Source: Cellulomonas wangleii (GTDB lineage: Bacteria > Actinomycetota > Actinomycetes > Actinomycetales > Cellulomonadaceae). Taken from it: a stretch of 64,000 nt of DNA. Both the position numbers and the translations under genes were made by a program. The stretch covers positions 3,472,001 to 3,536,000 of the forward strand of contig NZ_CP074405.1 in NCBI RefSeq assembly GCF_018388445.1, read 5' to 3'. The notes below the pieces were generated by a model, which made no database searches, had not been told where the DNA came from, and worked only from the letters and a program-made list of their open reading frames with translations. Position 1 is the first letter of the stretch; every line of letters begins with the position of its first letter. This document shows positions 1 to 64,000 of the stretch, piece after piece.

Positions 1-308
1 TAGCCGGACTCGGTCGACCACACGGGTCCGTCGATCGGCTCCGCCGTGCCCGCGGGGGCGGCGTCGGGGTCGTCCGCGACGGGGGCGTCGGTGTCGAGGG
101 TCGCGGCGTCGTCGGGGGCGACCACGAGCCGGATCGTCGTGCGGTAGGCCAGGTACGGACCGCCGTCGTGGGTGATCTCGAGCTCCTGCGTGAAGGTGCT
201 CTCCTCCACGCCGGGGTAGCCGACGACGCCCTCACCGCGCCAGCGGCCGACCAGCCAGGCGAGCGGGTAGACCTCGGGGGCCAGGCCCTCGGGCAGCACG
301 AACGGCAC
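1..308 (-). CDS. Nitrobindin-like heme-binding beta-barrel protein (3' end outside window)
   Basis: Partial gene: the GTG start at 308 has a GGAGG ribosome site five bases upstream, and the frame stays open to the window edge. The first residues are PFVLPEGLAPEVYPLAWLVG, followed by the GRWRGEG turn typical of nitrobindin/THAP4-like (DUF1794) beta barrels, and then strand-like segments (ESTFTQELEITH, YLAYRTTIRLV). An Asp/Ala-rich insertion follows (DDAATLDTDAPVADDPDAAP), so this member is longer than usual. Nitrobindins bind ferric heme in a small cytoplasmic barrel and are linked to NO or peroxynitrite chemistry. The His that ligates heme lies near the C-terminus and cannot be seen here. Confidence 0.75.
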   Translation of the reverse strand, partial: MPFVLPEGLAPEVYPLAWLVGRWRGEGVVGYPGVEESTFTQELEITHDGGPYLAYRTTIRLVVAPDDAATLDTDAPVADDPDAAPAGTAEPIDGPVWSTESG

Positions 309-403
309 GGTGCCTCCTCGGCTCGGGCGCGCGTCGACCGTGGCCGGCACGCGCGGTCGGACGACCGACCGGTCGTCCGCAGGGACGCGTCAGCGCCGAG
401 GGC

Positions 404-511
404 TCAGCGCTGGCCCTTGTAGAGGCGGTACACGACGAAGCCCGCGAACCACGCGATCGTCAGCGTGGCCAGCACGAGCAGGCCGATGAAGAAGCCCTCG
501 AGCGCAGTCAT
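404..511 (-). CDS. Small single-pass membrane peptide, 35 residues
   Basis: The frame runs from an ATG at 511 to TGA at 404. It starts MTALEGFFIGLLVLATLTIA and continues WFAGFVVYRLYKGQR, which gives one hydrophobic helix of about 24 residues with a positively charged C-terminal end (R, K, R). This is the pattern of a small inner-membrane peptide with its tail in the cytoplasm. It sits between the nitrobindin-like gene and a terminator hairpin, all on the minus strand. I do not recognise a named family. Coding is supported by the clean start/stop and amphipathic composition, not by homology. Confidence 0.55.
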   Translation of the reverse strand: MTALEGFFIGLLVLATLTIAWFAGFVVYRLYKGQR

Positions 512-530
512 GCACCGATCCTAACGACGA

Positions 531-557
531 GAGCGCCCGGGTTCGTCCCGGGCGCTC
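531..557 (-). terminator. Strong GC hairpin, likely terminator
   Basis: Perfect 11-bp arms (GAGCGCCCGGG / CCCGGGCGCTC) with a 5-nt loop start three bases past the stop of the membrane protein that ends at 561. There is no U-tract, as is common in high-GC actinobacteria. Confidence 0.7.
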
Positions 558-560
558 GGA

Positions 561-1295
561 TCAGACCGCCAGGACGCGCCCGGCGACGTAGACGAGGACA
601 CCACTGACGGTGACGGGCAGCACCACGACCGCCAGCGCGGGCAGCCGTCGCTCGAGCGCCGGCAGCCGGTCGAACAGGGCGTGCAGCGCGGTGACGAGGA
701 TGCCGACGCCGAGACCGAGCACGGTGCCCGCGACCAGCTGCACCGTCGGCAGCAACCAGCCGACGAGCGTGCCGCCCGCCGTCGCGGCGGCCACGGTGAG
801 GAGGTACACGAGCCAGGTGCGGCCCCGCAGCGCGACGCAGGCCGAGCCGAGCGCGAGCGCGACCGCACCGGCGACCACCAGCTCCTCGCCCCCGTCGAGC
901 CGGGCCGTGGCGACCCAGCCGGTCACGCAGACCGCCAGCACGGTGCCCGCGACGGTGCCCGAGACGGACTCGACCATGCGCAGCCGCCCGTCGCGGCGCA
1001 GCATCTCGTTGACGAACGCGAGCACCACGGCCGCCGCCAGCACGAGTGCCAGGTGCTGCAGGTACGGCTGCTCGGGCGTGAACGTCACGGCCGCGACGGA
1101 GCCGAGCCCGCCCAGCGCGACCACGGCACCGGCGCCGGGCGTGAACGGCAGCGCGGCGAGCCCGGGCCACCCCAGCGCCAGGACGAGGACGAGCACCGCG
1201 CTGACCGCGGCCAGCGGCAGCACGCCCGTGAAGCCGGCCACCGCGACCACCGCGGCGAGCACGGCGGTGAGGACGGACCGGGTCTCGACGCTCAT
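561..1295 (-). CDS. Polytopic membrane protein of unknown function
   Basis: A 244-residue protein starting MSVETRSVLTAVLAAVVAVA. It is almost entirely hydrophobic, with about seven predicted helices separated by short loops. A central loop (EMLRRDGRLRMVESVSGTVA) carries most of the charge. No catalytic motif or transporter signature is visible. It is transcribed away from glnR and ends in a strong hairpin, so it is probably monocistronic. I do not recognise the family; an integral-membrane hypothetical protein is the safe call. Confidence 0.7.
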   Translation of the reverse strand: MSVETRSVLTAVLAAVVAVAGFTGVLPLAAVSAVLVLVLALGWPGLAALPFTPGAGAVVALGGLGSVAAVTFTPEQPYLQHLALVLAAAVVLAFVNEMLRRDGRLRMVESVSGTVAGTVLAVCVTGWVATARLDGGEELVVAGAVALALGSACVALRGRTWLVYLLTVAAATAGGTLVGWLLPTVQLVAGTVLGLGVGILVTALHALFDRLPALERRLPALAVVVLPVTVSGVLVYVAGRVLAV

Positions 1296-1511
1296 CGGGG
1301 ACCCCGTCGGCCGTCAGGCCGACACCTCAGGGGCGGGTCGAGGCACGGACGGGTCGGACGGCGGTGGTGAAGCACGCGGGCGATTCTCGCAGACGCCTCC
1401 TGGGACCGGGGACGCGCGGACGGGTGGTGCAGGTGAGTGCCCGTGAGCGGTCGGCGCGATGCACGCCCACCACGCGGTACCGTGTGCCCACTCGCAGCCA
1501 GGAGGTGACAG

Positions 1512-2237
1512 GTGGCGGATCTGCTGCTGCTCACGCCTGCGTCCGGGGGTTCGGCACAGGTGCTTCCCGCGTTGGGGCTCCTGTCCCACCGGGTCCGGGT
1601 GCTTCCCGTCGAACCGTCCGCTCTCGTGGACGCCCCGGACGCGGACATCGTCGTGCTCGACGCGCGCCGCGACCTCGTCACCGCCCGCACCACCTGCCGG
1701 CTGCTGCGCGCCACCGGCCTGACCGTCCCGCTGGTCCTGGTGCTGACCGAGGGCGGCCTGACGGTCGTCACCGCCGAGTGGGGCGCGGACGACATCATCC
1801 TCGAGCACGCGACGCCCGCCGAGGTCGAGACGCGGTTCCGGCTGGTCATGGAGCACGCGGCGACGTCCTCGTACGACGACGCGCCGCAGGAGATCTCGTC
1901 CGGCGAGCTGACGATCGACGCCGGCGGGTACACCGCCCGGCTGCGCGGGCGCCCGCTCGACCTCACGTACAAGGAGTTCGAGCTCCTCAAGTACCTGGTG
2001 CAGCACCCGGGCCGCGTGTTCACGCGCGCCCAGCTGCTGCAGGAGGTGTGGGGCTACGACTACTACGGGGGCACCCGCACCGTCGACGTCCACGTGCGGC
2101 GCCTGCGCGCGAAGCTGGGCCCCGAGCACGAGCAGCTCATCGGCACCGTGCGCAACGTGGGCTACCGGTTCGACCCGCCCAAGGACCGCCGGGTGACGGA
2201 CGACCGCTCCGACGTGGCGGAGCCCGCGGGGGCCTGA
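1512..2237 (+). CDS. glnR: GlnR, orphan OmpR-type nitrogen regulator
   Basis: A 241-residue winged-helix response regulator that controls nitrogen assimilation genes in actinobacteria. The atypical receiver (about 1-115) keeps Asp50 in VVLDARRD but lacks the usual acidic pocket, so it is probably not a classic phospho-switch. The OmpR/PhoB DNA-binding domain (about 130-225) contains [36 protein letters not shown] and [18 protein letters not shown], very close to Streptomyces/Amycolatopsis GlnR as I remember it. No histidine kinase is adjacent, as expected for an orphan regulator. The GTG start at 1512 follows AGGAGG by a few bases. Downstream lies nhaA. Confidence 0.92.
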
Positions 2238-2321
2238 CGGGCCCTGACCTGCCTGTCCGCCGCGGCACCCCGCGGCTGGCGGCGCGGTCCGGCACCGCGT
2301 GCGGCTGCCCGTGCCCGTCGG

Positions 2322-2395
2322 TAGTGTGGACGACCGGTGCGCCGGGAAGTCTGGTCGGCAGTGACCCCCGTCGACCCCACCGAGAGGTACGACCT
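2322..2395 (+). promoter_or_regulatory. Putative promoter and structured leader of nhaA
   Basis: A TAGTGT hexamer (2322-2327) fits the actinobacterial -10 consensus. The ~60-nt leader after it can fold as GACCGG (2332-2337) with CTGGTC (2351-2356) around a purine-rich loop, or alternatively GCCG/CGGC at 2341-2358. The alternative pairings and position suggest a cis-acting element, but I cannot assign it to a known riboswitch class. Confidence 0.3.
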
Positions 2396-3820
2396 GTGCC
2401 CACCACGCCTTCCGGCGCGCCCGCGCCCCGCCCCGCCCGCACGCTCTTCGGCAGCCTGAGCGCCGGCAGCGAGCGCAACCTCGCGGACACCCTGCGCGAC
2501 GAGCGGATCGGCGGTCTGCTCCTGCTGGCCGGGGCCGTCGCCGCGCTGCTGTGGGCGAACCTCGCCCCGGAGTCGTACCGCGCCGTCAGCGGCACCGTCA
2601 TCGGCCCCGCTGCGCTGCACCTCGACCTCGACGTCGCGCACTGGGCGGCCGACGGGCTGCTGGCGATCTTCTTCTTCGTCGTGGGGCTCGAGCTCAAGCG
2701 CGAGATGGTCGTCGGCGAGCTGCGGCACGTGGCGACCGCCGCGCTGCCCGCCGCGGCGGCCGTCGGCGGCATGGCGGTCCCGGCCCTCGTGTACCTGACG
2801 GTCAACACGGCCCTGCCGGGCGGCTCCCCCGAGGGGTGGGCCGTGCCCACGGCCACCGACATCGCCTTCGCGGTCGGCGTCCTGGCCATCGTGGGGCGCG
2901 GCGTACCGGTCGCGCTGCGCGCCTTCCTGCTGACCCTGGCCGTGGTCGACGACCTCCTCGCGATCGTCATCATCGCGGTCGGGTACACCGACACCGTGAC
3001 GTTCGGGCTCGTGCTCGGCTCCGTCGCGGGCGTCGCCGTCTTCGCGCTCGCCCTGCGTCGCGGCGTGCGCTCGCCGTTCCTGCTGGTGCCGCTCGCGCTG
3101 GCCACCTGGGCCCTGCTGCACGCCTCCGGCGTGCACGCCACGATCGCCGGCGTGCTGCTCGGGTTCGCGGTGCCCGCGGCGGCGGGCACGGCCCGGCCGG
3201 GGCGGGGCGGCGCTCTGCGTCCGGGCACGGACGGCGACCACTCGCTCGCCGAGCGCTACGAGCACGTGTGGCGGCCGGTGTCCGCCGGCTTCGCCGTGCC
3301 GGTGTTCGCGCTGTTCGCGGCGGGCGTCACGGTCGACCCGGCGACGATCGGCGCGACGTTGACCGAGCCCGTGGGCCTCGGCGTCGTCCTGGGGCTCGTG
3401 CTGGGCAAGCCCGTCGGCATCACGCTGGCCACCTGGGCGGTGTCCCGGTTCACCCGCGCCCGCCTCGCGCCCGGGCTGGGGTGGTGGGACGTGATCGGCG
3501 TGGGCCTGCTCGCCGGCATCGGCTTCACCGTGTCGCTGCTGGTCGGCTCCCTCGCGTTCGGCACCGGGACGGAGCTGGGCGACCACGTCGTCGTCGGGGT
3601 GCTCGCCGCCTCGCTGCTCGCCGCCCTGACCGGCGGTGCGGTGCTCGCCTGGCGCGGCCGCGTGCACAGCGCACGGGCCGACGGTGCCTCCGCACGGGCC
3701 GACGGTGCCTCCGCACGGGCCGACGGTGCCTCCGCACGGGCCGACGGTGCCTCCGCACCCGACCCCGGTCCCGGTCCGCGCGGGACCGAACAGGACACCG
3801 ACCCCGGGGCGAGCCGGTAG
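2396..3820 (+). CDS. nhaA: NhaA-type Na+/H+ antiporter with repeat tail
   Basis: A 474-residue member of the NhaA family, which expels Na+ (or Li+) in exchange for protons. The transport core (about 35-415) has the diagnostic FFFVVGLELKREMVVGELR early segment and the LAVVDDLLAI motif carrying the tandem Asp pair that binds ion and proton. GWAVPTATDIAFAVGVLAI is also characteristic. It is longer than E. coli NhaA (388) because of a cytoplasmic N-terminus and a C-terminal tail with four perfect heptads ARADGAS. The start is GTG at 2396, where homology begins (PTTPSG...), not the longer open frame that overlaps glnR. An alpha/beta hydrolase gene follows after 11 bases. Confidence 0.92.
   Translation: MPTTPSGAPAPRPARTLFGSLSAGSERNLADTLRDERIGGLLLLAGAVAALLWANLAPESYRAVSGTVIGPAALHLDLDVAHWAADGLLAIFFFVVGLELKREMVVGELRHVATAALPAAAAVGGMAVPALVYLTVNTALPGGSPEGWAVPTATDIAFAVGVLAIVGRGVPVALRAFLLTLAVVDDLLAIVIIAVGYTDTVTFGLVLGSVAGVAVFALALRRGVRSPFLLVPLALATWALLHASGVHATIAGVLLGFAVPAAAGTARPGRGGALRPGTDGDHSLAERYEHVWRPVSAGFAVPVFALFAAGVTVDPATIGATLTEPVGLGVVLGLVLGKPVGITLATWAVSRFTRARLAPGLGWWDVIGVGLLAGIGFTVSLLVGSLAFGTGTELGDHVVVGVLAASLLAALTGGAVLAWRGRVHSARADGASARADGASARADGASARADGASAPDPGPGPRGTEQDTDPGASR
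3671..3754 (+). repeat. Four tandem 21-bp repeats in the nhaA 3' end
   Basis: Four identical units of GCACGGGCCGACGGTGCCTC + C run head to tail. Each unit is in frame and encodes ARADGAS, so slippage changes the length of the antiporter's tail without a frameshift. Confidence 0.95.
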
Positions 3821-3831
3821 GTTCGCACTCG

Positions 3832-4761
3832 ATGACCACCGTCGACTCCGCGTCGCTCCTGATCGAGGGGCCCTGGCAGCACCGCTTCGTCACCGCGAAC
3901 GGCGCCCGGTTCCACGTCGCACTGACCGGACCCCAGGACGCGCCGCTCGTGGTGCTGCTGCACGGCGTCCCGCAGCTGTGGTGGGCGTGGCGCCACCAGC
4001 TCCCCGTCCTCGCCGCCGCCGGGTACCGGGTCGCCGCGATGGACCTGCGCGGCACCGGCGGGTCGGACAAGCCCCCGCAGGGCTACGACGTGCCGACCCT
4101 GGCCGCGGACGTCGCGGGCGTGGTCCGCTCGCTCGGTGCGGAGTCCGCCGTGATCGTCGGCGCAGGCACGGGCGGTGACGTGGCCTGGGCGACCGGCGCG
4201 TACCACCCGCGGGTCGTGCGGGCGCTCGGTGTGCTCGCCGCCCCGCACCCGCTGGACGCCGTCGCGCTGCCGGTCCCGCCGCTGCGCCCTCCCGCCGCCG
4301 CGGTGCTCGCCTTCGCGCAGTTGCCGTCGCTGCCGGAGCGCGCGATGGTGCGGGGTGACCTCGTCGACCACATGCTCGGACGGTGGGGCGGCGTGCCCGG
4401 CCTGCCCGGCCGCGAGGCCGTCGAGACGTACCGGCGTGCGGTGCGGGTGCCGTTCGCCGCGCACAGCCAGCTGGAGCAGGTGCGCTGGCTGGTCCGATCG
4501 ACCCCGCGCCCCGACGGCGCCCGGTACCGGGCGGTGCTGCGCGCGGCCCGCCCCGTCCCCGTGCTGCAGGTCCACGGCGTGCTCGACGGGCTGCGGCCCG
4601 CGTCGGGCTCCGCGCTGCGGGCCGTCACGGCGCACGTGGCCCGGCCGTACCGGTACGAGCTGCTGCACGGCGCCGGGCACTACCTGACCGACCAGGCCCC
4701 CGGCCTGGTCGGCGAGCTGCTGGTCGACTGGTTGGCCGAGGTCGAGTCCGTCAGCCCTTGA
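3832..4761 (+). CDS. EphE-like alpha/beta hydrolase lacking the nucleophile
   Basis: A 309-residue alpha/beta-hydrolase fold protein. The oxyanion-hole segment [16 protein letters not shown] (about 42-57) and the family segment [13 protein letters not shown] (69-81) are normal. At the nucleophile elbow, however, it reads VIVGAGTGG (108-115), with Gly112 where Asp (epoxide hydrolase) or Ser (esterase) should be. Candidate acid (HGVLDG) and His ([12 protein letters not shown]) remain. It sits beside nth and crp, where ephE lies in mycobacteria, so I infer descent from that family. It may be non-catalytic. The 3' end overlaps the convergent nth gene by 11 bp. Start ATG 3832. Confidence 0.8.
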
Positions 4762-5449
4762 GCATCGCGGCGGCCCGCACCGGGTCCGTCTCCCCCATGC
4801 CCGCGGACGGGCACATCGCGGCGACGGGGCACGCCCCGCACGCCGGGCGCCGCGCGAAGCACGTCCGGCGCCCGTGGAAGATCAGCCGGTGCGACGCCAT
4901 CGTCCACTCGCGCCGCTCCAGCAGCGCCCCGAGCTCGGCCTCGATGACCACGGGGTCCTCGCTGGTGGTGTAGCCCAGCCGGTGCGACAGGCGCTGCACG
5001 TGGGTGTCGACCGTGATGGCGGGCACGCCGAACGCGTTCCCGAGCACGACGTTGGCCGTCTTGCGACCGACACCGGGCAACGTGACGAGGTCCTCGAGCC
5101 GACGGGGCACCTCACCGCCGAACCTCTCGACGAGCGCGCGCCCGATGCCGGTCACCGCCCGCGTCTTGGCCCGGAAGAACCCGGTGGGACGCAGCACGTC
5201 CTGGAGCTCGGTGGGGTCGGCCGCCGCCAGCGCGGCGGCGTCGGGCCACCGCGCGAACAGCTCGGGCGTCGTGAGGTTCACGCGCACGTCCGTGGTCTGC
5301 GCCGACAGCACTGTCGCCACCAGCAGCTCGAACGGGGTGCGGAAGTCGAGCTCGCAGCGGGCGTCCGGGTACCGCACGGACAGCGCCCGGTCGACACGTC
5401 GGGCACGTCGGGTGCGCGCGAGCGGGGTCTCGGGGGTGAGGTCGGTCAC
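4751..5449 (-). CDS. nth: Endonuclease III, DNA glycosylase/AP lyase
   Basis: A 232-residue base-excision-repair enzyme that removes oxidised pyrimidines and nicks abasic sites. The helix-hairpin-helix [17 protein letters not shown] places the catalytic Lys at residue 130 and the catalytic Asp at 148 ([11 protein letters not shown]). The C-terminal [4Fe-4S] loop is complete: Cys197, 204, 207 and 213 with C-x6-C-x2-C-x5-C spacing. Length and motifs match actinobacterial Nth, including the extra N-terminal residues. It is divergent from the RsiG-like gene at 5579 and convergent with the hydrolase, which it overlaps by 11 bp. Confidence 0.95.
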
Positions 5450-5578
5450 GCGGCGAGCGTACGGGGCACCACCGACGTCGGCCCACCGTCGGCCGCCGTT
5501 GGGCCTCGCGGGTGAAAGGACCGTACGGATCGGTGCGGACCGGTCAAGGGCGGACGGTCACGATCCGAACCAGCAGGG

Positions 5579-5989
5579 GTGACGTCCGGCGTCGAACCCC
5601 TGCACGAGCTGCGGCTCGCGCGCCGCGCGCTGCGCGCCGAGCGCGACCGGGTCGCGTGGTGGCGCCGTGCCGTGCGGGCCCGCATGGACCTGGCGGTGGC
5701 AGCGGCCGCCTCCCCCGGCACCCTCGGTGAGCAGGTCGCGTTCCTCCTGCCCCTCGACGTCTGCCTGCAGGTGCCGCGCCCCGACGAGCTGGGTGCCGCC
5801 CTGCCCCCGGGAGACGGCCACGACCTGGGCCGCCTGCCCGACCTGCGCGCGCTCGACACCCGGCTCGCCGCCTACGAGCAGGGCGTCGTGGAGGCTCTCG
5901 ACCGCACCACCGCTCGCCTCGTCGAGCGCCTCGCCGGCGACCCGTCCGCCGCGCTGCGCCCGCGCGCGCCCGCCGTCGAGGGCCGCTGA
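5579..5989 (+). CDS. RsiG-like helical-hairpin protein, motif degenerate
   Basis: A 136-residue, mostly helical protein. Residues 9-40 (LHELRLARRALRAERDRVAW then WRRAVRARMDLA) align without gaps to the coiled-coil segment of RsiG, the c-di-GMP-responsive anti-sigma factor of Streptomyces WhiG, as I remember its E-x3-S-x2-R-x3-Q-x3-D motif. Here the Ser and Gln positions are Ala and Arg, while the Arg and Asp positions are kept. It is therefore a family member that may not bind c-di-GMP in the known way. It sits between nth and crp, divergent from nth. GTG start at 5579 after AGCAGGG. Role unknown. Confidence 0.6.
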   Translation: MTSGVEPLHELRLARRALRAERDRVAWWRRAVRARMDLAVAAAASPGTLGEQVAFLLPLDVCLQVPRPDELGAALPPGDGHDLGRLPDLRALDTRLAAYEQGVVEALDRTTARLVERLAGDPSAALRPRAPAVEGR

Positions 5990-6124
5990 CCGCCCCGGGG
6001 CGCTCTGCGCACCGCGCCGACGCGCGGCGGGCCCGCGATGGGGCAGACTGGTTGCGGACGTCCGGCCTCGGTGCCGGACGGGAGGTACGCCCGCGACCGA
6101 GCGGGACGAGGGGAAGGAACCGCC

Positions 6125-6802
6125 GTGGCGGAGGACATCGTGCTGACGGCGCCGCTGTTCGCGGGCATGGACGAGGAGTCGTCCCGGGCACTCATCGACT
6201 CGATGAAGGTGCTCGACGTCACGCGCGGCGACGTCCTGTTCCACGAGGGCGAGCCGGGCGACCGGCTCTACCTGGTGCGCGACGGCAAGATCAAGCTCGG
6301 CAGGCGGTCCAACGACGGCCGCGAGAACCTGCTGGCCGTCCTCGGGCCCGGCGAGATGTTCGGCGAGCTGTCCCTGTTCGACCCGGGCCCGCGCACCGCG
6401 ACCGCGACGGTCGTGGCCGACGCCGTGGTGCTGGAGCTGGGCCACCGCGACCTCATCACCTGGCTCGCCGACAAGCCGACGGTCGCCGAGCACCTGCTGC
6501 AGGCCCTCGCGCGGCGGCTGCGCCGCACCAACGAGGCGCTCGCGGACCTCGTGTTCTCGGACGTCCCCGGCCGCGTCGCCAAGGCGCTGCTGGACCTGTC
6601 GACGCGGTTCGGCCAGCCCGTCGAGGAGGGCATCCGCGTGGCGCACGACCTCACGCAGGAGGAGCTCGCGCAGCTCGTCGGGGCGTCCCGCGAGACCGTC
6701 AACAAGGCCCTCGCCGACTTCGCCGCACGCGGTTGGGTCCGCCGCGAGGGCCGAGCGGTCGTGCTGCTCGACGTCGACCGGCTGGAGCGTCGCGCCCGCT
6801 GA
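6125..6802 (+). CDS. crp: Crp/GlxR family global transcription regulator
   Basis: A 225-residue cyclic-nucleotide-responsive regulator orthologous in position and sequence to M. tuberculosis Crp and corynebacterial GlxR. The N-terminal beta-barrel has GELSLFDPGPRTATATV, the phosphate-binding cassette with Glu, Arg and Thr that contact cAMP. After the long helix, the helix-turn-helix reads DLTQEELAQLVGASRETVNK (about 178-197). A GTG start at 6125 follows GGGAAGGA. It stands downstream of nth/RsiG-like and convergent with the RidA gene. It probably controls carbon and respiratory genes, including perhaps the cellulase locus in this window; that link is inference. Confidence 0.93.
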   Translation: MAEDIVLTAPLFAGMDEESSRALIDSMKVLDVTRGDVLFHEGEPGDRLYLVRDGKIKLGRRSNDGRENLLAVLGPGEMFGELSLFDPGPRTATATVVADAVVLELGHRDLITWLADKPTVAEHLLQALARRLRRTNEALADLVFSDVPGRVAKALLDLSTRFGQPVEEGIRVAHDLTQEELAQLVGASRETVNKALADFAARGWVRREGRAVVLLDVDRLERRAR

Positions 6803-6843
6803 GACCGCGGCCGGCCCGTGCGATCGGTCCGTCCCGGCTGCGC

Positions 6844-7353
6844 TCAGTCCGTCTCGACGACCAGCTCGAGCTCGACGGGCGAGTCCAGCGGCAGCGCCGC
6901 GACCCCGACGGCCGAGCGGGCGTGCACGCCGCGCTCGTCGAGCAGCTCGTGCAGCAGCAGGCTGGCGCCGTTGACGACGGCGGGGTGGCCCGTGAACGCG
7001 GGGTCGCTCGCGACGAAGCCGACCACCTTGACCACACGACGCACCCGGTCCAGAGCTGCCACCGGGTCCTCGTCGGGCCCCTCGGCCGCGAGGACCGCGC
7101 CGACGGCAGCCAGCGCGTTGAGCGCAGCGGTCCGCGCGAGCGCCGTGGCGGACTCGACGTCGACCTCCGCGCCGACCTTGCCCGTGACCGGCAGGGCGCC
7201 GTCGACGAACGGGAGCTGCCCGGAGGTCCACACGTGCGCGCCGCTGCGGACCGCGGGGACGTACGCCGCGAGCGGCGCCGCGACACCCGGCAGGGTCAGG
7301 CCCCGCTCGGCGAGGCGGGCCGCCACACGGCCGGGTGCCGGGTCCACCGTCAC
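6844..7353 (-). CDS. RidA/YjgF family protein
   Basis: A 169-residue member of the RidA (YjgF/YER057c) family, whose best-known members hydrolyse reactive enamines/imines made by PLP enzymes. Recognisable parts are YVPAVRSGAHVWTSGQLPF, VVKVVGFVASDPAF and SAVGVAALPLDSPVELELVV. It belongs to the longer actinobacterial type found beside crp (Rv3678c-like). The GTG start at 7353 overlaps the stop of the upstream DUF4177 gene by four bases (GTGA), so translation is probably coupled. It is convergent with crp. Confidence 0.88.
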   Translation of the reverse strand: MTVDPAPGRVAARLAERGLTLPGVAAPLAAYVPAVRSGAHVWTSGQLPFVDGALPVTGKVGAEVDVESATALARTAALNALAAVGAVLAAEGPDEDPVAALDRVRRVVKVVGFVASDPAFTGHPAVVNGASLLLHELLDERGVHARSAVGVAALPLDSPVELELVVETD

Positions 7354-7508
7354 GCGCCCTTGGGACGCTTGAGGTACGCGACCAGGCCGGCGTCGGGGCC
7401 CTGGATCACCGTCACGAGCTCCCAGCCGTCGGACCCCCACTGGTCCAGGATCGCCTTGGTGGCATGGATGATGAGCGGAACGGTCGCGTACTCCCACTGG
7501 GTGGCCAT
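7350..7508 (-). CDS. DUF4177 small protein, 52 residues
   Basis: The frame from ATG 7508 starts MATQWEYATVPLIIHATKAI and ends GLVAYLKRPKGA. This is the compact WEY...WGSDGWELVTV pattern of DUF4177 proteins. It is the small gene expected between the RidA and WhiB4 genes in this conserved block. Its last codons overlap the RidA start, so the two are one transcript. Function is unknown in the family. Confidence 0.85.
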   Translation of the reverse strand: MATQWEYATVPLIIHATKAILDQWGSDGWELVTVIQGPDAGLVAYLKRPKGA

Positions 7509-7535
7509 GAGCTCACCCTATCGGCGTGGAAGCGC

Positions 7536-7850
7536 TCACACGCCGCCCAGCGCGACCAGCGCCGGCTCGCTGCCCAGCAGCTCGTCGCGCCAGGACGCGA
7601 CCTCCGGGCGCCGTCGCAGCAGCGCGCGGCGCTCGCGCTCGGTCATACCGCCCCACACACCGAAGTCGGCGCGGCTGTCGAGCGCGTCGGCCAGGCAGTC
7701 CAGGCGGACGGGGCACCCGTGGCAGACCGCCCGGGCCTCCCGCTGCGCCGCGCCCTCGACGAAGAGCGCGTCGGGCGCCTGCTTGCCCTGACCGCACGAC
7801 GCCTGTGCTGTCCAGTGGCCCTCGTACACCTGTGCCCCCTGCGCTACCAC
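7536..7850 (-). CDS. whiB4: WhiB-like iron-sulfur regulator, WhiB4/WblA type
   Basis: A 104-residue WhiB-family protein. Four cysteines, Cys19, Cys43, Cys46 and Cys52 (AVCHGCPVRLDC), ligate a redox- and NO-sensitive [4Fe-4S] cluster. The G[VI]WGG turn (GVWGGMTERERRALLRR) follows and leads to the basic DNA-binding tail. Its position next to a PonA2-type PBP and the RidA/DUF4177 pair identifies it as the WhiB4 (Streptomyces WblA) orthologue. These proteins repress oxidative-stress or developmental genes. The GTG start at 7850 is set by GGAGG five bases upstream. It is divergent from the PBP with a 192-bp shared promoter region. Confidence 0.9.
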   Translation of the reverse strand: MVAQGAQVYEGHWTAQASCGQGKQAPDALFVEGAAQREARAVCHGCPVRLDCLADALDSRADFGVWGGMTERERRALLRRRPEVASWRDELLGSEPALVALGGV

Positions 7851-8042
7851 GTGTTCCTCCGCGTGTTGCTCCCCTGCGTGTCGCAGGCGTGACGGTATCG
7901 GCACGAGGGTGGTCCTGACGAGACCCCGGGCGGGTCTTTTCCTGCGGACGGGTGGATGGCGACGTGTGCAGGTCCGGTAAAGGCCGCGCGCGCGGGACCC
8001 GGAGCCCCCCGCGGACGCACGTCCCCCCGGTAGCCTGACGCC

Positions 8043-10559
8043 ATGCCGACCCCTGCCCGCGCGCGCGGACGCAGGGTCAGCGCCGCCCAGGCGTTGGCCC
8101 TCCTGCTCTCCTTCTGCCTCGTCGCCGGGATCGGTGGCGTCCTCGCCGCCGGCCTGGTGCTGCCCGGCGTCGCCGTCGCCAACGGCGTCACGAGCATGTC
8201 CGTGACGGCGTTCGACGACCTGCCGAGCGAGCTCGAGCAGGCCCCCCTGCCGGAGAAGTCGGAGATCCTCGCGGCCGACGGCACGCTGCTGGCGACGTTC
8301 TACGACCAGAACCGCATCGTCGTGCCGCTCACCGAGATCGCGCCGATCCTGCAGAAGGCGGTCATCGCGGTCGAGGACCGCCGGTTCTACGAGCACTCCG
8401 GCATCGACCCCGCGGGCATGCTGCGGGCGGCCGTCGCGCAGGCCGGCGGCGAGACGCAGGGTGCGTCGACCCTGACGCAGCAGTACGTCAAGAACGTCTT
8501 CCTCGACGCGGCCGAGCGGGTCGAGGACCCCAAGGAGCGCGCGCGGCTGCGCGCCGAGGCCAAGGTGTCGAAGGGCTCGCCCGGCATCGCGCGCAAGCTC
8601 CGCGAGGCCAAGATCGCGATCACGCTCGAGAAGTCCATGACGAAGGACGAGATCCTCGAGAAGTACCTCAACATCGCCGCGTTCGGGGCGTCGGTGTACG
8701 GCGTGGAGTCGGCCGCGCAGTACTACTTCAGCAAGTCCGCCAAGGACGTGAACTACCTCGAGGCCGCGACCATCGCCGGCATCACGCAGTCGCCCAGCGC
8801 CTGGGACCCCGTCGGCGCGGCCAACCAGACCGACGAGCAGCGTGCCGAGCGGCACAAGAACTCCCAGAAGCGCCGGGACAAGGTCCTGCGTGACATGGAG
8901 CGCGAGGGGTACATCACCCCGGAGGAGCTGGCCGCCGGGCTGGCGACGCCGATCCAGGACACGCTGGCCGTCTCGCCGCTGCGCCAGGGCTGCATGTCGG
9001 CCGACGCGGCCGTGCCCGGCTCCGGGTTCTTCTGCGACTACGTCACCAAGGTCATCGCCAACGACCCCGCCTTCGGGGAGACGCCCTCGGAGCGCAAGAA
9101 GCTGCTGTACATCGGCGGTCTGCGGATCACCACGACCCTGCGTCCCGCGGAGCAGGCGGTGGCCGACGCCGAGGTGAAGGCCGGCGTCCCCGTGGACGAC
9201 CCGTCGGGCGTCGCCAGCGCCGTGGTCACCGTGGAGCCGGGGACGGGGCAGATCACCGCGATGGCCCAGAACCGCAACTACTCGGCGCTGCGCGAGCAGC
9301 AGCCCGGCGAGACGTCGGTCAACTTCAACACGAGCTACCAGTACGGCGGGTCCGGCGGTTTCGCGCCCGGCTCGACGTTCAAGGTCTTCACGCTGCTGGA
9401 GTGGCTCAAGCAGGGTCACGCGCTGCAGGAGACGGTCAACGGCTCGCGGCTGCAGTACAACACCCGCGAGTTCACCGCCTCGTGCGTCGGGCGCTTCGCC
9501 AACGACACCTTCAAGTTCGGCAACTCCGAGAACGGCCGGGCGATCCCGCAGAACGTCCTCGACGCCACGCGGAACTCGGTCAACTCGGCGTACGTCGCCA
9601 TGGCGTCCCAGCTCGACCTGTGCAACATCATGCAGGGCGCCGCGGACCTGGGCGTGACCAAGGCCGGCGACCCCAACTCGACGGGCTCGAACGGCAAGCC
9701 CCTGGGCGGCGTGCCCTTCGACCCCTACCCCGCGGTGGTCCTGGGCACCGACTCGACGTCCCCGCTGCAGATGGCCGCGGCGTACGCGACGTTCGCGTCC
9801 GGCGGCACCTACTGCAAGCCGATCGCCATCACGCAGGTCGTCAAGGCGGACGGCACCGAGGTGGCCGTCCCGTCGGCGGACTGCCGGGGCGGCGCGATCG
9901 ACCCCAAGTACGCCTCCGCCATGAACTACGCGCTGAGCAACGTGTGGACCGGCACGGCCAAGTCCGTCGGGGCCCCGCCGTTCCCCTCCGCGGGCAAGAC
10001 GGGGACGACGTCGAGCAACGAGTACAACTGGTTCGTCGGTTACACCCCGCTGCGCGCGACCGCCGTGTGGGTCGGCTTCAGCGACGCCATGCGGTCCATG
10101 AACCGGGTGACCATCAACGGCAAGCGGTACACCAGCGGCCCGTACGGCTCGTCGATCGCCGCCCCGACGTGGAAGCGGTACATGACCCAGATCCTCGCCG
10201 GCACCGAGAACCCCGGGTTCTCCCAGCCGGCCGACCGTGAGATCTACGGCGAGCGGATCCCCGTGCCGTCCGTGCTGGGCCTGGACGAGCAGCAGGCGCG
10301 CGATCGGCTGGAACGGGCCGGGTTCGGCATGTCCGTCTCCGGCGAGCAGATCGCGTCCGGCTACCCGGCGGGCACCGTCGCGGAGCAGTCCGCGGCGACG
10401 GCCTCGCGGGGCTCGACCATCACCGTGAAGCTCTCCAGCGGGCAGCCGGCGGCACCGCAGAACCCCGGCCCCGGGCCCGGCGGGCCCGGCGGCCCCGGCA
10501 CCGGTGGGCCGGGCGGCGGCGGTGGCGGCGGCGGCCGTCCGGGCCCGGGCCAGCCGTGA
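8043..10559 (+). CDS. ponA2: Bifunctional class A PBP with PASTA domain (PonA2 type)
   Basis: An 838-residue peptidoglycan synthase. A short cytoplasmic N-terminus and one transmembrane helix (about 18-40) lead to the GT51 glycosyltransferase, with EDRRFYEHSGIDP (Glu111), GASTLTQQYVKN and KYLNIAAFG. The transpeptidase has GSTFK (Ser444), SVN in ATRNSVNSAY, and KTGTT (Lys652). A single PASTA domain (about 741-803, starting VPSVLGLDEQQARDRL) and a Gly/Pro-rich tail complete it. It polymerises and cross-links cell wall outside the membrane. The metallophosphoesterase gene overlaps its stop by four bases. It matches PonA2 of M. tuberculosis in domain order and neighbourhood. Confidence 0.95.
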   Translation: MPTPARARGRRVSAAQALALLLSFCLVAGIGGVLAAGLVLPGVAVANGVTSMSVTAFDDLPSELEQAPLPEKSEILAADGTLLATFYDQNRIVVPLTEIAPILQKAVIAVEDRRFYEHSGIDPAGMLRAAVAQAGGETQGASTLTQQYVKNVFLDAAERVEDPKERARLRAEAKVSKGSPGIARKLREAKIAITLEKSMTKDEILEKYLNIAAFGASVYGVESAAQYYFSKSAKDVNYLEAATIAGITQSPSAWDPVGAANQTDEQRAERHKNSQKRRDKVLRDMEREGYITPEELAAGLATPIQDTLAVSPLRQGCMSADAAVPGSGFFCDYVTKVIANDPAFGETPSERKKLLYIGGLRITTTLRPAEQAVADAEVKAGVPVDDPSGVASAVVTVEPGTGQITAMAQNRNYSALREQQPGETSVNFNTSYQYGGSGGFAPGSTFKVFTLLEWLKQGHALQETVNGSRLQYNTREFTASCVGRFANDTFKFGNSENGRAIPQNVLDATRNSVNSAYVAMASQLDLCNIMQGAADLGVTKAGDPNSTGSNGKPLGGVPFDPYPAVVLGTDSTSPLQMAAAYATFASGGTYCKPIAITQVVKADGTEVAVPSADCRGGAIDPKYASAMNYALSNVWTGTAKSVGAPPFPSAGKTGTTSSNEYNWFVGYTPLRATAVWVGFSDAMRSMNRVTINGKRYTSGPYGSSIAAPTWKRYMTQILAGTENPGFSQPADREIYGERIPVPSVLGLDEQQARDRLERAGFGMSVSGEQIASGYPAGTVAEQSAATASRGSTITVKLSSGQPAAPQNPGPGPGGPGGPGTGGPGGGGGGGGRPGPGQP

Positions 10560-11542
10560 GCGGTGGCACCCCGGCGACCGGCGCGGCCGGCCTCGCCGGC
10601 ACCGCCCTGCGTGCGGCCGGCGGGCTGGCCGTGGCCGGGGCCGCCGCCCTGGCGTGGGCCTCGCTCGTCGAGGTCCGCTGGTACGCGCTGCGTGAGGTGA
10701 CCGTGCCGGTGCTGCCCCCGGGGCAGGCGCCGCTGCGGGTGCTGCACGTCTCCGACCTGCACCTGACCCCCGGGCAGCGTCGCAAGGTCGACTGGGTCCG
10801 GGACCTGGCGACGCTCGACCCGCACCTGGTCGTCGACACGGGCGACAACTGGGCGCACGCCGACGCGATGCCCGCGCTGCTGCGGGCGCTCGAGCCGCTG
10901 CTCGCGGTCCCCGGGGCGTTCGTCCTGGGGTCCAACGACTACGTGGCACCGGGGTTCAAGAACCCCGCGCGCTACCTGCTGCCCGACGCGCGCCACGCCC
11001 CGCAGCGCCCGCCGGCGGCGCTGCCCTGGCGGGAGCTCGTCTCGCGGCTGACGTCCGCCGGCTGGGTCGACCTGTCCAACCGCCGCGACGCCCTCGAGGT
11101 CGACGGGCGCCGGCTGTCGCTGGTCGGCACCGACGACGCGCACATGGAACGCGACACGATGCCCCCGGCGGGCGGCCCGGACGACGCGCGCACGTCCGAC
11201 GGCCGCTCCCCCGCGGTCGACCTGCACGTGGGCGTCACCCACGCGCCGTACCGGCGGGTGCTGGACGCCATGCACGCCGACGGCGTGGACCTGACGATCG
11301 CCGGGCACACGCACGGCGGGCAGCTCGCGGTGCCGTTCTGGGGAGCGCTGACCACCAACTGCGACCTGGACCTGCGCCGCGCCAAGGGGCTGCACGGCTG
11401 GCCGGGCGCCCGCCCGGACCGGGCCGACGGTGCGGGCTCGTCGTGGCTGCACGTCTCCGCCGGGCTCGGCACGTCGCCGTACGCACCCGTGCGATTCGCC
11501 TGCCGGCCGGAGGCGACGCTCCTCACGCTGACGTCGCCCTGA
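10556..11542 (+). CDS. Membrane-anchored metallophosphoesterase
   Basis: A 328-residue calcineurin-like phosphoesterase. A hydrophobic N-terminal stretch (about 12-40) precedes the metal-binding motifs HVSDLHL, DTGDNWAHAD, GSNDY and GHTHGGQL, which together hold a two-metal centre. It is the equivalent of the Rv3683/MmpE gene that follows ponA2 in mycobacteria. The substrate is unknown. The GTG start at 10556 overlaps the PBP stop (GTGA), so the two are co-translated. This fits a role near the envelope. Confidence 0.9.
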   Translation: MSGGTPATGAAGLAGTALRAAGGLAVAGAAALAWASLVEVRWYALREVTVPVLPPGQAPLRVLHVSDLHLTPGQRRKVDWVRDLATLDPHLVVDTGDNWAHADAMPALLRALEPLLAVPGAFVLGSNDYVAPGFKNPARYLLPDARHAPQRPPAALPWRELVSRLTSAGWVDLSNRRDALEVDGRRLSLVGTDDAHMERDTMPPAGGPDDARTSDGRSPAVDLHVGVTHAPYRRVLDAMHADGVDLTIAGHTHGGQLAVPFWGALTTNCDLDLRRAKGLHGWPGARPDRADGAGSSWLHVSAGLGTSPYAPVRFACRPEATLLTLTSP

Positions 11543-11572
11543 TCGGATTTCGTCGCGGGGGTCCTCGTCGGC

Positions 11573-11578
11573 TATCCT
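11573..11578 (+). promoter_or_regulatory. Likely -10 box of tRNA-Pro
   Basis: TATCCT lies 12 bases before the tRNA 5' end, placing the start site a few bases ahead of the mature tRNA. A weak -35 (TTCGTC) is about 18 bases upstream. Confidence 0.5.
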
Positions 11579-11590
11579 TGCCAGGCTCCA

Positions 11591-11664
<74 letters not shown>

Positions 11665-11670
11665 CAGGTC

Positions 11671-11710
11671 GAAGGCCCCTGATCAGCAGAGATGCGGATC
11701 AGGGGCCTTC
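11671..11710 (+). terminator. Perfect 14-bp hairpin after tRNA-Pro
   Basis: Arms GAAGGCCCCTGATC and GATCAGGGGCCTTC pair perfectly around a 12-nt loop, seven bases past the tRNA. This is the expected place and shape for its terminator, and it also faces the convergent gene at 11776. Confidence 0.85.
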
Positions 11711-11775
11711 GTCGTGCGTGACGGGCGGGACCCTCGGGGTGCGGGCGCCCGTAGCGAGCGCGCCTCGGGTGCCCG

Positions 11776-12201
11776 TCAGGCGTGCGCGGCGCGTGCGCGG
11801 CGGCGCCGGCCGGCGCCCGCCACCAGGGCGACGACGCCGGCGCCCACGGTCGTCCCCAGCAGCACCAGCAACGCCCCGACCAGCCAGAGCCCGGACTCGT
11901 CCCGCGGCGCCTGGGTGGCCACCCACGCCGCCGTGAACGTCACGGCGACCGTGGCCACGGCGCGTCGGCCGCCGAGCGCCCGGACCGCGAGCACGGTCAC
12001 GGCCACGAGGCTGACGACGCAGCCCACGACCTGCCACGCCTCGTAGGGCCCGGTGACGTCGCCGGTGACCGGGTCCGTCCGGTACTGCGTGTCCCACCCC
12101 AGCCAGGCGAACCAGCAGGCGGCGGTCAGGGCCGCGACGAGGGCGTACCGGGCGGCGGCGCGCCCGGGGCCGGCGGCGGGGTGGTCCGGTGTCGTGGTCA
12201 C
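11776..12201 (-). CDS. Four-helix membrane protein, unknown
   Basis: A 141-residue protein starting MTTTPDHPAAGPGRAAARYA. Four hydrophobic segments (about 20-38, 57-75, 80-100, 108-130) surround a short outer loop with WDTQYRTDPVTGDVTGPYEA. The C-terminus is basic (RRRRARAAHA). The layout resembles small actinobacterial membrane proteins often placed near tRNAs, but I recognise no family. It is transcribed toward the tRNA-Pro terminator. It lies 20 bp from the DUF4097 gene stop and could be the last gene of that operon. Confidence 0.7.
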   Translation of the reverse strand: MTTTPDHPAAGPGRAAARYALVAALTAACWFAWLGWDTQYRTDPVTGDVTGPYEAWQVVGCVVSLVAVTVLAVRALGGRRAVATVAVTFTAAWVATQAPRDESGLWLVGALLVLLGTTVGAGVVALVAGAGRRRRARAAHA

Positions 12202-12221
12202 GCCGGGAGTCTGGCAGACCG

Positions 12222-13214
12222 TCAGCCCTCGGGGCCGAGGTAGGTCACGTCGCCGTCGGACACGCTCAGCTCGACGCGCACGTCGGCGGCCGCGTCCGTC
12301 GGGCCCTCGACGCGCTGGCGTCCGTTCGACGTGATCTCCAGCGCGACGGGGTCCCCCGTCCCGTGGACCGTCACGTCACCGTCGACCGCCTGCACCGTGA
12401 CGTCGCCGCGCACCTGCGCGACCAGCACGTCGCCGTCCCGGTTCCGCGCCGTCAGCGCACCGCGCACGTCGCGCGCCTCGATGTTCCCGTCGGAGCCCCG
12501 CACGTCCGCGTCGCCGGCCACGTCGGCCAGGACGACGGCGCCGTCGCGGCTGCGCACCGCGACGTCGCCGCCGGCCTCGGTGACGCGCACGTCGCCGTCC
12601 GAGAGCTCCACCGCGACGTCCCCGCGCACGCCCTGCGCCGTGACGTCGCCGTCGAGGCCGCGCACGTCGAGGTCACCCCGGGCACCGGAGACGTGGACGT
12701 CGCCGTCGGCCGCGCGCACCTCGACGTCCGCGGCGGGCCCGGCCACCCGGACCTCGCCGTCGACGGTGCGGACCACCACGTGCGTGCCCTCGGGGACCGT
12801 CACCTCCAGCCCTGCGGAGCAGCTCGTCAGCCACACGCCCTCGCACTCGTGCCGCACGACCGTCCGGTCGCCGTCCGAGGTGACCTCGTACCGGGGCCCG
12901 CCCCAGGCGAACCGCGCGACGCGCTCCACGCGCACGTCGTCCACCGCGGACACGGTGACGAGGACCTCGCTGTCGGCGACGAGCTCGACGACGTCCGTGG
13001 CCGCGAGCGTCGCCGCGGCGGACGTGGTCTGCGTGAACATCCACGCGAGGACCTGCACGACGCCGAGCGCGAGCAGCAGCGCCGCGAGCACACCGCCCAC
13101 CACGGTCAGGGCGCGACCGCCGGCGGGGCGTCGCGCGGGTGCACCCGGGGTGGCGCCCGGGGTGCTGTCCGGCGGTGTCGGCGGCGGGACGTGCGTGGGC
13201 TGTGCGGCGGTCAC
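12222..13214 (-). CDS. DUF4097 beta-repeat membrane protein
   Basis: A 330-residue protein with a Pro/Ala-rich cytoplasmic N-terminus (about 1-40), one transmembrane helix (ALTVVGGVLAALLLALGVVQ) and a long extracytoplasmic domain. That domain is built of repeated DGDVxV units every 14-20 residues (for example LDVRGLDGDVTAQGVRGDVA). This is the DUF4097 pattern, predicted to form a right-handed beta-solenoid or adhesin-like stack. Its start overlaps the response-regulator stop by four bases (ATGA), so it belongs to the two-component operon and is likely its target or sensor partner. Confidence 0.85.
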   Translation of the reverse strand: MTAAQPTHVPPPTPPDSTPGATPGAPARRPAGGRALTVVGGVLAALLLALGVVQVLAWMFTQTTSAAATLAATDVVELVADSEVLVTVSAVDDVRVERVARFAWGGPRYEVTSDGDRTVVRHECEGVWLTSCSAGLEVTVPEGTHVVVRTVDGEVRVAGPAADVEVRAADGDVHVSGARGDLDVRGLDGDVTAQGVRGDVAVELSDGDVRVTEAGGDVAVRSRDGAVVLADVAGDADVRGSDGNIEARDVRGALTARNRDGDVLVAQVRGDVTVQAVDGDVTVHGTGDPVALEITSNGRQRVEGPTDAAADVRVELSVSDGDVTYLGPEG

Positions 13215-13882
13215 GGTCGGGCTCCGTTCGTCGGGCCGTCCTCGAGCCAGCGCAGCACCGCGAGGACGCGGCGGTGGTCGTCGGCGTCGGGCGGCAGGTC
13301 GAGCTTGGTGAGGATGGAGGTCACGTGCTTCTCGACGGCCGGCAGGCCGACGACGAGCCGCTCGGCGATGGCCGCGTTGGACCGGCCCTCGGCCATGAGC
13401 GCGATGACCTCGCGCTCGCGGGGCGAGAGCAGGTCGGACAGGGTGCGCCGCGAGCGGGCGAGCACCTGCGCGACGACCTCGGGGTCGAGGGCCGTGCCGC
13501 CGGCGGCGACGCGGGCGAGTGCGGCGAGGAAGTCGTCGACGTCGGCCACGCGGTCCTTCAGGACGTACCCCAGCCCGCGCGCGTCGGCGGCGAACAGCTC
13601 ACGGGCGTAGCGCTGCTCGACGTACTGCGAGAGCACCAGCACGGGCAGGCGGGGGTGCAGGCCGCGCAGGTGGACGGCGGCGCGCAGACCCTCGTCGGTG
13701 TGCGTCGGGGGCATGCGGACGTCGGTGACGACCACGTCGGGCAGGTCGGCGGCCGGGTCGCCCAGGACGGCGACGAGCTCGTCCGCGGTGCGGTAGCCGG
13801 TGACGGTGTGCCCCTCGGCGGTGAGCAGACGGGTCAGCCCGTCGAGCAGGAGGACGGAGTCCTCGGCGATCACGATGCGCAC
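13211..13882 (-). CDS. LuxR/NarL-type response regulator
   Basis: A 223-residue regulator. The receiver domain has the acidic pair MRIVIAEDSVLLLDG, the phospho-acceptor Asp in VVVTDVRMP and Lys in YVLKDRV. The C-terminal LuxR helix-turn-helix reads LSPREREVIALMAEGRSNAA then IAERLVVGLPAVEKHVTSIL. It is partnered by the histidine kinase gene, which overlaps its start by 13 bp, and by the DUF4097 gene downstream. The 22-bp palindrome before the kinase is its probable binding site. The signal is unknown; kinases of this form often respond to envelope stress. Confidence 0.93.
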   Translation of the reverse strand: MRIVIAEDSVLLLDGLTRLLTAEGHTVTGYRTADELVAVLGDPAADLPDVVVTDVRMPPTHTDEGLRAAVHLRGLHPRLPVLVLSQYVEQRYARELFAADARGLGYVLKDRVADVDDFLAALARVAAGGTALDPEVVAQVLARSRRTLSDLLSPREREVIALMAEGRSNAAIAERLVVGLPAVEKHVTSILTKLDLPPDADDHRRVLAVLRWLEDGPTNGARP

Positions 13883-15219
13883 GGCACCTCCACGGTGAGC
13901 ACGGTGCCCCGGCCGGCGGGGCTGACGAGGTGGAACGTGCCGTCCAGCGCCTCGACGCGGCGGCGCAGGCCGTCCAGGCCGCCGCCGGGCGCGGTGTGCG
14001 CACCGCCGGCGCCGTCGTCCGCGACCTCGATGCGCAGCCGGTCGCCGTCGACCGCCGCGCGGACGGTGGCCCGCGTCGCGGTCGCGTGCTTGGCGACGTT
14101 GGTGAGCGCCTCGGCGACGACGAAGTACGCCGCGGCCTGCGCCTGCGACCCGACGCCGTCACCGACGCCGTGGGCGTCGACGTCGACGGGCACGGGGCAG
14201 CGGGCCGCGAGTGCCGACAGCGCGGCGTCCAGGCCGCGGTCGGTGAGGACGGCGGGGTGGACGCCCCGGACGAGGTCGCGGAGCTCGGCCAGCACCTCCT
14301 TGACCTCACCGTGCGCCGCGTCGATCGCGGCGACGGCCGCGGCGGGGTCCTGCGCGGCGGCCCGGCGTGCGACGCCCAGCTCGACGCCGAGCGCGACGAG
14401 GCGCTGCTGGGCGCCGTCGTGCAGGTCGCGCTCGATGCGGCGGCGCTCCTCGTCGGCGGCCACGACGGCGGCCGTGCGCGTCTCGCGCAGGTGCTCGGCG
14501 CGGTCCTCGGCGACGTCGGCGCGCTGCTCGGCGGCCCGTGCCGCGCGCTCGGCCTCAGCACGCGAGCGTCCTCCCAGCAGGGTGCGCGTCAGCCGGACCT
14601 GCGCGAGGTTCGTGAGCTGCACGACGAGCGCCGCGAGCCACAGCGCCGCCACGGCCCCGGGGACGAGGAGCACGAGGTGGATCGCGTGGACCCGCCCCGC
14701 GAACGGTGCGGCGGGCACGACGAGCGCGAACGCCGCCACGCTCAGGGCGACGGACCCGGCGGTCCACGCCAGGAGGCACGTGAGCAGCGCGTGCGCGAGG
14801 GCCGCCCACGAGCGGGCGTCGCGCAGCCACGGCCACCACGTGCGCGGGTGGTACGGCGCCCCGGGGCCGGGTGCGGGCGGCAGCACGACGACGCCGAGCT
14901 GGGCCCGCAGCCGCGCGCGCTCCCCGGCGCCGTACCCGCGGGCCAGGACCAGCGTCAGGACGAGCAGCGGCACGCCGACGACGAGCACCACCAGCCCGAT
15001 CCCGAGCGCCACCCCGGTGACGAGCAGGACGGACGCCGCGAGGCTCACGGCCGCCGCCAGGACGATCTGCCCGGCGCCGGCCCAGGTGGCACCCGAGACC
15101 GGTGCCAGCCCGAGCGCGCGACCGCCGGTGAGCATCGGCGCGACGACGCGCACGTCGTCGGCGAGCGGGACCTCGTCCGGGAGCGGAGGCGCGGTGGTGG
15201 CCTCGACGGTTGTGCTCAT
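13870..15219 (-). CDS. Membrane sensor histidine kinase (HisKA_3)
   Basis: A 449-residue kinase from ATG 15219. Four or more transmembrane helices occupy about 45-260. A coiled linker rich in Arg/Ala/Glu leads to the HisKA_3 dimerisation helix ERDLHDGAQQRLVALGVELG, which contains the phosphorylated His. The HATPase domain follows, with NVAKHA, VADDGAGG and GGGLDGLRRRVEAL. The short loops between helices suggest it senses at the membrane. The longer open frame to 15360 was rejected because it runs through the palindrome and lacks homology. Operon: kinase, regulator, DUF4097. Confidence 0.93.
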   Translation of the reverse strand: MSTTVEATTAPPLPDEVPLADDVRVVAPMLTGGRALGLAPVSGATWAGAGQIVLAAAVSLAASVLLVTGVALGIGLVVLVVGVPLLVLTLVLARGYGAGERARLRAQLGVVVLPPAPGPGAPYHPRTWWPWLRDARSWAALAHALLTCLLAWTAGSVALSVAAFALVVPAAPFAGRVHAIHLVLLVPGAVAALWLAALVVQLTNLAQVRLTRTLLGGRSRAEAERAARAAEQRADVAEDRAEHLRETRTAAVVAADEERRRIERDLHDGAQQRLVALGVELGVARRAAAQDPAAAVAAIDAAHGEVKEVLAELRDLVRGVHPAVLTDRGLDAALSALAARCPVPVDVDAHGVGDGVGSQAQAAAYFVVAEALTNVAKHATATRATVRAAVDGDRLRIEVADDGAGGAHTAPGGGLDGLRRRVEALDGTFHLVSPAGRGTVLTVEVPCAS

Positions 15220-15275
15220 GCCGACGACGGTAGGCGTCGCGCGCGGGCCGGCGCTGCGGTGCCCGCCCACGTGGC

Positions 15276-15297
15276 GGGGTAGGGCACGCCCTACCCC
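15276..15297. promoter_or_regulatory. Perfect 22-bp palindrome before the two-component operon
   Basis: GGGGTAGGGC and GCCCTACCCC are exact inverse complements around AC, 57 bp upstream of the kinase ATG. The size and position fit an operator for the operon's own NarL-type regulator. Confidence 0.65.
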
Positions 15298-15350
15298 GTA
15301 CCCGGGCGGGTGGCGCCGGGGCGCCGCCTCATGGCGGCGGGGACGTGCAC

Positions 15351-15420
15351 GAACCGTCACCCGACGACGTGCCTCCCCTCCCCTGCCGGGGCGGGTGCGG
15401 CGGTCGCCGGGTGACGGTTC
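15351..15420. repeat. 13-bp inverted repeat downstream of the GH51 gene
   Basis: GAACCGTCACCCG (15351-15363) and CGGGTGACGGTTC (15408-15420) are perfect inverse complements separated by 44 bases. They start 13 bases after the arabinofuranosidase stop. It could be a long-loop terminator or a spaced operator pair; I cannot decide. Confidence 0.6.
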
Positions 15421-15432
15421 GCGTGCGGTACC

Positions 15433-16941
15433 TCAGGACAGCTGGAGCCGGAACATGCTCCAGGACGCCGGCGGGAGCTCCGCGCGCAGCGTCGTGCCGT
15501 CGACCGCGGCCGACGTGTGGGGCCGCGGCGCGACGCGGTCGGGCTCGTCCATCGTGTTGGCCGCGAACAGGTCGTCGTCGGCGAGCAGGACGGCCTCCGT
15601 GAGGGTCGCCGCGCCGAACCCGCGCAGGTCCGTGGCGAAGGCGACGGCTTCGGCGGGGTCGCGGTTGACCACGAACACGGCGAGCTGTCCCGTCTCGGCG
15701 TCGTGGGTGGCGACCGCGTCCAGGACCGCCACCTCGCCGTGCTTGGCGGTGGTGAGGGTCGGTGCGTCCACCCGCAGGTCGAGCACCTGGCCCCGCGCGT
15801 GACGTGCCGTGAGCGCGAACGGGTGGAAGATCGACTGGCGCCACGCCGGGCCGTCGGGCTCGGAACGGATCGGGGCGATCGTGTTGACGAGCTGCGCCTG
15901 GCACGCGATCGCGACGCGGTCGCTGTGCTGCAGCAGCGTGATGAGCAGCGACCCGACGACCACGGCGTCGAGCACCGTGTACGCGTCCTCGCTGAGCCGC
16001 GGAGCCTCCGTCCAGTCCGTCGGCAGGCCGGACTCGGTGAGCGCCTTGTTGTACCAGACGTTCCACTCGTCGAACGAGATCATGATCTTCTTCGACGACT
16101 TCAGGCGCGCACCGACCGCGTCGGCCGTGGCGACGACCTCGCGGATGAACTTGTCCATGTCGACGGACGAGGCGAGGAAGCTGGCCCGGTCGTCGCCGTC
16201 GAGCTCGTAGTAGGCGTGGGCGGACACGTGGTCGACGAGCTCGTACGTGTGCTCGAGGACCGTGTCCTCCCAGGCGCCGAAGGTCGCCATCCCGCGGCCG
16301 GAGGACCCGCAGGCGACGAGCTCGAGGTCGGGCTCGACCTGGCGCATCGCGCGCGCGGTCTCGGCCGCCAGGCGGCCGTACTCCTCGGCCGTCTTGTGCC
16401 CGAGCTGCCAGGGGCCGTCCATCTCGTTGCCGAGGCACCACGTGCGGATGGCGTGGGGCTCGGGCGCGCCGTGCTCGACGCGCAGGTCGGACAGCGCGGT
16501 GCCCTTCGGGTGGTTCGCGTACTCCAGGAGCTCGACGGCCTCGGCGATGCCGCGCGTCCCGAGGTTCACGGCCATGACCGGCTCGATGTCGGCCTTGCGG
16601 GCCCAGCGCATGAACTCGTTGAGGCCGAACGCGTTGGTCTCGATGGTCTTCCACGCCGGGTCGAGGCGCGTCGGGCGGTCCTCGACGGGTCCGACGCCGT
16701 CCTCCCACCGGTACCCGGAGACGAAGTTGCCGCCCGGGTAGCGCACGGCCGTGACGCCCATCTCCCGCACCAGCTCCAGGACGTCGCCGCGCAGACCGTC
16801 CTCGTCCGCGGTCGGGTGCCCGGGCTCGTACAGCCCGCCGTAGACGCACCGACCCATGTGCTCGACGAACGACCCGAACACCCGGCGGTTGACGGGGGCC
16901 ACGACGAAGGCGGGGTCGATCGACAGCTTGCCGCTCTGCAT
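15433..16941 (-). CDS. abfA: GH51 alpha-L-arabinofuranosidase
   Basis: A 502-residue glycosidase from ATG 16941 (AGGAG six bases upstream). It releases terminal arabinose from arabinoxylan or arabinan oligosaccharides. The GH51 hallmarks are clear: NRRVFGSFVEHMGRCVYGGL, TAVRYPGGNFVSGYRWEDG, acid/base Glu173 in CLGNEMDG, and nucleophile Glu292 in ISFDEWNVWY. There is no signal peptide, so it works in the cytoplasm on imported oligosaccharides, which agrees with the ABC importer directly upstream in the same direction. The C-terminal beta-sandwich ends ELPPASWSMFRLQLS. Length is normal for the family. Confidence 0.95.
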   Translation of the reverse strand: MQSGKLSIDPAFVVAPVNRRVFGSFVEHMGRCVYGGLYEPGHPTADEDGLRGDVLELVREMGVTAVRYPGGNFVSGYRWEDGVGPVEDRPTRLDPAWKTIETNAFGLNEFMRWARKADIEPVMAVNLGTRGIAEAVELLEYANHPKGTALSDLRVEHGAPEPHAIRTWCLGNEMDGPWQLGHKTAEEYGRLAAETARAMRQVEPDLELVACGSSGRGMATFGAWEDTVLEHTYELVDHVSAHAYYELDGDDRASFLASSVDMDKFIREVVATADAVGARLKSSKKIMISFDEWNVWYNKALTESGLPTDWTEAPRLSEDAYTVLDAVVVGSLLITLLQHSDRVAIACQAQLVNTIAPIRSEPDGPAWRQSIFHPFALTARHARGQVLDLRVDAPTLTTAKHGEVAVLDAVATHDAETGQLAVFVVNRDPAEAVAFATDLRGFGAATLTEAVLLADDDLFAANTMDEPDRVAPRPHTSAAVDGTTLRAELPPASWSMFRLQLS

Positions 16942-17039
16942 TGCTACTCCTGTGCTGGGGGCGCCGCGACGGGTCACGGGCGCGGGGTGGTGGCCACGGG
17001 CCCGGGCGCCGGGGTTGCCGGCGCCCGGGCTCACCGCGA

Positions 17040-18377
17040 CTACTGGCCGATCTGGTTCTGCAGGTCCTTCTGCGCCTGCTCGAGAGCCTGCGACGGCGCG
17101 ACGCCGTTCTCGTAGACCTCGGTCAGGGTGGTGGTGGTGAAGAGGTTGTTCAGCGTCGGCAGGTTCGGGTTCGCGAAGCCGTCGAAGTGGCCGATGCCGT
17201 CCTTGACCTCGTTGAGCACGTCGAACAGGTTCGTCCGGAAGTACTTGTTGAACTTGTTCTCCGGGTCCTTCGTGACGGCCTCGTCCTCCCACACCGACAT
17301 GTTGACGGGGTCGAAGCCGAGGACCTCCCACACGGCGACGTTCGCCTCGGGCGAGAGCTTGGCGAACGCGAGCCACTCCGCCGCGAAGTCCTTCTTGGGC
17401 GAGGACTCGATGACGGCCGTGCCGGTGCCGCCGCCACCGATCGTGGCGACGTCGCTGCCCTCGACGACGGGCGCCGGGGCGATCGCGATGTCGCCGGCGA
17501 GGTCGGGCATGTAGTCGACGAAGCGCGACGTGTACCAGGCGGGGTACACCACGGCGGCGTAGTCGCCGCTGTTGATGACGCCGAACGCCTGCTCGTCGTC
17601 GGGGCTGCCGCCGGGGATCGTGGAGATCGCGCCCGCGTCGAGCATGGCCTTCTGCATCTCGAACGCCTTGACGACGTCGGGGTTGGCGACGTCGACGTCA
17701 CCGTTCTCGTCGAAGAAGTTGCCCCCGAGCTGCGCGACGATGAGCGGCTCGACGAAGTTGACGGTCGTGCTGGCGATGCCGAACGCCTTGCCGGTCGCCG
17801 CGTTGTACTTCGCCCCGGCCTCCGAGAAGTCGTCCCACGTCTCGATGGTCGTGTAGTCGATCCCGGCCTCCTCGAGGAGCGCCGCGTTGTAGAACGTCAC
17901 GAACGCCCCGACGTGCATCGGGAAGCCGAGCATCTTCTCGGCGCGGGTGTAGAGGTCCAGCCGCGCCTGGACGATGTCGTCCTGGTAGGGCTTGGCGGCC
18001 TCGGACAGGTCCATGAGCGGGGTGCGGCCGTCCTCCGACACGAAGTTGGCGAACTTGTTGACCTCGATGTCGACGACGTCCGGCAGCCCGGAGCCCGCGT
18101 TGACCGCGAGCTGCAGCTTGTTGTGCATGTCCTGGTACGGGTAGACGGTCACGTCGAGGTCGACGGGCCGGTCAGGGTTCAGCTCGTTCCACTCGTCGGC
18201 CATCTGCTCGTAGTAGTCCGCGTGCAGCTCGGCGAACACCCACATGTCGAGCTTGGTGGCCTCGCCGTCGGCGGGGGCCGCGGCGGGCTCGTCCGAGCTG
18301 CCGCCGCACGCCGAGAGCATGAGCGCCCCGGCCAGGCCGGCCGCGACGAGCGCCGAGTACCTGCGTGGTCCTGCCAT
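17040..18377 (-). CDS. Sugar ABC transporter substrate-binding lipoprotein
   Basis: A 445-residue family-1 extracellular solute-binding protein. The lipobox is LMLSAC with lipidated Cys24, followed by a Ser/Asp/Glu-rich tether. The mature part has the usual two-lobe sequence (DMWVFAELHADYYEQMADEW, NFVSEDGRTPLMDLSEAAKP, AVVYPAWYTSRFVDYMPDLA). It captures an oligosaccharide outside the membrane and delivers it to the two permeases encoded upstream. The neighbouring GH51 suggests arabino-oligosaccharides as ligand, which is inference. Spacing to the upstream permease stop is 48 bp. Confidence 0.93.
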   Translation of the reverse strand: MAGPRRYSALVAAGLAGALMLSACGGSSDEPAAAPADGEATKLDMWVFAELHADYYEQMADEWNELNPDRPVDLDVTVYPYQDMHNKLQLAVNAGSGLPDVVDIEVNKFANFVSEDGRTPLMDLSEAAKPYQDDIVQARLDLYTRAEKMLGFPMHVGAFVTFYNAALLEEAGIDYTTIETWDDFSEAGAKYNAATGKAFGIASTTVNFVEPLIVAQLGGNFFDENGDVDVANPDVVKAFEMQKAMLDAGAISTIPGGSPDDEQAFGVINSGDYAAVVYPAWYTSRFVDYMPDLAGDIAIAPAPVVEGSDVATIGGGGTGTAVIESSPKKDFAAEWLAFAKLSPEANVAVWEVLGFDPVNMSVWEDEAVTKDPENKFNKYFRTNLFDVLNEVKDGIGHFDGFANPNLPTLNNLFTTTTLTEVYENGVAPSQALEQAQKDLQNQIGQ

Positions 18378-18425
18378 GGTGGTGACTCCGTTTCGTTGTG
18401 TGGTGCGGGTGGTGCGGGTGGGCGA

Positions 18426-19340
18426 TCAGCCCTTGAGCGCCCCCGCCGTCATCCCGGCGACGAAGAATCGCTGGAAGCAGAGGAAGAGCACGAGGACGGG
18501 CAGGAGGGAGAAGAAGGACCCGATGATCAGCAGGTCGTAGTTGTTCCCGTACGGCGTCAGCAGGGTGTTCAGGCCGATCGGCAGCGTGAACTTCTCCGCC
18601 GAGCGCAGCACCAGCAAGGGCCACAGGAAGTTGTTCCACGTGACCATGCCGTTGAGGATCCCCATGGCGGCCAGCGCGGGCCGCGAGATGGGCAGCACGA
18701 TCCGGAAGAAGATGCCGAACTCGGTGACGCCGTCCACGCGGCCGGCCTCGAGCAGCTCCTTGGGGATCCCCATGAAGTACTGCCGGAAGAAGAAGATCGT
18801 CACGGACGCCGCGAGGAACGGGATGACGATGACGCTGTACGAGTCCGCGAGCCCGATGTCGTTCACCATGACGTACAGCGGCAGCATCATGATCTCGAAC
18901 GGCACGGTCATGAGGAGCAGCACCGAGATGAACGCGGCGGTCTTCCCCTTGAAGTCGTACATCGCGAAGCCGTAGGCGACGAACGAGCTGACCAGGAGCG
19001 TGCCGGCCACCTGGACGAGCGTGAGGCCCACCGAGTTGGCGAACCACCGGAAGTACAGGCCCGAGTCGGTGAAGATCATGACGTAGTTGTCGAACCGGAA
19101 CGACGAGATGTCGACGTCGAGCCGCAGGCCGCTGCGCATGATCTCGCCGCCGTCCTGGAACGTGCCGACGAAGATCACGACGAGCGGCACCAGGACGATG
19201 AGCCCGATGACGACGAGGAAGATGCTCTGGATCGTCACGAACATCGCCCGGGGCAGCGGGTACTTGCGACGGCCCCCGGGGACGCCCGTCCCGTGCTCCG
19301 CCGAGGGGGCGGGCGTGGTCGTGGCGGTGGGCGCGCTCAT
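18426..19340 (-). CDS. Sugar ABC permease, MalG type
   Basis: A 304-residue carbohydrate permease starting MSAPTATTTPAPSAEHGTGV. It has six transmembrane helices and the EAA loop PKELLEAGRVDGVTEFGIFF ... LPISRPAL that contacts the ATPase. The C-terminus FQRFFVAGMTAGALKG is typical of MalG/UgpE proteins. The ATG at 19340 overlaps the stop of the MalF-type gene by four bases. No ATPase gene is in this cluster, so the importer must borrow a shared ATPase such as an MsiK-like protein encoded elsewhere. Confidence 0.93.
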   Translation of the reverse strand: MSAPTATTTPAPSAEHGTGVPGGRRKYPLPRAMFVTIQSIFLVVIGLIVLVPLVVIFVGTFQDGGEIMRSGLRLDVDISSFRFDNYVMIFTDSGLYFRWFANSVGLTLVQVAGTLLVSSFVAYGFAMYDFKGKTAAFISVLLLMTVPFEIMMLPLYVMVNDIGLADSYSVIVIPFLAASVTIFFFRQYFMGIPKELLEAGRVDGVTEFGIFFRIVLPISRPALAAMGILNGMVTWNNFLWPLLVLRSAEKFTLPIGLNTLLTPYGNNYDLLIIGSFFSLLPVLVLFLCFQRFFVAGMTAGALKG

Positions 19341-20287
19341 CGGGACTCCTTCTTGAACGTGCCGGTGAGGGTGAGGTAGGTGAGGTTGATCGCCATGATC
19401 ACGACGAGCAGGACCACCCCCACGGCGGACGCGTAGCCGAGGTCGTTCTCCTCGATGCCGCGGCGGTACAGGTAGCCGACGACCGTCAGACCCTGGTTGT
19501 TCGGGGAGCTGTTGCCGGCGTAGAGCATGAAGCTCTCGAGGAACATCGCCAGTCCGCCGTAGATGCTGATGGTCGTGACGTAGACCATCGTCGGCTTGAT
19601 GTTCGGCAGGGTGATGGAGAAGAACTGCCGGAGCTTGCCGGCGCCGTCGATCGACGCCGCCTCGTAGAGCTCGTCGGCGATCGACTGCAGGCCGGACAGG
19701 AAGTACAGGATGTTGACGCCGGTGTACCGCCAGGTGGCCAGTGCCAGCAGCGCGACGAGGCCGCCGAGGTCGGTGCGCAGCCACCGCACGGGGTCCGCGC
19801 CGAACCACGCGATGACCTGGTTGACCAGGCCCGTGCTCGTCTCGGCGAACATGAGCCGGAAGATGATGCCGGCGACGACGACGGACGTCAGCGCGGGGAT
19901 GAACATCGACGCCTTGAAGAGGTTCTTCAGGCGGTCCGACCCGAGCCGGGCGTTGATCACGACCGCGAGCAGCAGCGGGACGGGGATGAGGATGACGAGC
20001 GTCAGCACCATGTAGCGGGCGCTGTTGTACATGGCCTGCCAGAAGATCCGGTCGTGCCACAGCCGCTCGAAGTTGTCGGTGCCGACGAACGCGGCCTCGC
20101 CGAACATCACGCTCTGCGTGCTCATCACGAAGGTCCGGACGAGCGGCACGGCCCAGAACGCCAGCAGCGTGATGACGAACGGGGCGATGAAGAAGTACGG
20201 GGCCAGACGCTGCGAGTACAGCAGCCCCTTGAGCCTGTGCCCGAGCGGCGTGCCCGGTGACGCCGGTCGTTCCTGCAGCTGTGCCAC
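19337..20287 (-). CDS. Sugar ABC permease, MalF type
   Basis: A 316-residue permease. Six helices are visible (for example LAPYFFIAPFVITLLAFWAV), with the EAA motif YEAASIDGAGKLRQFFSITLP. The start is GTG 20287, set by AGGAGG seven bases upstream. The in-frame ATG at 20380 would put 31 residues of unrelated, Arg/Gly-rich sequence in front and use up the promoter. It is the first gene of the importer-GH51 operon, 136 bp from the palindromic operator and divergent from the LacI gene. Confidence 0.92.
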   Translation of the reverse strand: MAQLQERPASPGTPLGHRLKGLLYSQRLAPYFFIAPFVITLLAFWAVPLVRTFVMSTQSVMFGEAAFVGTDNFERLWHDRIFWQAMYNSARYMVLTLVILIPVPLLLAVVINARLGSDRLKNLFKASMFIPALTSVVVAGIIFRLMFAETSTGLVNQVIAWFGADPVRWLRTDLGGLVALLALATWRYTGVNILYFLSGLQSIADELYEAASIDGAGKLRQFFSITLPNIKPTMVYVTTISIYGGLAMFLESFMLYAGNSSPNNQGLTVVGYLYRRGIEENDLGYASAVGVVLLVVIMAINLTYLTLTGTFKKESR

Positions 20288-20423
20288 TTCCGCTCCTCCT
20301 GCCTTCCAGGGGAGGCCTCGCCGCTCGACACCTCTGTCGAGCAGGGCACCCTGGATCGGACGTTTCGCCACACGTGGCACGATGCTCGTCCCCTATGACG
20401 ATATACACCGCTGACCTGGCGTT

Positions 20424-20437
20424 TTACGACGTCGTAA
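20424..20437. promoter_or_regulatory. Palindromic LacI-type operator
   Basis: TTACGACGTCGTAA is a perfect 14-bp palindrome with the central CG typical of LacI-family sites. It lies in the 288-bp divergent region between the importer operon (start 20287) and the LacI gene (start 20576). It sits in an AT-richer patch that probably also holds the promoters. Confidence 0.75.
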
Positions 20438-20575
20438 CCGCCACGCCACTATTGCGCGCGCGGCGTACGTCTGTCAACCTCTCGGCATGGGAACGACGGG
20501 ACGGCCTGGGCCGGGCGCAGGGGCGGACGCACGCGCGGCGGGTGCACGGGCACCCGGGAACGCGCGGCAGCCGTC

Positions 20576-21613
20576 GTGAAGGTGACGATGCAGGACGTCG
20601 CACGGCGCGCCGGCGTCTCCAACAAGACGGTCTCGAACGTCGTCAACGACCACCCCCACGTGCGCCCCGAGACGCGGGCGCGCGTGCAGCGGGTCATCGC
20701 CGAGCTGGGCTACCGGCCGAACCTGTCAGCCCGGGGCCTGCGCTCCGGCAGGACCGGCGTCATCGGGCTCGCCGTGCCGCAGCTGCGGCAGCCGTACTTC
20801 GCCGAGCTCGCGGACGCGGTGATCGCCGCCGCGGAGCGGCGCAGCCTGGGCGTGATCATCGGCCAGGCCGGCGCGGACCGTGACCACGAGACCGCCGTGC
20901 TCACGAACGGCCTGCGGCAGACCGACGGCATGCTCTTCAGTCCCGAGCACCTCGGCACCGAGGACCGCCACCTCCTCGACGACGTCACCTACCCGCTCGT
21001 GCTGCTCGGCGAGCGCATCTTCGGCGGGCCCGACGACCACGTGACCATGCACAACGTCGAGGGCGCCCGCGCGGCCGTCGAGCACCTCATCGGCCTCGGC
21101 CGACGGCGCATCGCCGTCCTCGGCGCCCACCCCGACCGGCGCAGCGGGCAGATGCGGCCGTCGGACCTGCGCGTGCGGGGCTACCGCGAGGCGCTCGCCG
21201 TGGCCGGCCTGCCGGAGGACCCGCGGCTCGAGTGCGCCGTCGCGCCCTGGCTCCCGCAGAACGGCGTGGACGCGACCCGTGAGCTGCTCGCGTCCGGCGT
21301 CGAGTTCGACGCCGTCTTCGCGCTCAACGACAGCCTCGCCATCGGTGCCCTGCGGGCGCTCGCCCGGGCCGGGCGCCGTGTGCCCGACGACGTGGCCGTC
21401 ATCGGGTTCGACAACATCGGCGACGGCCGCTTCTCGAACCCCTCGCTGTCCAGCGTGGACCCGGGACGGGAGGAGATCGCCGAGACGGCCGTCGCGATGC
21501 TCGTCGAGCGCATCGAGGCCGACCCCCGGGACGTCCGCCCGCCCCGGCTCCACAAGGCCGCGTTCCGCATCGTGGCCCGCGAGTCCACGGGCGGTCAGGA
21601 CGACCAGGCCTGA
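20576..21613 (+). CDS. LacI-family sugar-responsive repressor
   Basis: A 345-residue regulator. The N-terminal helix-turn-helix MQDVARRAGVSNKTVSNVVN with the hinge helix ARGLRSGRTGVIGLAVP is standard. The periplasmic-binding-protein-like core includes VLTNGLRQTDGMLF, VFALNDSLAIGALRAL and DVAVIGFDNIGDGRFSNPSL. It is divergent from the importer/GH51 operon and most likely represses it by binding TTACGACGTCGTAA until an arabino- or xylo-oligosaccharide is present. GTG 20576 is used as the start; GTG 20582 or ATG 20588 would remove only a few residues. Confidence 0.93.
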   Translation: MKVTMQDVARRAGVSNKTVSNVVNDHPHVRPETRARVQRVIAELGYRPNLSARGLRSGRTGVIGLAVPQLRQPYFAELADAVIAAAERRSLGVIIGQAGADRDHETAVLTNGLRQTDGMLFSPEHLGTEDRHLLDDVTYPLVLLGERIFGGPDDHVTMHNVEGARAAVEHLIGLGRRRIAVLGAHPDRRSGQMRPSDLRVRGYREALAVAGLPEDPRLECAVAPWLPQNGVDATRELLASGVEFDAVFALNDSLAIGALRALARAGRRVPDDVAVIGFDNIGDGRFSNPSLSSVDPGREEIAETAVAMLVERIEADPRDVRPPRLHKAAFRIVARESTGGQDDQA

Positions 21614-21699
21614 GGCCGGCGCCCGCACGGAGGCCCGCGCCGCAGCGAGCCGGGACCGAGAGCGTCCTCGACGAGATCCCCCCGGTCCGGAGCAACGAC

Positions 21700-21739
21700 G
21701 AGGGGCCGGCCCCGGGCGTGCGCCCGGGACCGGCCCCTC
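21700..21739. terminator. Bidirectional terminator between lacI and GH48 genes
   Basis: A 17-bp arm pair (GAGGGGCCGGCCCCGGG / CCCGGGACCGGCCCCTC, one mismatch) lies between two convergent genes, 87 bp past the LacI stop and 41 bp past the cellulase stop. Confidence 0.85.
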
Positions 21740-21779
21740 ACCCGTCGCGCATGGGGTCGCGACGGGAGCCGTCAGCCGA

Positions 21780-24311
21780 TCAGCCGGCGGTGCAGGCGGC
21801 GCCGTTCAGGGTGAACGCCGTCGGTGCGTTGTTGGTGCCGGAGTGCGACCCGTTGAAGCCGATGTCGACGGACGCGCCCGGTGCGAGCGAGCCGTTCCAC
21901 GCGGCGTTGGTCGCGGTGACCGCCGTGCCGGACTGCGACCAGGTCGCGCTCCAGCCCTGCTGGACCTGCTGGCCGTTGGCGAACGTGAAGCGCAGGTTCC
22001 AGCCGTTGAGCGCGCTGGTCCCGTTGTTGGTCACGCGGACCGAGGCCGTGAAGCCGTTGTTCCAGCTGTTGGCGGTGTACCGCACGGTGCAGGCGCCCGT
22101 GGGGTTCTGCGTGGGCGTCACCGACGGGGTCGGCGTCACTGACGGGGTCGGCGTGACCGAGGGGGTCACCGTCGGCGTCGGCGTGACCGAGGGGGTCGCC
22201 GTGGGCGTCACCGTGGGCGTCACCGTGGGCGTCGGCCCGGGGCCGGCGTCCTCGAAGAGGCGCGAGTAGTCCGACAGGGCACCGGCGATGGCCGTCTGCG
22301 CCCAGAAGCGGTGGTACTCGAACTGCGGGTCGGGCCCGCCGTTCAGCGCCGCCTGGACCTTCGCCCACTGCGGGTCGTCCTTGTAGAACGAGCGGATGTC
22401 GAGGAACGACACCCCGGGCTCCACCACGTCGCCGTTGGGCATGGTGCCCGACCAGCCGGCCGGGATGTAGACGCCGTTGCCGCCGGCGGTGTACTCGTCG
22501 TCGAACCGCTTGTAGTCGCCACGGGTCTCGACCGAGGTGACGCCGAGCGAGTCCTGGTTGTTGTCCCAGATCGCGTCGAGCAGGTCCTTGGCGGTGTCCC
22601 GCGCCTCGGTGTTGCCCGACTTGGCCGCGTAGAACAGGAGCGCGCGGGCGGTGTCACCGGCGACGCCGACGTCCTGGCCGGAGCTCTTGAGCGTGACGGT
22701 CAGGCCGGCGTTGGAGCCGGGGTTGCTCGGGTTCCAGGTGTCGGGCTTGCCCGACCAGGTGAGCTCGGACGGGACCGACCAGTCGGCGCCGTCGGTCTCG
22801 ACGTGGTCGACGACCCAGGCCGCCCACTTGTCGAGGACCGTCTTGGCCTTCGCGTTGCCGGTCTCGTAGTAGAGCTCGGCGAGCCGCTGCACGCCCCACG
22901 CCTGCATGCCGAACCACTGGTTCGACGGCGGGTCGTTGTAGACGGGCGCCTCGGTGTAGGCCATGCCGTAGAACGTCGGGGTGCCGGCCGGCGGCTGCGC
23001 GTACGCACCGTCCCAGCTGTTCGTGGCGCCACCGGCGATCGGACCGTTGGACGACTGCAACCACTGGTACAGCTCGACCTGACGCTCGGCGGCCTTGGTC
23101 CAGTCCGCCTTGGCCGTCGCCGACTTCGGCGTCAGCTTCGGGTCGTTGGACAGTGCCCACGCCGCGAACGGGTTCTGGTACCCGAAGTGCGCGTGCGACG
23201 AGCCGATGCGCCACGCCCAGCCGGAGCTGGTGTCCGTGGCGCCGCCCCACGCCATGTACCAGGACAGCAGGTAGTGCGCGCTCTCCTTGCCGGAGCCGGC
23301 GGGGCAGCTCGGCGACGTGCAGCCGATCGTCTTGAAGTACTTGTCGAACAGCGTGTAGCGCAGGTAGTCGCCCAGCTTGGCGGCCTTGGTGACGACCGAC
23401 GCGACGTCCGCCGCCTTGCCCTGCTCGGTCGCCCACTTGTTGGCCCAGTAGACGGCCTCGACGGCACGCGCGTCGGCGTCGGACGCCGACGTGAACTTCC
23501 ACTGCTTGGCGTACGACGCGTCACCGGTGAACAGGTCGAGGTACCCGTTGGGGCCGCCGTACGTGAAGTCGTCGCAGGTGGGGTGCGGGACGGTCTCCCA
23601 CACCGACTCCTGCGGGCCGCGCTGGAACGTGTTGACGAGGGACATGCCCTCGTAGTCCGGGCCGAGCTGGCAGCCGGGGCCGGGAGCCGCACCGAAGCCG
23701 TAGACGTTGTCCACGTCGCCCAGCCAGTGCATCTGGTAGATGTCGTTGTTGCCGTACGTCGCACGCAGCTCCGCGGCGATCGGGTCCTTGCCGACGCTGC
23801 CGCTGCTGCCGATCTGCGACGGGTAGTTGCTCGGGTGGTTGTACTCCGAGGCGTAGCTCGCCGGGGCGTCGGCCTTGTAGAAGGAGTTCGTCGGCTGATC
23901 CGCGGCCTGCGGGATCATGTACGTCTCCATGTTGGTCCACGCCTCGTTCAGCGGGTCCCAGTCACCGGTGGCCTGCCCGTACAGGGCCTCGAGCCAGATC
24001 CAGTAGCTGTAGGCCTCGGACGTGGTCATGTGCCCGTAGTCGGGGGCCTCGACCATGAGGGTCTCGACCGCGTGGTACGGGATGCCCTGCGGGCTGAAGT
24101 ACCCGTTGGCGGGGTCCTTGATCTTCTCGTACTGCTCGAGGAACCGCTGCGCGTACTCGGAGTCGACCGCCACGGCAGCGGGGACCGCTGCCTGCGACGT
24201 CGAGCCGGAGAGCGCCTGGGCGGCCTGCATGCCGCCTGCGGCCACGAGCGTCGTGGCCGTCAGGACGGCCCAGGCCGCTCTGACGGCACGCCGTCGGGTG
24301 CTTGAGGTCAT
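21780..24311 (-). CDS. Secreted GH48 exo-cellulase with CBM2
   Basis: An 843-residue secreted enzyme. The signal peptide (RRRAVRAAWAVLTATTLVAA, cleavage near AQA) is followed by a GH48 catalytic domain (about 48-700). It includes DYGHMTTSEAYSYWIWLEAL with likely acid Glu99, KWKFTSASDADARAVEAVYW-type helices and SAHYLLSWYMAWGGATD. A Thr/Pro/Val linker ([20 protein letters not shown]) leads to a C-terminal CBM2 (about 745-843, CTVRYTANSWNNGFTASVRV). GH48 enzymes are processive reducing-end cellobiohydrolases. Linker and CBM are C-terminal, as in Cellulomonas/Streptomyces GH48, but without fibronectin modules. ATG 24311 follows AGGAAAGG. Monocistronic. Confidence 0.95.
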   Translation of the reverse strand: MTSSTRRRAVRAAWAVLTATTLVAAGGMQAAQALSGSTSQAAVPAAVAVDSEYAQRFLEQYEKIKDPANGYFSPQGIPYHAVETLMVEAPDYGHMTTSEAYSYWIWLEALYGQATGDWDPLNEAWTNMETYMIPQAADQPTNSFYKADAPASYASEYNHPSNYPSQIGSSGSVGKDPIAAELRATYGNNDIYQMHWLGDVDNVYGFGAAPGPGCQLGPDYEGMSLVNTFQRGPQESVWETVPHPTCDDFTYGGPNGYLDLFTGDASYAKQWKFTSASDADARAVEAVYWANKWATEQGKAADVASVVTKAAKLGDYLRYTLFDKYFKTIGCTSPSCPAGSGKESAHYLLSWYMAWGGATDTSSGWAWRIGSSHAHFGYQNPFAAWALSNDPKLTPKSATAKADWTKAAERQVELYQWLQSSNGPIAGGATNSWDGAYAQPPAGTPTFYGMAYTEAPVYNDPPSNQWFGMQAWGVQRLAELYYETGNAKAKTVLDKWAAWVVDHVETDGADWSVPSELTWSGKPDTWNPSNPGSNAGLTVTLKSSGQDVGVAGDTARALLFYAAKSGNTEARDTAKDLLDAIWDNNQDSLGVTSVETRGDYKRFDDEYTAGGNGVYIPAGWSGTMPNGDVVEPGVSFLDIRSFYKDDPQWAKVQAALNGGPDPQFEYHRFWAQTAIAGALSDYSRLFEDAGPGPTPTVTPTVTPTATPSVTPTPTVTPSVTPTPSVTPTPSVTPTQNPTGACTVRYTANSWNNGFTASVRVTNNGTSALNGWNLRFTFANGQQVQQGWSATWSQSGTAVTATNAAWNGSLAPGASVDIGFNGSHSGTNNAPTAFTLNGAACTAG

Positions 24312-24527
24312 CTTCCGTACCTTTCCTGGCGTCGACCACGCGCGGCCTCGGTGCCGGGCGTGGAGCCTGTCGGGGGCCTCGGAGCCGGCGACAGTCCTGC
24401 ACGAAGGAACGGACCGGTCCGCGGTGCGCAGCGTCACGCGCCCGCGGTATGCGGTCTGGACGACGCTCACTCTCACCAGGTGCGGACGCACCGTCCAGGC
24501 CGCGAAACGCTTAGGGGCAGGCTCTCG

Positions 24528-24541
24528 TGGGAGCGTGACCA
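24528..24541. promoter_or_regulatory. Possible CebR/CelR-like half operator
   Basis: TGGGAGCG matches the left half of the cellobiose-repressor operator TGGGAGCGCTCCCA as I remember it. The right half (TGACCA) is poor. It is about 217 bp upstream of the GH48 start, so relevance is uncertain. Confidence 0.25.
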
Positions 24542-24563
24542 GGGGGCCTCGCCTGGAGCACGA

Positions 24564-24600
24564 CGACGGTGCGCCACCCGCTGCGGGCGGCGCACCGTCG
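24564..24600 (-). terminator. Hairpin after the ABC-2 permease gene
   Basis: Arms CGACGGTGCGCC and GGCGCACCGTCG pair perfectly over a 13-nt loop, 15 bp past the permease stop. Confidence 0.8.
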
Positions 24601-24615
24601 GGACGTGCGCGAGGG

Positions 24616-25473
24616 TCAGCTCCAGCGGAACAGACGCACCGCCAGCGGTGTGCCGACGAGCGCCCACGCGGCCATGACGAGCACCTGCTGGGTGGGGAAC
24701 GGCGCACCGACCCAGGCGTCGGTCATCGCCTGGCTCGCCGCACCGAGCGGCAGGTACCGGGCGATGGTCTGGACGGCCTCGGGCATGATCGGCAGCGGCG
24801 TCCACACGCCGGCGAAGAACAGGCTGATGAAGTACGCCGTCATGCCGATGCCGTTGGCCGCGCCCGTCGTCGCCGCCCGGGCCGCGATGAGCCCACCGAC
24901 CGCGAACGTCGAGAGCACCCCGAGCAGGAACGCGAGGGCCACCGTCCACGGCTGCTTCGGGAGCGTCACCCCGACCACGAGCACAGCGCAGACGAGGGCG
25001 ACGACGGCCGCGACGACGAGCGCGCCGAGGTAGACGAGCACCTGCGCGACGAGCAGGCGGGCCGGGCCGACCGGTGTCGCCGAGAGCCGCTTGAGCACCC
25101 CGCGCTGCCGGTAGGTCGCGACGGCCACGGGGAGGCTCGACAGCCCGACGGTCGCGACCGCGAGGCTCAGCACGATAGGCGTGTACCCGGTGATGGCGGT
25201 GATCTGCGCGAGCAGCGGGTCGCGGTCGTCGAACGGCTCGTCGGCCCACGGCATCGTGAGACCGAGGACGGTGATGAGCAGCGCGGGGAACCCGAGGGCG
25301 AAGAACCCCGCCGCGGGGTCGCGCACCAGCAGGCGCGCCTCGGCGACCGTCATCCGCAGCAACGCACCGCCGCGGGGGCGCGACGCCGCCGGGGCTGCGG
25401 CGAGGGCACCACGGCGCGCCGCGGCGGGGACGGCGGTGGCCGTCGTGGTCGGGGTCGGGGTCTGGGCGGTCAT
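24616..25473 (-). CDS. ABC-2 type membrane permease
   Basis: A 285-residue exporter subunit. The Ala/Thr-rich cytoplasmic N-terminus is followed by RMTVAEARLLVRDPAAGFFA, the usual amphipathic lead-in of ABC-2 permeases (DrrB-like), and about six transmembrane segments. FAGVWTPLPIMPEAVQTIARYLPLG is the characteristic late loop. It pairs with the ATPase gene directly upstream; only one base separates the ATPase stop from this start. The cargo is unknown; similar pairs export antibiotics, lipids or peptides. Confidence 0.9.
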   Translation of the reverse strand: MTAQTPTPTTTATAVPAAARRGALAAAPAASRPRGGALLRMTVAEARLLVRDPAAGFFALGFPALLITVLGLTMPWADEPFDDRDPLLAQITAITGYTPIVLSLAVATVGLSSLPVAVATYRQRGVLKRLSATPVGPARLLVAQVLVYLGALVVAAVVALVCAVLVVGVTLPKQPWTVALAFLLGVLSTFAVGGLIAARAATTGAANGIGMTAYFISLFFAGVWTPLPIMPEAVQTIARYLPLGAASQAMTDAWVGAPFPTQQVLVMAAWALVGTPLAVRLFRWS

Positions 25474-25474
25474 G

Positions 25475-26434
25475 TCACACCTCTGCGGAGGTCGTCACGG
25501 GCTGGGCGTCGGCGCCGTCGGCACCGGTGAGGGAGACGAACGCGTCCTCGAGGGACGCGCGCTCCAGGCGGACGTCGCGGGTCGCGACGTCGTGGCGGGC
25601 GAGCGCGACGAGCACGCCCTGGACGAGCGCGCCGCCGCCTCGCACGACGAGCGCACGGTCCTCGACGACGGCCTCGCGGACGTCGGGGACGCCCGTGAGC
25701 GCGCCGAGCAGCACCTCGTCGGGGACGGGCCGCTCGGGACGCACGCGCAGCACGTGCTCACCCTGCGCGAGGTCGACGATCTGCTCCGGCGTGCCGGTCG
25801 CGGCGACGAGCCCGCCGGAGATGAGGGCGATCCGGTCGCACAGCCGCTCGGCCTCCTCCATGAGGTGGGTGACGAGGAGGATCGTCACCCCCGCGTCACG
25901 TACCGCCTCGACGACCGCCCACGTCTCGCGCCGGGCGTGCGGGTCGAGGCCCGTCGTCAGCTCGTCGAGGATCGCGACCTCGGGCCGGCCGACGAGCGCG
26001 AGCGCGACCGACAGGCGCTGCTTCTGCCCGCCGGAGAGGTCCTTGAACGCGGTGTCACGCTTGACCGTGAGGCCGAGCAGGTCGAGCAGGTCGACGGGGT
26101 CGGCCGGCGCGGCGTAGAAGGACGCGTAGAGCTCGAGCGCCTCCTGGACCCGCAGCCGGTCCGGCAGGGCCGACTCCTGGAGCTGGAGGCCGACCTTGTC
26201 GTGCACGGCGGCGGCCTGCGTCGCCGGGTCGAGCCCGAGGACGCGGACCGTCCCGCCGTCGGGCCGGCGCAGCCCGGCGATCATCTCGACCGTCGTCGTC
26301 TTGCCGGCGCCGTTGCGCCCGAGGACGCCGAAGATCTCGCCGCGCTCGACGGTGAGGGACACGTCCTGGACGGCGAGCGTGCTGCCGTAGGACTTGCGCA
26401 GGTGCTCCGCGCGGACGACCGGGGTGGTGCTCAT
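25475..26434 (-). CDS. ABC exporter ATP-binding protein (DrrA-like)
   Basis: A 319-residue ATPase. Walker A GRNGAGKTTTVEMIAG, signature LSGGQKQRLSVALALVGRPE, Walker B VAILDELTTGLDPHARRE (DELTTG in place of DEPT) and the switch His in LLVTHLMEEA are all present. A C-terminal extension of about 90 residues follows (EHVLRVRPERPVPDEVLL) and is common in DrrA/CcmA-type exporters. It forms a two-gene exporter with the permease downstream. Three GTGAC repeats at 10-bp spacing lie upstream near 26529-26553 and may be an activator site. Confidence 0.92.
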   Translation of the reverse strand: MSTTPVVRAEHLRKSYGSTLAVQDVSLTVERGEIFGVLGRNGAGKTTTVEMIAGLRRPDGGTVRVLGLDPATQAAAVHDKVGLQLQESALPDRLRVQEALELYASFYAAPADPVDLLDLLGLTVKRDTAFKDLSGGQKQRLSVALALVGRPEVAILDELTTGLDPHARRETWAVVEAVRDAGVTILLVTHLMEEAERLCDRIALISGGLVAATGTPEQIVDLAQGEHVLRVRPERPVPDEVLLGALTGVPDVREAVVEDRALVVRGGGALVQGVLVALARHDVATRDVRLERASLEDAFVSLTGADGADAQPVTTSAEV

Positions 26435-26528
26435 GCTGACCTCCGGGTGGGCGGTGGGTGCGCCGGGGAGCGGCGCGTGGGTGCGGGGTGCCGCGGCCCC
26501 GGCGGGTGCCGGGTCCGGGGGGACGGGT

Positions 26529-26553
26529 GTGACGCGGGGTGACGCGCGGTGAC
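26529..26553. repeat. Three GTGAC motifs at exact 10-bp spacing
   Basis: GTGAC occurs at 26529, 26539 and 26549, one helical turn apart, about 95 bp upstream of the exporter ATPase start and just past the stop of the gene at 26576. Such phasing suggests a protein-binding array, not coding sequence. Confidence 0.45.
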
Positions 26554-26575
26554 GTGGTGCGTGCGCGGTGCGCGG

Positions 26576-27322
26576 TTACGGGTGCGGTGGCCGCAGCTGC
26601 GTGCGGCGGACGACGGCGGCGTAGGCCGCGGCGGTGAGGGCGACGACGAGAACGGACCAGCCGAGCGCGGGCCACGGCGGACCGGGGGCGGCGGCGGGCA
26701 GCGGGCCCCAGCCGCCGGCCGCGCCGAGCAGGGCGAAGACGAGGAACACGGGGCCGACGGTGAGCGGCAGCGCGAGCGTGCCGTACAGCGCGCCCCAGCG
26801 CTGGTACACGACACCGACGAGCAGGGCGGCGACGTTCCCGACGACGCAGCACACGACGACCTCGGCGAGCAGCAGGCCGAGGGGTGAGGACTCGTCGGCG
26901 AGGAAGCCGTCGGTCACCCGCCAGCCCCTGCCGAGGGCCGTGTGGATGCCGCGCTCGGCGACGGCGAGCAGGGTCAGCACGACGCCGTACGCCGCGCCCG
27001 TGCCGACCCCGACGAGGATCGTCGCCCGCGCGAACGTCCGCCGCGTCATGCCGGCGGCGACGTGCGCCCGCAGGAAGAGGCCGACGAGGGCGATCCCCTG
27101 GGAGAACGGGAACCAGATGGCGGCGTGCCGCGTGTAGAGCGAGACGGCCACGTCGTCGACGCCCAGCAGCCGGTCGACCAGGATGCTCGCGACCACGACG
27201 ACGGGCACCGAGCACGCCCAGAACCAGACGAGCAGCGTGAGGTTGACGGCGGCGAGCCGGGTGACGGTGGACCGCAGCGGGCCCGTGCGGCCGGCCAGGG
27301 CCGCGGTGACGGTCGCGGACAT
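26576..27322 (-). CDS. Membrane protein of the YtrA-type cluster, paralogue 2
   Basis: A 248-residue protein from ATG 27322. It has six predicted helices and is clearly homologous to its neighbour at 27388. Both share xxAIWFPFSxGIxLVGxxLR, R..VAAGMTRRTFARA/IASGVTRRTFVRA and the late ...GALYGTLALPLTVGPVFL / GAWVGTLTLPLTVGPLVL segments. No permease motif is recognised, but the pair stands where YtrC/D-type membrane partners follow a YtrB-like ATPase. The tail ends VVRRTQLRPPHP. It is separated from its paralogue by 65 bp. Confidence 0.8.
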   Translation of the reverse strand: MSATVTAALAGRTGPLRSTVTRLAAVNLTLLVWFWACSVPVVVVASILVDRLLGVDDVAVSLYTRHAAIWFPFSQGIALVGLFLRAHVAAGMTRRTFARATILVGVGTGAAYGVVLTLLAVAERGIHTALGRGWRVTDGFLADESSPLGLLLAEVVVCCVVGNVAALLVGVVYQRWGALYGTLALPLTVGPVFLVFALLGAAGGWGPLPAAAPGPPWPALGWSVLVVALTAAAYAAVVRRTQLRPPHP

Positions 27323-27387
27323 CGCGTCCTCCTCTCTCGTGGTCGGGTCGTGGGGTCGTGTGGTCGTGCCGTCGTCGGGTCGTCGGG

Positions 27388-28125
27388 TCAGGGCGCGGGG
27401 GCGAGCTGCAGCCGCTCCACGAGGGCCGCGAAGACCGCCGCCATCGCCGCGGCGAGCACGACACCCACGCCGACCGCCAGGGCCAGGTGGCCCGCCGCGG
27501 TCGTGGTCCAGATGCCCGGCAGGTCGACGTACCGGGCACCGGGGATGTAGAGCAGCAGCACGAGCGGACCCACGGTCAGCGGGAGCGTGAGCGTGCCGAC
27601 CCAGGCGCCGAACCGCAGGTAGACGGCCCCGACCAGCAGCCCGGACAGGTTGGCGACGACGAACGTCACGGACAGCTCGAGGAGCATCGCCCCGGTTGAC
27701 GCGGACTCGTCGGCGAGCTGGATCTCCGTGATGACCGACTCCCAGCCCAGGGCGTCGTGGACGGCACGCTCCAGCAGCACGAGGGCCGTGAAGACGGCGG
27801 CGTACCCGACGCCGGCGGCGAGCTCGACGAGCAGCGCGGCCCGGACGAACGTCCGGCGGGTCACGCCCGACGCGATGTGCACCCGCAGGTAGGCGCCGAC
27901 CAGCATGATGCCGAGCGAGAAGGGGAACCAGGTCGCCGCCTGCCGCGCGTACACCGCGATCGACACGTCGGCGCTGCCGTTGACGCGCCAGACGACGAGG
28001 GTGGCGATGACGACCGCCACGACCGCGAGGGCCCAGAAGATCCCCGCCATGCTCAGCAGCACCGCGCCCAGCACGCGCGCTGTGCGCACCGTGGGCGACG
28101 GGCGGGTGGCGACTGTCGTCGTCAT
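27388..28125 (-). CDS. Membrane protein of the YtrA-type cluster, paralogue 1
   Basis: A 245-residue protein from ATG 28125, overlapping the ATPase stop by four bases. Six helices are predicted, and the conserved cytoplasmic loop RVHIASGVTRRTFVRAALLV recurs in paralogue 2. I infer that it is the membrane subunit of an ABC exporter with the ATPase at 28122. The family name is unknown to me. Gene duplication within the operon suggests a heterodimeric membrane part. Confidence 0.8.
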   Translation of the reverse strand: MTTTVATRPSPTVRTARVLGAVLLSMAGIFWALAVVAVVIATLVVWRVNGSADVSIAVYARQAATWFPFSLGIMLVGAYLRVHIASGVTRRTFVRAALLVELAAGVGYAAVFTALVLLERAVHDALGWESVITEIQLADESASTGAMLLELSVTFVVANLSGLLVGAVYLRFGAWVGTLTLPLTVGPLVLLLYIPGARYVDLPGIWTTTAAGHLALAVGVGVVLAAAMAAVFAALVERLQLAPAP

Positions 28126-29045
28126 CGGTCCACCCCCTGCGCGCGTGCCGCGGCGTCGGTGGTCCGGCCCGGGCCGGTGAGGTGGACGAACAGGTCCTGC
28201 AGCGGGACCGGGCCCAGCTCGAGCCCGGCCTGCCGTGCGCGGCGCGCGTCCCCCTCCAGGAGCGCGCCGCGCACGGTGGTCTGGGTGGTGCCGCCGAGGC
28301 GCTGCGTGGCGAGCACGTCGCGCCCCGCGACGAAGTCCGCGACGGCGGCCGCGGGGCCGGTGACCGAGATGCCCTCGGCGCGCAGGGACTCGACGTCCTG
28401 GGCGATGAGGACGCGGCCGGCGTCGAGCACGACGACGTCCTCGAGGAGCCGCTCGACCTCGTCGATGAGGTGGCTCGACAGCACGATGGTGCGCGGGTGC
28501 TCGGCGTAGTCGGCGAGCAGCGCGTCGTAGAAGGCATACCGGCTCGGCGCGTCGAGGCCGAGGTGGACCTCGTCGAGGATGGTCAGCGGGGCGCGCGACG
28601 CCAGCCCGACGACGATCCCGAACGCCGACCTCTTGCCGCGCGACAGCTTCGACGGCTTGCGCTTCAGGTCCAGCTCGAACAGCTCGAGCAGCTCGCCGGC
28701 GAGCTCGTGCGAGAACCACGGCCGCGCGCCGGAGAGGTACGCGAGGTTGTCCTTGAGGGAGCAGTCGTCGAGCACGTCGCCGGACTCCCGGACGAAGCAC
28801 ACCCCCGGCACGACGCGCTCGTTCTCCCACGGGTCCTCGCCGTCGACGAGCACACGCCCGGCCGTCGGACGGCGGAATGCGGCGAGCAGCGAGCCCATCG
28901 TCGACTTGCCCGAGCCGTTGCGGCCCAGCAGGCCGGTGATGGTGCCGGGGCGGATCGTCAGGGCGACGTCGTCGAGCGCGGTGACGTCGCCGTAGCGCTG
29001 CGTCACTCCCTGGAGCTCGACGCCCCAGCCGGTGGTCGCGGTCAT
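28122..29045 (-). CDS. YtrB-like ABC ATP-binding protein
   Basis: A 307-residue ATPase. Walker A is GRNGSGKSTMGSLLAAF and Walker B is LTILDEVHLGLDAPSRYA, with DEVHLGL where most have DEPTTGL. The signature is LSRGKRSAFGIVVGLASRAP, a diverged LSGGQ typical of YtrB-type proteins regulated by GntR. The switch His is in VLSSHLIDEVERLL. Its start overlaps the GntR stop by four bases and its stop overlaps the membrane-protein start. It should power the two downstream membrane proteins. The cargo is unknown; in Bacillus such systems respond to cell-wall antibiotics. Confidence 0.9.
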   Translation of the reverse strand: MTATTGWGVELQGVTQRYGDVTALDDVALTIRPGTITGLLGRNGSGKSTMGSLLAAFRRPTAGRVLVDGEDPWENERVVPGVCFVRESGDVLDDCSLKDNLAYLSGARPWFSHELAGELLELFELDLKRKPSKLSRGKRSAFGIVVGLASRAPLTILDEVHLGLDAPSRYAFYDALLADYAEHPRTIVLSSHLIDEVERLLEDVVVLDAGRVLIAQDVESLRAEGISVTGPAAAVADFVAGRDVLATQRLGGTTQTTVRGALLEGDARRARQAGLELGPVPLQDLFVHLTGPGRTTDAAARAQGVDR

Positions 29046-29425
29046 CGGGACTCTCCCTCGGGTGCGGGGCGGGCGGCACGGGCGCGGAGCCGGGCGACGA
29101 CGTCCTCGACGTCGACGCCCAGGAGGCGGGCGGCGTCGGCGACGGGGTCGACGGTGTCGGTGAAGAAGGACTCGCGAGCCTCGGCGAGCAGCCGCTCACG
29201 GGCGCCGGGGGCGACGAACATGCCGACGCCCCGGCGCTTGTAGAGGACGCCCTCGTCGACGAGCTGGGCGAACGCCTTGGCCGCCGTCGCGGGGTTGATG
29301 CGGAACGTCGTGGCGTACTGCGTGGTCGACATGACCTGCTCCTCGGATGCGAGCGCACCCGAGAGCACGTCCTGCCTGATCTGGTCCGCGATCTGCAGGT
29401 ACACGGGGTCACGTCCGTCGAACAC
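29042..29425 (-). CDS. GntR/YtrA-type repressor
   Basis: A 127-residue regulator. The winged helix reads PVYLQIADQIRQDVLSGALA, then QYATTFRINPATAAKAFAQL (recognition helix) and VDEGVLYKRRGVGMFVAPGA. The short C-terminal helix with no large effector domain places it in the YtrA subfamily, which represses its own ABC transporter operon. GTG start 29425 follows GGGAGGGG. The 44-bp palindrome ends 15 bases upstream, so binding would block initiation of the whole operon. Confidence 0.92.
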   Translation of the reverse strand: MFDGRDPVYLQIADQIRQDVLSGALASEEQVMSTTQYATTFRINPATAAKAFAQLVDEGVLYKRRGVGMFVAPGARERLLAEARESFFTDTVDPVADAARLLGVDVEDVVARLRARAARPAPEGESR

Positions 29426-29440
29426 GGCTACCCCTCCCTG

Positions 29441-29484
29441 CTGGTTCTGTGGTTCATTACTCGACTAATGAACCACAGAACCAG
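29441..29484. promoter_or_regulatory. Near-44-bp palindrome, operator of the GntR operon
   Basis: Perfect 19-bp arms, CTGGTTCTGTGGTTCATTA (29441-29459) and its inverse complement (29466-29484), flank CTCGAC. It is much AT-richer than its surroundings and lies directly in front of the repressor's ribosome site. It contains two nested GGTTC..GAACC half-site pairs. Confidence 0.88.
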
Positions 29485-29548
29485 GGGACGCACAACCCCC
29501 GACGACCGAGGGGTGGGCTGCGCGGTCAGGAGAGGGTGCGCTGCGCGG

Positions 29549-30397
29549 TCAGGAGGGGGTGGGCAGCGCCGGGCGGGGGGCCAGGGAGGCCAGCAGGCGG
29601 AGCCGGTCGTCGTCCGGTGTGCCCGGTGCGGCGGTGAACACCAGCAGCACCTGGGACTGCTCGACGTCCACGAGCCGCTGGCACTCGAGGCTCATCTCCC
29701 CGACCTCGGGGTGGACGAGCCGCTTGTGCGTCTCGTGACGCAGGCCCACCTCGTGCCCGGCCCACACCCGGGCGAACTCCTCGCTGCGCACGAGCAGCGA
29801 CTGCACGACCTGCTCCGCCCTCGACCCGGGCCCCTGCCGGGCGAGCGCGGCGCGCAGGTCCGAGACGAACACCCGGCCGCGCACGTCGTGGTCCTGCACG
29901 GGGTAGACGTCGCGCGAGGAGGGGTGCACGAACCAGCGGTGCACGACGACGCGGTCGAGCCCGGTCAGCGCGGACTCGTCCCCGAGCAGCGCGGCGGCCG
30001 CGGGGTTCTGCGCAAGCGCCTCCCCCAGGTCCGTCATCACCTGCGCGGGCGTGTCGTGCAGGCGGTCGAGCACCCGCATCAGCCCGGGCGACACGTGCTC
30101 GCCGGGTCCCACGCGTTCCGGCGCGGGACGGCCCGCCAGCCGGAACAGGTGGTCCCGCTCGGCCAGCGTGAGCCGCAGCCCGCGCGCCATCGCCGCGAGC
30201 ATCTGGTCCGACGGCTGCGGGCCGCGCGCCTGCTCGAGGCGGGACCAGTAGTCGCTCGACATGTCGCACAGCAGCGCGACCTCCTCGCGCCGCAGCCCGC
30301 GAGCGCGCCGACGCGACCCGCGCGGCAGGCCGACGTCCTGCGGCTGCAGGGCCTCGCGCCGCGTGCGCAGGAAGTCCGCGAGCTGGAGCCGGTCCAC
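29549..30397 (-). CDS. XRE regulator with MmyB-like ligand domain
   Basis: A 282-residue regulator. The N-terminal XRE helix-turn-helix (LADFLRTRREALQPQDVGLP, LRREEVALLCDMSSDYWSRL) is followed by the MmyB-like, PAS-type ligand-binding domain (HRWFVHPSSRDVYPV, VRSEEFARVWAGHEVGLRHE, VHPEVGEMSLECQRL). In Streptomyces such proteins bind fatty acids and control a neighbouring SDR gene, which is what stands here. GTG 30397 is chosen because the family typically begins MDR..LADFLR. GTG 30454, overlapping the SDR stop, would add 19 residues and is possible. Confidence 0.88.
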   Translation of the reverse strand: MDRLQLADFLRTRREALQPQDVGLPRGSRRRARGLRREEVALLCDMSSDYWSRLEQARGPQPSDQMLAAMARGLRLTLAERDHLFRLAGRPAPERVGPGEHVSPGLMRVLDRLHDTPAQVMTDLGEALAQNPAAAALLGDESALTGLDRVVVHRWFVHPSSRDVYPVQDHDVRGRVFVSDLRAALARQGPGSRAEQVVQSLLVRSEEFARVWAGHEVGLRHETHKRLVHPEVGEMSLECQRLVDVEQSQVLLVFTAAPGTPDDDRLRLLASLAPRPALPTPS

Positions 30398-30450
30398 CCG
30401 GGCAGTCTTCGCCCGGGCGGACGTCGGGGCAAGCGTCACGGGCAGGCCGG

Positions 30451-31224
30451 TCACAACCGCATGCCGCCCGACGCCTCGACCCGCTGCCCGGTGACCCACG
30501 CGAACGCAGGCGAGGCGATCGCGGCCACGACGGCACCGATGTCCTCCGCCTCGCCCACCCGCCCCAGCGCCGTCTGCGACGCGAGCGCGTCGCGCAGGCC
30601 GGCGGTGTCCCGCACGACCCCGCCGCTGAAGTCGGTGGCCACCGGCCCTGGCGCGACGACGTTGACGGTGATGCCGCGACCCCCCAGCTCCGCGGCCCAG
30701 TACCGCGTCAACGCCTCGACCGCCGCCTTCATCGCCGCGTACCCGGCGTGGTCCCCCGGCTGGACGAACCGTGCGAGCCCGCTCGACACGGTGATGACGC
30801 GGCCGCCGTCCGCGAGCATCGGGACCAGGCCCTGGGTGAGCAGGAAGACGCCGCGCACGTGGACGTCGAACAGGGTCTGCAGGTCGTCGGCCGTGGTGCC
30901 GCCGAGCGGCGTCGCGAGCGAGAGGCCGGCGTTGTTCAGGAGCACGTCGAGGGTCCCGCGGCCCCGCTGCTCGTGCAGGACGGCGGCCAGCCGTGCCGGG
31001 AAGGCGTCCACCGCCGCGAGGTCGGACGTGTCCAGCCGCAGGGCCGCGGCGCGTCGGCCGAGCGCCTCGACGTCGGCGACGACGGCGTGCGCCTCGTCCT
31101 CGTGCTGCCGGTAGGTGAGCACGACGTCGGTGCCGGCGGCGGCGAGCGCGAGCGCGCTCGCACGACCGAGGCCGCGGTTGCCGCCGGTGACGAGTGCGAC
31201 GCGGGGGGTGGTGGGGCCGGTCAT
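30451..31224 (-). CDS. Short-chain dehydrogenase/reductase
   Basis: A 257-residue classical SDR. The nucleotide-binding motif is TGGNRGLG and the structural motif NNAG. The catalytic triad is Ser in VITVSSG with Tyr and Lys in HAGYAAMKAAVEAL. An NADP preference is suggested by TYRQHEDEA after beta-2. It resembles 3-ketoacyl-reductase-like proteins; the substrate is unknown. It is the first gene of a pair with the MmyB-type regulator, and a near-perfect palindrome at 31310-31336 lies in its promoter. Confidence 0.9.
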   Translation of the reverse strand: MTGPTTPRVALVTGGNRGLGRASALALAAAGTDVVLTYRQHEDEAHAVVADVEALGRRAAALRLDTSDLAAVDAFPARLAAVLHEQRGRGTLDVLLNNAGLSLATPLGGTTADDLQTLFDVHVRGVFLLTQGLVPMLADGGRVITVSSGLARFVQPGDHAGYAAMKAAVEALTRYWAAELGGRGITVNVVAPGPVATDFSGGVVRDTAGLRDALASQTALGRVGEAEDIGAVVAAIASPAFAWVTGQRVEASGGMRL

Positions 31225-31309
31225 GGTGTCCTCCGAGGTCCGCGGTCGCCGGTGCGGCGACCCGTGCTGCCAGCCTCGGGGCGCGGCCGCCCGCGCAGAA
31301 GGCCGCGTC

Positions 31310-31336
31310 GATCCGGGGACCGCCGGTCCCTGGATC
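31310..31336. promoter_or_regulatory. 27-bp palindrome upstream of the SDR gene
   Basis: GATCCGGGGACC and GGTCCCTGGATC pair with a single mismatch around GCC. The core GGGACCGCCGGTCCC is perfect. It lies 86 bp before the SDR start and is the likely operator of the downstream XRE/MmyB regulator. Confidence 0.65.
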
Positions 31337-31368
31337 CGGCGGCGGCGCGGGTCACGCGGCGGCGCGGA

Positions 31369-31839
31369 TCAGGCGGTGACGACCGCGCAGTGGTCCTCGC
31401 CCGACGCGGCCGGGCCGGTGGCCCGGGCGAGCAGCGCGCGCAGGACGCCCTGCTCGTCGGCGCCCAGGCCGTGCAGGACGGTGGCCTCCGCGGCAGCGAT
31501 GCGCCCCTCGACGTCGGCGAGCGCGGCCCGCCCGAGGTCGGTCGCGGCGATGCGCCGGACGCGCCGGTCGGCCGGGTCGGGGCAGCGTGCGACCAGGCCG
31601 GCGGCGCACAGGTCGTCGAGCAGGTAGGTCATGACCGTGCGGTCGATGCCGAGGTGGGCGGCGAGCGCGGCCTGGGTGGGCGGCACGTCGGCGGTGACGA
31701 CGACGCGCAGCAGCTGGTAGCCGCGCGGGCCGGCGGGGATGCCGCCGAGCGCCTCGCCGACGGCGGTGCGCCACCGGCCGAGCAGCGTGCCGAGCTGCCA
31801 GCCGAGGTCGTCGCCGGTGCGCGTCGAGGTGTCCGTCAC
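31369..31839 (-). CDS. MarR-family transcription regulator
   Basis: A 156-residue winged-helix regulator starting at GTG 31839. The motif region is PTQAALAAHLGIDRTVMTYL (helix-turn-helix), then DDLCAAGLVARCPDPADRRV with the DxRxR wing (PADRRVRRI). The dimerisation helices flank it. It is divergent from the two-flavin fusion gene with only 77 bp between the starts. A 13-bp palindrome ACAGATCGTCTGT lies in that gap, so it very likely represses both genes and is released by a small molecule, perhaps a phenolic oxidase substrate (inference). Confidence 0.92.
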   Translation of the reverse strand: MTDTSTRTGDDLGWQLGTLLGRWRTAVGEALGGIPAGPRGYQLLRVVVTADVPPTQAALAAHLGIDRTVMTYLLDDLCAAGLVARCPDPADRRVRRIAATDLGRAALADVEGRIAAAEATVLHGLGADEQGVLRALLARATGPAASGEDHCAVVTA

Positions 31840-31862
31840 GCCCTCAGCATACCTGTTGCACC

Positions 31863-31875
31863 ACAGATCGTCTGT
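31863..31875. promoter_or_regulatory. MarR operator candidate
   Basis: ACAGA-TCG-TCTGT is a perfect 5-bp-arm palindrome in the 77-bp divergent MarR/oxidoreductase promoter. A second overlapping pair, CTGT-TGCACC-ACAG, sits just to its left. Confidence 0.6.
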
Positions 31876-31916
31876 CAGGCATATGATCTAGCCGGCACAC
31901 GACCTCGGAGGCACCC

Positions 31917-34181
31917 ATGACCGACTACGGGCACGAGCTGCAGCTCGGCACGTTCCTCACCCCGCAGAACGCCGACCCGCAGACCCCGGTCGACCTGGCC
32001 GTGCTCACCGAGCAGGCCGGCCTCGATCTGGTGACGTTCCAGGACCACCCGTACCAGCCGTCGTTCCTCGACACCTGGACGCTGCTGTCGTGGGTCGCCG
32101 CGCGCACCGAGCGCGTGCACCTGTCCGGCAACGTCCTCAACGTGCCGATGCGCCCGCCGGCCGTCCTGGCGCGCGCGGCCGCGAGCCTCGACCTGCTGTC
32201 CGGCGGCCGCGTCGAGCTCGGCCTGGGCGCCGGGGCGTTCTGGGACGCCATCGAGGGCATGGGCGTCCCGCGGCTGACCCCCGGCGAGGCCGTCGACGCG
32301 CTCGGCGAGGCCATCGACGTCATCCGCGCCCTGTGGGACACCGACGGGCGCGGCGCGCTGCGCGTCGGCGGCGACCACCACCGCCTCGCGGGCGCCAAGC
32401 GTGGCCCGGCCCCGGCGCACGAGATCGGCATCTGGGTCGGCGCCTACAAGCCCCGCATGCTGCGCCTGGTCGGCCGGAAGGCCGACGGCTGGCTGCCCTC
32501 GCTGGGTTACCTGCAGCCCGGCGACCTCGCGCGCGGCAACGCGACGATCGACGAGGCCGCGACGGCTGCCGGCCGCGACCCCCGCGAGATCCGCCGGCTG
32601 CTCAACATCAACGGCCGCTTCTCCCCCACCCCGGGCGACGGTCTGGACGGCCCGCCCGAGCAGTGGGTCGACGCCCTCGTCCGGTACGCGCTCGAGGACG
32701 GCATCGGCACCTTCGTCCTCGCCACCGACGACCCCGCGACCATCCGGACGTTCGCCGAGCAGGTCGCCCCGGCGGTCCGCGACGCGGTCGCCGCCGAGCG
32801 CGCCTCGTCGGGCACGTCCAGCGGTCCGGTCCGCGCCGCCGCCGCCCTGGCCAAGCGGGTCGACGGCATCGCCTACGACGCCGTGCCCGCCGGCCTGCCC
32901 GCCGTCGAGCCCGGCGACCGCGCGTACGCCTCCCTGCGCTCCACCTACATGCGCCGCGGCGCGCCCGGCATCGTCCTGCTGCCCCGCACCACCGCGCAGG
33001 TGGTCGACGCCCTCGGGTACGCCCGCGAGCAGCGCGGGCCGCTGGCGGTGCGGTCCGGCGGGCACGGCATCTCCGGCCGGTCGACCAACGACGGCGGCGT
33101 CGTGCTCGACGTCGGCGCGCTGGACGAGGTGACGGTCGTCGACGAGGCGACGCGCCGCGTGCGGCTCGGCGCGGGCGCGACCTGGGGCAAGGTCGCCGCG
33201 ACGCTGGCCCCGCACGGGTGGGCGATCTCGTCGGGCGACTACGGCGGCGTCGGCGTCGGCGGGCTGGCGACGACCGGCGGGATCGGCCTGCTCGGCCGCT
33301 CGCAGGGCCTGACCATCGACCACGTCGTCGCCTACGAGGTCGTCACGGCCGACGGCACCGTGCGCGTCGTCGACGCCCGGCACGAGCCCGAGCTGTTCTG
33401 GGGGCTGCGGGGCGCGGGCGGCAACCTCGGCGTCGTCACGTGGGTGGAGCTCGAGGCCCCCGAGGTGCCGGACGTCGTCTTCGCGACCATGACGTTCGAC
33501 GCCTCCGACCCCGCCCGCCTCCTCGCCCGCTGGGGCCGCGTCGTCCAGGACGCCGACCGACGGCTCACCAGCTTCCTGCACGTGCAGGCCGGGGGCAGCG
33601 GCCGTCAGCCGCTCGCGCAGGCCATGACGGTGTGGGCGGACGACGACACGACGTCGGCCGTCGCGGCCCTCGAGGAGCTGCTCGGCGCGGGGACCGTGCT
33701 CGACCAGCGCGCGACCCTCACGCCGTACACCGGCGTCGTCGGCCCGGTGGCCCGCCACCACGACGGCGGTGCACCGCCCGTCACCCGCTCCGGGCTGCTG
33801 CCCGCCATGACGGACGCGGCGGCCGCCGACCTCGGGCGCCTTCTCGGCTCGGGCGAGGCGATGCTGCTGCAGCTGCGGGCGACGGGAGCCGCCGGCAACG
33901 ACGTCGCGCCGGACGCGACCGCGTACGCCCACCGCCACCAGCAGCTCTCGGCCACGGCCTTCGCTGGACGCTCGTCCCGCACCGGGCTGGACGACACGTG
34001 GGACCGGCTCGCGCACCCGCACATGGACGGCCTGTACCTGTCCTTCGAGACCGACCCGCGCCCCGAGCGGCTGCGCGACGCCTTCCCGCCGCTCACGCTC
34101 GACCGGCTGCGGGCGCTCAAGCGCACGTACGACCCGGACCACGTCTTCGACCAGAACTTCCCCATCGACCCGCGGGGCTGA
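31917..34181 (+). CDS. Fusion of LLM flavin monooxygenase and BBE-type FAD oxidase
   Basis: A 754-residue protein joining two flavin enzymes. Residues 1-290 are a luciferase-like (LLM) monooxygenase: MRPPAVLARAAASLDLLSGG, VELGLGAGAFWDAIEGMG, GIWVGAYKPRMLRLVGRKAD. After a 35-residue linker, residues 325-754 are an FAD oxidase of the berberine-bridge type. RSGGHGISGR provides His383 for covalent FAD, and the C-terminus YDPDHVFDQNFPIDPRG is the BBE tail. The second usual flavin link, a Cys after the SGD loop, is Tyr442 (GDYGGVGVGG), so FAD should be held only through His. GGAGG precedes ATG 31917. Divergent MarR control. Confidence 0.9.
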   Translation: MTDYGHELQLGTFLTPQNADPQTPVDLAVLTEQAGLDLVTFQDHPYQPSFLDTWTLLSWVAARTERVHLSGNVLNVPMRPPAVLARAAASLDLLSGGRVELGLGAGAFWDAIEGMGVPRLTPGEAVDALGEAIDVIRALWDTDGRGALRVGGDHHRLAGAKRGPAPAHEIGIWVGAYKPRMLRLVGRKADGWLPSLGYLQPGDLARGNATIDEAATAAGRDPREIRRLLNINGRFSPTPGDGLDGPPEQWVDALVRYALEDGIGTFVLATDDPATIRTFAEQVAPAVRDAVAAERASSGTSSGPVRAAAALAKRVDGIAYDAVPAGLPAVEPGDRAYASLRSTYMRRGAPGIVLLPRTTAQVVDALGYAREQRGPLAVRSGGHGISGRSTNDGGVVLDVGALDEVTVVDEATRRVRLGAGATWGKVAATLAPHGWAISSGDYGGVGVGGLATTGGIGLLGRSQGLTIDHVVAYEVVTADGTVRVVDARHEPELFWGLRGAGGNLGVVTWVELEAPEVPDVVFATMTFDASDPARLLARWGRVVQDADRRLTSFLHVQAGGSGRQPLAQAMTVWADDDTTSAVAALEELLGAGTVLDQRATLTPYTGVVGPVARHHDGGAPPVTRSGLLPAMTDAAAADLGRLLGSGEAMLLQLRATGAAGNDVAPDATAYAHRHQQLSATAFAGRSSRTGLDDTWDRLAHPHMDGLYLSFETDPRPERLRDAFPPLTLDRLRALKRTYDPDHVFDQNFPIDPRG

Positions 34182-34185
34182 GGCC

Positions 34186-34224
34186 GTGCAGGGTCCGTGG
34201 CGTCCAGCGCCACGAACCCTGCAC
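34186..34224 (+). terminator. Long hairpin after the fusion gene
   Basis: GTGCAGGGTCCGTGGCG pairs with CGCCACGAACCCTGCAC (one small internal bulge) beginning five bases past the stop. This isolates the flavin gene from the repeat-protein operon downstream. Confidence 0.8.
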
Positions 34225-34227
34225 ACC

Positions 34228-34259
34228 CGGCCGTCGCGTGGCGCGGCCGTCGCGTGGCG
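34228..34259. repeat. Two tandem 16-bp direct repeats upstream of the repeat-protein operon
   Basis: CGGCCGTCGCGTGGCG occurs twice with no gap, 85-116 bp upstream of the ATG at 34344. It could be a regulator binding array for the sigma/amidoligase operon. Confidence 0.7.
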
Positions 34260-34343
34260 AGAACGAATCCGCACGGACTCCACATCTCGGGTACCCAGGG
34301 GCGTTGTCAGGGGGCACGCTCATCCCCGAGACCTGGAGGACCC

Positions 34344-34949
34344 ATGAACCCCAGCACCACGTCCCGCCCGCGTCGCAAGCGCCTCGTCGTCGCCGGTGCC
34401 ATCGCGGCGAGCCTGTCCGTCGCCGGCGCCGGCGCGGCGGTGGCCGCGAGCAACGCGACCAGCCCCGAGGGCACCACCGCGGCCGCGGTGCACGAGGGCC
34501 CCGCCGTCGTCACCGAGGCGGACGCCCCGGCGCCGGTGGCGGTGACCGACGCACCCGCGGCGGCGCCCTCCGCCGACGACGAGTGGGCCGCGATGCCCGA
34601 CGGCTACACGCGCGAGCAGTACGAGGCGCTGTGGTCGTCCGGCTACACGCCGGAGGACATCAACGCCCTGGGTGAGCTCTGGCAGATCGAGGGCACCGAG
34701 CTCAAGGCCCGGATCGGTCAGGCCGTCCTGGACGGTGAGCAGCTGCCGGTCGCGCCGGGCTCGACCCCGCAGGACCCGGCCGTCGCGCAGTTCGCCGCCG
34801 TCTGGGAGGCCGGCTACACCGCCGAGGACATCGAGGCGCTCAACGCCCTGTGGGGCACCGACTGGGCCGAGACCAAGGCACGCGCCGGCCAGGCGATCCT
34901 CGACGGTCAGCCGCTGCCCGTCGCGCCGGGCAGCAACCCCGCGTCCTGA
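34344..34949 (+). CDS. Secreted protein with two 50-residue WxxGYT-LDG-LPVAPGS repeats
   Basis: A 201-residue exported protein. The signal peptide (RRKRLVVAGAIAASLSVAGA, cleavage near AVAAS) and an Ala/Pro/Val spacer precede two copies of a repeat (about 91-140 and 149-197). The repeat consensus is W-x2-GYTxEDIxALxxLW-x6-ExKARxGQAxLDG-x-xLPVAPGS. Repeat 1 is introduced by MPDGYTREQ. The same repeat, also twice, forms the outer part of the membrane protein encoded at 36670. I know no named domain. ATG 34344 follows TGGAGG. It is first in a four-gene run with an amidoligase and a sigma factor. Confidence 0.85.
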   Translation: MNPSTTSRPRRKRLVVAGAIAASLSVAGAGAAVAASNATSPEGTTAAAVHEGPAVVTEADAPAPVAVTDAPAAAPSADDEWAAMPDGYTREQYEALWSSGYTPEDINALGELWQIEGTELKARIGQAVLDGEQLPVAPGSTPQDPAVAQFAAVWEAGYTAEDIEALNALWGTDWAETKARAGQAILDGQPLPVAPGSNPAS

Positions 34950-34988
34950 CGACGTCCACCTGACGACCCACCGACGACGAGGACCTTC

Positions 34989-36074
34989 GTGGACGAGCTG
35001 ACGTTGCGCACCGGATTCGAGATCGAGCTCCTGGCCCCGGCCGGGTCCGACAGGCAGGCGCTGGCCGACGTGGTCGCGGCACGGGTGGGGGGCAGCGTGC
35101 GGCGGGCGTTCCACGCCGACAGCCAGCCGTCGCCGGTGCCCGGCGTCAGCGTCTTCCGGCACCTGTCGCCGGCGTTCGACGTCCTCGACGCGCAGGGGGC
35201 GCCGGTAGCACTCCTCGTCGACGACATCACCATCGAGGCGGACCTCGCCCCGGTGCCCGGGTCGCGGCCGCGGCCCGGGCACCGGGGGTGGTACCGGCTG
35301 GTGTCCGACGACGGGCGGCTCCTGCGGCTCGTCGAGCGCACCGTCGACCCTCACGCCCCGCTGGCGACGGTGCTCGACCCCGTCGCGGAGCTCTTCGGGG
35401 TGCACGTCGACGTGTTCCCGGCGGCGGCGCGCGTCAACGACCCCACGGGGGCGTCGATCGCGGTCGCCCTGCCGTTGCCGCCCGGGCGGGAACGCCCGTG
35501 CGAGATCGTCACGCCGCCCCTCGTGCGCGACCACGCGCGCGCCCTCGAGCGGCTCCTGGGGCCCGCCCGGGAGCTCGGGTTCACGATCCCGCAGGAGGCG
35601 GCGGTGCACCTGCACGTCGACGCCGGGCCGTTCCGTCGGTCGTCGGCGTTCGCCAACCTCGTGCGGCTGTTCGCGCACTGGCGCGAGCCGCTGTGGGCCG
35701 CGCTCGGCACCAACCCGCGGTGCCGCCGGCTCGCACCGCTGCCCGACGCGCTCGTCGGGTTCGTCGAGCAGGGCTGGCAGGACACCGACACGGGCTGGTC
35801 GGCCCTGCGCGACGCGGCCCGGGCCGTCGGTCTGACGAAGTACGCGGACGTGAACCTCGTCCAGCTCGTCGCCACGCGGCCCGTGCGCGACACCGTCGAG
35901 GTCCGCATCCTGCCCGGTGCGATCGACGCCCGGTCGGTCGTCGAGCGTGCGGCACTCGTCGAGCGTCTGCTGCTGCGCTGCCTCGACCCCGCACCGCTGC
36001 CGCTGCCGGGACCGGACGCGGCGCACGACCCGCGCGCCGCACTCCAGGACCTCCTCACCGTGGCGGCCCGATGA
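34989..36074 (+). CDS. Amidoligase_2-like (COOH-NH2 ligase) protein
   Basis: A 361-residue protein of the glutamine-synthetase-fold amidoligase group. Family marks seen are GFEIELLAP with Glu11/Glu13, PCEIVTPPL (Glu172), AVHLHVDAG (His207, His209), KYADVNLVQL (Asn289) and TVEVRILPG (Glu304, Arg306). These correspond to the metal/ATP-binding strands of Amidoligase_2 (PF12224), as I recall it. Such enzymes join a carboxyl and an amine in peptides or cell-wall units. GTG 34989 follows a GAGGACC site 39 bp after the secreted repeat gene. The sigma-factor ATG overlaps its stop. The natural substrate is unknown; the co-encoded repeat protein is a candidate. Confidence 0.75.
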   Translation: MDELTLRTGFEIELLAPAGSDRQALADVVAARVGGSVRRAFHADSQPSPVPGVSVFRHLSPAFDVLDAQGAPVALLVDDITIEADLAPVPGSRPRPGHRGWYRLVSDDGRLLRLVERTVDPHAPLATVLDPVAELFGVHVDVFPAAARVNDPTGASIAVALPLPPGRERPCEIVTPPLVRDHARALERLLGPARELGFTIPQEAAVHLHVDAGPFRRSSAFANLVRLFAHWREPLWAALGTNPRCRRLAPLPDALVGFVEQGWQDTDTGWSALRDAARAVGLTKYADVNLVQLVATRPVRDTVEVRILPGAIDARSVVERAALVERLLLRCLDPAPLPLPGPDAAHDPRAALQDLLTVAAR

Positions 36075-36673
36075 CGTGGCTGGGGGCCGTGGGCCCCGAG
36101 AGCGCCGAGGTGCCGGTGGTCGCCCTCGCCGAGCGGCGCCGGGGCCACGGGGCCCGCACGGCCGCCCCCACGACCGCGCTGGACGACCTGGTGCGCACCC
36201 ACCTGCCGGGGCTCCTGCGGTACGCGACCGTCCTCACCGGTGACGGGCACACGGCCGCCGACCTCGTCCAGGAGGTGCTGCTGCGCGCCCACGTGCGCTG
36301 GCACCGCATCGCCCTCATGGAACGCCCCGACCTGTACCTGCGGCGCATGGTGACCAACGAGCACCTGTCGTGGCGGCGACGCTGGCACGTGCGGACGATC
36401 CACCCCGCGTCGGACGACGTGCTGGCCGCGCACGCACCGCCGCAGCACGACCACGCCGGGGCCGCGGGCCGCGACGACGTCATGTGGGAGCACCTGGCCG
36501 CCCTCCCGCCGCGACAGCGCACGGTGCTCGTGCTGCGCTACTACGAGGGCCTGGCCGACCCCGAGATCGCCCAGGTGCTGGGGACGTCGAGCGCGACGGT
36601 GCGCTCGCACGCCGCCCGCGCCCTGGCCACCCTGCGCGACACCGACCTCACCACGGCACCGGAGACACGATGA
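36071..36673 (+). CDS. ECF/SigE-family RNA polymerase sigma factor
   Basis: A 200-residue two-domain sigma factor. Region 2 reads LPGLLRYATVLTGDGHTAAD then LVQEVLLRAHVRWHRIALME. Region 4 reads LPPRQRTVLVLRYYEGLADP then EIAQVLGTSSATVRSHAARA. A 30-residue N-terminal extension is present. ATGA overlaps link it to the amidoligase upstream and to the membrane repeat protein downstream, so all three are translated as a unit. It most likely directs transcription of this operon and perhaps other repeat-protein genes. Confidence 0.92.
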   Translation: MTWLGAVGPESAEVPVVALAERRRGHGARTAAPTTALDDLVRTHLPGLLRYATVLTGDGHTAADLVQEVLLRAHVRWHRIALMERPDLYLRRMVTNEHLSWRRRWHVRTIHPASDDVLAAHAPPQHDHAGAAGRDDVMWEHLAALPPRQRTVLVLRYYEGLADPEIAQVLGTSSATVRSHAARALATLRDTDLTTAPETR

Positions 36674-37419
36674 GCCCGCACCGCCGACCTCCCGGCTCCC
36701 CCGACCCCGCGGTCCCGTCGGACGACGACCTGGCCGCACTGATCACCGGCGCCCTGCACCGACGCGCCCGCACCGCACCCGACCCCGCCGAGGTCGCCGA
36801 CCGGCTCGCCGCGTCGGTGGGCCGCCGCACGCCCCCGCGCGCCGTCGCCCTGCGCCGGGGCGGTCAGGTCCTCGCCGCCGGCGTCGTCACCGGCTCGATC
36901 GCGGTCGCTGCCGGGGGTGCGGCAGCCGCGGCGAACCCGTACTCGCGGGTCGCGGTGGCCTTCGAGGGCGCGGCACGGACCGTCGGCATCGACGTGTCCT
37001 TCATGCCGGACGGGTACACCCGCGAGCAGGACGAGGCGCTCTGGGCGGCGGGGTACGAGACCGAGGAGCTCGACGCCCTCGCGGCGCTGTGGGGCACGGA
37101 CCGCATCGAGACCAAGGCGCGCACCGGGCAGATGCTGCTCGACGGGCTCGAGGTCCCCGTGGCCCCGGGCTCCGTGCCCTCGCCCAACCCCGGGGAGGAC
37201 CAGTCCGAGGCCTTCTGGGCCGCCGGGTACACGTTCGAGGACCTCACGGTGCTGACCGAGCTCTGGGGTGTCGAGCCCTTCGACGCCAAGGTGCGCGCCG
37301 GGCAGGCCGTCCTCGACGGCGAGGCGCTCCCGATCCCGCCCGGTTCCGCACCGTCCCCGGCGGTGCCCGCACCCCTGGACCGGGCCCCGGCGGTCGGACC
37401 CGCGGCCGAGGACGGCTGA
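36670..37419 (+). CDS. Putative anti-sigma-type membrane protein with two outer repeats
   Basis: A 249-residue protein with anti-sigma topology. A 65-residue cytoplasmic N-terminus (SDDDLAALITGALHRRARTA, PAEVADRLAASVGRR) is followed by one transmembrane helix (about 66-88, VLAAGVVTGSIAVAAGGAAA). The outer domain contains two copies (119-168 and 177-226) of the same repeat found in the secreted protein at 34344, including the identical lead MPDGYTREQ. No zinc motif (HxxxCxxC) is present. It is encoded directly after the sigma factor with an ATGA overlap, so I infer that it holds and releases that sigma factor in response to the outer repeats. Confidence 0.75.
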   Translation: MSPHRRPPGSPDPAVPSDDDLAALITGALHRRARTAPDPAEVADRLAASVGRRTPPRAVALRRGGQVLAAGVVTGSIAVAAGGAAAAANPYSRVAVAFEGAARTVGIDVSFMPDGYTREQDEALWAAGYETEELDALAALWGTDRIETKARTGQMLLDGLEVPVAPGSVPSPNPGEDQSEAFWAAGYTFEDLTVLTELWGVEPFDAKVRAGQAVLDGEALPIPPGSAPSPAVPAPLDRAPAVGPAAEDG

Positions 37420-37436
37420 GAGCCGGCCCCGACGCG

Positions 37437-37483
37437 CGCGAGGCCGGCCCCGACCCGCTGTGCGGGGAGGGACCGGCCTCGCG
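37437..37483. terminator. Bidirectional terminator between the repeat operon and asd
   Basis: CGCGAGGCCGG and CCGGCCTCGCG pair perfectly around a GC-rich loop, between convergent stops at 37419 and 37493. Confidence 0.85.
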
Positions 37484-37492
37484 GTCGGTGCG

Positions 37493-39821
<2,329 letters not shown>

Positions 39822-39861
39822 GGGATCGGACGCTTCCGGACGGGCGGTCAGGGACCCCGCG

Positions 39862-39867
39862 AGTGTA
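39862..39867 (-). promoter_or_regulatory. -10 box of the lysC-asd operon
   Basis: On the minus strand TACACT matches the actinobacterial -10 consensus (TAnnnT). It lies about 41 bp before the lysC GTG. No clear -35 was seen and no lysine riboswitch is evident in the 217-bp gap. Confidence 0.45.
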
Positions 39868-40038
39868 GGCCCGGCCCAGGATGCGGACTGCCGCGATTTC
39901 GCATGGCGGACACCGTGGTCCGGCGCCGCTGAAGCGATTGGGGACCTGGCGGCGACGACCGTCCGGGCGCACGCTCGTCGGGACGAGCGCGACGCCGCCC
40001 CCGGGCGCGCCGCACCACGCGCCACGCAGGGGAGAACC

Positions 40039-41337
40039 ATGACCACCACCCGCCCGGTCGCGCGCGCCCGCGCGCTCCTCGCCGCGCTCGCGGCCGCAGC
40101 CGTGACGGCCGTCGGCATCGCCGGCGCCGTCGGCGCGCAGGCCGTCGACACCTGCAGCGTGGTGTGGACCACCAACGCCTGGCCCGGCGGCTTCGTCACC
40201 GAGGCCCGCCTGACCACCGGCCCGGCACGGTCCGGCTGGACGCTCACGTTCGACCTGGCCCCCGGGGCACGGATCAGCAACGCGTGGAGCGCCACGGCCA
40301 CGCAGTCCGGCGCCACGGTGACGATGACCAACGCCCCGTGGAACGGCGCACTGGCCGCGGGCGCGACCGTCTCGTTCGGGTTCCAGGGGACGTCGACGTC
40401 GGCACCCACCCCGCCGCAGGACGTGCGGCTGGACGGCGTGCTGTGCGACGGCCAGGGCGGGTCCACCGGGACGCCGACCCCGACCGTGACGCCCACCCCG
40501 TCGGTCACGCCGTCGGTGACGGCCACGCCGACGCCCACGCCGACGCCGTCGGTCACACCGACGCCCACCCCCACACCGACGCCGTCGGTCACGCCCACGC
40601 CGACCCCGACGCCGACCGTCACGCCGACGCCCACCCCCACACCGGAGCCGGGCACCTGCGCCGGCGGGTTCTGCGACGGCTTCGAGCAGCAGACCGGCAC
40701 CACGCCCGCCGCGCCCTGGACCGTCGTCCACCCGGACTGCTCGGGCACCGGGACCGCGAGCATCGACTCCGCGGTGGCGCGCACCGGGATGCGTTCGCTG
40801 CGGGTGAACGGCGCGGTCGGCTACTGCAACCACGTCTTCGTCCGCGCGGACGGCGCGGTCTCGGGGACGGCCGGGCAGCCCACCTACCTGCGGTTCTGGG
40901 TCCGTCACACCACGCCGCTGCCGACGTCGCACGTGACGTTCATGGCCCTGCAGGACGCGGCCGACGGCGGCAAGGACCTGCGCATGGGTGGCCAGAACGG
41001 CGCCCTGCAGTGGAACCGCGCGTCCGACGACGCCACGCTGCCCGAGCAGAGCCCGTCGGGCGTCGCGCTGAGCCGGCCGCTGCCGACCGGGCAGTGGGCC
41101 TGCGTCGAGGCCCTCGTCGACCCCGCCGGCCGCCTGACGACGTGGCTGGACGGGACCCAGGTGACCGGCCTGGTCGCCGACGGCACCCCGACGCACGACG
41201 TCGACGGCCAGTGGTACGCCAAGGCCTGGACGCCGCGCCTGGTGGACCTCCGGCTCGGCTGGGAGAGCTACGGCGACGGCGCGGACACGCTCTGGTACGA
41301 CGACGTGGTCGTCGGGACGTCCCGCACGGGCTGCTGA
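40039..41337 (+). CDS. Secreted CBM2 protein with Cip1-like domain
   Basis: A 432-residue secreted protein. A signal peptide ([20 protein letters not shown]) leads to an N-terminal CBM2 (about 36-135; [20 protein letters not shown] with paired Cys). A 65-residue Thr/Pro/Ser/Val linker of TPTPSVTP repeats follows. The C-terminal domain (about 205-432; [60 protein letters not shown]) has the Cys-rich jelly-roll look of Cip1-like cellulose-active proteins related to polysaccharide lyases. It should bind cellulose; catalytic activity is uncertain. Convergent neighbours and reversed orientation mark it as an insert in a housekeeping block. Confidence 0.8.
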
Positions 41338-41378
41338 CCCTGCAGCCGGCCGGTCGGACGGGAGGGAGAGGTCGGGCG

Positions 41379-41490
41379 TCAGGCCGAGCGGGTGCGCAGG
41401 CGCAGGCCGAGGAGGTACATCTCGCACCCGAGGCACAGGCCGAACGCCGCGTTGAGGAACGCCGCCGCGAGGGCGACGGCCGGCCGTCCA
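41379..41490 (-). pseudogene. Remnant of a DUF4395 membrane protein
   Basis: On the minus strand the frame ending TGA at 41379 encodes RPAVALAAAFLNAAFGLCLG followed by CEMYLLGLRLRTRSA. This is the characteristic C-terminal CLGC helix of DUF4395 proteins. Upstream codons (PTRRRPTGGRVTRG) do not look like the rest of that family, and no start or earlier helix is visible. Only the last helix of about 35 residues remains. It lies between two plus-strand genes, so it is a leftover of an earlier arrangement. Confidence 0.6.
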
Positions 41491-41623
41491 CGGGTGACCC
41501 GGCCGCCCGTGGGACGGCGGCGGGTCGGGCCGCACCCCGTCCCTCCGGGGGCCCAGGGCCGTTCGGGTGCGGTCCACCCGGAGGGGGACCCCGCCGCCGC
41601 GGGCAGGCTCCTAGCGTGGCGTC

Positions 41624-42640
41624 ATGGCAGCCGACGCACCGCCCCCACCACCCGACGTCCCCGCCGCCACCGCTCCGGGGGCCGCGGCGCTCGCCGTCGC
41701 GCCCCCCGGCATCGAGGTGGTCGGCCTGCGCCGCGCCTTCGGCACCGTGCGGGCACTCGACGGCGTCGACCTGGTCGCACGCGCCGGGGCGGTCACCGCC
41801 CTCGTCGGTCCCAACGGCTCCGGCAAGACGACGCTCCTGCTCGTGCTGGCCGGGCTGCTCGTGCCCGACTCCGGCCAGGTGCGGATCGCAGGCCACGACC
41901 CCGTGACGGACAGCGCCGCGGCCCGCGCGCGCACCGGGTGGATGCCGGACGCGTTCGGCACCTGGGACTCGCTGACGGCCCGCGAGGTCCTCCTGACCTT
42001 CGCCGACGCGTACCGCGTCGAGCGCACCCGCGCCGCGGCCCGCGTCGACGAGCTGCTGGCGACCGTGCACCTGTCCGAGTACGCCGACCAGCCGGCCGCG
42101 GTGCTCTCACGGGGCCAGAAGCAGCGCCTCGGCCTGGCACGGGCGCTGGTCCACGACCCGCAGGTGCTGCTGCTCGACGAGCCCGCCAGCGGGCTGGACC
42201 CGCGCTCGCGCGTGGACCTGCGGATCCTGCTGCGGCGGCTGGCCGACGAGGGCCGCACCGTCCTCGTGTCGTCGCACGTGCTGTCCGAGCTGGACGAGAT
42301 GGCCGACGACGCGGTGTTCCTCTCGCGCGGCCGCACGGTGGCCGGCATGTCCGAGGCCGACGCGGCGGCGGGCCGGCGCACCTGGCACGTGCGGGCGCTG
42401 TCGCTCCGCGCGCTGACGGACTGGCTCGACGCGTCCGGCGTGCGGTACCGGCCGGACGGCGCCGGGCGCCCCGAGGGCCCGGACGCCGCCGGTGGCGTGC
42501 TCGTCGACGTCGACGGCGAGACCGGCGCGGCCGCGCTGCTGCGTGACGCGGTCACGGCCGGTGTCCCCCTCGTGTCGTCGGCACCCGCCGCCGGTGCGCT
42601 CGAGCAGGCGTACCTCGCACTGGAGGAGGAGCGGCGATGA
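41624..42640 (+). CDS. ABC exporter ATP-binding protein
   Basis: A 338-residue ATPase. An Ala/Pro-rich N-terminal extension precedes Walker A GPNGSGKTTLLLVLAG, the Q-loop region TGWMPDAFGTWDSLTAREVL, signature LSRGQKQRLGLARALVHDP, Walker B VLLLDEPASGLDPRSR and switch LVSSHVLSELDEMADD. The C-terminal 90 residues form a small accessory domain (TWHVRALSLRALTDWLDASG). Its stop overlaps the start of the permease gene (ATGA), giving a two-gene ABC-2 exporter of unknown cargo. Confidence 0.92.
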   Translation: MAADAPPPPPDVPAATAPGAAALAVAPPGIEVVGLRRAFGTVRALDGVDLVARAGAVTALVGPNGSGKTTLLLVLAGLLVPDSGQVRIAGHDPVTDSAAARARTGWMPDAFGTWDSLTAREVLLTFADAYRVERTRAAARVDELLATVHLSEYADQPAAVLSRGQKQRLGLARALVHDPQVLLLDEPASGLDPRSRVDLRILLRRLADEGRTVLVSSHVLSELDEMADDAVFLSRGRTVAGMSEADAAAGRRTWHVRALSLRALTDWLDASGVRYRPDGAGRPEGPDAAGGVLVDVDGETGAAALLRDAVTAGVPLVSSAPAAGALEQAYLALEEERR

Positions 42641-43752
42641 CCGCCACGACGACCACCCCGACTCCCGCGGCCACGCCCGCGGTCGGCACCTGGACCCTGA
42701 CGTGGCACGGCGTGCGCACCGTCGCCGCCCTCGAGCTGCGCCAGCGCGTGCGCTCGTCGCGGTGGAAGGCCGCGCTCGTCGTGTGGTTCGTCGTCGTGGG
42801 GGCGATCACGCTCCTCGCGGGCGGCGTCCTGTCCCTCTTCGACGCCCAGGCGGCGCGGTCCGACGACGGCGGGGTCGTGCTGTTCGTCGCCGTGACGGCG
42901 CTCGTCCTGGGGCTGGGCCTGCTGGTCACGCCGACGCTCACGTCGACGGCCGTCAACGGCGACCGGGCGGCGGGCACGCTGGCGACGCTGCAGGTCACGC
43001 TGCTGTCGCCCGCGGAGATCGCCGCGGGCAAGCTGCTGGCCGCCTGGCTGAGCGCGTGCGCGTTCCTCGTCGTCAGCCTGCCGTTCTTCCTCATCGCGCT
43101 CGCCATGGGCGGGGTGCCGGTGGCGACGCTGCCCCGCGTGGTGGTGCTGACCGCCCTGCTGCTGGCCGCCGTGTGCGGCATGGGCCTGGGGTGGTCGACG
43201 CTCGCGGCGCGGCCCGCCGGCTCCACCGTCCTGACGTTCCTGACGGTCGCGGCGCTCACGGTGTTCACGCCGATCTTCTTCGGCCTGACGTACCCGTTCC
43301 TCAGCACCACGCAGGAGGTCCGGGTCTACGGCGTGAGCGACGACTACTGGGTGCAGCAGGACGAGGGCACCCGGTCGAGCACGGTGGAGCCGACGTGCGA
43401 GCTGACCGTGCAGGAGCGCGACGTCGCCCGGACCGAGTGGACGTGGTGGCTGCTGGCGATCAACCCGTTCGCCGTCGTCGGGGACGGCGCCGTGCCCGCC
43501 GCCGCGCTCGAGGGGACCGACAGCACCGTGCAGACGCTGCGCGACCTGCGCCTGGGCGCGCCGGAGGTCCTGGACGAGTGCTGGGCCGAGGAGGACACGT
43601 CGCACGCGGTGCCGCCCGGCGCCCACGGTGGCCCGGTGTGGCCGTTCGGCCTCGCGGTGAACCTCCTGCTGGGCGCGGCCGGGTTCGTCACGGCGGTCCG
43701 CCGCCTGCGGATCCCGCAGCGCACCCTGGCACGCGGCACCCGCGTCGCCTGA
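42637..43752 (+). CDS. ABC-2 permease
   Basis: A 371-residue membrane protein. It starts with a cytoplasmic arm (WTLTWHGVRTVAALELRQRV, RSSRWKAALVVWFVVV) typical of ABC-2 permeases. It has about six helices and an extracytoplasmic loop between helices 5 and 6 with two or three Cys (TVEPTCELTVQERDVARTEW, LDECWAEEDTSHAVPPGA). TSTAVNGDRAAGTLATLQVT LL is the NatB-like loop. Translationally coupled to the ATPase upstream. Confidence 0.9.
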   Translation: MTATTTTPTPAATPAVGTWTLTWHGVRTVAALELRQRVRSSRWKAALVVWFVVVGAITLLAGGVLSLFDAQAARSDDGGVVLFVAVTALVLGLGLLVTPTLTSTAVNGDRAAGTLATLQVTLLSPAEIAAGKLLAAWLSACAFLVVSLPFFLIALAMGGVPVATLPRVVVLTALLLAAVCGMGLGWSTLAARPAGSTVLTFLTVAALTVFTPIFFGLTYPFLSTTQEVRVYGVSDDYWVQQDEGTRSSTVEPTCELTVQERDVARTEWTWWLLAINPFAVVGDGAVPAAALEGTDSTVQTLRDLRLGAPEVLDECWAEEDTSHAVPPGAHGGPVWPFGLAVNLLLGAAGFVTAVRRLRIPQRTLARGTRVA

Positions 43753-43854
43753 CGCACTCCCGACGCCGCCCGCCGGCCGCGTCCGCCCCCGTCCCCCGGT
43801 CATCCCTCCGGTCGGCGGCCCGGCGGCGGGCGGCGGGCGGACCAGCGTCAGCGC

Positions 43855-44436
43855 TCAGGGCTGCAGCGCGTCGTACTCCGCCTCGGTGGCGACGTCGTCC
43901 GCCACGTCCAGGCGCACGTGCGCCAGGATCGTCTGGATCGCGCGCAGCGTGGACGCCGCCCGCTCACCCCAGTCCTGCAGGTAGCTGAACTGCCACCACC
44001 ACAGCGCCTCGAGCACGTGCCCGCGCTCGTGGTGCGCCAGCCCCTGGGTGAGGGCGGCGATGATCGCGACCAGGTCGCCCGAGATCGTCGCCTCCTCGAT
44101 CTCCGGGCCCAGCAGCGGGTCGACGACCTCGACGTACTCGTCGATGCCGTCGAACAGGTTGGCCAGGTTGACGCGCAGCGGCTCCAGGTCGGCGTCGGGG
44201 CCGACGTCGGGCTCGAACCGCGACGGCGGGACGACGTCCGTCGTCGCACCGAGGCGCGCGCCCGCGGCCAGCAGGTCCGACAGGGCGAGCAGCAGCAGCG
44301 GCAGCGACGCCTCGGGTGCCGACCCGGCCGCCACCTCGGTGACCGTCGTGAGGAACCCGCGGGACTCGGACGCGACGCTGTCCGCGATGTCCCGCAGGTC
44401 CGCGTCCGCCACGGGACGCTCGTCGTCGGTGCTCAT
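43855..44436 (-). CDS. DUF5063 family protein
   Basis: A 193-residue soluble, mainly helical acidic protein. Segments such as LPLLLLALSDLLAAGARLG and HHERGHVLEALWWWQFSYLQ then DWGERAASTLRAIQTILAH match the DUF5063 family that follows recR in actinobacteria. Function is unknown. ATG 44436 is preferred because GGGGGA stands five bases before it; GTG 44448 would add four residues. It lies 22 bp downstream of recR, in the same transcript. Confidence 0.85.
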   Translation of the reverse strand: MSTDDERPVADADLRDIADSVASESRGFLTTVTEVAAGSAPEASLPLLLLALSDLLAAGARLGATTDVVPPSRFEPDVGPDADLEPLRVNLANLFDGIDEYVEVVDPLLGPEIEEATISGDLVAIIAALTQGLAHHERGHVLEALWWWQFSYLQDWGERAASTLRAIQTILAHVRLDVADDVATEAEYDALQP

Positions 44437-44458
44437 CTGGTCCCCCACCTCGTCGATC

Positions 44459-45058
44459 TCATGCGCTGATCCGTCGTCGTCCCTCGAACGCGCGCCCCAG
44501 GGTCACCTCGTCCGCGTACTCCAGGTCCCCGCCGACCGGCAGACCGGAGGCGAGCCGGCTGACGGTCAAGCCCATCGGGACGAGCAGCCGCGCCAGGTAC
44601 GTCGCGGTGGCCTCCCCCTCGACGTTCGGGTCGGTGGCGAGGATGACCTCGGTGACCGTGCCGTCGGCCAGGCGCGACATGAGCTGCGCGATGCGCAGGT
44701 CGTCGGGTCCGACTCCCGCGATCGGGTTGATGGCGCCGCCGAGCACGTGGTACTTGCCGCGGAACTCCCGCGTCCGCTCGATCGCGACGACGTCCTTGGC
44801 CTCCTCGACCACGCAGATGGTCGTCGGCAGGCGGCGCGGGTCACGGCAGATGCGGCACTGCGGCTCCTGCGCGACGTTGCCGCAGATCTCGCAGAACCGC
44901 ACGCGCGCCTTGACCTCGGTCAGCGCGTCCGCCAGGCGCCGCACGTCCGACGGGTCCGCGGCGAGGATGTGGAACGCGATGCGCTGGGCGCTCTTGGGGC
45001 CGACCCCGGGCAGCCGCCCGAGCTCGTCGACCAGGTCCTGGATCGCGCCCTCGTACAC
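44459..45058 (-). CDS. recR: Recombination mediator RecR
   Basis: A 199-residue RecR. The helix-hairpin-helix is [20 protein letters not shown] and the zinc finger is [20 protein letters not shown] (four Cys). The Toprim domain contains [40 protein letters not shown] and [14 protein letters not shown]. It works with RecO/RecF to load RecA at gaps. GTG 45058 gives the family length; the longer open frame was rejected. It lies downstream of dnaX as usual, but without the normal ybaB/ebfC gene between them. Confidence 0.96.
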
Positions 45059-45096
45059 GCTGCCAGCGTAGCCGCGTCGCGGGGGCGCTCCGTGCG

Positions 45097-45759
45097 TCAG
45101 CGCCGGGTGTCGAGCCGGACCACACCCACGGGCCCGTAGCCGGCGTCGGCGCCCGGGCCGTCGACCCGCGGCGTCCCGTCCTCCCAGGCCACCCGCGCAC
45201 CGTCGGCCTCGATGACGACCTCGTCGACGTCGGCGACGACGACGAGCGCACCGTCCCCCCGCACGACGAGCCGGCCGACACCGGCCGCGAGGACGCGAGC
45301 GCCGGCACCCTCGACGCTCAGCGTGCCGCAGGGGCCGACGACCTCGACCACGGCGGACGTCGTGAGGACCAGGTCGTCCCCGGCGCACACCAGCGTCTCG
45401 GTGACGGTGTCCTGCAGCCACGCACGGTCGAGGACCCGCGGCAGCCCGGCCGCCGTGGTCGTGGCATCGGCCGGGGTGCCCTCGGTGTCGGCCCGGGCGC
45501 GCGTGGCCGGTCCCGCGTGCGTGGCCGCACCGGGAGGCGTCGCCGGTCCGCGGGGCCGCTCGACGACCCGGCCCGTGCCGTCGGGCACGCGCACCACCGC
45601 CTCGGCGTCCGGTCGCGCCGTCGCCCGCTCGACCGTGAGCGTCTGCTGCACGGTGTGCTCGACGGGCGCCGTGCACGCCACCAGGACCGCACCCACCCCG
45701 ACGAGGACGACACCCCGTGCGACGCGGCACGCGCTCGCGCCCCCCGCCGCGCACCCCAC
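45097..45759 (-). CDS. DUF3060-type secreted lipoprotein
   Basis: A 220-residue exported protein. The signal sequence ([20 protein letters not shown]) carries a lipobox VLVAC. After a low-complexity Pro/Ala/Thr stretch comes a beta-solenoid-like domain (about 125-205) with stacked strands: [60 protein letters not shown]. This fits DUF3060. Two Cys may form a disulfide. It sits three bases after the dnaX stop, where ybaB would be expected. Role unknown. Confidence 0.75.
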
Positions 45760-45762
45760 GGG

Positions 45763-48636
45763 TCAGATGTCGATCTGCTCGTCGATGACGCGCCCGCCCA
45801 GCATCTGCGCGACCAGTGGCACGCCGACCAGGCCGGACTGGCCGATCGTCGGGTCGTCCGGCGAGGGCTCGTCGGGCTCCTGCATGCGGCCGCGGGACTG
45901 CGCGGCTGCTGCCCGCGCGGCTGCGACGCCCCGCTCGCGGGCCGTCCCACCGGACGCAGCGGGCGCCGGACGTGCGCCCGGGGGCGCTGCCTGCGGTGCG
46001 GACGGCCGCGCCGGCGGTGCGCCGCGCTCGGCCCCGCCGCCGGACGCACGCGCAGGGGCGGGCCCGTCGCGCCAGGGGTCGTCGGGCTCGTCGCCGGGCG
46101 GGATGTCGTCGTCGGCGTGGGCCACGACGCGCTCGTCACCGCCCGCGCCGCGCGGACCGGCGGCGCCCGTCGGTGCGGCACCTGCCGTGGCCGTCGGCGT
46201 CCCCTCGGGAGCGGACTCCCACGGCGGGACGGGCCGTGCGGCGCCGTCACGGGTCTGCCCTGCGGCGGCCGCGTCGGGGACGCCCGGCACCGAGCGGGCG
46301 GGTGCGTCGTCGGGTGCGGGCCGCGCGCCGGGTGACGTCGCGGCCGGGCGCGGCCGCGTCCCGTCGGTGGTCGTCGTGTCGGCGACCGGGGACGTCGCCG
46401 CAGCGGAGGGCGATGCAGCGGGGGCCGCATCAGCAGCGGCCGGTGCGGTCGGGCCGGCGGGCGCGGGCTCGTCCCAGGAGGCGGCGGCCCGCTCGGCGCT
46501 CATCGCGCGGGGTCCGGTGTCGGGCACGCTCGAGGGCGCGGACCGCGCGCTGCCACCGGGCTCGTCGAGCACGGCCTCGACGCGTGCGGTGACCCCGAGC
46601 GTCTCGGACAGGGCCCGCGCGACGACGTCGCCGTGGTTGCTGTTGCGGAACGTCGTCACGAGACCGGGCTGGGCGAACCCGAGGCGCAGCGTCGTGGCGT
46701 CGAGCTCGAGGATCTGGGCGTGCTGGTTGACCAGCGCCCAGGACGGCAGGCGCAGCCGGCGCAGCGTCGTCAGGACGTCCGGCCAACGACGCCGCAGCAT
46801 CTCGGTGTCCGCCGCCGCGGCAGCGGCACCGGGCACAGGCGCGGCTGCGGCACCGGGCACAGGCGCGGCTGCGGCACCGGGCACAGGCGCGGCTGCGGCA
46901 CCGGGCACAGGCGCGGCAGCGGCACCGGGCACAGGCGCGGCTGCGGCACCGGGCACAGGCGTCGCAGGGGCGAGGGCGGGATCCGCAGGTGCGGGGGCCG
47001 GAGCCGGTGCCGGCACCGGGGCGGCCGCCGGCGCGACGGGCGCACCGGCGGGTGCTCCTCGACCGCCGTCCTCCACCGACCCGGGCTCGCGCGCGGGGGC
47101 GGGGGCGGAACCGCCCGACCGGTCTGCGCCCTGCGACGTCCCTGCGGCAGCGCGGGTCGGTCGGTCGGCGGGCTCCGCCGCGCCCCGGCCTCGCTCGTCG
47201 GGGTCCGGCGCAGCCACGGTCCGGGGCCGCTCGTCGCCCGCGGCGTCGGCGGTCGGGGCGTGATCGGTCACGGGCCGGTTCGACGCGGCGGCGTCCCGCA
47301 CCGGGGCGGCCGGCTCGCTCGCCGCCCGACCCGGCGCGGGCGCGTCAGGAACGGGCACCGCGGCACCGGCCGTCGCCGGGGCGGGCCCAGCGGCGGTCGG
47401 CACAGCAGCAGGCACAGCAGCAGCAGGCACAGCAGGCACAGCGGCACCGGGCACCGACGCCCCGGCGGGCGCCACGGCGGGCAGCCCGCGCTCCAGCCGG
47501 TCGATCCGTGCCGCGAGACCAGTGCGCGAGTCGTCGACGCTCGGCAGCAGCAGCCGCGCCATGAGCAGCTCGAGGTGCAGCCGCGGCGACGTGGCCCCGA
47601 CCATCTCCGTGAGGGCGGCGTTGGCCAGGTCGGCGGAGCGCGACAGCTCGGACATGCCCAGGTGCGTGGCCTGGCGGCGCATCCGGTCGAGCTGGTCGGC
47701 CGGAACGTCGCGCAGCACGGCCCCGGCCGCGTCGCCGGACGCCGTGATGACGATGAGGTCGCGCAGGCGCTCCAGCAGGTCCTCGACGAACCGGCGCGGC
47801 TCGTGGCCGGTCGCGATCACGCGCTCGACCACGCGGAACGCGGAGGCGCCGTCGCGGGCGGAGACCGCGTCGACCAGGTCGTCCAGCAGCGAGGTGTGGG
47901 TGTAGCCCAGCAGCGCGACGGCACCCTCGTACTCCAGGCCCGCGTCGCCGGAGCCGGCGATCAGCTGGTCGAGCACGGAGAGGGTGTCACGCACGGACCC
48001 GCCGCCCGCACGGACCACCAGCGACAGCACCCCCGCCCCCACGGGCACGCCCTCCGCGGCACACAGCTGCTCCAGGTAGGGCACCAGCACGTCGGGCGGC
48101 ACCAGCCGGAACGGGTAGTGGTGGGTGCGCGAGCGGATGGTGCCGATGACCTTGTCGGGCTCCGTCGTCGCGAAGATGAACTTCACGTGCGGCGGCGGCT
48201 CCTCGACGATCTTCAGCAGTGCGTTGAAGCCCTGCGGCGAGACCATGTGCGCCTCGTCGAGGATGAACACCTTGTACCGGTCCCGTGCGGGGGCGAACGT
48301 CGCGCGCTCGCGCAGCTCGCGGGCGTCGTCCACGCCGCCGTGGCTGGCCGCGTCGATCTCGACGACGTCGAGGGAGCCGGACCCGCCCCGGGCCAGCTCG
48401 ACGCACGACGGGCAGACACCGCACGGGGTGTCGGTGGGGCCCTCGGCGCAGTTGAGGCAGCGCGCGAGGATGCGCGCGCTCGTCGTCTTGCCGCAGCCGC
48501 GAGGCCCGGAGAACAGGTAGGCGTGGTTGGCCTGCCCGGAGCGCAGCGCCTGCCGCAGTGGTGCGGTCACGTGGTCCTGCCCGATCACCTCGGCGAAGGA
48601 CTCGGGCCGGTACCGCCGGTACAGCGCTGTGGTCAC
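45763..48636 (-). CDS. dnaX: DNA polymerase III subunit gamma/tau
   Basis: A 957-residue clamp-loader subunit. The AAA+ domain begins [20 protein letters not shown] with Walker [17 protein letters not shown], the zinc module [19 protein letters not shown], Walker [10 protein letters not shown] and sensor 1 FATTEPDKV. Domain III extends to about 390. A long Ala/Pro-rich linker, including six copies of APVPGAAA, separates it from a C-terminal tau-like domain ([20 protein letters not shown]) and a second long disordered region ending [20 protein letters not shown]. It is unusually long. GTG start 48636. Confidence 0.95.
46825..46968 (-). repeat. Six 24-bp tandem repeats inside dnaX
   Basis: Units beginning GGCACCGGGCACAGGCGCGG recur six times (two with small changes) and encode APVPGAAA on the minus strand. 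They extend the flexible linker in multiples of eight residues. Confidence 0.92.
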
Positions 48637-48702
48637 GCCCCGAGCCTAAGCGCCGTCGCCCACACCGCGGCACCGTCGTCCCCACCCGTGGACGCCTCCG
48701 AC

Positions 48703-50055
48703 TCAGTCCGCGCGCACCACCGTGTCGGCGAGCACGCGGCGCAGCAGCGGACGGGCGGACTCGGTCGCGCCCAGCACGAGCGCGGCGCCGCCCGCGAGGC
48801 TCACCACCACCAGGACCAGCCCTGCGGGAGCGGCGACCACCGCCATCCCGATCAGCGGCAGGCACATCACCAGCGCGGCGAGCGCCGAGCCGACGGACAC
48901 CACCAGGACGGGCACGAGCACCTCCCGGCGGCGCGCGGCGTCGAACAGCTCCGCCGGCACGCCCGCGAGCGCCGCGAGCGCGTACTCACGACGCCGGTCG
49001 AGCACCTGCCCGGCCTGCGCGATCCCGGCCGAGACCGCGGCCAGCAGGAAGGCGATGGCCAGGGTGAGCAGCGCGCCGGTGAGGACGTCCTGCATCAGCA
49101 TCGCGTCCTGCGGGCGCACGTCGCCACCGACCATCGCGGGCACGACGGCGAGGCAGCCCGCGACGAACGACGCCAGCCCCAGCCCGCCGACGACACGCCA
49201 GACGGCCCGGGGATCGCCCAGCAGCCTCCGCGCGGCCAGCAGCTGGGCCGGCGTCCGCGCGCGCCGCAGCTGCCGGCGCCCGATCACGGCGACGAGCCAC
49301 GGCCCGACCGCGTTCATGGTCGCGAACGCGAGCAGCAGCCCACCCAGCAGGAACGCGACGAGCGCCGCCCCGAGAGCGCCACGGACCGCGGACAGCACCA
49401 TGAAGACGCCGAGACCGACGAGGGCGAGGACCAGGCGGGCGGCCCGCAGCCGCGGTCGCTGCACGCGCTGCGCGACACCGAGCGGGGACACCACGACCTG
49501 GCGCAGCGACACGAGCCCGCTGACCACCGCGACGACGGGGACCGCGGCCCACGCGGCCAGGACCGCAGGAACGCCGACCCAGAGCTCCGCCACGGTCGGC
49601 GGCGCACCCTGGAACGGGACCTGCGTCCACACGGGCAGCAGCGCGCCGTACAGGACCGTCCCGAGGACCGCCCCGACCAGCCCCTGCAGGGCGGTCTCGA
49701 CGACCGTGAGGCCGACGACCTCGCGCGGTGTCGCACCGAGCAGGCGGAGGCTCGCCAGGCGCGCGTCCCGCCGGGAGAGCCCGAGCCGCGCCGCGGCGCC
49801 GGCCAGCGTCACGACAGGGACGAGGAGCAGGACGGTCGCGATCCAGGCGAGCGTCACGTAGAAGTCGCCGGTCTCGCGCTGGTAGTCGTTCGCCGGGTCG
49901 GCCGCCCGGCCGACGAAGGTGAGCAGACCACCCAGGACGCTCAGCGCGAGCGCCGTCGACACGGCGAACGCGGTGACCGCGAGCAGGGTCGTCGTCCGTT
50001 CGTCCCGACCGCCGGCGCGCTGGAGGCGCGGTGCGAGCGCCAGGACCGGGTTCAC
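48703..50055 (-). CDS. FtsX-like permease of a LolD-type exporter
   Basis: A 450-residue membrane protein with about eight to ten helices arranged in two FtsX-like halves. RLGLSRRDARLASLRLLGAT PREV is the conserved FtsX loop before helix 2, and the C-terminal copy is LDRRREYALAALAGVPAELF. It has no large outer domain. It overlaps the ATPase gene by four bases upstream. The pair resembles MacB/LolD-type lipoprotein or peptide exporters, or DevC-like. It interrupts the usual SRP RNA-dnaX neighbourhood. Confidence 0.88.
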   Translation of the reverse strand: MNPVLALAPRLQRAGGRDERTTTLLAVTAFAVSTALALSVLGGLLTFVGRAADPANDYQRETGDFYVTLAWIATVLLLVPVVTLAGAAARLGLSRRDARLASLRLLGATPREVVGLTVVETALQGLVGAVLGTVLYGALLPVWTQVPFQGAPPTVAELWVGVPAVLAAWAAVPVVAVVSGLVSLRQVVVSPLGVAQRVQRPRLRAARLVLALVGLGVFMVLSAVRGALGAALVAFLLGGLLLAFATMNAVGPWLVAVIGRRQLRRARTPAQLLAARRLLGDPRAVWRVVGGLGLASFVAGCLAVVPAMVGGDVRPQDAMLMQDVLTGALLTLAIAFLLAAVSAGIAQAGQVLDRRREYALAALAGVPAELFDAARRREVLVPVLVVSVGSALAALVMCLPLIGMAVVAAPAGLVLVVVSLAGGAALVLGATESARPLLRRVLADTVVRAD

Positions 50056-50861
50056 CGCGGCACCGCCGTCGCGCGGATCGCCTCGAGCTCACCCGGGCGG
50101 GGGCCGACCCCGGAGCCGGGCACCGCCCCCGCCGCGACGACGCGCCCGTCGAGCATGTCGATGCGCGCGTCGCACCACGCGGCCACCTGCGCGTCGTGGG
50201 TGACGACGACCAGGGCCGCCCCGACGGCCCGCGTGGACTCGACGAGCAGCCGCATCACGTCGTGCCCGGTGGCCTGGTCGAGCGAGCCCGTGGGCTCGTC
50301 GGCGAACACGACCTCGGGCCGCGTGACGAGGGCGCGCGCGACGGCGACGCGCTGGGCCTGACCACCGGACAGCTCACCCGGACGTCGGCTCTCGGTCCCT
50401 GCCAGTCCCAGTGCACCGAGCCACTGCCGCGCCGCCTCCTCGGCCTGCGCGCGCGAGGAGCCCGTCAGCATCGCCGGCAGCGCCACGTTCTCGAGCGCCG
50501 ACAGCTCCGACAGCAGCTGCCCGAACTGGAAGACGAACCCGTACCGCCGGCGCCGCAGCAGCGAGCGCTCCTTCTCGGACAGGCTCTGCACCTCCCGCCC
50601 CCCGAGCGCGACCACGCCCGCCGTCGGCACCAGGATCCCGGCGAGCACGTGCAGCAGCGTCGACTTGCCGGAGCCGGACGGCCCCATGACGGCGAGCGAC
50701 CCGCCGTCGACCAGGTCGACGTCGACGCCCGCGAGCGCCGTCGTCTCCCCGAAGCGGTGGACGAGGCCGCGCGCGGCGAGGCGGGGCGCTGCGTCCGCCC
50801 GCACCGACGTGGCCGGCGGGTGCGACGTCGACGCGGACCTGGGGGCGGCGGGCTGGGTCAT
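50052..50861 (-). CDS. LolD/MacB-type ABC ATPase
   Basis: A 269-residue ATPase starting MTQPAAPRSASTSHPPATSV. Walker A is MGPSGSGKSTLLHVLAG, the Q-loop is YGFVFQFGQLLSELSALENV, the signature is ELSGGQAQRVAVARALVTRP, Walker B is EVVFADEPTGSLDQATG and the switch is VVVTHDAQV. This matches LolD/MacB ATPases that pair with FtsX-type permeases, as here. ATG 50861 gives the normal N-terminus; the open frame to 51014 would run toward the SRP RNA gene. Confidence 0.93.
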   Translation of the reverse strand: MTQPAAPRSASTSHPPATSVRADAAPRLAARGLVHRFGETTALAGVDVDLVDGGSLAVMGPSGSGKSTLLHVLAGILVPTAGVVALGGREVQSLSEKERSLLRRRRYGFVFQFGQLLSELSALENVALPAMLTGSSRAQAEEAARQWLGALGLAGTESRRPGELSGGQAQRVAVARALVTRPEVVFADEPTGSLDQATGHDVMRLLVESTRAVGAALVVVTHDAQVAAWCDARIDMLDGRVVAAGAVPGSGVGPRPGELEAIRATAVPR

Positions 50862-51000
50862 GCCCCCATCGTGCGGGCGGGCACGGTGGCGGCGCGTCCC
50901 ACGTCGGTCCGGTCCGGTCCGGCGGGTCCTGCACCCCCGGGGGGACCCGGCGGCGGCGGGCACCCGTCCCGGGTCGCACGCGGCGCCGTCCGGGCATGCA

Positions 51001-51100
51001 AGGACCCCCCGCACACCCGCCAGAGCTCACCTGCCCTTGCTGCCTTCCGGCCCTGGGGGGGTTCAGCGAGATGACGCCGCACGAGGGGTCTGAGCACCAC
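51001..51100 (-). ncRNA. ffs: Signal recognition particle RNA (4.5S type)
   Basis: On the minus strand the invariant SRP tip is present: CAGGGCCGGAAGGCAGCAAG then GGCAGGTGAG. Flanking sequences CAGACCCCTCGTGC and GCGGGGGGTCC pair as the long stem. It is about 100 nt, the standard small bacterial form. It partners Ffh in co-translational membrane targeting. In related genomes it lies near dnaX; here two transporter genes intervene. Ends are estimated to within a few bases. Confidence 0.9.
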
Positions 51101-51190
51101 CTTAACGCAGGTGACGGTGCTCCGGTGCGCCGCGGTCGACGTGACGCCGGGGACGGGCGTCGTCGTCGGGGGCCACGGACGACCGGTGCG

Positions 51191-52231
51191 TCAGCCGACG
51201 ACCGGGGGGATGCGCTGCGTGGGCGGCCCCTCGTCGCCGTCCTGCTTGGCGATCCGCTCGGTGGCGGGCCCGGGCGGCTGCGGGTCACGGCGGGTGCCGC
51301 CGCCCGAGGTCACGCTGCGGCGCTGCGGCGGGGGCGCGGGCGACGGCTCGGGCGCCTCCACGACGACGGCCTCCACCACGTCCTCGTCCCGCGCGCGGAC
51401 GGCGGGGGTCGATCGGCCGGGCGTGGGGACGGAGGTCGAGCGGGCCGGGGTGGGCCCGGTGGTGCGTGCCGGCGTGGACGGTGTCGAGCGACCGGTGGGT
51501 GCGGCGGGGCGGCCGGGCAGGCTCGACGCGTCCGCGGACGTCCGGCCGGCAGGCGAGCCCGTGGCACGGCGGCCCTCCGTCGCGCCGGGGCGCGTGGCCG
51601 GGTGGTCGGTCCCGTCAGCGGCGGGCTCGCCGCCCCACTCGGGCCACTCGGCGAGCTCCTCCTCGGTGGCGTCACCGGCAGGGCCGGCGGCGGGCGGGCG
51701 GGTGTCGGGCCCGTCGGGCTGCGCGGTGCCCGCACCGACCGGCTCCGCGGGGGCCGGCATCAGGCGGGCGGCGCCCCACAGGCCCAGCGCCAGCACGGCC
51801 GTGTACGTCCCGCCGAGCACGAGGAGCACGGCGACCCCGCCGCGCTCGGGCGCGTCCATCGTCAGCGCGACGACGACACCGGCCACGACCACCAGGACGC
51901 CCCACACGCCGGTGAGGAGCGCGATCCGGTGCACCACGCCACGGTGCCCGCGGCGCAGCCCCTGGACCGCGCCGAGCGCGCCGAGCGCCGCGGTCACCAG
52001 CGCCGCCGCGACGACGAGGAGCCACGTCGCCTGGCCCTCGACGGCGAGCACGACGAGCCCCACGAGGACCATCGCGAGCGCCGGCAGCGTCAGCAGAGCG
52101 ACGAGGCCGCCCGCGACGGGGCTGCGCCACGCGTCGTCGGCCCAGCGGTCGGCGAGCCACGCGGGTGTGCCGTCGGACGGGGTGCCGCGCGTGGGGCCCT
52201 CGGAGGTCGGGTGCGAGTCGTCCTGGGTCAT
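51191..52231 (-). CDS. Membrane protein with long Pro/Thr/Ser-rich tail
   Basis: A 346-residue protein. An acidic N-terminus (MTQDDSHPTSEGPTRGTPSD) leads to four hydrophobic segments (about 42-60, 65-85, 98-122, 127-155). The last 180 residues form a low-complexity tail rich in Pro, Thr, Arg and Ser (RSTPSTPARTTGPTPARSTS) ending near TQRIPPVVG. The tail may be a flexible cytoplasmic interaction region; TQRI/TERI segments look like possible phosphothreonine sites. No family recognised. Confidence 0.75.
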   Translation of the reverse strand: MTQDDSHPTSEGPTRGTPSDGTPAWLADRWADDAWRSPVAGGLVALLTLPALAMVLVGLVVLAVEGQATWLLVVAAALVTAALGALGAVQGLRRGHRGVVHRIALLTGVWGVLVVVAGVVVALTMDAPERGGVAVLLVLGGTYTAVLALGLWGAARLMPAPAEPVGAGTAQPDGPDTRPPAAGPAGDATEEELAEWPEWGGEPAADGTDHPATRPGATEGRRATGSPAGRTSADASSLPGRPAAPTGRSTPSTPARTTGPTPARSTSVPTPGRSTPAVRARDEDVVEAVVVEAPEPSPAPPPQRRSVTSGGGTRRDPQPPGPATERIAKQDGDEGPPTQRIPPVVG

Positions 52232-52344
52232 GGGTCCACGCTAACGACTGCGGGACGATCCGGACATCCGTCCGGCAGGATCGCCGTCGACCTGCACGGA
52301 CCTCTCACACGCGACTGCGCGACGAGCCCGTGACGCAGTGGCTC

Positions 52345-52386
52345 GCGCACGCACCGCTGCGCAGGGCGCACGCACCGCTGCGCAGG
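52345..52386. repeat. Two tandem 21-bp direct repeats
   Basis: GCGCACGCACCGCTGCGCAG + G occurs twice in tandem, 49-90 bp upstream of the amidohydrolase start. Each unit also holds an internal GCGCA...TGCGC inverted pair, so it may bind a regulator. Confidence 0.75.
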
Positions 52387-52434
52387 GCGGACGCCCGCGC
52401 CGGGCGTCCCGCGCGGCGCGCGATGATGGGGAGC

Positions 52435-53721
52435 ATGTCCACCCACGACCGCACCGCCACGTCCTCCCCCACCGAGCCCATCCGGACCGCCCGCGGGTCG
52501 GTCGCGGTGGTCGGCGGGTACGTCGTCCCGATCGCGTCGCCGCCCCTCGACGGTGCGACCGTCCTCGTCGAGGACGGCGTGGTCACGGCTGTCGGCACGG
52601 ACGTCGTCGTGCCCGACGGGGTGCGCGTGGTCGACGCACGCGGGCGCTGGGTGCTGCCCGGGTTCGTCGAGGCGCACGCGCACATGGGCGTCGCGGAGGA
52701 GGCCGAGGGCTGGGCCGGCCAGGACACGAACGAGATGACCGACCCGGACGGCTCGGCGCTGCGCGCGGTCGACGGCATCAACGTCGAGGACGAGGGCTTC
52801 CGTGACGCGCTCGTGGGCGGTGTCACGTCGGCCGTCGTCAAGCCCGGCTCGGGCAACCCGATCGGTGGCCGGACCGTGGCCGTCAAGACGTGGGGCGGGC
52901 GGACCGTCGACGAGCAGGTGATCCGGTACGACGTGTCGGTGAAGTCGGCGCTGGGCGAGAACCCCAAGCGCGTCTACGGGGACCGCAAGCAGCTGCCGTC
53001 TACCCGGCTGGGTGTCGCAGCGGTCATCCGCAAGGCGTTCGTCGACGCGCAGTCGTACGCCGCCCGCCGGGACGCGGCGGCCGCCAAGGGCGAGCCGTTC
53101 GACCGTGACCTGGGCAAGGAGACGCTCGCGGCGGTGCTGGCAGGTGAGCTGGCGTGGGACCAGCACACGCACCGGGCCGACGACATCGCCACGGCCCTGC
53201 GCCTGGCCGACGAGTTCGGGTACCGGCTGGTCGTCAACCACGGCACGGACGGCGCGGCCGTCGCGGACGTGCTGGCGGAGCGGGACGTGCCCGTGATCTT
53301 CGGGCCGCTGTTCACGTCGCGCTCCAAGGTCGAGCTGCGGGACCGGTCCATCGCGCACCTCGGCGTCCTCGCCCGTGCGGGCGTGCGCGTGGCCATCACG
53401 ACGGACCACCCGGTGGTGCCGATCAACTTCCTGGTCCACCAGGCGTCGCTCGCGGTCAAGGAAGGGCTGGACCGGGACACGGCGCTGCGTGCGCTCACCG
53501 TCAACCCGGCGTCCTTCATGGGTCTGGCGGACCGCGTCGGTGCGCTGGCCCCGGGCCTGGACGGGGACGTCGTCGTGTGGTCGGGCGACCCGCTGGACGT
53601 CACGTCCCGCGCGGAGCAGGTCTTCGTCACCGGCACCGAGGTCTACACGTGGGACAGGACCGCCCGCGACGGCCTGGGCGCGGGCCGCGTCCGCGAGCGC
53701 GCCGAGCGCTTCCACCGCTGA
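52435..53721 (+). CDS. Imidazolonepropionase-like amidohydrolase
   Basis: A 428-residue metal-dependent hydrolase. After the small beta domain (GARVEDG-like, TVLVEDGVVTAVGTDVVVPD) comes the metal motif GFVEAHAHMGVAEEA. Further ligands are in WDQHTHRADD (His) and VVNHGTDG (His), and the catalytic Asp is in ITTDHPVVPINF. The C-terminal segment PASFMGLADRVGALAPGLDG then DVVVWSGDPLD is typical of this amidohydrolase group. The substrate is unknown. Three close ATGs exist (52423, 52426, 52435); the last is used because TGGGGA precedes it. Confidence 0.9.
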   Translation: MSTHDRTATSSPTEPIRTARGSVAVVGGYVVPIASPPLDGATVLVEDGVVTAVGTDVVVPDGVRVVDARGRWVLPGFVEAHAHMGVAEEAEGWAGQDTNEMTDPDGSALRAVDGINVEDEGFRDALVGGVTSAVVKPGSGNPIGGRTVAVKTWGGRTVDEQVIRYDVSVKSALGENPKRVYGDRKQLPSTRLGVAAVIRKAFVDAQSYAARRDAAAAKGEPFDRDLGKETLAAVLAGELAWDQHTHRADDIATALRLADEFGYRLVVNHGTDGAAVADVLAERDVPVIFGPLFTSRSKVELRDRSIAHLGVLARAGVRVAITTDHPVVPINFLVHQASLAVKEGLDRDTALRALTVNPASFMGLADRVGALAPGLDGDVVVWSGDPLDVTSRAEQVFVTGTEVYTWDRTARDGLGAGRVRERAERFHR

Positions 53722-53772
53722 CCTCACCCCCGGTCGCCGGGGGTCGATCGAGCCCACCGCGACCGGGGCCCG

Positions 53773-54558
53773 TCAGGTCTCCAGCACGTGCCGCAGGTAC
53801 CGCTGCGGGTCGTCGAGGAACCCGCGCCACCCGACGACGAGGTCCAGGTCCTCCCACGCGCACTCGCGCAGCCCCCACTCGCCGACCTCGTAGATCGTGG
53901 CCCCGGGCAGGGCCGCGAGCAGCGGCGAGTGGGTCGACAGGATCACCTGGGAGTCGTGGCGCACCAGGGCGTGCAGGTGCTGCAGCAGCGCCAGGCTGCC
54001 CGTGAACGACAGCGCGGACTCCGGCTCGTCGAGCACGTACAGGCCGGGGTTCTTCGGCTTCATGCGGGACCCGATGAGCTCGAGGAACGACTCCCCGTGC
54101 GACATCGCGTGGAACTCCGGGTCGTAGCCGCTGGGGTGGGCGTCGAGGTACGTGTAGAAGCCGTGCATCGTCTCGGCGCGCAGGAAGAACCCGCGCTTGG
54201 GCGCCCCGGCACCGCGCACCAGCCGGATGTCGTGGGCCAGCCCCGACTCGGTGGGCCGCGTGCGGTGCATCGAGCCGGTCGACCCACCCTCCGCCGCCAT
54301 GCCGAACGCGCGTGCGATCCCCTCGACCAGCGTCGACTTGCCTGTGCCGTTGTCCCCCACCAGCACGGTCGCCGGACCGAGGTCCCAGCCCTGCTCGAGC
54401 ACCTGCCGGACCGCGGGGACGCTCAGGTGCCAGTCGCCGCCACGCTCGTCCTCGAGCCCGGAGTCGCCCGCCTCGACCCGTCGGACCGGCAGCGTGCTCC
54501 ACGGACCCGTGCGCGCGACCATGCGCACACCCCACCACGGACCGCCGACACCGTGCAC
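53773..54558 (-). CDS. AAA ATPase, ABC/SMC-type nucleotide-binding protein
   Basis: A 261-residue ATPase of the compact RecF/SMC-like kind. Walker A is LVGDNGTGKSTLVEGIARAF. A signature-like MSHGESFLELIGSRM precedes Walker B GLYVLDEPESALS, and VILSTHSPLLAALPGA supplies the switch His. It has no coiled-coil arms, so it is not a true SMC. Proteins of this type are widespread and uncharacterised; links to DNA repair or toxin-antitoxin systems are unproven. GTG 54558 is the longest start; ATG 54522 is an alternative. Confidence 0.85.
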   Translation of the reverse strand: MHGVGGPWWGVRMVARTGPWSTLPVRRVEAGDSGLEDERGGDWHLSVPAVRQVLEQGWDLGPATVLVGDNGTGKSTLVEGIARAFGMAAEGGSTGSMHRTRPTESGLAHDIRLVRGAGAPKRGFFLRAETMHGFYTYLDAHPSGYDPEFHAMSHGESFLELIGSRMKPKNPGLYVLDEPESALSFTGSLALLQHLHALVRHDSQVILSTHSPLLAALPGATIYEVGEWGLRECAWEDLDLVVGWRGFLDDPQRYLRHVLET

Positions 54559-54634
54559 GTCCCGCGGCCGTAGGTCGACCCACCGGGCCGTCGCCCCGCC
54601 GCGGACCTCCGCGCACGGCCGCTTTCCGCGGCGC

Positions 54635-55132
54635 TCAGACGACCCAGCCGACGACCGTCACCGCCCCGACCACGGCGAGCGCGAGCAGCACCAGCCCGGC
54701 GAGCAGGCAGCCGAGCAGGCCCAGGTCCTGGCGCCAGTCCTGGACCTCGTACCCGGTGTCCGTCCACGTGAGGGTCCTGCCGGCTCTCGCCTCGGCCCGC
54801 TGACGGACCTCGCGGAGGCGTTGACCGGCCACCTCCGTGGCGGCGTCGTCCGACCCCTCCCAGCGCAGGGCGCCCATGATCCGCACGGGGTCGCGCCCGC
54901 AGGCGCGCTCGAAGGCGTCGACCTCCGTCGGGTCGCGCACGTCGCTCAGGTACGACCACCGCCCGGCCTCGGCGCGGTCGCCCTGGAGACGGCAGACCTC
55001 GGCGAGCTTGTCCCGCGCGGCGAGCTCGCGCGGGAGGCTCCGCACCAGGTCCCGCAGACGGGTGCGCGCCATCGTCACGTCGCCGTCGCGCAGGTCCGCC
55101 TCGACCCGCCCGAGCGTCCGCTCAACACCCAT
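54635..55132 (-). CDS. DUF6584 family membrane-tail protein
   Basis: A 165-residue protein starting MGVERTLGRVEADLRDGDVT. Residues 1-60 form a TPR-like helical segment (MARTRLRDLVRSLPRELAAR, DKLAEVCRLQGDRAEAGRWS), and the C-terminus is a single hydrophobic helix (LGLLGCLLAGLVLLALAVVG). This resembles DUF6584 proteins of actinobacteria. A tail-anchored or terminal membrane segment faces the cytoplasm. Function unknown. Confidence 0.75.
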   Translation of the reverse strand: MGVERTLGRVEADLRDGDVTMARTRLRDLVRSLPRELAARDKLAEVCRLQGDRAEAGRWSYLSDVRDPTEVDAFERACGRDPVRIMGALRWEGSDDAATEVAGQRLREVRQRAEARAGRTLTWTDTGYEVQDWRQDLGLLGCLLAGLVLLALAVVGAVTVVGWVV

Positions 55133-55264
55133 GCACGCGAGGGTAGGCGCCGGCGCTGCCTCGCGGCACGAGTTCTCGCCCGGCCCGTTCCTCACCGGGG
55201 CCGGGTGGTGCGGGCACGCGAAGGGCCCGCCACCCACGTCTGCGGGTGCGGGCCCTTCGTCCGG

Positions 55265-55349
55265 CGGAGGATGGGGGATTCGAACCCCCGAGGGCGTTAA
55301 CCCAACACGCTTTCCAAGCGTGCGCCATAGGCCACTAGGCGAATCCTCC
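55265..55349 (-). tRNA. tRNA-Ser (anticodon GGA)
   Basis: On the minus strand GGAGGATTCGCCTAGTGGCC begins the tRNA. Acceptor GGAGGAT pairs with ATCCTCC, and the discriminator is G. The anticodon stem CACGC/GCGTG encloses TTGGAAA, giving GGA, which reads UCC/UCU. A long variable arm (GTTGGGTTAACGCCC) marks it as a class II serine tRNA. A -10 TAGACT lies upstream at 55389-55394. Confidence 0.95.
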
Positions 55350-55526
55350 TGGCTGCGCGCCCGGGCGAGCGGGCGCACTGCGGGTAGGAGTCTAGCCGAG
55401 GAACGCGCGCGCCCCGCACGTCTCCCGGCGGCACGGCGGAGGGGACGCGTCGGCACCCACCCGATGAGTCCGCCGGCCGGGGCGGGTCGGACCGGGGTAC
55501 CACACCCGGCACAGGAGGCGATCGCA

Positions 55527-55814
55527 TTGTCCTTCCAGGCGTACCTCGACGCGATCGAGCAGAAGACCGGCCTGACCCCCCGCCAGCTCCTCACCCAGGC
55601 GCACGAGCGCGGTTTCGACGAGACGACGAAGGCAGCACCGATCCTCGCCTGGCTCGCCGAGGACCACGGCCTGGGCCGTGGGCACGGCATGGCGATGGTC
55701 CACGTCATCACCAGGGGCGCGCAGATCAGCAGTGCGCACGTGGGGACCACGGGCACGCACCGGGACGCGTCGGACACGCTGTGGCTGGACGGCCGCGCGA
55801 CGCGACCCGTGTGA
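55527..55814 (+). CDS. DUF4287 small protein, TTG start
   Basis: A 95-residue protein. FQAYLDAIEQKTGLTPRQLL, ERGFDETTKAAPILAWLAED and HGLGRGHGMAMVHVITRGAQ match the DUF4287 family (small predicted DNA/nucleotide-related proteins). No ATG or GTG fits; TTG 55527 stands eight bases after AGGAGG and gives the family N-terminus. Lies between tRNA-Ser and a DinB-like gene. Confidence 0.88.
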   Translation: MSFQAYLDAIEQKTGLTPRQLLTQAHERGFDETTKAAPILAWLAEDHGLGRGHGMAMVHVITRGAQISSAHVGTTGTHRDASDTLWLDGRATRPV

Positions 55815-55884
55815 GCCCGGCCGGGGCGACGGTCCCGGCCGCCCGCCGTGCGCGGGCCGTCGGCCGGTCGTAGCGTCGTGCGCC

Positions 55885-56409
55885 ATGACGGGAACAGGCG
55901 CACGGCAGATGTTGACGGACGGCTTCGGACGGGTCGGGCCGGTGGTCGCCGCCGCTCTGGAGGGGACCACCGACGCGGCGCGCACGTGGCGCCCGGCACC
56001 GGGCGCGAACACGCTGGCCTGGCTCGCGTGGCACATCGCCCGCGGTCAGGACTCCCAGGTCGCGGCCCTGGCCGGGACGCCCGAGGTGTGGACGGCGGGC
56101 GGCTGGGACGAGCGGTTCGCACTGCCGTTCGGCGACGACGCCACGGGCTACGGGCAGTCGCCGGACGAGGCGGCGCAGGTCGACGCCCCGACCGACCTGC
56201 TGCTGGGCTACCTCGACGCCACGACCGCGCAGACGCTGGCCTACCTCGAGCGCGTCGAGGACGACGACCTCGGCACGGTCGTCGACGAGTCGTGGGACCC
56301 GCCGGTGACGCTCGGTGTGCGCCTGGTGAGCATCCTCGACGACTGCGTGCAGCACGCGGGGCAGGCCGCCTACCTGCGCGGCCTGCTCCCCCGCGAGCTG
56401 GTCGGCTGA
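55885..56409 (+). CDS. DinB-like metalloenzyme (DUF664 type)
   Basis: A 174-residue protein of the DinB/YfiT four-helix-bundle superfamily. Metal-binding histidines are visible in LAWLAWHIARGQDSQ and DDCVQHAGQAAYLRGLL. WTAGGWDERFALPFG is typical of actinobacterial members. Several relatives are mycothiol-dependent transferases; that role is plausible here because actinobacteria make mycothiol. ATG 55885 chosen where homology begins. Confidence 0.87.
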   Translation: MTGTGARQMLTDGFGRVGPVVAAALEGTTDAARTWRPAPGANTLAWLAWHIARGQDSQVAALAGTPEVWTAGGWDERFALPFGDDATGYGQSPDEAAQVDAPTDLLLGYLDATTAQTLAYLERVEDDDLGTVVDESWDPPVTLGVRLVSILDDCVQHAGQAAYLRGLLPRELVG

Positions 56410-56457
56410 GCGGACGGCCGGCCCGTCGTCGCCGTGACGGCGGACCTGCCGCCGCCG

Positions 56458-57525
56458 TCAGACCGACGTGGGAGCGGTGGCCGGTGCCGGGCGGCGGGTG
56501 AGCTGCCCGGTGACGGCCAGCACCCCCACGACCACGGCGAGCACCCCCCAGCTGACGACGCCCAGCGGTCCGACGACCGCCATGTCCGGTGCGTCGCCGG
56601 CGGCCGAGAGCAGCAGCACCAGCCCGCCGACCGCGTTGAGCGCACCGTGCCCCACGACCGCCGGCCACAGCGACCCGCTGCGCAGCCGCAGCCACCCGAG
56701 CACCACACCCCAGGCGACGCACCCGCCGATCATGAGCAGCACGCCCGTGACGTCGGTGCGCCCGAAGTTGTAGCCCAGCAGGATCAGCGGCGAGTGCCAC
56801 AGCCCCCAGACGACCCCGCTGACCAGCAGCGCGGGCCAGGTGCCCAGCGGCAGCAGCGCGGGCAGGAGCCAGCCCCGCCAGCCGACCTCCTCCCCCAGCG
56901 CGGCGACGCTGTTGACCAGCGCCCCCACCGGGATGGACACGAGCTGCAGGGCGACGAGCGCGCCCACCGGCGGCAGCACGCCACCCGGGGGCAGCGCGTC
57001 CTCGAGCTGCGCGGCGAAGCCCGAGAACGTCACGAGGTCCAGCTGGACGAGGCCGAGGGCGCCGGAGACGAGGGTGGTGGCGGCGACCAGCACGATCGGG
57101 CCGACGACCGACAGGGCGACGAACCCGAGCGTCCGACCGACGGGACGCAGCGGCCACACCCCGAGCGCGCGCAGCCGCTCCCGCGCGGGGACGCGCAGCG
57201 CCAGGGTCACCACCGCGACGGCCGCCGCCGGCGTCCACATCATGGCGACGGCCACGAGCGTCGTGAGGGGTGACGCGAGGCCGTCACCGAGCCACAGCGG
57301 CAGCGCGACGAGCCAGGCGAGCGCGCAGGCGACCACGACGAACACGGTCACCGCGGTCCACGGGACGCCAGCGGGCCACGGGCCGACGGGTGCGTCGGGT
57401 GCGTCGGGCGCGTCCGCGGTCCCGTCGGCCGTCGGCACGGGCGGGCCGACGTGCGTCGGGGGCGCGGCAGGGCCGGACGGCGGTCCGCCCGGTGCGGGCG
57501 GGGGCGTGGCGGGGTGGACGGTCAC
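56458..57525 (-). CDS. CPBP (Abi) family intramembrane protease
   Basis: A 355-residue protein. A Pro/Asp-rich N-terminus of about 50 residues precedes eight helices. The CPBP glutamic-protease motifs are GEEVGWRGWLLPALL (Glu212, Glu213, Arg217) and GLWHSPLILLGYNF (His244). These enzymes cleave substrates within the membrane and can act in peptide processing or immunity. GTG 57525 follows GGGAGGAGC. An unusual AT-rich, palindrome-like promoter lies directly upstream at 57541-57570. Confidence 0.9.
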   Translation of the reverse strand: MTVHPATPPPAPGGPPSGPAAPPTHVGPPVPTADGTADAPDAPDAPVGPWPAGVPWTAVTVFVVVACALAWLVALPLWLGDGLASPLTTLVAVAMMWTPAAAVAVVTLALRVPARERLRALGVWPLRPVGRTLGFVALSVVGPIVLVAATTLVSGALGLVQLDLVTFSGFAAQLEDALPPGGVLPPVGALVALQLVSIPVGALVNSVAALGEEVGWRGWLLPALLPLGTWPALLVSGVVWGLWHSPLILLGYNFGRTDVTGVLLMIGGCVAWGVVLGWLRLRSGSLWPAVVGHGALNAVGGLVLLLSAAGDAPDMAVVGPLGVVSWGVLAVVVGVLAVTGQLTRRPAPATAPTSV

Positions 57526-57548
57526 GAGGCGCTCCTCCCGGATCGATT

Positions 57549-57563
57549 ACTTGTTCTATAAGT
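57549..57563. promoter_or_regulatory. AT-rich operator/promoter of the CPBP gene
   Basis: ACTTGTTCTATAAGT is an imperfect palindrome in a 30-bp AT-rich island, 24 bp before the CPBP start. A TATAGA hexamer on the minus strand could be the -10. No regulator gene is adjacent. Confidence 0.4.
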
Positions 57564-57673
57564 TATCAAACAGTGAGCACGGCGGCCACCCCGGCGATCG
57601 TCACCGACCGGTACGGCACCGCCCCCTGCCGGGCGGCGACGCTGTGCGGGCACCGCGCGGTACCGTCGCAGCC

Positions 57674-57970
57674 GTGCCGGAGTTCGAGGTCGACGTCCCG
57701 CTGTGGCGGTCGGAGAACGGGTCCTGGGTGTTCGGGTCCCTGCCCTTCGACGTCGCCGACGAGGTCGACGACGTGACCCGTGGCCGGCAGGGCGGGTTCG
57801 GCTCCGTGCGCGTCGAGGTCACCCTGGGCCCCACGACGTGGCGCACGTCCCTCTTCCCCGACAAGGGACGTGAGACGTTCGTGCTGCCGGTGAAGAAGGC
57901 CGTGCGGACCGCGGCGGGCGTCGAGCCCGGCGACGTGGTGCGCGTACGCCTCCGGCTCGTCGACGTGTGA
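57674..57970 (+). CDS. DUF1905 small beta-barrel protein
   Basis: A 98-residue protein from GTG 57674 (PEFEVDVPLWRSENG). WVFGSLPFDVADEVDDVTRG, GGFGSVRVEVTLGPTTWRTS, FPDKGRETFVLPVKKAVRTA and VEPGDVVRVRLRLVDV match DUF1905. The family is of unknown function, often fused to or near DinB-like or YdeI-type proteins. It is convergent with the small membrane protein at 57977, with stops six bases apart. Confidence 0.9.
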   Translation: MPEFEVDVPLWRSENGSWVFGSLPFDVADEVDDVTRGRQGGFGSVRVEVTLGPTTWRTSLFPDKGRETFVLPVKKAVRTAAGVEPGDVVRVRLRLVDV

Positions 57971-57976
57971 CGCGCG

Positions 57977-58201
57977 TCAGGACGCGGCACGGCCCTTCGC
58001 GAAGTACGCCAGCGGCCCCACCCAGTTGACGAGCAGCGCGAGCCCCCACGCGAGCTTGGGCCCGTTCACCTGGTCGGCCGGCCGCTTGACGAGGTCCCGG
58101 AACGCGGCCGCCGTCAGCGCCACCTGCGCGGCGCCCACCACGGCCGTCAGGCCGCGCTGCTTGCCGCTCATCTCACGCCACGTCGTCTTCTTCAGGGACA
58201 C
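57977..58201 (-). CDS. Small membrane protein, PLDc_N-like
   Basis: A 74-residue protein from GTG 58201 with GGAGG seven bases upstream. It starts SLKKTTWREMSGKQRGLTAV and has two hydrophobic helices (GAAQVALTAAAFRDL; AWGLALLVNWVGPLAYFAKG). The second half resembles the PLDc_N membrane module. A short basic N-terminal arm suggests the N-terminus is cytoplasmic. Function unknown. Confidence 0.75.
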   Translation of the reverse strand: MSLKKTTWREMSGKQRGLTAVVGAAQVALTAAAFRDLVKRPADQVNGPKLAWGLALLVNWVGPLAYFAKGRAAS

Positions 58202-58336
58202 GTCGGACCTCCGGGGACGGGCGCACGAGCGCGCGGACGGCTGCAGGTCCATCGTGCCCTGCGCCCACGCACCGGCAACAGGCCCGGAGGTCACCGAGCC
58301 GCGCGCCGCCCGCCGCGCGCCCGTACCCTGACCGGC

Positions 58337-58822
58337 ATGGAGCTCACCCTCGGTCTCGACGAGGCCCTCACGCTGGCCCGTGCCGCCGACGCGATCCCGT
58401 CCGCCGTGACCGACGTGCGCGGCGGCCCGCAGCGGGTGCAGGCGCAGGTGAAGGTGCACGAGCTGCCGGGCGTGCCCGGTGCGGTGCGCATGGCGACGCG
58501 GATGGCGGGGCCCGTCGACGTGCGGGTGGAGGACCGCGGGGTGACGGACCGCACGTGGCGCGTCGCCGTGGTGGCGTCCCACCCCGTCCTGCGCATGGAC
58601 CTCAGCGGGTTCGTCACCGAGGCGGTCCGCGGTCAGCTCGGCAAGCTGCCGGCGGGCGTGGCGACCGTGCACACGCAGGACGGTGCGACGGTCGTCGAGA
58701 TCTCCCTCGACCGGCTGGGCCCGCTGGTCGGCGAGATGCTGCCCGCCGCACGCGGGGTGCGGCTGCGCGTCGACGACGTCACCCTGGGCGAGCGGCTGCG
58801 GCTGACGGCGAGCGTCGGCTGA
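58337..58822 (+). CDS. Unrecognised 161-residue protein
   Basis: A soluble protein starting MELTLGLDEALTLARAADAI with no signal peptide or membrane segment. Three similar beta-rich stretches end in short charged turns (VQAQVKVHELPGVPGAVRMA; RVEDRGVTDRTWRVAVVASH; GATVVEISLDRLGPLVGEML; LRVDDVTLGERLRLTASVG). I cannot name a family; remote similarity to DUF2993-type lipid-binding beta structures is only a guess. Codon use is normal for the window, so it is real coding sequence. Confidence 0.7.
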   Translation: MELTLGLDEALTLARAADAIPSAVTDVRGGPQRVQAQVKVHELPGVPGAVRMATRMAGPVDVRVEDRGVTDRTWRVAVVASHPVLRMDLSGFVTEAVRGQLGKLPAGVATVHTQDGATVVEISLDRLGPLVGEMLPAARGVRLRVDDVTLGERLRLTASVG

Positions 58823-58874
58823 CGGCACCGACCGACCGGCCGCACCCACCGACTCCCCGACCGCGCACCGGCGG

Positions 58875-59924
58875 TCACCCCGCCCAGCCCGGCAGGTCGA
58901 CCGCCGGCGTGGTGGTGCGGGTCGCCGAGCGGACCGCGTCCGCGACCGCCCGCTCGACCACCGTCGCGGCCGCCGCCTGCACGGCCACGAGGGCGGCGAC
59001 CCGCTCGGCGCGGCGCTCGGGCAGCGCGACGGCCTGCGTCGCGAGCGCGAACACCGTGTCCCCGTCGGCGAGCGTGTGCACCGGGTCCAGCGCCCGCGCG
59101 AGGCCGTCGTGCGCGGCCGACGCCGTGCGGGTGGTCTCGGCGGGGTCCAGCGCGGCGTCGGTGGCGACGACGACCAGCGTCGTGTTCAGCGGCGCGCCGG
59201 ACGCCGGGGCCCCGCCGGCGCCCGGCCCGACCCGGCCCGCGGCGGGGTCGAGCGCACCCCCGGGCGGCACCGCCGGCGGCCCCAGCCCGGTGGGCGCCCC
59301 CGCGGCGTTGACGACGACGAGGGCGCCCACGACCACCCCGCCACCCGGTCCGTCGGGCAGCCGCACGGACGCCGTGCCCACGCCGCCCTTGTAGGCGGCA
59401 CCCGCGATCGCGGCACCGGTGCCGGCGCCCACGCAGCCGCGCGCCACCGGGGCGTGGTCCCCGAGCGCGAACGCCGCCCCGGCCGCCTCGTACCCCATCT
59501 CCGCGGTGGGCAGCGCGCGGAAGTCCCCGCCGCGTCCCAGGTCGAACACCGCGGCCGCCGGCACGATCGGCACGACGTGCCCGGGCGGGTCGGGCGTCAC
59601 CGGGAACCCGCGACCCCGCTCGGCGCACCAGCGCATCGCACCGTGCGCACTGACCAGCCCGAACGCGCTGCCGCCCGTGAGCACGACGGCGTCGACCGTG
59701 GGCACGAGCGTGGTGGGGTCGAGCGCGTCGGTCTCGTGCGTGCCGGGCCCGCCCCCGCGCACGTCGACGCCCCCCACCGTGCCGGGCGGCGGCAGCACGA
59801 CCGTGACCCCCGTGAGCCACCCGCCGCCGGTGCGGTGCGCGTGGCCGACACGCACGCCGGGGACGTCGGAGATCGCGTCGCCGGCACCGCGGGGCGCCTG
59901 GGGTCGGGGCGTCGTCGCGCTCAT
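58875..59924 (-). CDS. P1-family (DmpA/S58) aminopeptidase
   Basis: A 349-residue N-terminal-nucleophile peptidase. ISDVPGVRVGHAHRTGGGWL, HETDALDPTTLVPTVDAVVL, TGGSAFGLVSAHGAMRWCAE and VGAGTGAAIAGAAYKGGVGT are standard P1 motifs. The autocleavage site is before Thr in APLNTTLVVVATDAAL, making a Thr nucleophile where many members have Ser. Likely a D- or L-aminopeptidase acting on small peptides in the cytoplasm. The convergent neighbour stops 53 bp away. Confidence 0.92.
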   Translation of the reverse strand: MSATTPRPQAPRGAGDAISDVPGVRVGHAHRTGGGWLTGVTVVLPPPGTVGGVDVRGGGPGTHETDALDPTTLVPTVDAVVLTGGSAFGLVSAHGAMRWCAERGRGFPVTPDPPGHVVPIVPAAAVFDLGRGGDFRALPTAEMGYEAAGAAFALGDHAPVARGCVGAGTGAAIAGAAYKGGVGTASVRLPDGPGGGVVVGALVVVNAAGAPTGLGPPAVPPGGALDPAAGRVGPGAGGAPASGAPLNTTLVVVATDAALDPAETTRTASAAHDGLARALDPVHTLADGDTVFALATQAVALPERRAERVAALVAVQAAAATVVERAVADAVRSATRTTTPAVDLPGWAG

Positions 59925-59945
59925 CCCCTCAGCGTCGCACCGGGC

Positions 59946-61838
59946 TCAGGTCCCCGCAGCCTCCGGGTGGCGGACGGCGGTCAGCGAGGACAGGTGACCG
60001 AGCAGGACGGTCTGCGAGTCCTTGGTGAGGTACTCCCCCGCCAGCCGCTCCTTGAGCTCCAGGTGCGTGCCGTCGTGCAGGTCGACGGTGGCGCGCAGCG
60101 GGAACGGCCGCTGCACGGTCGCCTCCCGGACGTCCTCGTAGGGCACGTACCGGTGGACGGCCGCGAGGACGTGCACGGGCTGCGACTGCAGGATGCCGAT
60201 CAGCCGGGCCTTGCCGCCGTCCGTCTTCTTGGGGCACGGCAGCAGCACCAGCCCGCGGTCGAGCACCAGGACGTCGTGCGGGGCGCCGCCGACCGTCATG
60301 TTCGACAGTCCCGCGACGACCGAGGCGCCGTGGGCGGTGGCGGTGTCGTGCACCTGGCCGACGGCGTGCGCGTCGACCCCGAGTCCCGCGAGCCAGGCCC
60401 GCACGTGCTCGACGCCACCGGGCACCGCGGCCGACCGTGCCCAGGCCGCCAGGTCGATGCGGTCCCCCTCGCGGTCGCACAGCGTGGCGGGCCCCGCCCA
60501 GTCCAGCCGCCAGCGGGCGGCTCCGCCGGCGACGAGCGCCGCGGCCAGGACGGTCTCGAGGACGCCCGCGAGCGGGTGCGGGGCGGGCTGCCCGGGCGCG
60601 ACGGGCTCCGGCTCGTGCGTGTCGACGCCGAGCTCGCGGGCGAGCTGGTCGTTGCGCCCCTGCGCGACGAGGTCGAGGACGGTGCCCAGGGACGCGCGGG
60701 GCACGCCCGCCAGCCTGGCCGCCGTGCGGTGGACGCCGTCGGCGGCACGCTGCTTCTCGATGGCGACACCGGTCGCCACGAGCTCGTCCCAGGGCAGCCG
60801 CTGCCGGTCCTCGACGGCCAGGTACTGGTCGGCGAGGTGGGCGGCGAGCGCGTCGAGGTGGGGCACCAGCACGGTGGCGGGCCGAGCGTCGGGCACGTGC
60901 GGGACGTCCGCCAGCCGCTCCATCGCCAGCACGCGCACCCCCGTCGGGGGGTGGCTGTCCCAGCGGCTGCGGGTCTCGTCGACCGGACCCGTCCGCAGCG
61001 ACGCCAGCTCGTCGGAGCGCGCCGCGAGCAGCCGGCCGAACCCGCCGTAGAAGCCCTCGGACGTCGGGGCCAGACCCGCGTCCCAGCCGATGTCGACGTA
61101 GGCGCCCAGGTAGAACCGCCAGGCCAGGTCGAGGACCTCGGTCTCGCGCAGCGCCGACTGGGCGGTCGCACGGCCCACGGCGGTGACCATCAGGGCGTCG
61201 GCGGCCAGCTCCTGGCGACGGCCCGTGGCCGCGGACACCAGCAGGTAGAGCTTGCCGTACTGGCGCAGCAGCCAGCCGGGCAGCGAGCCCGACAGCTGGG
61301 CCAACGTCTGCCCGATGACGGCGCGCCCGCGGTGCACCACGACGGACAGCCGCGTGTCGTCGTGCGCGTAGTGCCCCATCTCGTGCGCGAGGACGGCGCG
61401 CACCTGGTCCACGGTGAGCCCCTGCAGCAGGGGCACGCCGATCACCATGTGCCGCGTGCCCCCGACGAGGCCGAGCAGGCGTGCGTGCTCCATGACGCCG
61501 GCGTTGACGTCGGGTGCGAGGCGGATCTCGTCGGGAGCGCGGGTGCCGGTCAGCTCCGCGACCTCGTCGACCAGCGCCCAGAGCTCGGGCGCGTCGGCCC
61601 GCAGCAGCACGGGTCCGGCGGGGGTCCCGGGCCGCGCGCGGGCGACCTTCCACAGCGCGACGACGACGCCGACCATCGCGGCGATCGTGACGAAGCCGAG
61701 CTTGCCGCCCAGGACGCCGGCTCCCAGTCGGAACGCCTGGACCGTCAGTGCGGCCAGGCCTCCCAGCACGAGCAGCGCGACGACGTAGAACCCGGCCAGT
61801 GTCAGGACCGCGACGGCGGCGCGCAGTCTGGTGCTCAT
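59946..61838 (-). CDS. M48-like membrane metalloprotease with long C-terminal domain
   Basis: A 630-residue protein from ATG 61838. Two N-terminal helices (about 8-32, 46-64) precede an M48 peptidase domain with zinc motif HEMGH (His152, Glu153, His156) and the third ligand Glu210 in RRQELAADALMV. The last 300 residues (EDRQRLPWDELVATGVAIEK ... LLGHLSSLTAVRHPEAAGT) have no recognised domain and are unusual for HtpX-like proteases. It should clean up membrane proteins. A hairpin at 61850-61868 lies just upstream. Confidence 0.88.
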   Translation of the reverse strand: MSTRLRAAVAVLTLAGFYVVALLVLGGLAALTVQAFRLGAGVLGGKLGFVTIAAMVGVVVALWKVARARPGTPAGPVLLRADAPELWALVDEVAELTGTRAPDEIRLAPDVNAGVMEHARLLGLVGGTRHMVIGVPLLQGLTVDQVRAVLAHEMGHYAHDDTRLSVVVHRGRAVIGQTLAQLSGSLPGWLLRQYGKLYLLVSAATGRRQELAADALMVTAVGRATAQSALRETEVLDLAWRFYLGAYVDIGWDAGLAPTSEGFYGGFGRLLAARSDELASLRTGPVDETRSRWDSHPPTGVRVLAMERLADVPHVPDARPATVLVPHLDALAAHLADQYLAVEDRQRLPWDELVATGVAIEKQRAADGVHRTAARLAGVPRASLGTVLDLVAQGRNDQLARELGVDTHEPEPVAPGQPAPHPLAGVLETVLAAALVAGGAARWRLDWAGPATLCDREGDRIDLAAWARSAAVPGGVEHVRAWLAGLGVDAHAVGQVHDTATAHGASVVAGLSNMTVGGAPHDVLVLDRGLVLLPCPKKTDGGKARLIGILQSQPVHVLAAVHRYVPYEDVREATVQRPFPLRATVDLHDGTHLELKERLAGEYLTKDSQTVLLGHLSSLTAVRHPEAAGT

Positions 61839-62153
61839 CGGTGCCTCCCGGGCTCCTCCGGGGAGCCCCTGCGCCCCGTCGCGCGGAGCGTAGCGGCGCC
61901 GGACCCCTGCGCGCGGACGATTCGTCACCCGGATGTGGAGGGCGTGTGGCCGCGGCGTGGCCGCGGTGTCCGGGTCGCGCAACGTGACGTAGACCGCCTG
62001 GGCGAAACCCTCGCGCAGACCGGTGACCTCCCGCTAGTCTGTCGGTCGTAGTCGCAGTGCATAGCTTGTCCACGTTCTCCGGAGCGGACGACGGCCACCG
62101 TGATTCACCGGCCCCGGTCGTCGGGTCCGTAGTAACCGCATGAGGAGAATGAC
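61839..62153. promoter_or_regulatory. cspA promoter and long cold-shock leader
   Basis: This 315-bp gap holds the promoters of the M48 gene and cspA. For cspA a -10 TAGTCT is at 62035-62040, giving a 5' leader of about 105 nt before GTG 62154, with AGGAG at the end. Long leaders of this type often fold differently in the cold. On the other side a 7-bp GGGCTCC/GGAGCCC hairpin (61850-61868) stands before the M48 start. No gene was seen. Confidence 0.6.
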
Positions 62154-62357
62154 GTGCCCACTGGCATCGTGAAGTGGTTCAACGCTGAGAAGGGCTTCGG
62201 CTTCATCGCCCCCGAGGACGGCGGCCCGGACGTCTTCGTCCACTACTCGGCCATCCAGACGCAGGGCTACCGCTCGCTCGAGGAGAACCAGCGCGTGCAG
62301 TTCGACGTGCAGGCCGGCCCCAAGGGTCCGCAGGCCTCCAACGTCGCGCCTGCCTGA
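62154..62357 (+). CDS. cspA: Cold shock protein
   Basis: A 67-residue single cold-shock domain. [20 protein letters not shown] has the RNP1 motif KGFGFI, and [20 protein letters not shown] has RNP2 (VFVHY). It binds single-stranded RNA/DNA and melts secondary structure. GTG start with AGGAG nearby. A strong terminator follows, so it is monocistronic. Confidence 0.97.
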
Positions 62358-62390
62358 GCCACACAGCTCACCGAGCCCTGAGGGGCTCAC

Positions 62391-62430
62391 GCGAAGGGCG
62401 TCCCGACCACTGGTCGGGGCGCCCTTTCGC
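62391..62430 (+). terminator. Terminator after cspA
   Basis: GCGAAGGGCGTCCCGACCA pairs with TGGTCGGGGCGCCCTTTCGC (one bulge), 33 bp past the cspA stop. Confidence 0.85.
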
Positions 62431-62505
62431 CGTTCCGGGGCAGAAGACGCCCCGGCGGGACCGTCCGCCATCACCGGTGCCACGGATCTCGACCACATGG
62501 TTGTG

Positions 62506-62523
62506 CGCCTATCTAGTTAGGCG
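62506..62523. promoter_or_regulatory. PadR operator
   Basis: CGCCTA-TCTAGT-TAGGCG is an 18-bp inverted repeat 13 bp upstream of the PadR start, in an AT-richer promoter patch, the normal place for autoregulation by PadR. Confidence 0.7.
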
Positions 62524-62536
62524 TACTGTCTAGCCC

Positions 62537-62914
62537 ATGCCCCGACACGCCCCACCCCCCGACCCCGAGGCTCCCGGCGACCCCTGGCCCGGCGAGTGGC
62601 TGCGGGGGGTGCTGTCGCTGTGCGCGCTGCGCGTCCTGGCGGACGGCCCCACCTACGGCTACGACATCGCCCAGCGGCTCGCGGCCGCCGGCCTGGGTGA
62701 CATCAAGGGCGGCACGCTCTACCCGCTGCTCGGGCGGCTGCACGCGGCGGGCCTCCTCGACGAGGAGTGGCGACAGGGTGACGGCGGACCCGGGCGCAAG
62801 TACTACGCGCTCACCGCCGCCGGGCGCACCCACCTGCACCACGAGGGCGCGCGCTGGGCGCGCTTCGCCCACCTCACCGAGACGTTCGTGACCGACCAGG
62901 AGGCCCACCGATGA
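62537..62914 (+). CDS. PadR-family repressor
   Basis: A 125-residue regulator. The winged helix is LSLCALRVLADGPTYGYDIA, QRLAAAGLGDIKGGTLYPLL (recognition helix) and GRLHAAGLLDEEWRQGDGGP with the beta wing GPGRKYYALTAAG. The N-terminal Pro-rich arm is not conserved. It overlaps the next gene by four bases (ATGA) and likely controls it together with itself through the palindrome at 62506. Confidence 0.94.
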   Translation: MPRHAPPPDPEAPGDPWPGEWLRGVLSLCALRVLADGPTYGYDIAQRLAAAGLGDIKGGTLYPLLGRLHAAGLLDEEWRQGDGGPGRKYYALTAAGRTHLHHEGARWARFAHLTETFVTDQEAHR

Positions 62915-63633
62915 GCAGCGACAGCACCTACCTCGCACCGCACGTGACGCCCACCTGGCGCGACGCCTTCGTCCTCGAGCTGCGCCTGCGGGACGTGCGC
63001 GGCGACGCGATCGGCGACGCCCTCGCGGAGGTCGACGCGCACTGCGCCGACTCCGGGCAGGACGCGGCCACGGCGTTCGGCGACCCCGCCGGGTACGCCC
63101 GCGGGCTGACCGACGTGCTGCCCACCCACCGCCGCACGCCGGCGCGGGACGTCGTCGCGGTCGTGCTCCAGACCGCCGGTGTCATGGGGACCGTGTGGTC
63201 GGTGCCGCCGTGGCTGCGCGGCGAGCCCCTGACCGCGTCGACCGGGCCGGTCGTGACCGCGGTCCTGTGCCTCGTGGTCGCGGTCGTGCTCTGCCTCGCG
63301 CCCGCCCGTCCGCTCGGGTGGTTCGCACGGGCACGGTGGTGGCAGGCGGCGCTCGCCGGGGCCGCAGCGACCGTCGCGGTCGTCGCCCCGGGGGCGCTGC
63401 TGCCGAACGCGCCGCTGACGGCGCCCTCCGCGCCGCTCGCCGCGGCGAGCATCCTGCTGCTGGCGGTGGGCGCTGCCGCCCTGTTCCTGGACGGCACCCT
63501 GAACGACGACGTCCGCGGCCCGGGCGACGCCGCACCCCGCCGTCACCCGCGTCTGCGCGCGGCCCTGCTGAGCACCGCCCTGCCGGCGGTCGCGCTGCTC
63601 GTCGCCGGCGGGCTCGCGCTGCTCCCGCTCTGA
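62911..63633 (+). CDS. HAAS-domain membrane protein linked to PadR
   Basis: A 240-residue protein. The N-terminal 75 residues (TWRDAFVLELRLRDVRGDAI, GDALAEVDAHCADSGQDAAT, AFGDPAGYARGLTDVLPTHR) form the HAAS/permease-prefix helical domain that commonly accompanies PadR regulators. About five to six transmembrane helices follow. The target is unknown; the PadR-HAAS pair is widespread in actinobacteria and Firmicutes. Confidence 0.85.
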   Translation: MSSDSTYLAPHVTPTWRDAFVLELRLRDVRGDAIGDALAEVDAHCADSGQDAATAFGDPAGYARGLTDVLPTHRRTPARDVVAVVLQTAGVMGTVWSVPPWLRGEPLTASTGPVVTAVLCLVVAVVLCLAPARPLGWFARARWWQAALAGAAATVAVVAPGALLPNAPLTAPSAPLAAASILLLAVGAAALFLDGTLNDDVRGPGDAAPRRHPRLRAALLSTALPAVALLVAGGLALLPL

Positions 63634-63670
63634 CGCACCGGGACGGGCCCGCCGCACCGGTGCCGGACCC

Positions 63671-64000
63671 TCAGCGGCTCCAGCGCCGGACGACCAGCCC
63701 CAGCCCCACCGCGAACGTCGCCCCCGCGATCCCCAGGTACGCGCCGTAGGACCGGCGCAGCAGCGGGGCACCGGCGCCCGACGCGGCGGCGACAGCACCG
63801 CCGACGGCGAGGGAGCGCGCGCCCCGGGCACCCAGGGCGTGCAGCGCCAGCGGCGCGGCGGGCACGTGCGCGGCGCCCGCCTCCGCGGCGTACACCTTGA
63901 CCGGCACGCCGTTGAGCGCCTGCTGCCAGATCCCGCGCGCACCGGCCGTCGCCAGGTCCCGGGCGGCACGCTCGCGCATCGCCCGCGTCGTCAGCGGGGC
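63671..64000 (-). CDS. Unknown protein, 5' end outside window
   Basis: The frame runs from the stop at 63671 to the window edge; an internal ATG at 63979 could be the true start. The sequence is LATAGARGIWQQALNGVPVK then VYAAEAGAAHVPAAPLALHA, followed by a Gly/Ala-rich segment that may include one or two membrane helices (LRRSYGAYLGIAGATFAVGL ends VVRRWSR). I do not recognise the family. Strand and frame are supported by codon use. Confidence 0.55.
   Translation of the reverse strand, partial: APLTTRAMRERAARDLATAGARGIWQQALNGVPVKVYAAEAGAAHVPAAPLALHALGARGARSLAVGGAVAAASGAGAPLLRRSYGAYLGIAGATFAVGLGLVVRRWSR

Follow-up and report, generated by a model that had tools for sequence, protein, structure and literature searches.

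Four adjacent genes, P1 to P4, lie at positions 34344-37419 of the window (the whole 64,000-nt stretch of Cellulomonas wangleii DNA analysed here), and all four open reading frames were found where an earlier note on this DNA had placed them. P1 and P2 are separated by a 39-nt gap, while the ATGA overlaps read in that note as joining the last three genes are present at 36071 (P2/P3) and 36670 (P3/P4). The genes and features are, in window positions:

34278..34307, + strand: predicted ECF-type promoter upstream of P1 (-35 CTCCACA at 34278-34284, 17-nt spacer, -10 CGTTGT at 34302-34307)
34344..34949, + strand: P1, 201 aa, two repeats behind an N-terminal hydrophobic segment of signal type (alignment A3); probably exported
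34623..34760, + strand: repeat 1 of P1, residues 94-139, with Lys121 (repeat profile, alignment A3)
34794..34931, + strand: repeat 2 of P1, residues 151-196, with Lys178 (repeat profile, alignment A3)
34989..36074, + strand: P2, GTG start, Amidoligase_2 enzyme of the glutamine-synthetase (GS) fold, in which no signal segment was visible by eye
36071..36673, + strand: P3, SigE-family ECF sigma factor (TIGR02983, Sigma70_r2 and r4)
36670..37419, + strand: P4, 249 aa, membrane protein with anti-sigma topology; its two repeats are predicted outside
36721..36825, + strand: predicted cytoplasmic two-helix part of P4, candidate anti-sigma domain, residues 18-52 (AlphaFold2 helices 18-35 and 39-52)
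36862..36933, + strand: transmembrane helix of P4, residues 65-88 (AlphaFold2, with low pLDDT in the first half, and hydrophobicity)
37030..37173, + strand: repeat 1 of P4, about residues 121-168, with Lys149 (repeat profile; helices 118-126, 131-141, 145-157)
37207..37344, + strand: repeat 2 of P4, residues 180-225, with Lys207 (repeat profile; helices 176-184, 189-199, 203-215)

Using a repeat profile, we found two copies of a 46-residue repeat in P1 (46 residues each) and two in P4, in line with the earlier description of repeats common to P1 and the membrane protein. The bounds in P1 were set by aligning Lys121 and Lys178 to position 28 of the repeat. Profiles of P1 and P4 align across 180 columns, signal and transmembrane parts counted in (hhalign E 3.6e-75), and 233 copies of the repeat (219 unique) were found across the collected loci. 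The repeat is far beyond chance; at E 1e-5 its family comprises 320 proteins. Neither P1 nor P4 matches a Pfam or NCBIfam family above cut-off. Among the matches listed, DUF6971 (PF22318) appears as a precomputed domain in 6 of 120 distant repeat proteins, but its best score in a rescan of seven distant repeat proteins was 26.3 bits against a cut-off of 27, and none of the window proteins matches it up to E 1. Structure prediction of the repeats, a check proposed in the earlier note, returned a three-helix unit for both repeats of P4 (AlphaFold2, pLDDT about 87-98 in those blocks; mean pLDDT 82.9 and pTM 0.54 for the model overall).

Position 28 of the repeat is Lys in 612 of 614 copies and never Arg; it is Ala in 1% of 218 repeats. 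The rest of mature P1 and P4 contains 231 Arg versus 49 Lys outside position 28. A lysine without arginine substitution, despite such Arg-rich surroundings, favours a role of the amine over that of mere charge. The distant repeat set is Lys-rich in general (1465 other Lys, 342 Arg). At position 12, 556 of the 614 repeats have Asp and 47 have Asn. Lys28 could be structural, and Asp/Asn at position 12 would fit helix capping as well as chemistry.

The amidoligase-2-like assignment of P2 is borne out by a match to Amidoligase_2 (PF12224) above cut-off (E 3.1e-15, 57.2 bits, cut-off 22); a distant P2 homologue in locus L129 scores 52.5 bits. The predicted model of P2 has the GS fold, and the conserved acidic, His and Arg residues of Amidoligase_2 are found. 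GS-fold ligases join a carboxylate and an amine using ATP. Enzymes of PF12224 are annotated as putative amidoligases, and in the literature searched no member was seen to have a substrate assigned. Of the three proteins compared, P2 is the best conserved, with a mean column identity of 71% versus 44% for P4 and 37% for P1, whose set contains paralogues. A P2 profile search of 394 class genomes (up to five candidates scored per genome) left a gap between E 6e-123 and the limit of 1e-8. Hence, the P2 set looks like a discrete subfamily, set apart within Amidoligase_2 by its occurrence with a repeat protein.

The gene set is real, conserved and undescribed, and is found in some soil actinobacteria. 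The order P1-P2-P3-P4 is kept in 31 of 42 related loci, as expected for the one conserved gene set proposed earlier; ten loci are cut by contig ends and one lacks the rest. The 31 complete loci span seven named genera and one MAG. Every P2 genome has repeats (30/30 among 81 genomes of the genus sample, 21/21 among 396 of the order sample and 5/5 among 394 of the class sample; the samples overlap), which upholds the proposed tie between amidoligase and repeats. In the genus sample, the 30 P2 genomes stand against 33 repeat genomes in all (Fisher P-value 4e-19, not corrected for kinship). Repeat matches without P2 comprise one decayed locus, one fragmentary MAG and three weak partial matches. 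In the order and class searches, a repeat lies inside the fetched stretch in 23 of 23 P2 loci, two of which share their organisms with L073 and L075, and directly adjoins P2 in 22.

We looked for repeat proteins widespread without the neighbours that the earlier note had assigned them. The tie to the amidoligase held but an obligatory sigma factor did not: repeat-P2 pairs occur without a P3-like sigma nearby in L106, L109, L110, L133, L134 and L135. P2 also stays with repeats where gene order and sigma group differ. The tight core is the repeat protein plus the amidoligase, not the sigma. Extra repeat genes without their own P2 occur in genomes that carry an operon, L068 has a motif-bearing repeat gene with P2 absent within about 7 kb, and L123, where the repeat is located after a P3 match, looks degenerate. 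No other constant partner of the repeat-P2 unit was noticed among the unannotated neighbours of seven loci. Co-occurrence cannot name the substrate, because partners in a single operon are co-inherited.

P3 carries sigma regions 2 and 4 (Sigma70_r2, r4) and matches SigE-fam_strep (TIGR02983) with 143.5 bits (cut-off 141.55), in accord with the ECF sigma factor named in the earlier note. The motif CTSCACA, 16-17 nt, CGTYN[TC] precedes P1 in 30 of the 32 sigma operons with upstream sequence. This ECF-type promoter belongs to Cellulomonas, Promicromonospora and relatives, and its -35 starts 64-71 nt upstream of P1, except in L065, where the stretch was set by hand. The strict motif is absent within 130 nt in L075 and L076; L076 has a one-base variant, and L075 has a motif at 6653, ahead of a probably miscalled start. 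The motif was not found ahead of paralogues in L044 and L047, anywhere in the loci of L133-L135, which are sigma-less pairs, or of L005, or in full-length scans of five distant sigma loci (L115, L117, L129-L131). The motif alone is not specific, as a loose pattern gives 7 matches in the genome of the window versus 15 for its reversed control. Per genome, 27 sigma-positive genomes have 1.74 more matches to the pattern than 47 sigma-negative ones, and other targets are therefore possible. Autoregulation is probable in one branch, given the promoter conserved there, and in this respect the self-sensing idea of the earlier note is supported. An initial claim that the module joined a sigma factor twice did not hold up in a fairer test; for the second and third sigma trees six long-branch sigma rows were dropped, and the paralogues used were limited to those with loci returned.

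P4 has the layout of an anti-sigma factor, with an extension before a single transmembrane helix and a gene adjoining that of the sigma; both the AlphaFold2 model and a count of transmembrane positions support this part of the earlier description. Among repeat proteins directly after a sigma, all 55 with a usable start (52 distinct) have an N-terminal extension and a transmembrane segment at residue 42-89. In the other repeat proteins, a hydrophobic segment lies at residue 27 or before in 56 of 58 (55 distinct); the 58 include L065 (84), whose start was miscalled at a point upstream of the promoter. The count left out 16 of 129 repeat proteins with no hydrophobic segment after the called start, which are contig-end pieces and miscalled starts and include the membrane-type proteins of L075, L124, L123 and L115. 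Membrane anti-sigmas of P4-like layout sequester ECF sigmas. The cytoplasmic part of P4 has no Pfam match, and the sole Pfam match in the protein, seen when checking RsgI-type domains, is sub-threshold (CysA_C_terminal, 14.4 bits). This part is modelled with two helices versus four in the class I anti-sigma domain, and appears closer to the two-helix layout described for class II CnrY (PMC7406223). P3 and P4 resemble SigE-family ECF sigmas with membrane anti-sigmas but differ in that an exported protein has the repeat ectodomain of P4 as well. In the Kineococcus operon group, the anti-sigma-like protein encoded beside a related sigma, L182, has an N-terminus of the same kind but no repeats, which indicates that the repeat ectodomain is exchangeable. 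In SigI/RsgI of Clostridium thermocellum, the extracellular domain of a membrane anti-sigma acts as a substrate sensor (PMC12203970); P4 is similar in layout by sequence and model, but P3 is of another sigma family, a dedicated amidoligase is present here and P4 lacks a Pfam match above cut-off.

The explanation that we tentatively put first, with confidence approaching but not reaching an even balance, is a modification-and-surveillance module in which P2 modifies the repeats, probably at Lys28, and P4 senses their state and sets the expression of its own operon through P3. It draws on the conserved operon, the tight pairing of P2 with repeats, the extra N-terminal part beside the sigma and the promoter of one branch. 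P2, as a cytoplasmic ATP-dependent carboxylate-amine ligase, would act on P1 and P4 at their three-helix repeats, its putative substrate, and modification must precede export since P2 is apparently cytoplasmic and the repeats are outside. The likeliest amine would be the near-invariant lysine. P1 would then sit outside the cell. The N-terminal two-helix part of P4 would hold P3 at the membrane, and the state of the repeats that P4 exposes outside (modified or not, bound or not) would set the release of P3, which would recognise and drive the promoter of its own operon.

A more specific proposal, which we regard as unlikely, is a new class of protein modification: the GS-fold amidoligase would put an isopeptide or amino-acid amide on the lysine of each repeat, possibly bonded to Asp/Asn12 of the same or a neighbouring repeat, giving a cross-linked or decorated surface protein with the anti-sigma repeats as a sampled copy, through which the cell would gauge its own surface coat or modification capacity. 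In graspetides, the ATP-grasp RiPPs, a ligase adjoins a ribosomal substrate whose core units can be repeated (PMC8939145). P2 likewise lies beside a repeat-bearing partner, but has the GS fold instead of ATP-grasp, and the partner consists of folded 46-residue domains, not short core peptides.

It is possible, if somewhat unlikely, that P2 acts on the cell wall or forms a small amide product and that the repeats are modules binding this product, with P1 capturing it on the surface and P4 sensing it, much as RsgI anti-sigmas bear substrate-binding modules. However, the repeat and P2 alone recur as a unit with no other constant partner noticed among the neighbours of seven loci, and a plain binding module would not be expected to show Lys but never Arg. 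We consider it improbable that the locus is an ordinary ECF stress module, with a surface repeat that is structural, a lysine that is only structural and an amidoligase carried along as a passenger. SigE-type sigma matches are frequent, with 8 to 30 in each of 10 genomes at E 1e-15, many of them under the family cut-off, and Asp12 and Lys28 could form a structural pair. Yet a passenger should have been lost in places, whereas P2 is the best conserved of P1, P2 and P4, accompanies the repeats in sigma-less and rearranged loci, and was found in no genome without them. Pup is a small tag with C-terminal Gly-Gly-Glu or Gln. That the repeat protein is such a tag, with P2 attaching a carboxylate of P1 to other proteins at their lysines in the manner of PafA and Pup, is very improbable, because a membrane protein is the only repeat protein found beside P2 in L107, L129, L130 and L131, P1 has a signal-type segment, and the C-termini of P1 and P4 lack a Gly-Gly-Glu or Gln tail (alignments A2, A3). 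The Pup and PafA system of actinobacteria is like our locus in that a ligase related to GS has a ribosomal partner of its own (PMC3511204); P2, however, is an Amidoligase_2 enzyme with an exported or membrane three-helix repeat protein as partner.

The repeat family is now described and has at most a faint Pfam relative. The P2 subfamily has a small, expressible partner in every P2 genome examined, so substrate and site are directly testable. The same repeat protein has a free, exported form and a form that is the outer part of a membrane protein beside a sigma, which makes the wiring from sensor to sigma open to experiment.

The earlier note described a repeat protein, an amidoligase, an ECF sigma factor and a repeat-bearing membrane protein, and this description was confirmed as four adjacent genes:

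34344-37419, + strand, four-gene set P1-P2-P3-P4

P1 (201 aa) is a repeat protein, predicted to be exported. Profile matches assign P2 (361 aa) to Amidoligase_2 and P3 (200 aa) to the SigE-family ECF sigma factors; P4 (249 aa) is a membrane protein with anti-sigma topology. A 46-residue repeat, present in two copies in P1 and two in P4, matched no Pfam or NCBIfam family above cut-off. P1 and P2 are 39 nt apart, and ATGA overlaps join both P2-P3 and P3-P4. Immediately 5' of the operon lies a 754-aa ORF (31917-34181), by eye a fusion of a luciferase-type monooxygenase and an FAD-linked oxidase; it stays next to the operon in a minority of loci.

We found that P2 is consistently accompanied by the repeat. 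As raw counts without kinship correction from overlapping samples (our genome is in all three), P2 and the repeat occur in 30 and 33 of 81 genus genomes, 21 and 22 of 396 order genomes, and 5 and 6 of 394 class genomes, and all 30, 21 and 5 P2 genomes have repeats. The one repeat-only genome of the order sample is a MAG of 76% completeness whose match lies where a contig begins, and the one repeat-only match of the class sample is weak and partial. The genus extras without P2 are G018, with a decayed locus, and two genomes without any repeat by profile. In G018 the promoter and a one-repeat P1 remain at the same chromosomal site, between oxidase and asd/lysC genes, P2 is absent and the flanking genes are unchanged; this locus (L136) is a natural loss. 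All 23 P2 loci fetched from the searches (two of which, L121 and L124, are apparently from the same organisms as L073 and L075) have a repeat within the fetched stretch, directly adjoining P2 in 22. The exception, L123 (G010), looks degenerate: the repeat comes after the P3 match in an ORF overlapping P3 in another frame, no P1 was found ahead of P2, and a further repeat gene lies ~7 kb off. It is possibly a rearranged or decaying copy. The amidoligase is broken into a pair of overlapping ORFs in L124:4774-6068 (G221) and L075:7282-8576 (Quadrisphaera), probably one locus seen twice. One genome (G033, L137) carries two module copies ~7 kb apart, with no P1 detected in the second.

With 27 homologues as queries, a scan of GTDB species genomes found 42 loci, from Cellulomonas, Promicromonospora, Sanguibacter, Actinotalea, Myceligenerans, Kineococcus, Quadrisphaera and a Promicromonosporaceae MAG. 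The order repeat-P2-P3-repeat is intact in 31; a contig end interrupts ten (L043, L044, L053, L055, L056, L061, L069, L070, L071, L076), and the remaining one, L068, is a single repeat gene. This Promicromonospora kroppenstedtii gene (L068:6896-7486) is preceded by a sigma-type promoter, and no P2 or P3 was found within about 7 kb of it. Among 8000 candidates each, profile searches returned 320 repeat proteins (E 1e-5) and 1090 P2-family proteins (E 1e-10); the organism names noted among the best 120 of each are actinobacterial. Distant repeat proteins P0101, P0119, P0130, P0139, P0156 and P0157 carry the precomputed label DUF6971 (PF22318), which falls below threshold in those that were rescanned.

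The sigma factor is an add-on to the amidoligase-repeat module. No P3-like sigma was found in six repeat-P2 pairs with flanking sequence present (L106, L109, L110, L133, L134, L135). Gene order also varies, being sigma, short one-repeat protein, P1, P2 in six Kineococcus-type loci (L115-L120) and sigma, membrane protein with 2-5 repeats, P2 in L107, L108, L114 and L129-L131. A usable start was available for 113 repeat proteins (107 of them distinct; 16 more were dropped): those directly after sigma have a transmembrane segment at residue 42-89 (55/55), whereas the others have a hydrophobic segment at ≤27 in 56 of 58 (exceptions: L106, at 39, and L065, at 84, miscalled). Hence, the extra N-terminal part tracks the sigma factor. 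A distinct MKPLAS-type repeat subfamily accompanies P2 without sigma in three Cellulomonas loci (L133, L134, L135); at L044:1616 and L047:7800 it is a separate gene just 3' of the operon, with a common TCTAGGGT-like upstream block. A second repeat gene in our genome (G000:C1:3969773-3970357; L005:5762-6361), with no P2 or P3 found adjoining, lies upstream of a large secreted ORF, cellulase-like by eye.

The operon sigmas form two groups when 24 of them are placed in one tree with 24 SigE-type paralogues. A single clade is rejected (18 paralogues, P-value 2.4e–6) only because paralogue L182 falls within the Kineococcus-type group, and is not rejected once L182 is included (P-value 0.064). The neighbour of L182 is anti-sigma-like, of the same N-terminal kind but without repeats; thus, the ectodomain has been exchanged at least once. 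The ECF-type promoter motif CTSCACA, 16-17 nt, CGTYN[TC] lies 64-71 nt 5' of P1 in 30 of 32 sigma operons (the L065 distance being from a hand-set stretch), and P3 presumably recognises it. A strict scan found none in whole loci L133-L135, L005 and L110, or ahead of the L106 and L109 repeat genes. Nor was any found in five whole distant sigma loci (L115, L117, L129-L131), hence this is a motif of the Cellulomonas-Promicromonospora branch and its allies. Motif counts in our genome and the genus genomes gave no clear wider regulon.

GS-fold ligases form amide bonds using ATP. Since a single partner family is constant, its members, the repeat proteins, are most simply read as the P2 substrate. 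The repeat lysine, never Arg in these Arg-rich proteins, points to the amine. By eye P2 shows no signal segment, so modification would precede export. P2 would act on the repeats, with this lysine as the amine, while P4 would display the same repeats outside the cell and hold P3 by its N-terminus. We put this modification-and-surveillance reading at slightly under an even chance, because its substrate step is one we infer. We know of no system with this combination; P2 belongs in Amidoligase_2 and P3 in the SigE-family ECF sigmas, the whole system in neither. The predicted two-helix part of P4 resembles the CnrY layout (PMC7406223). Among working systems the closest analogue of a sensor ectodomain is RsgI (PMC12203970), that of a GS-type ligase with a ribosomal partner of its own is Pup/PafA (PMC3511204), and that of a ligase whose substrates are repeated is the graspetides (PMC8939145). 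Overall, the earlier proposal of a self-sensing system is partly supported; the sigma-less pairs show the sigma factor not to be obligatory, and the amidoligase-repeat pair now carries the weight that the proposal gave to sigma.
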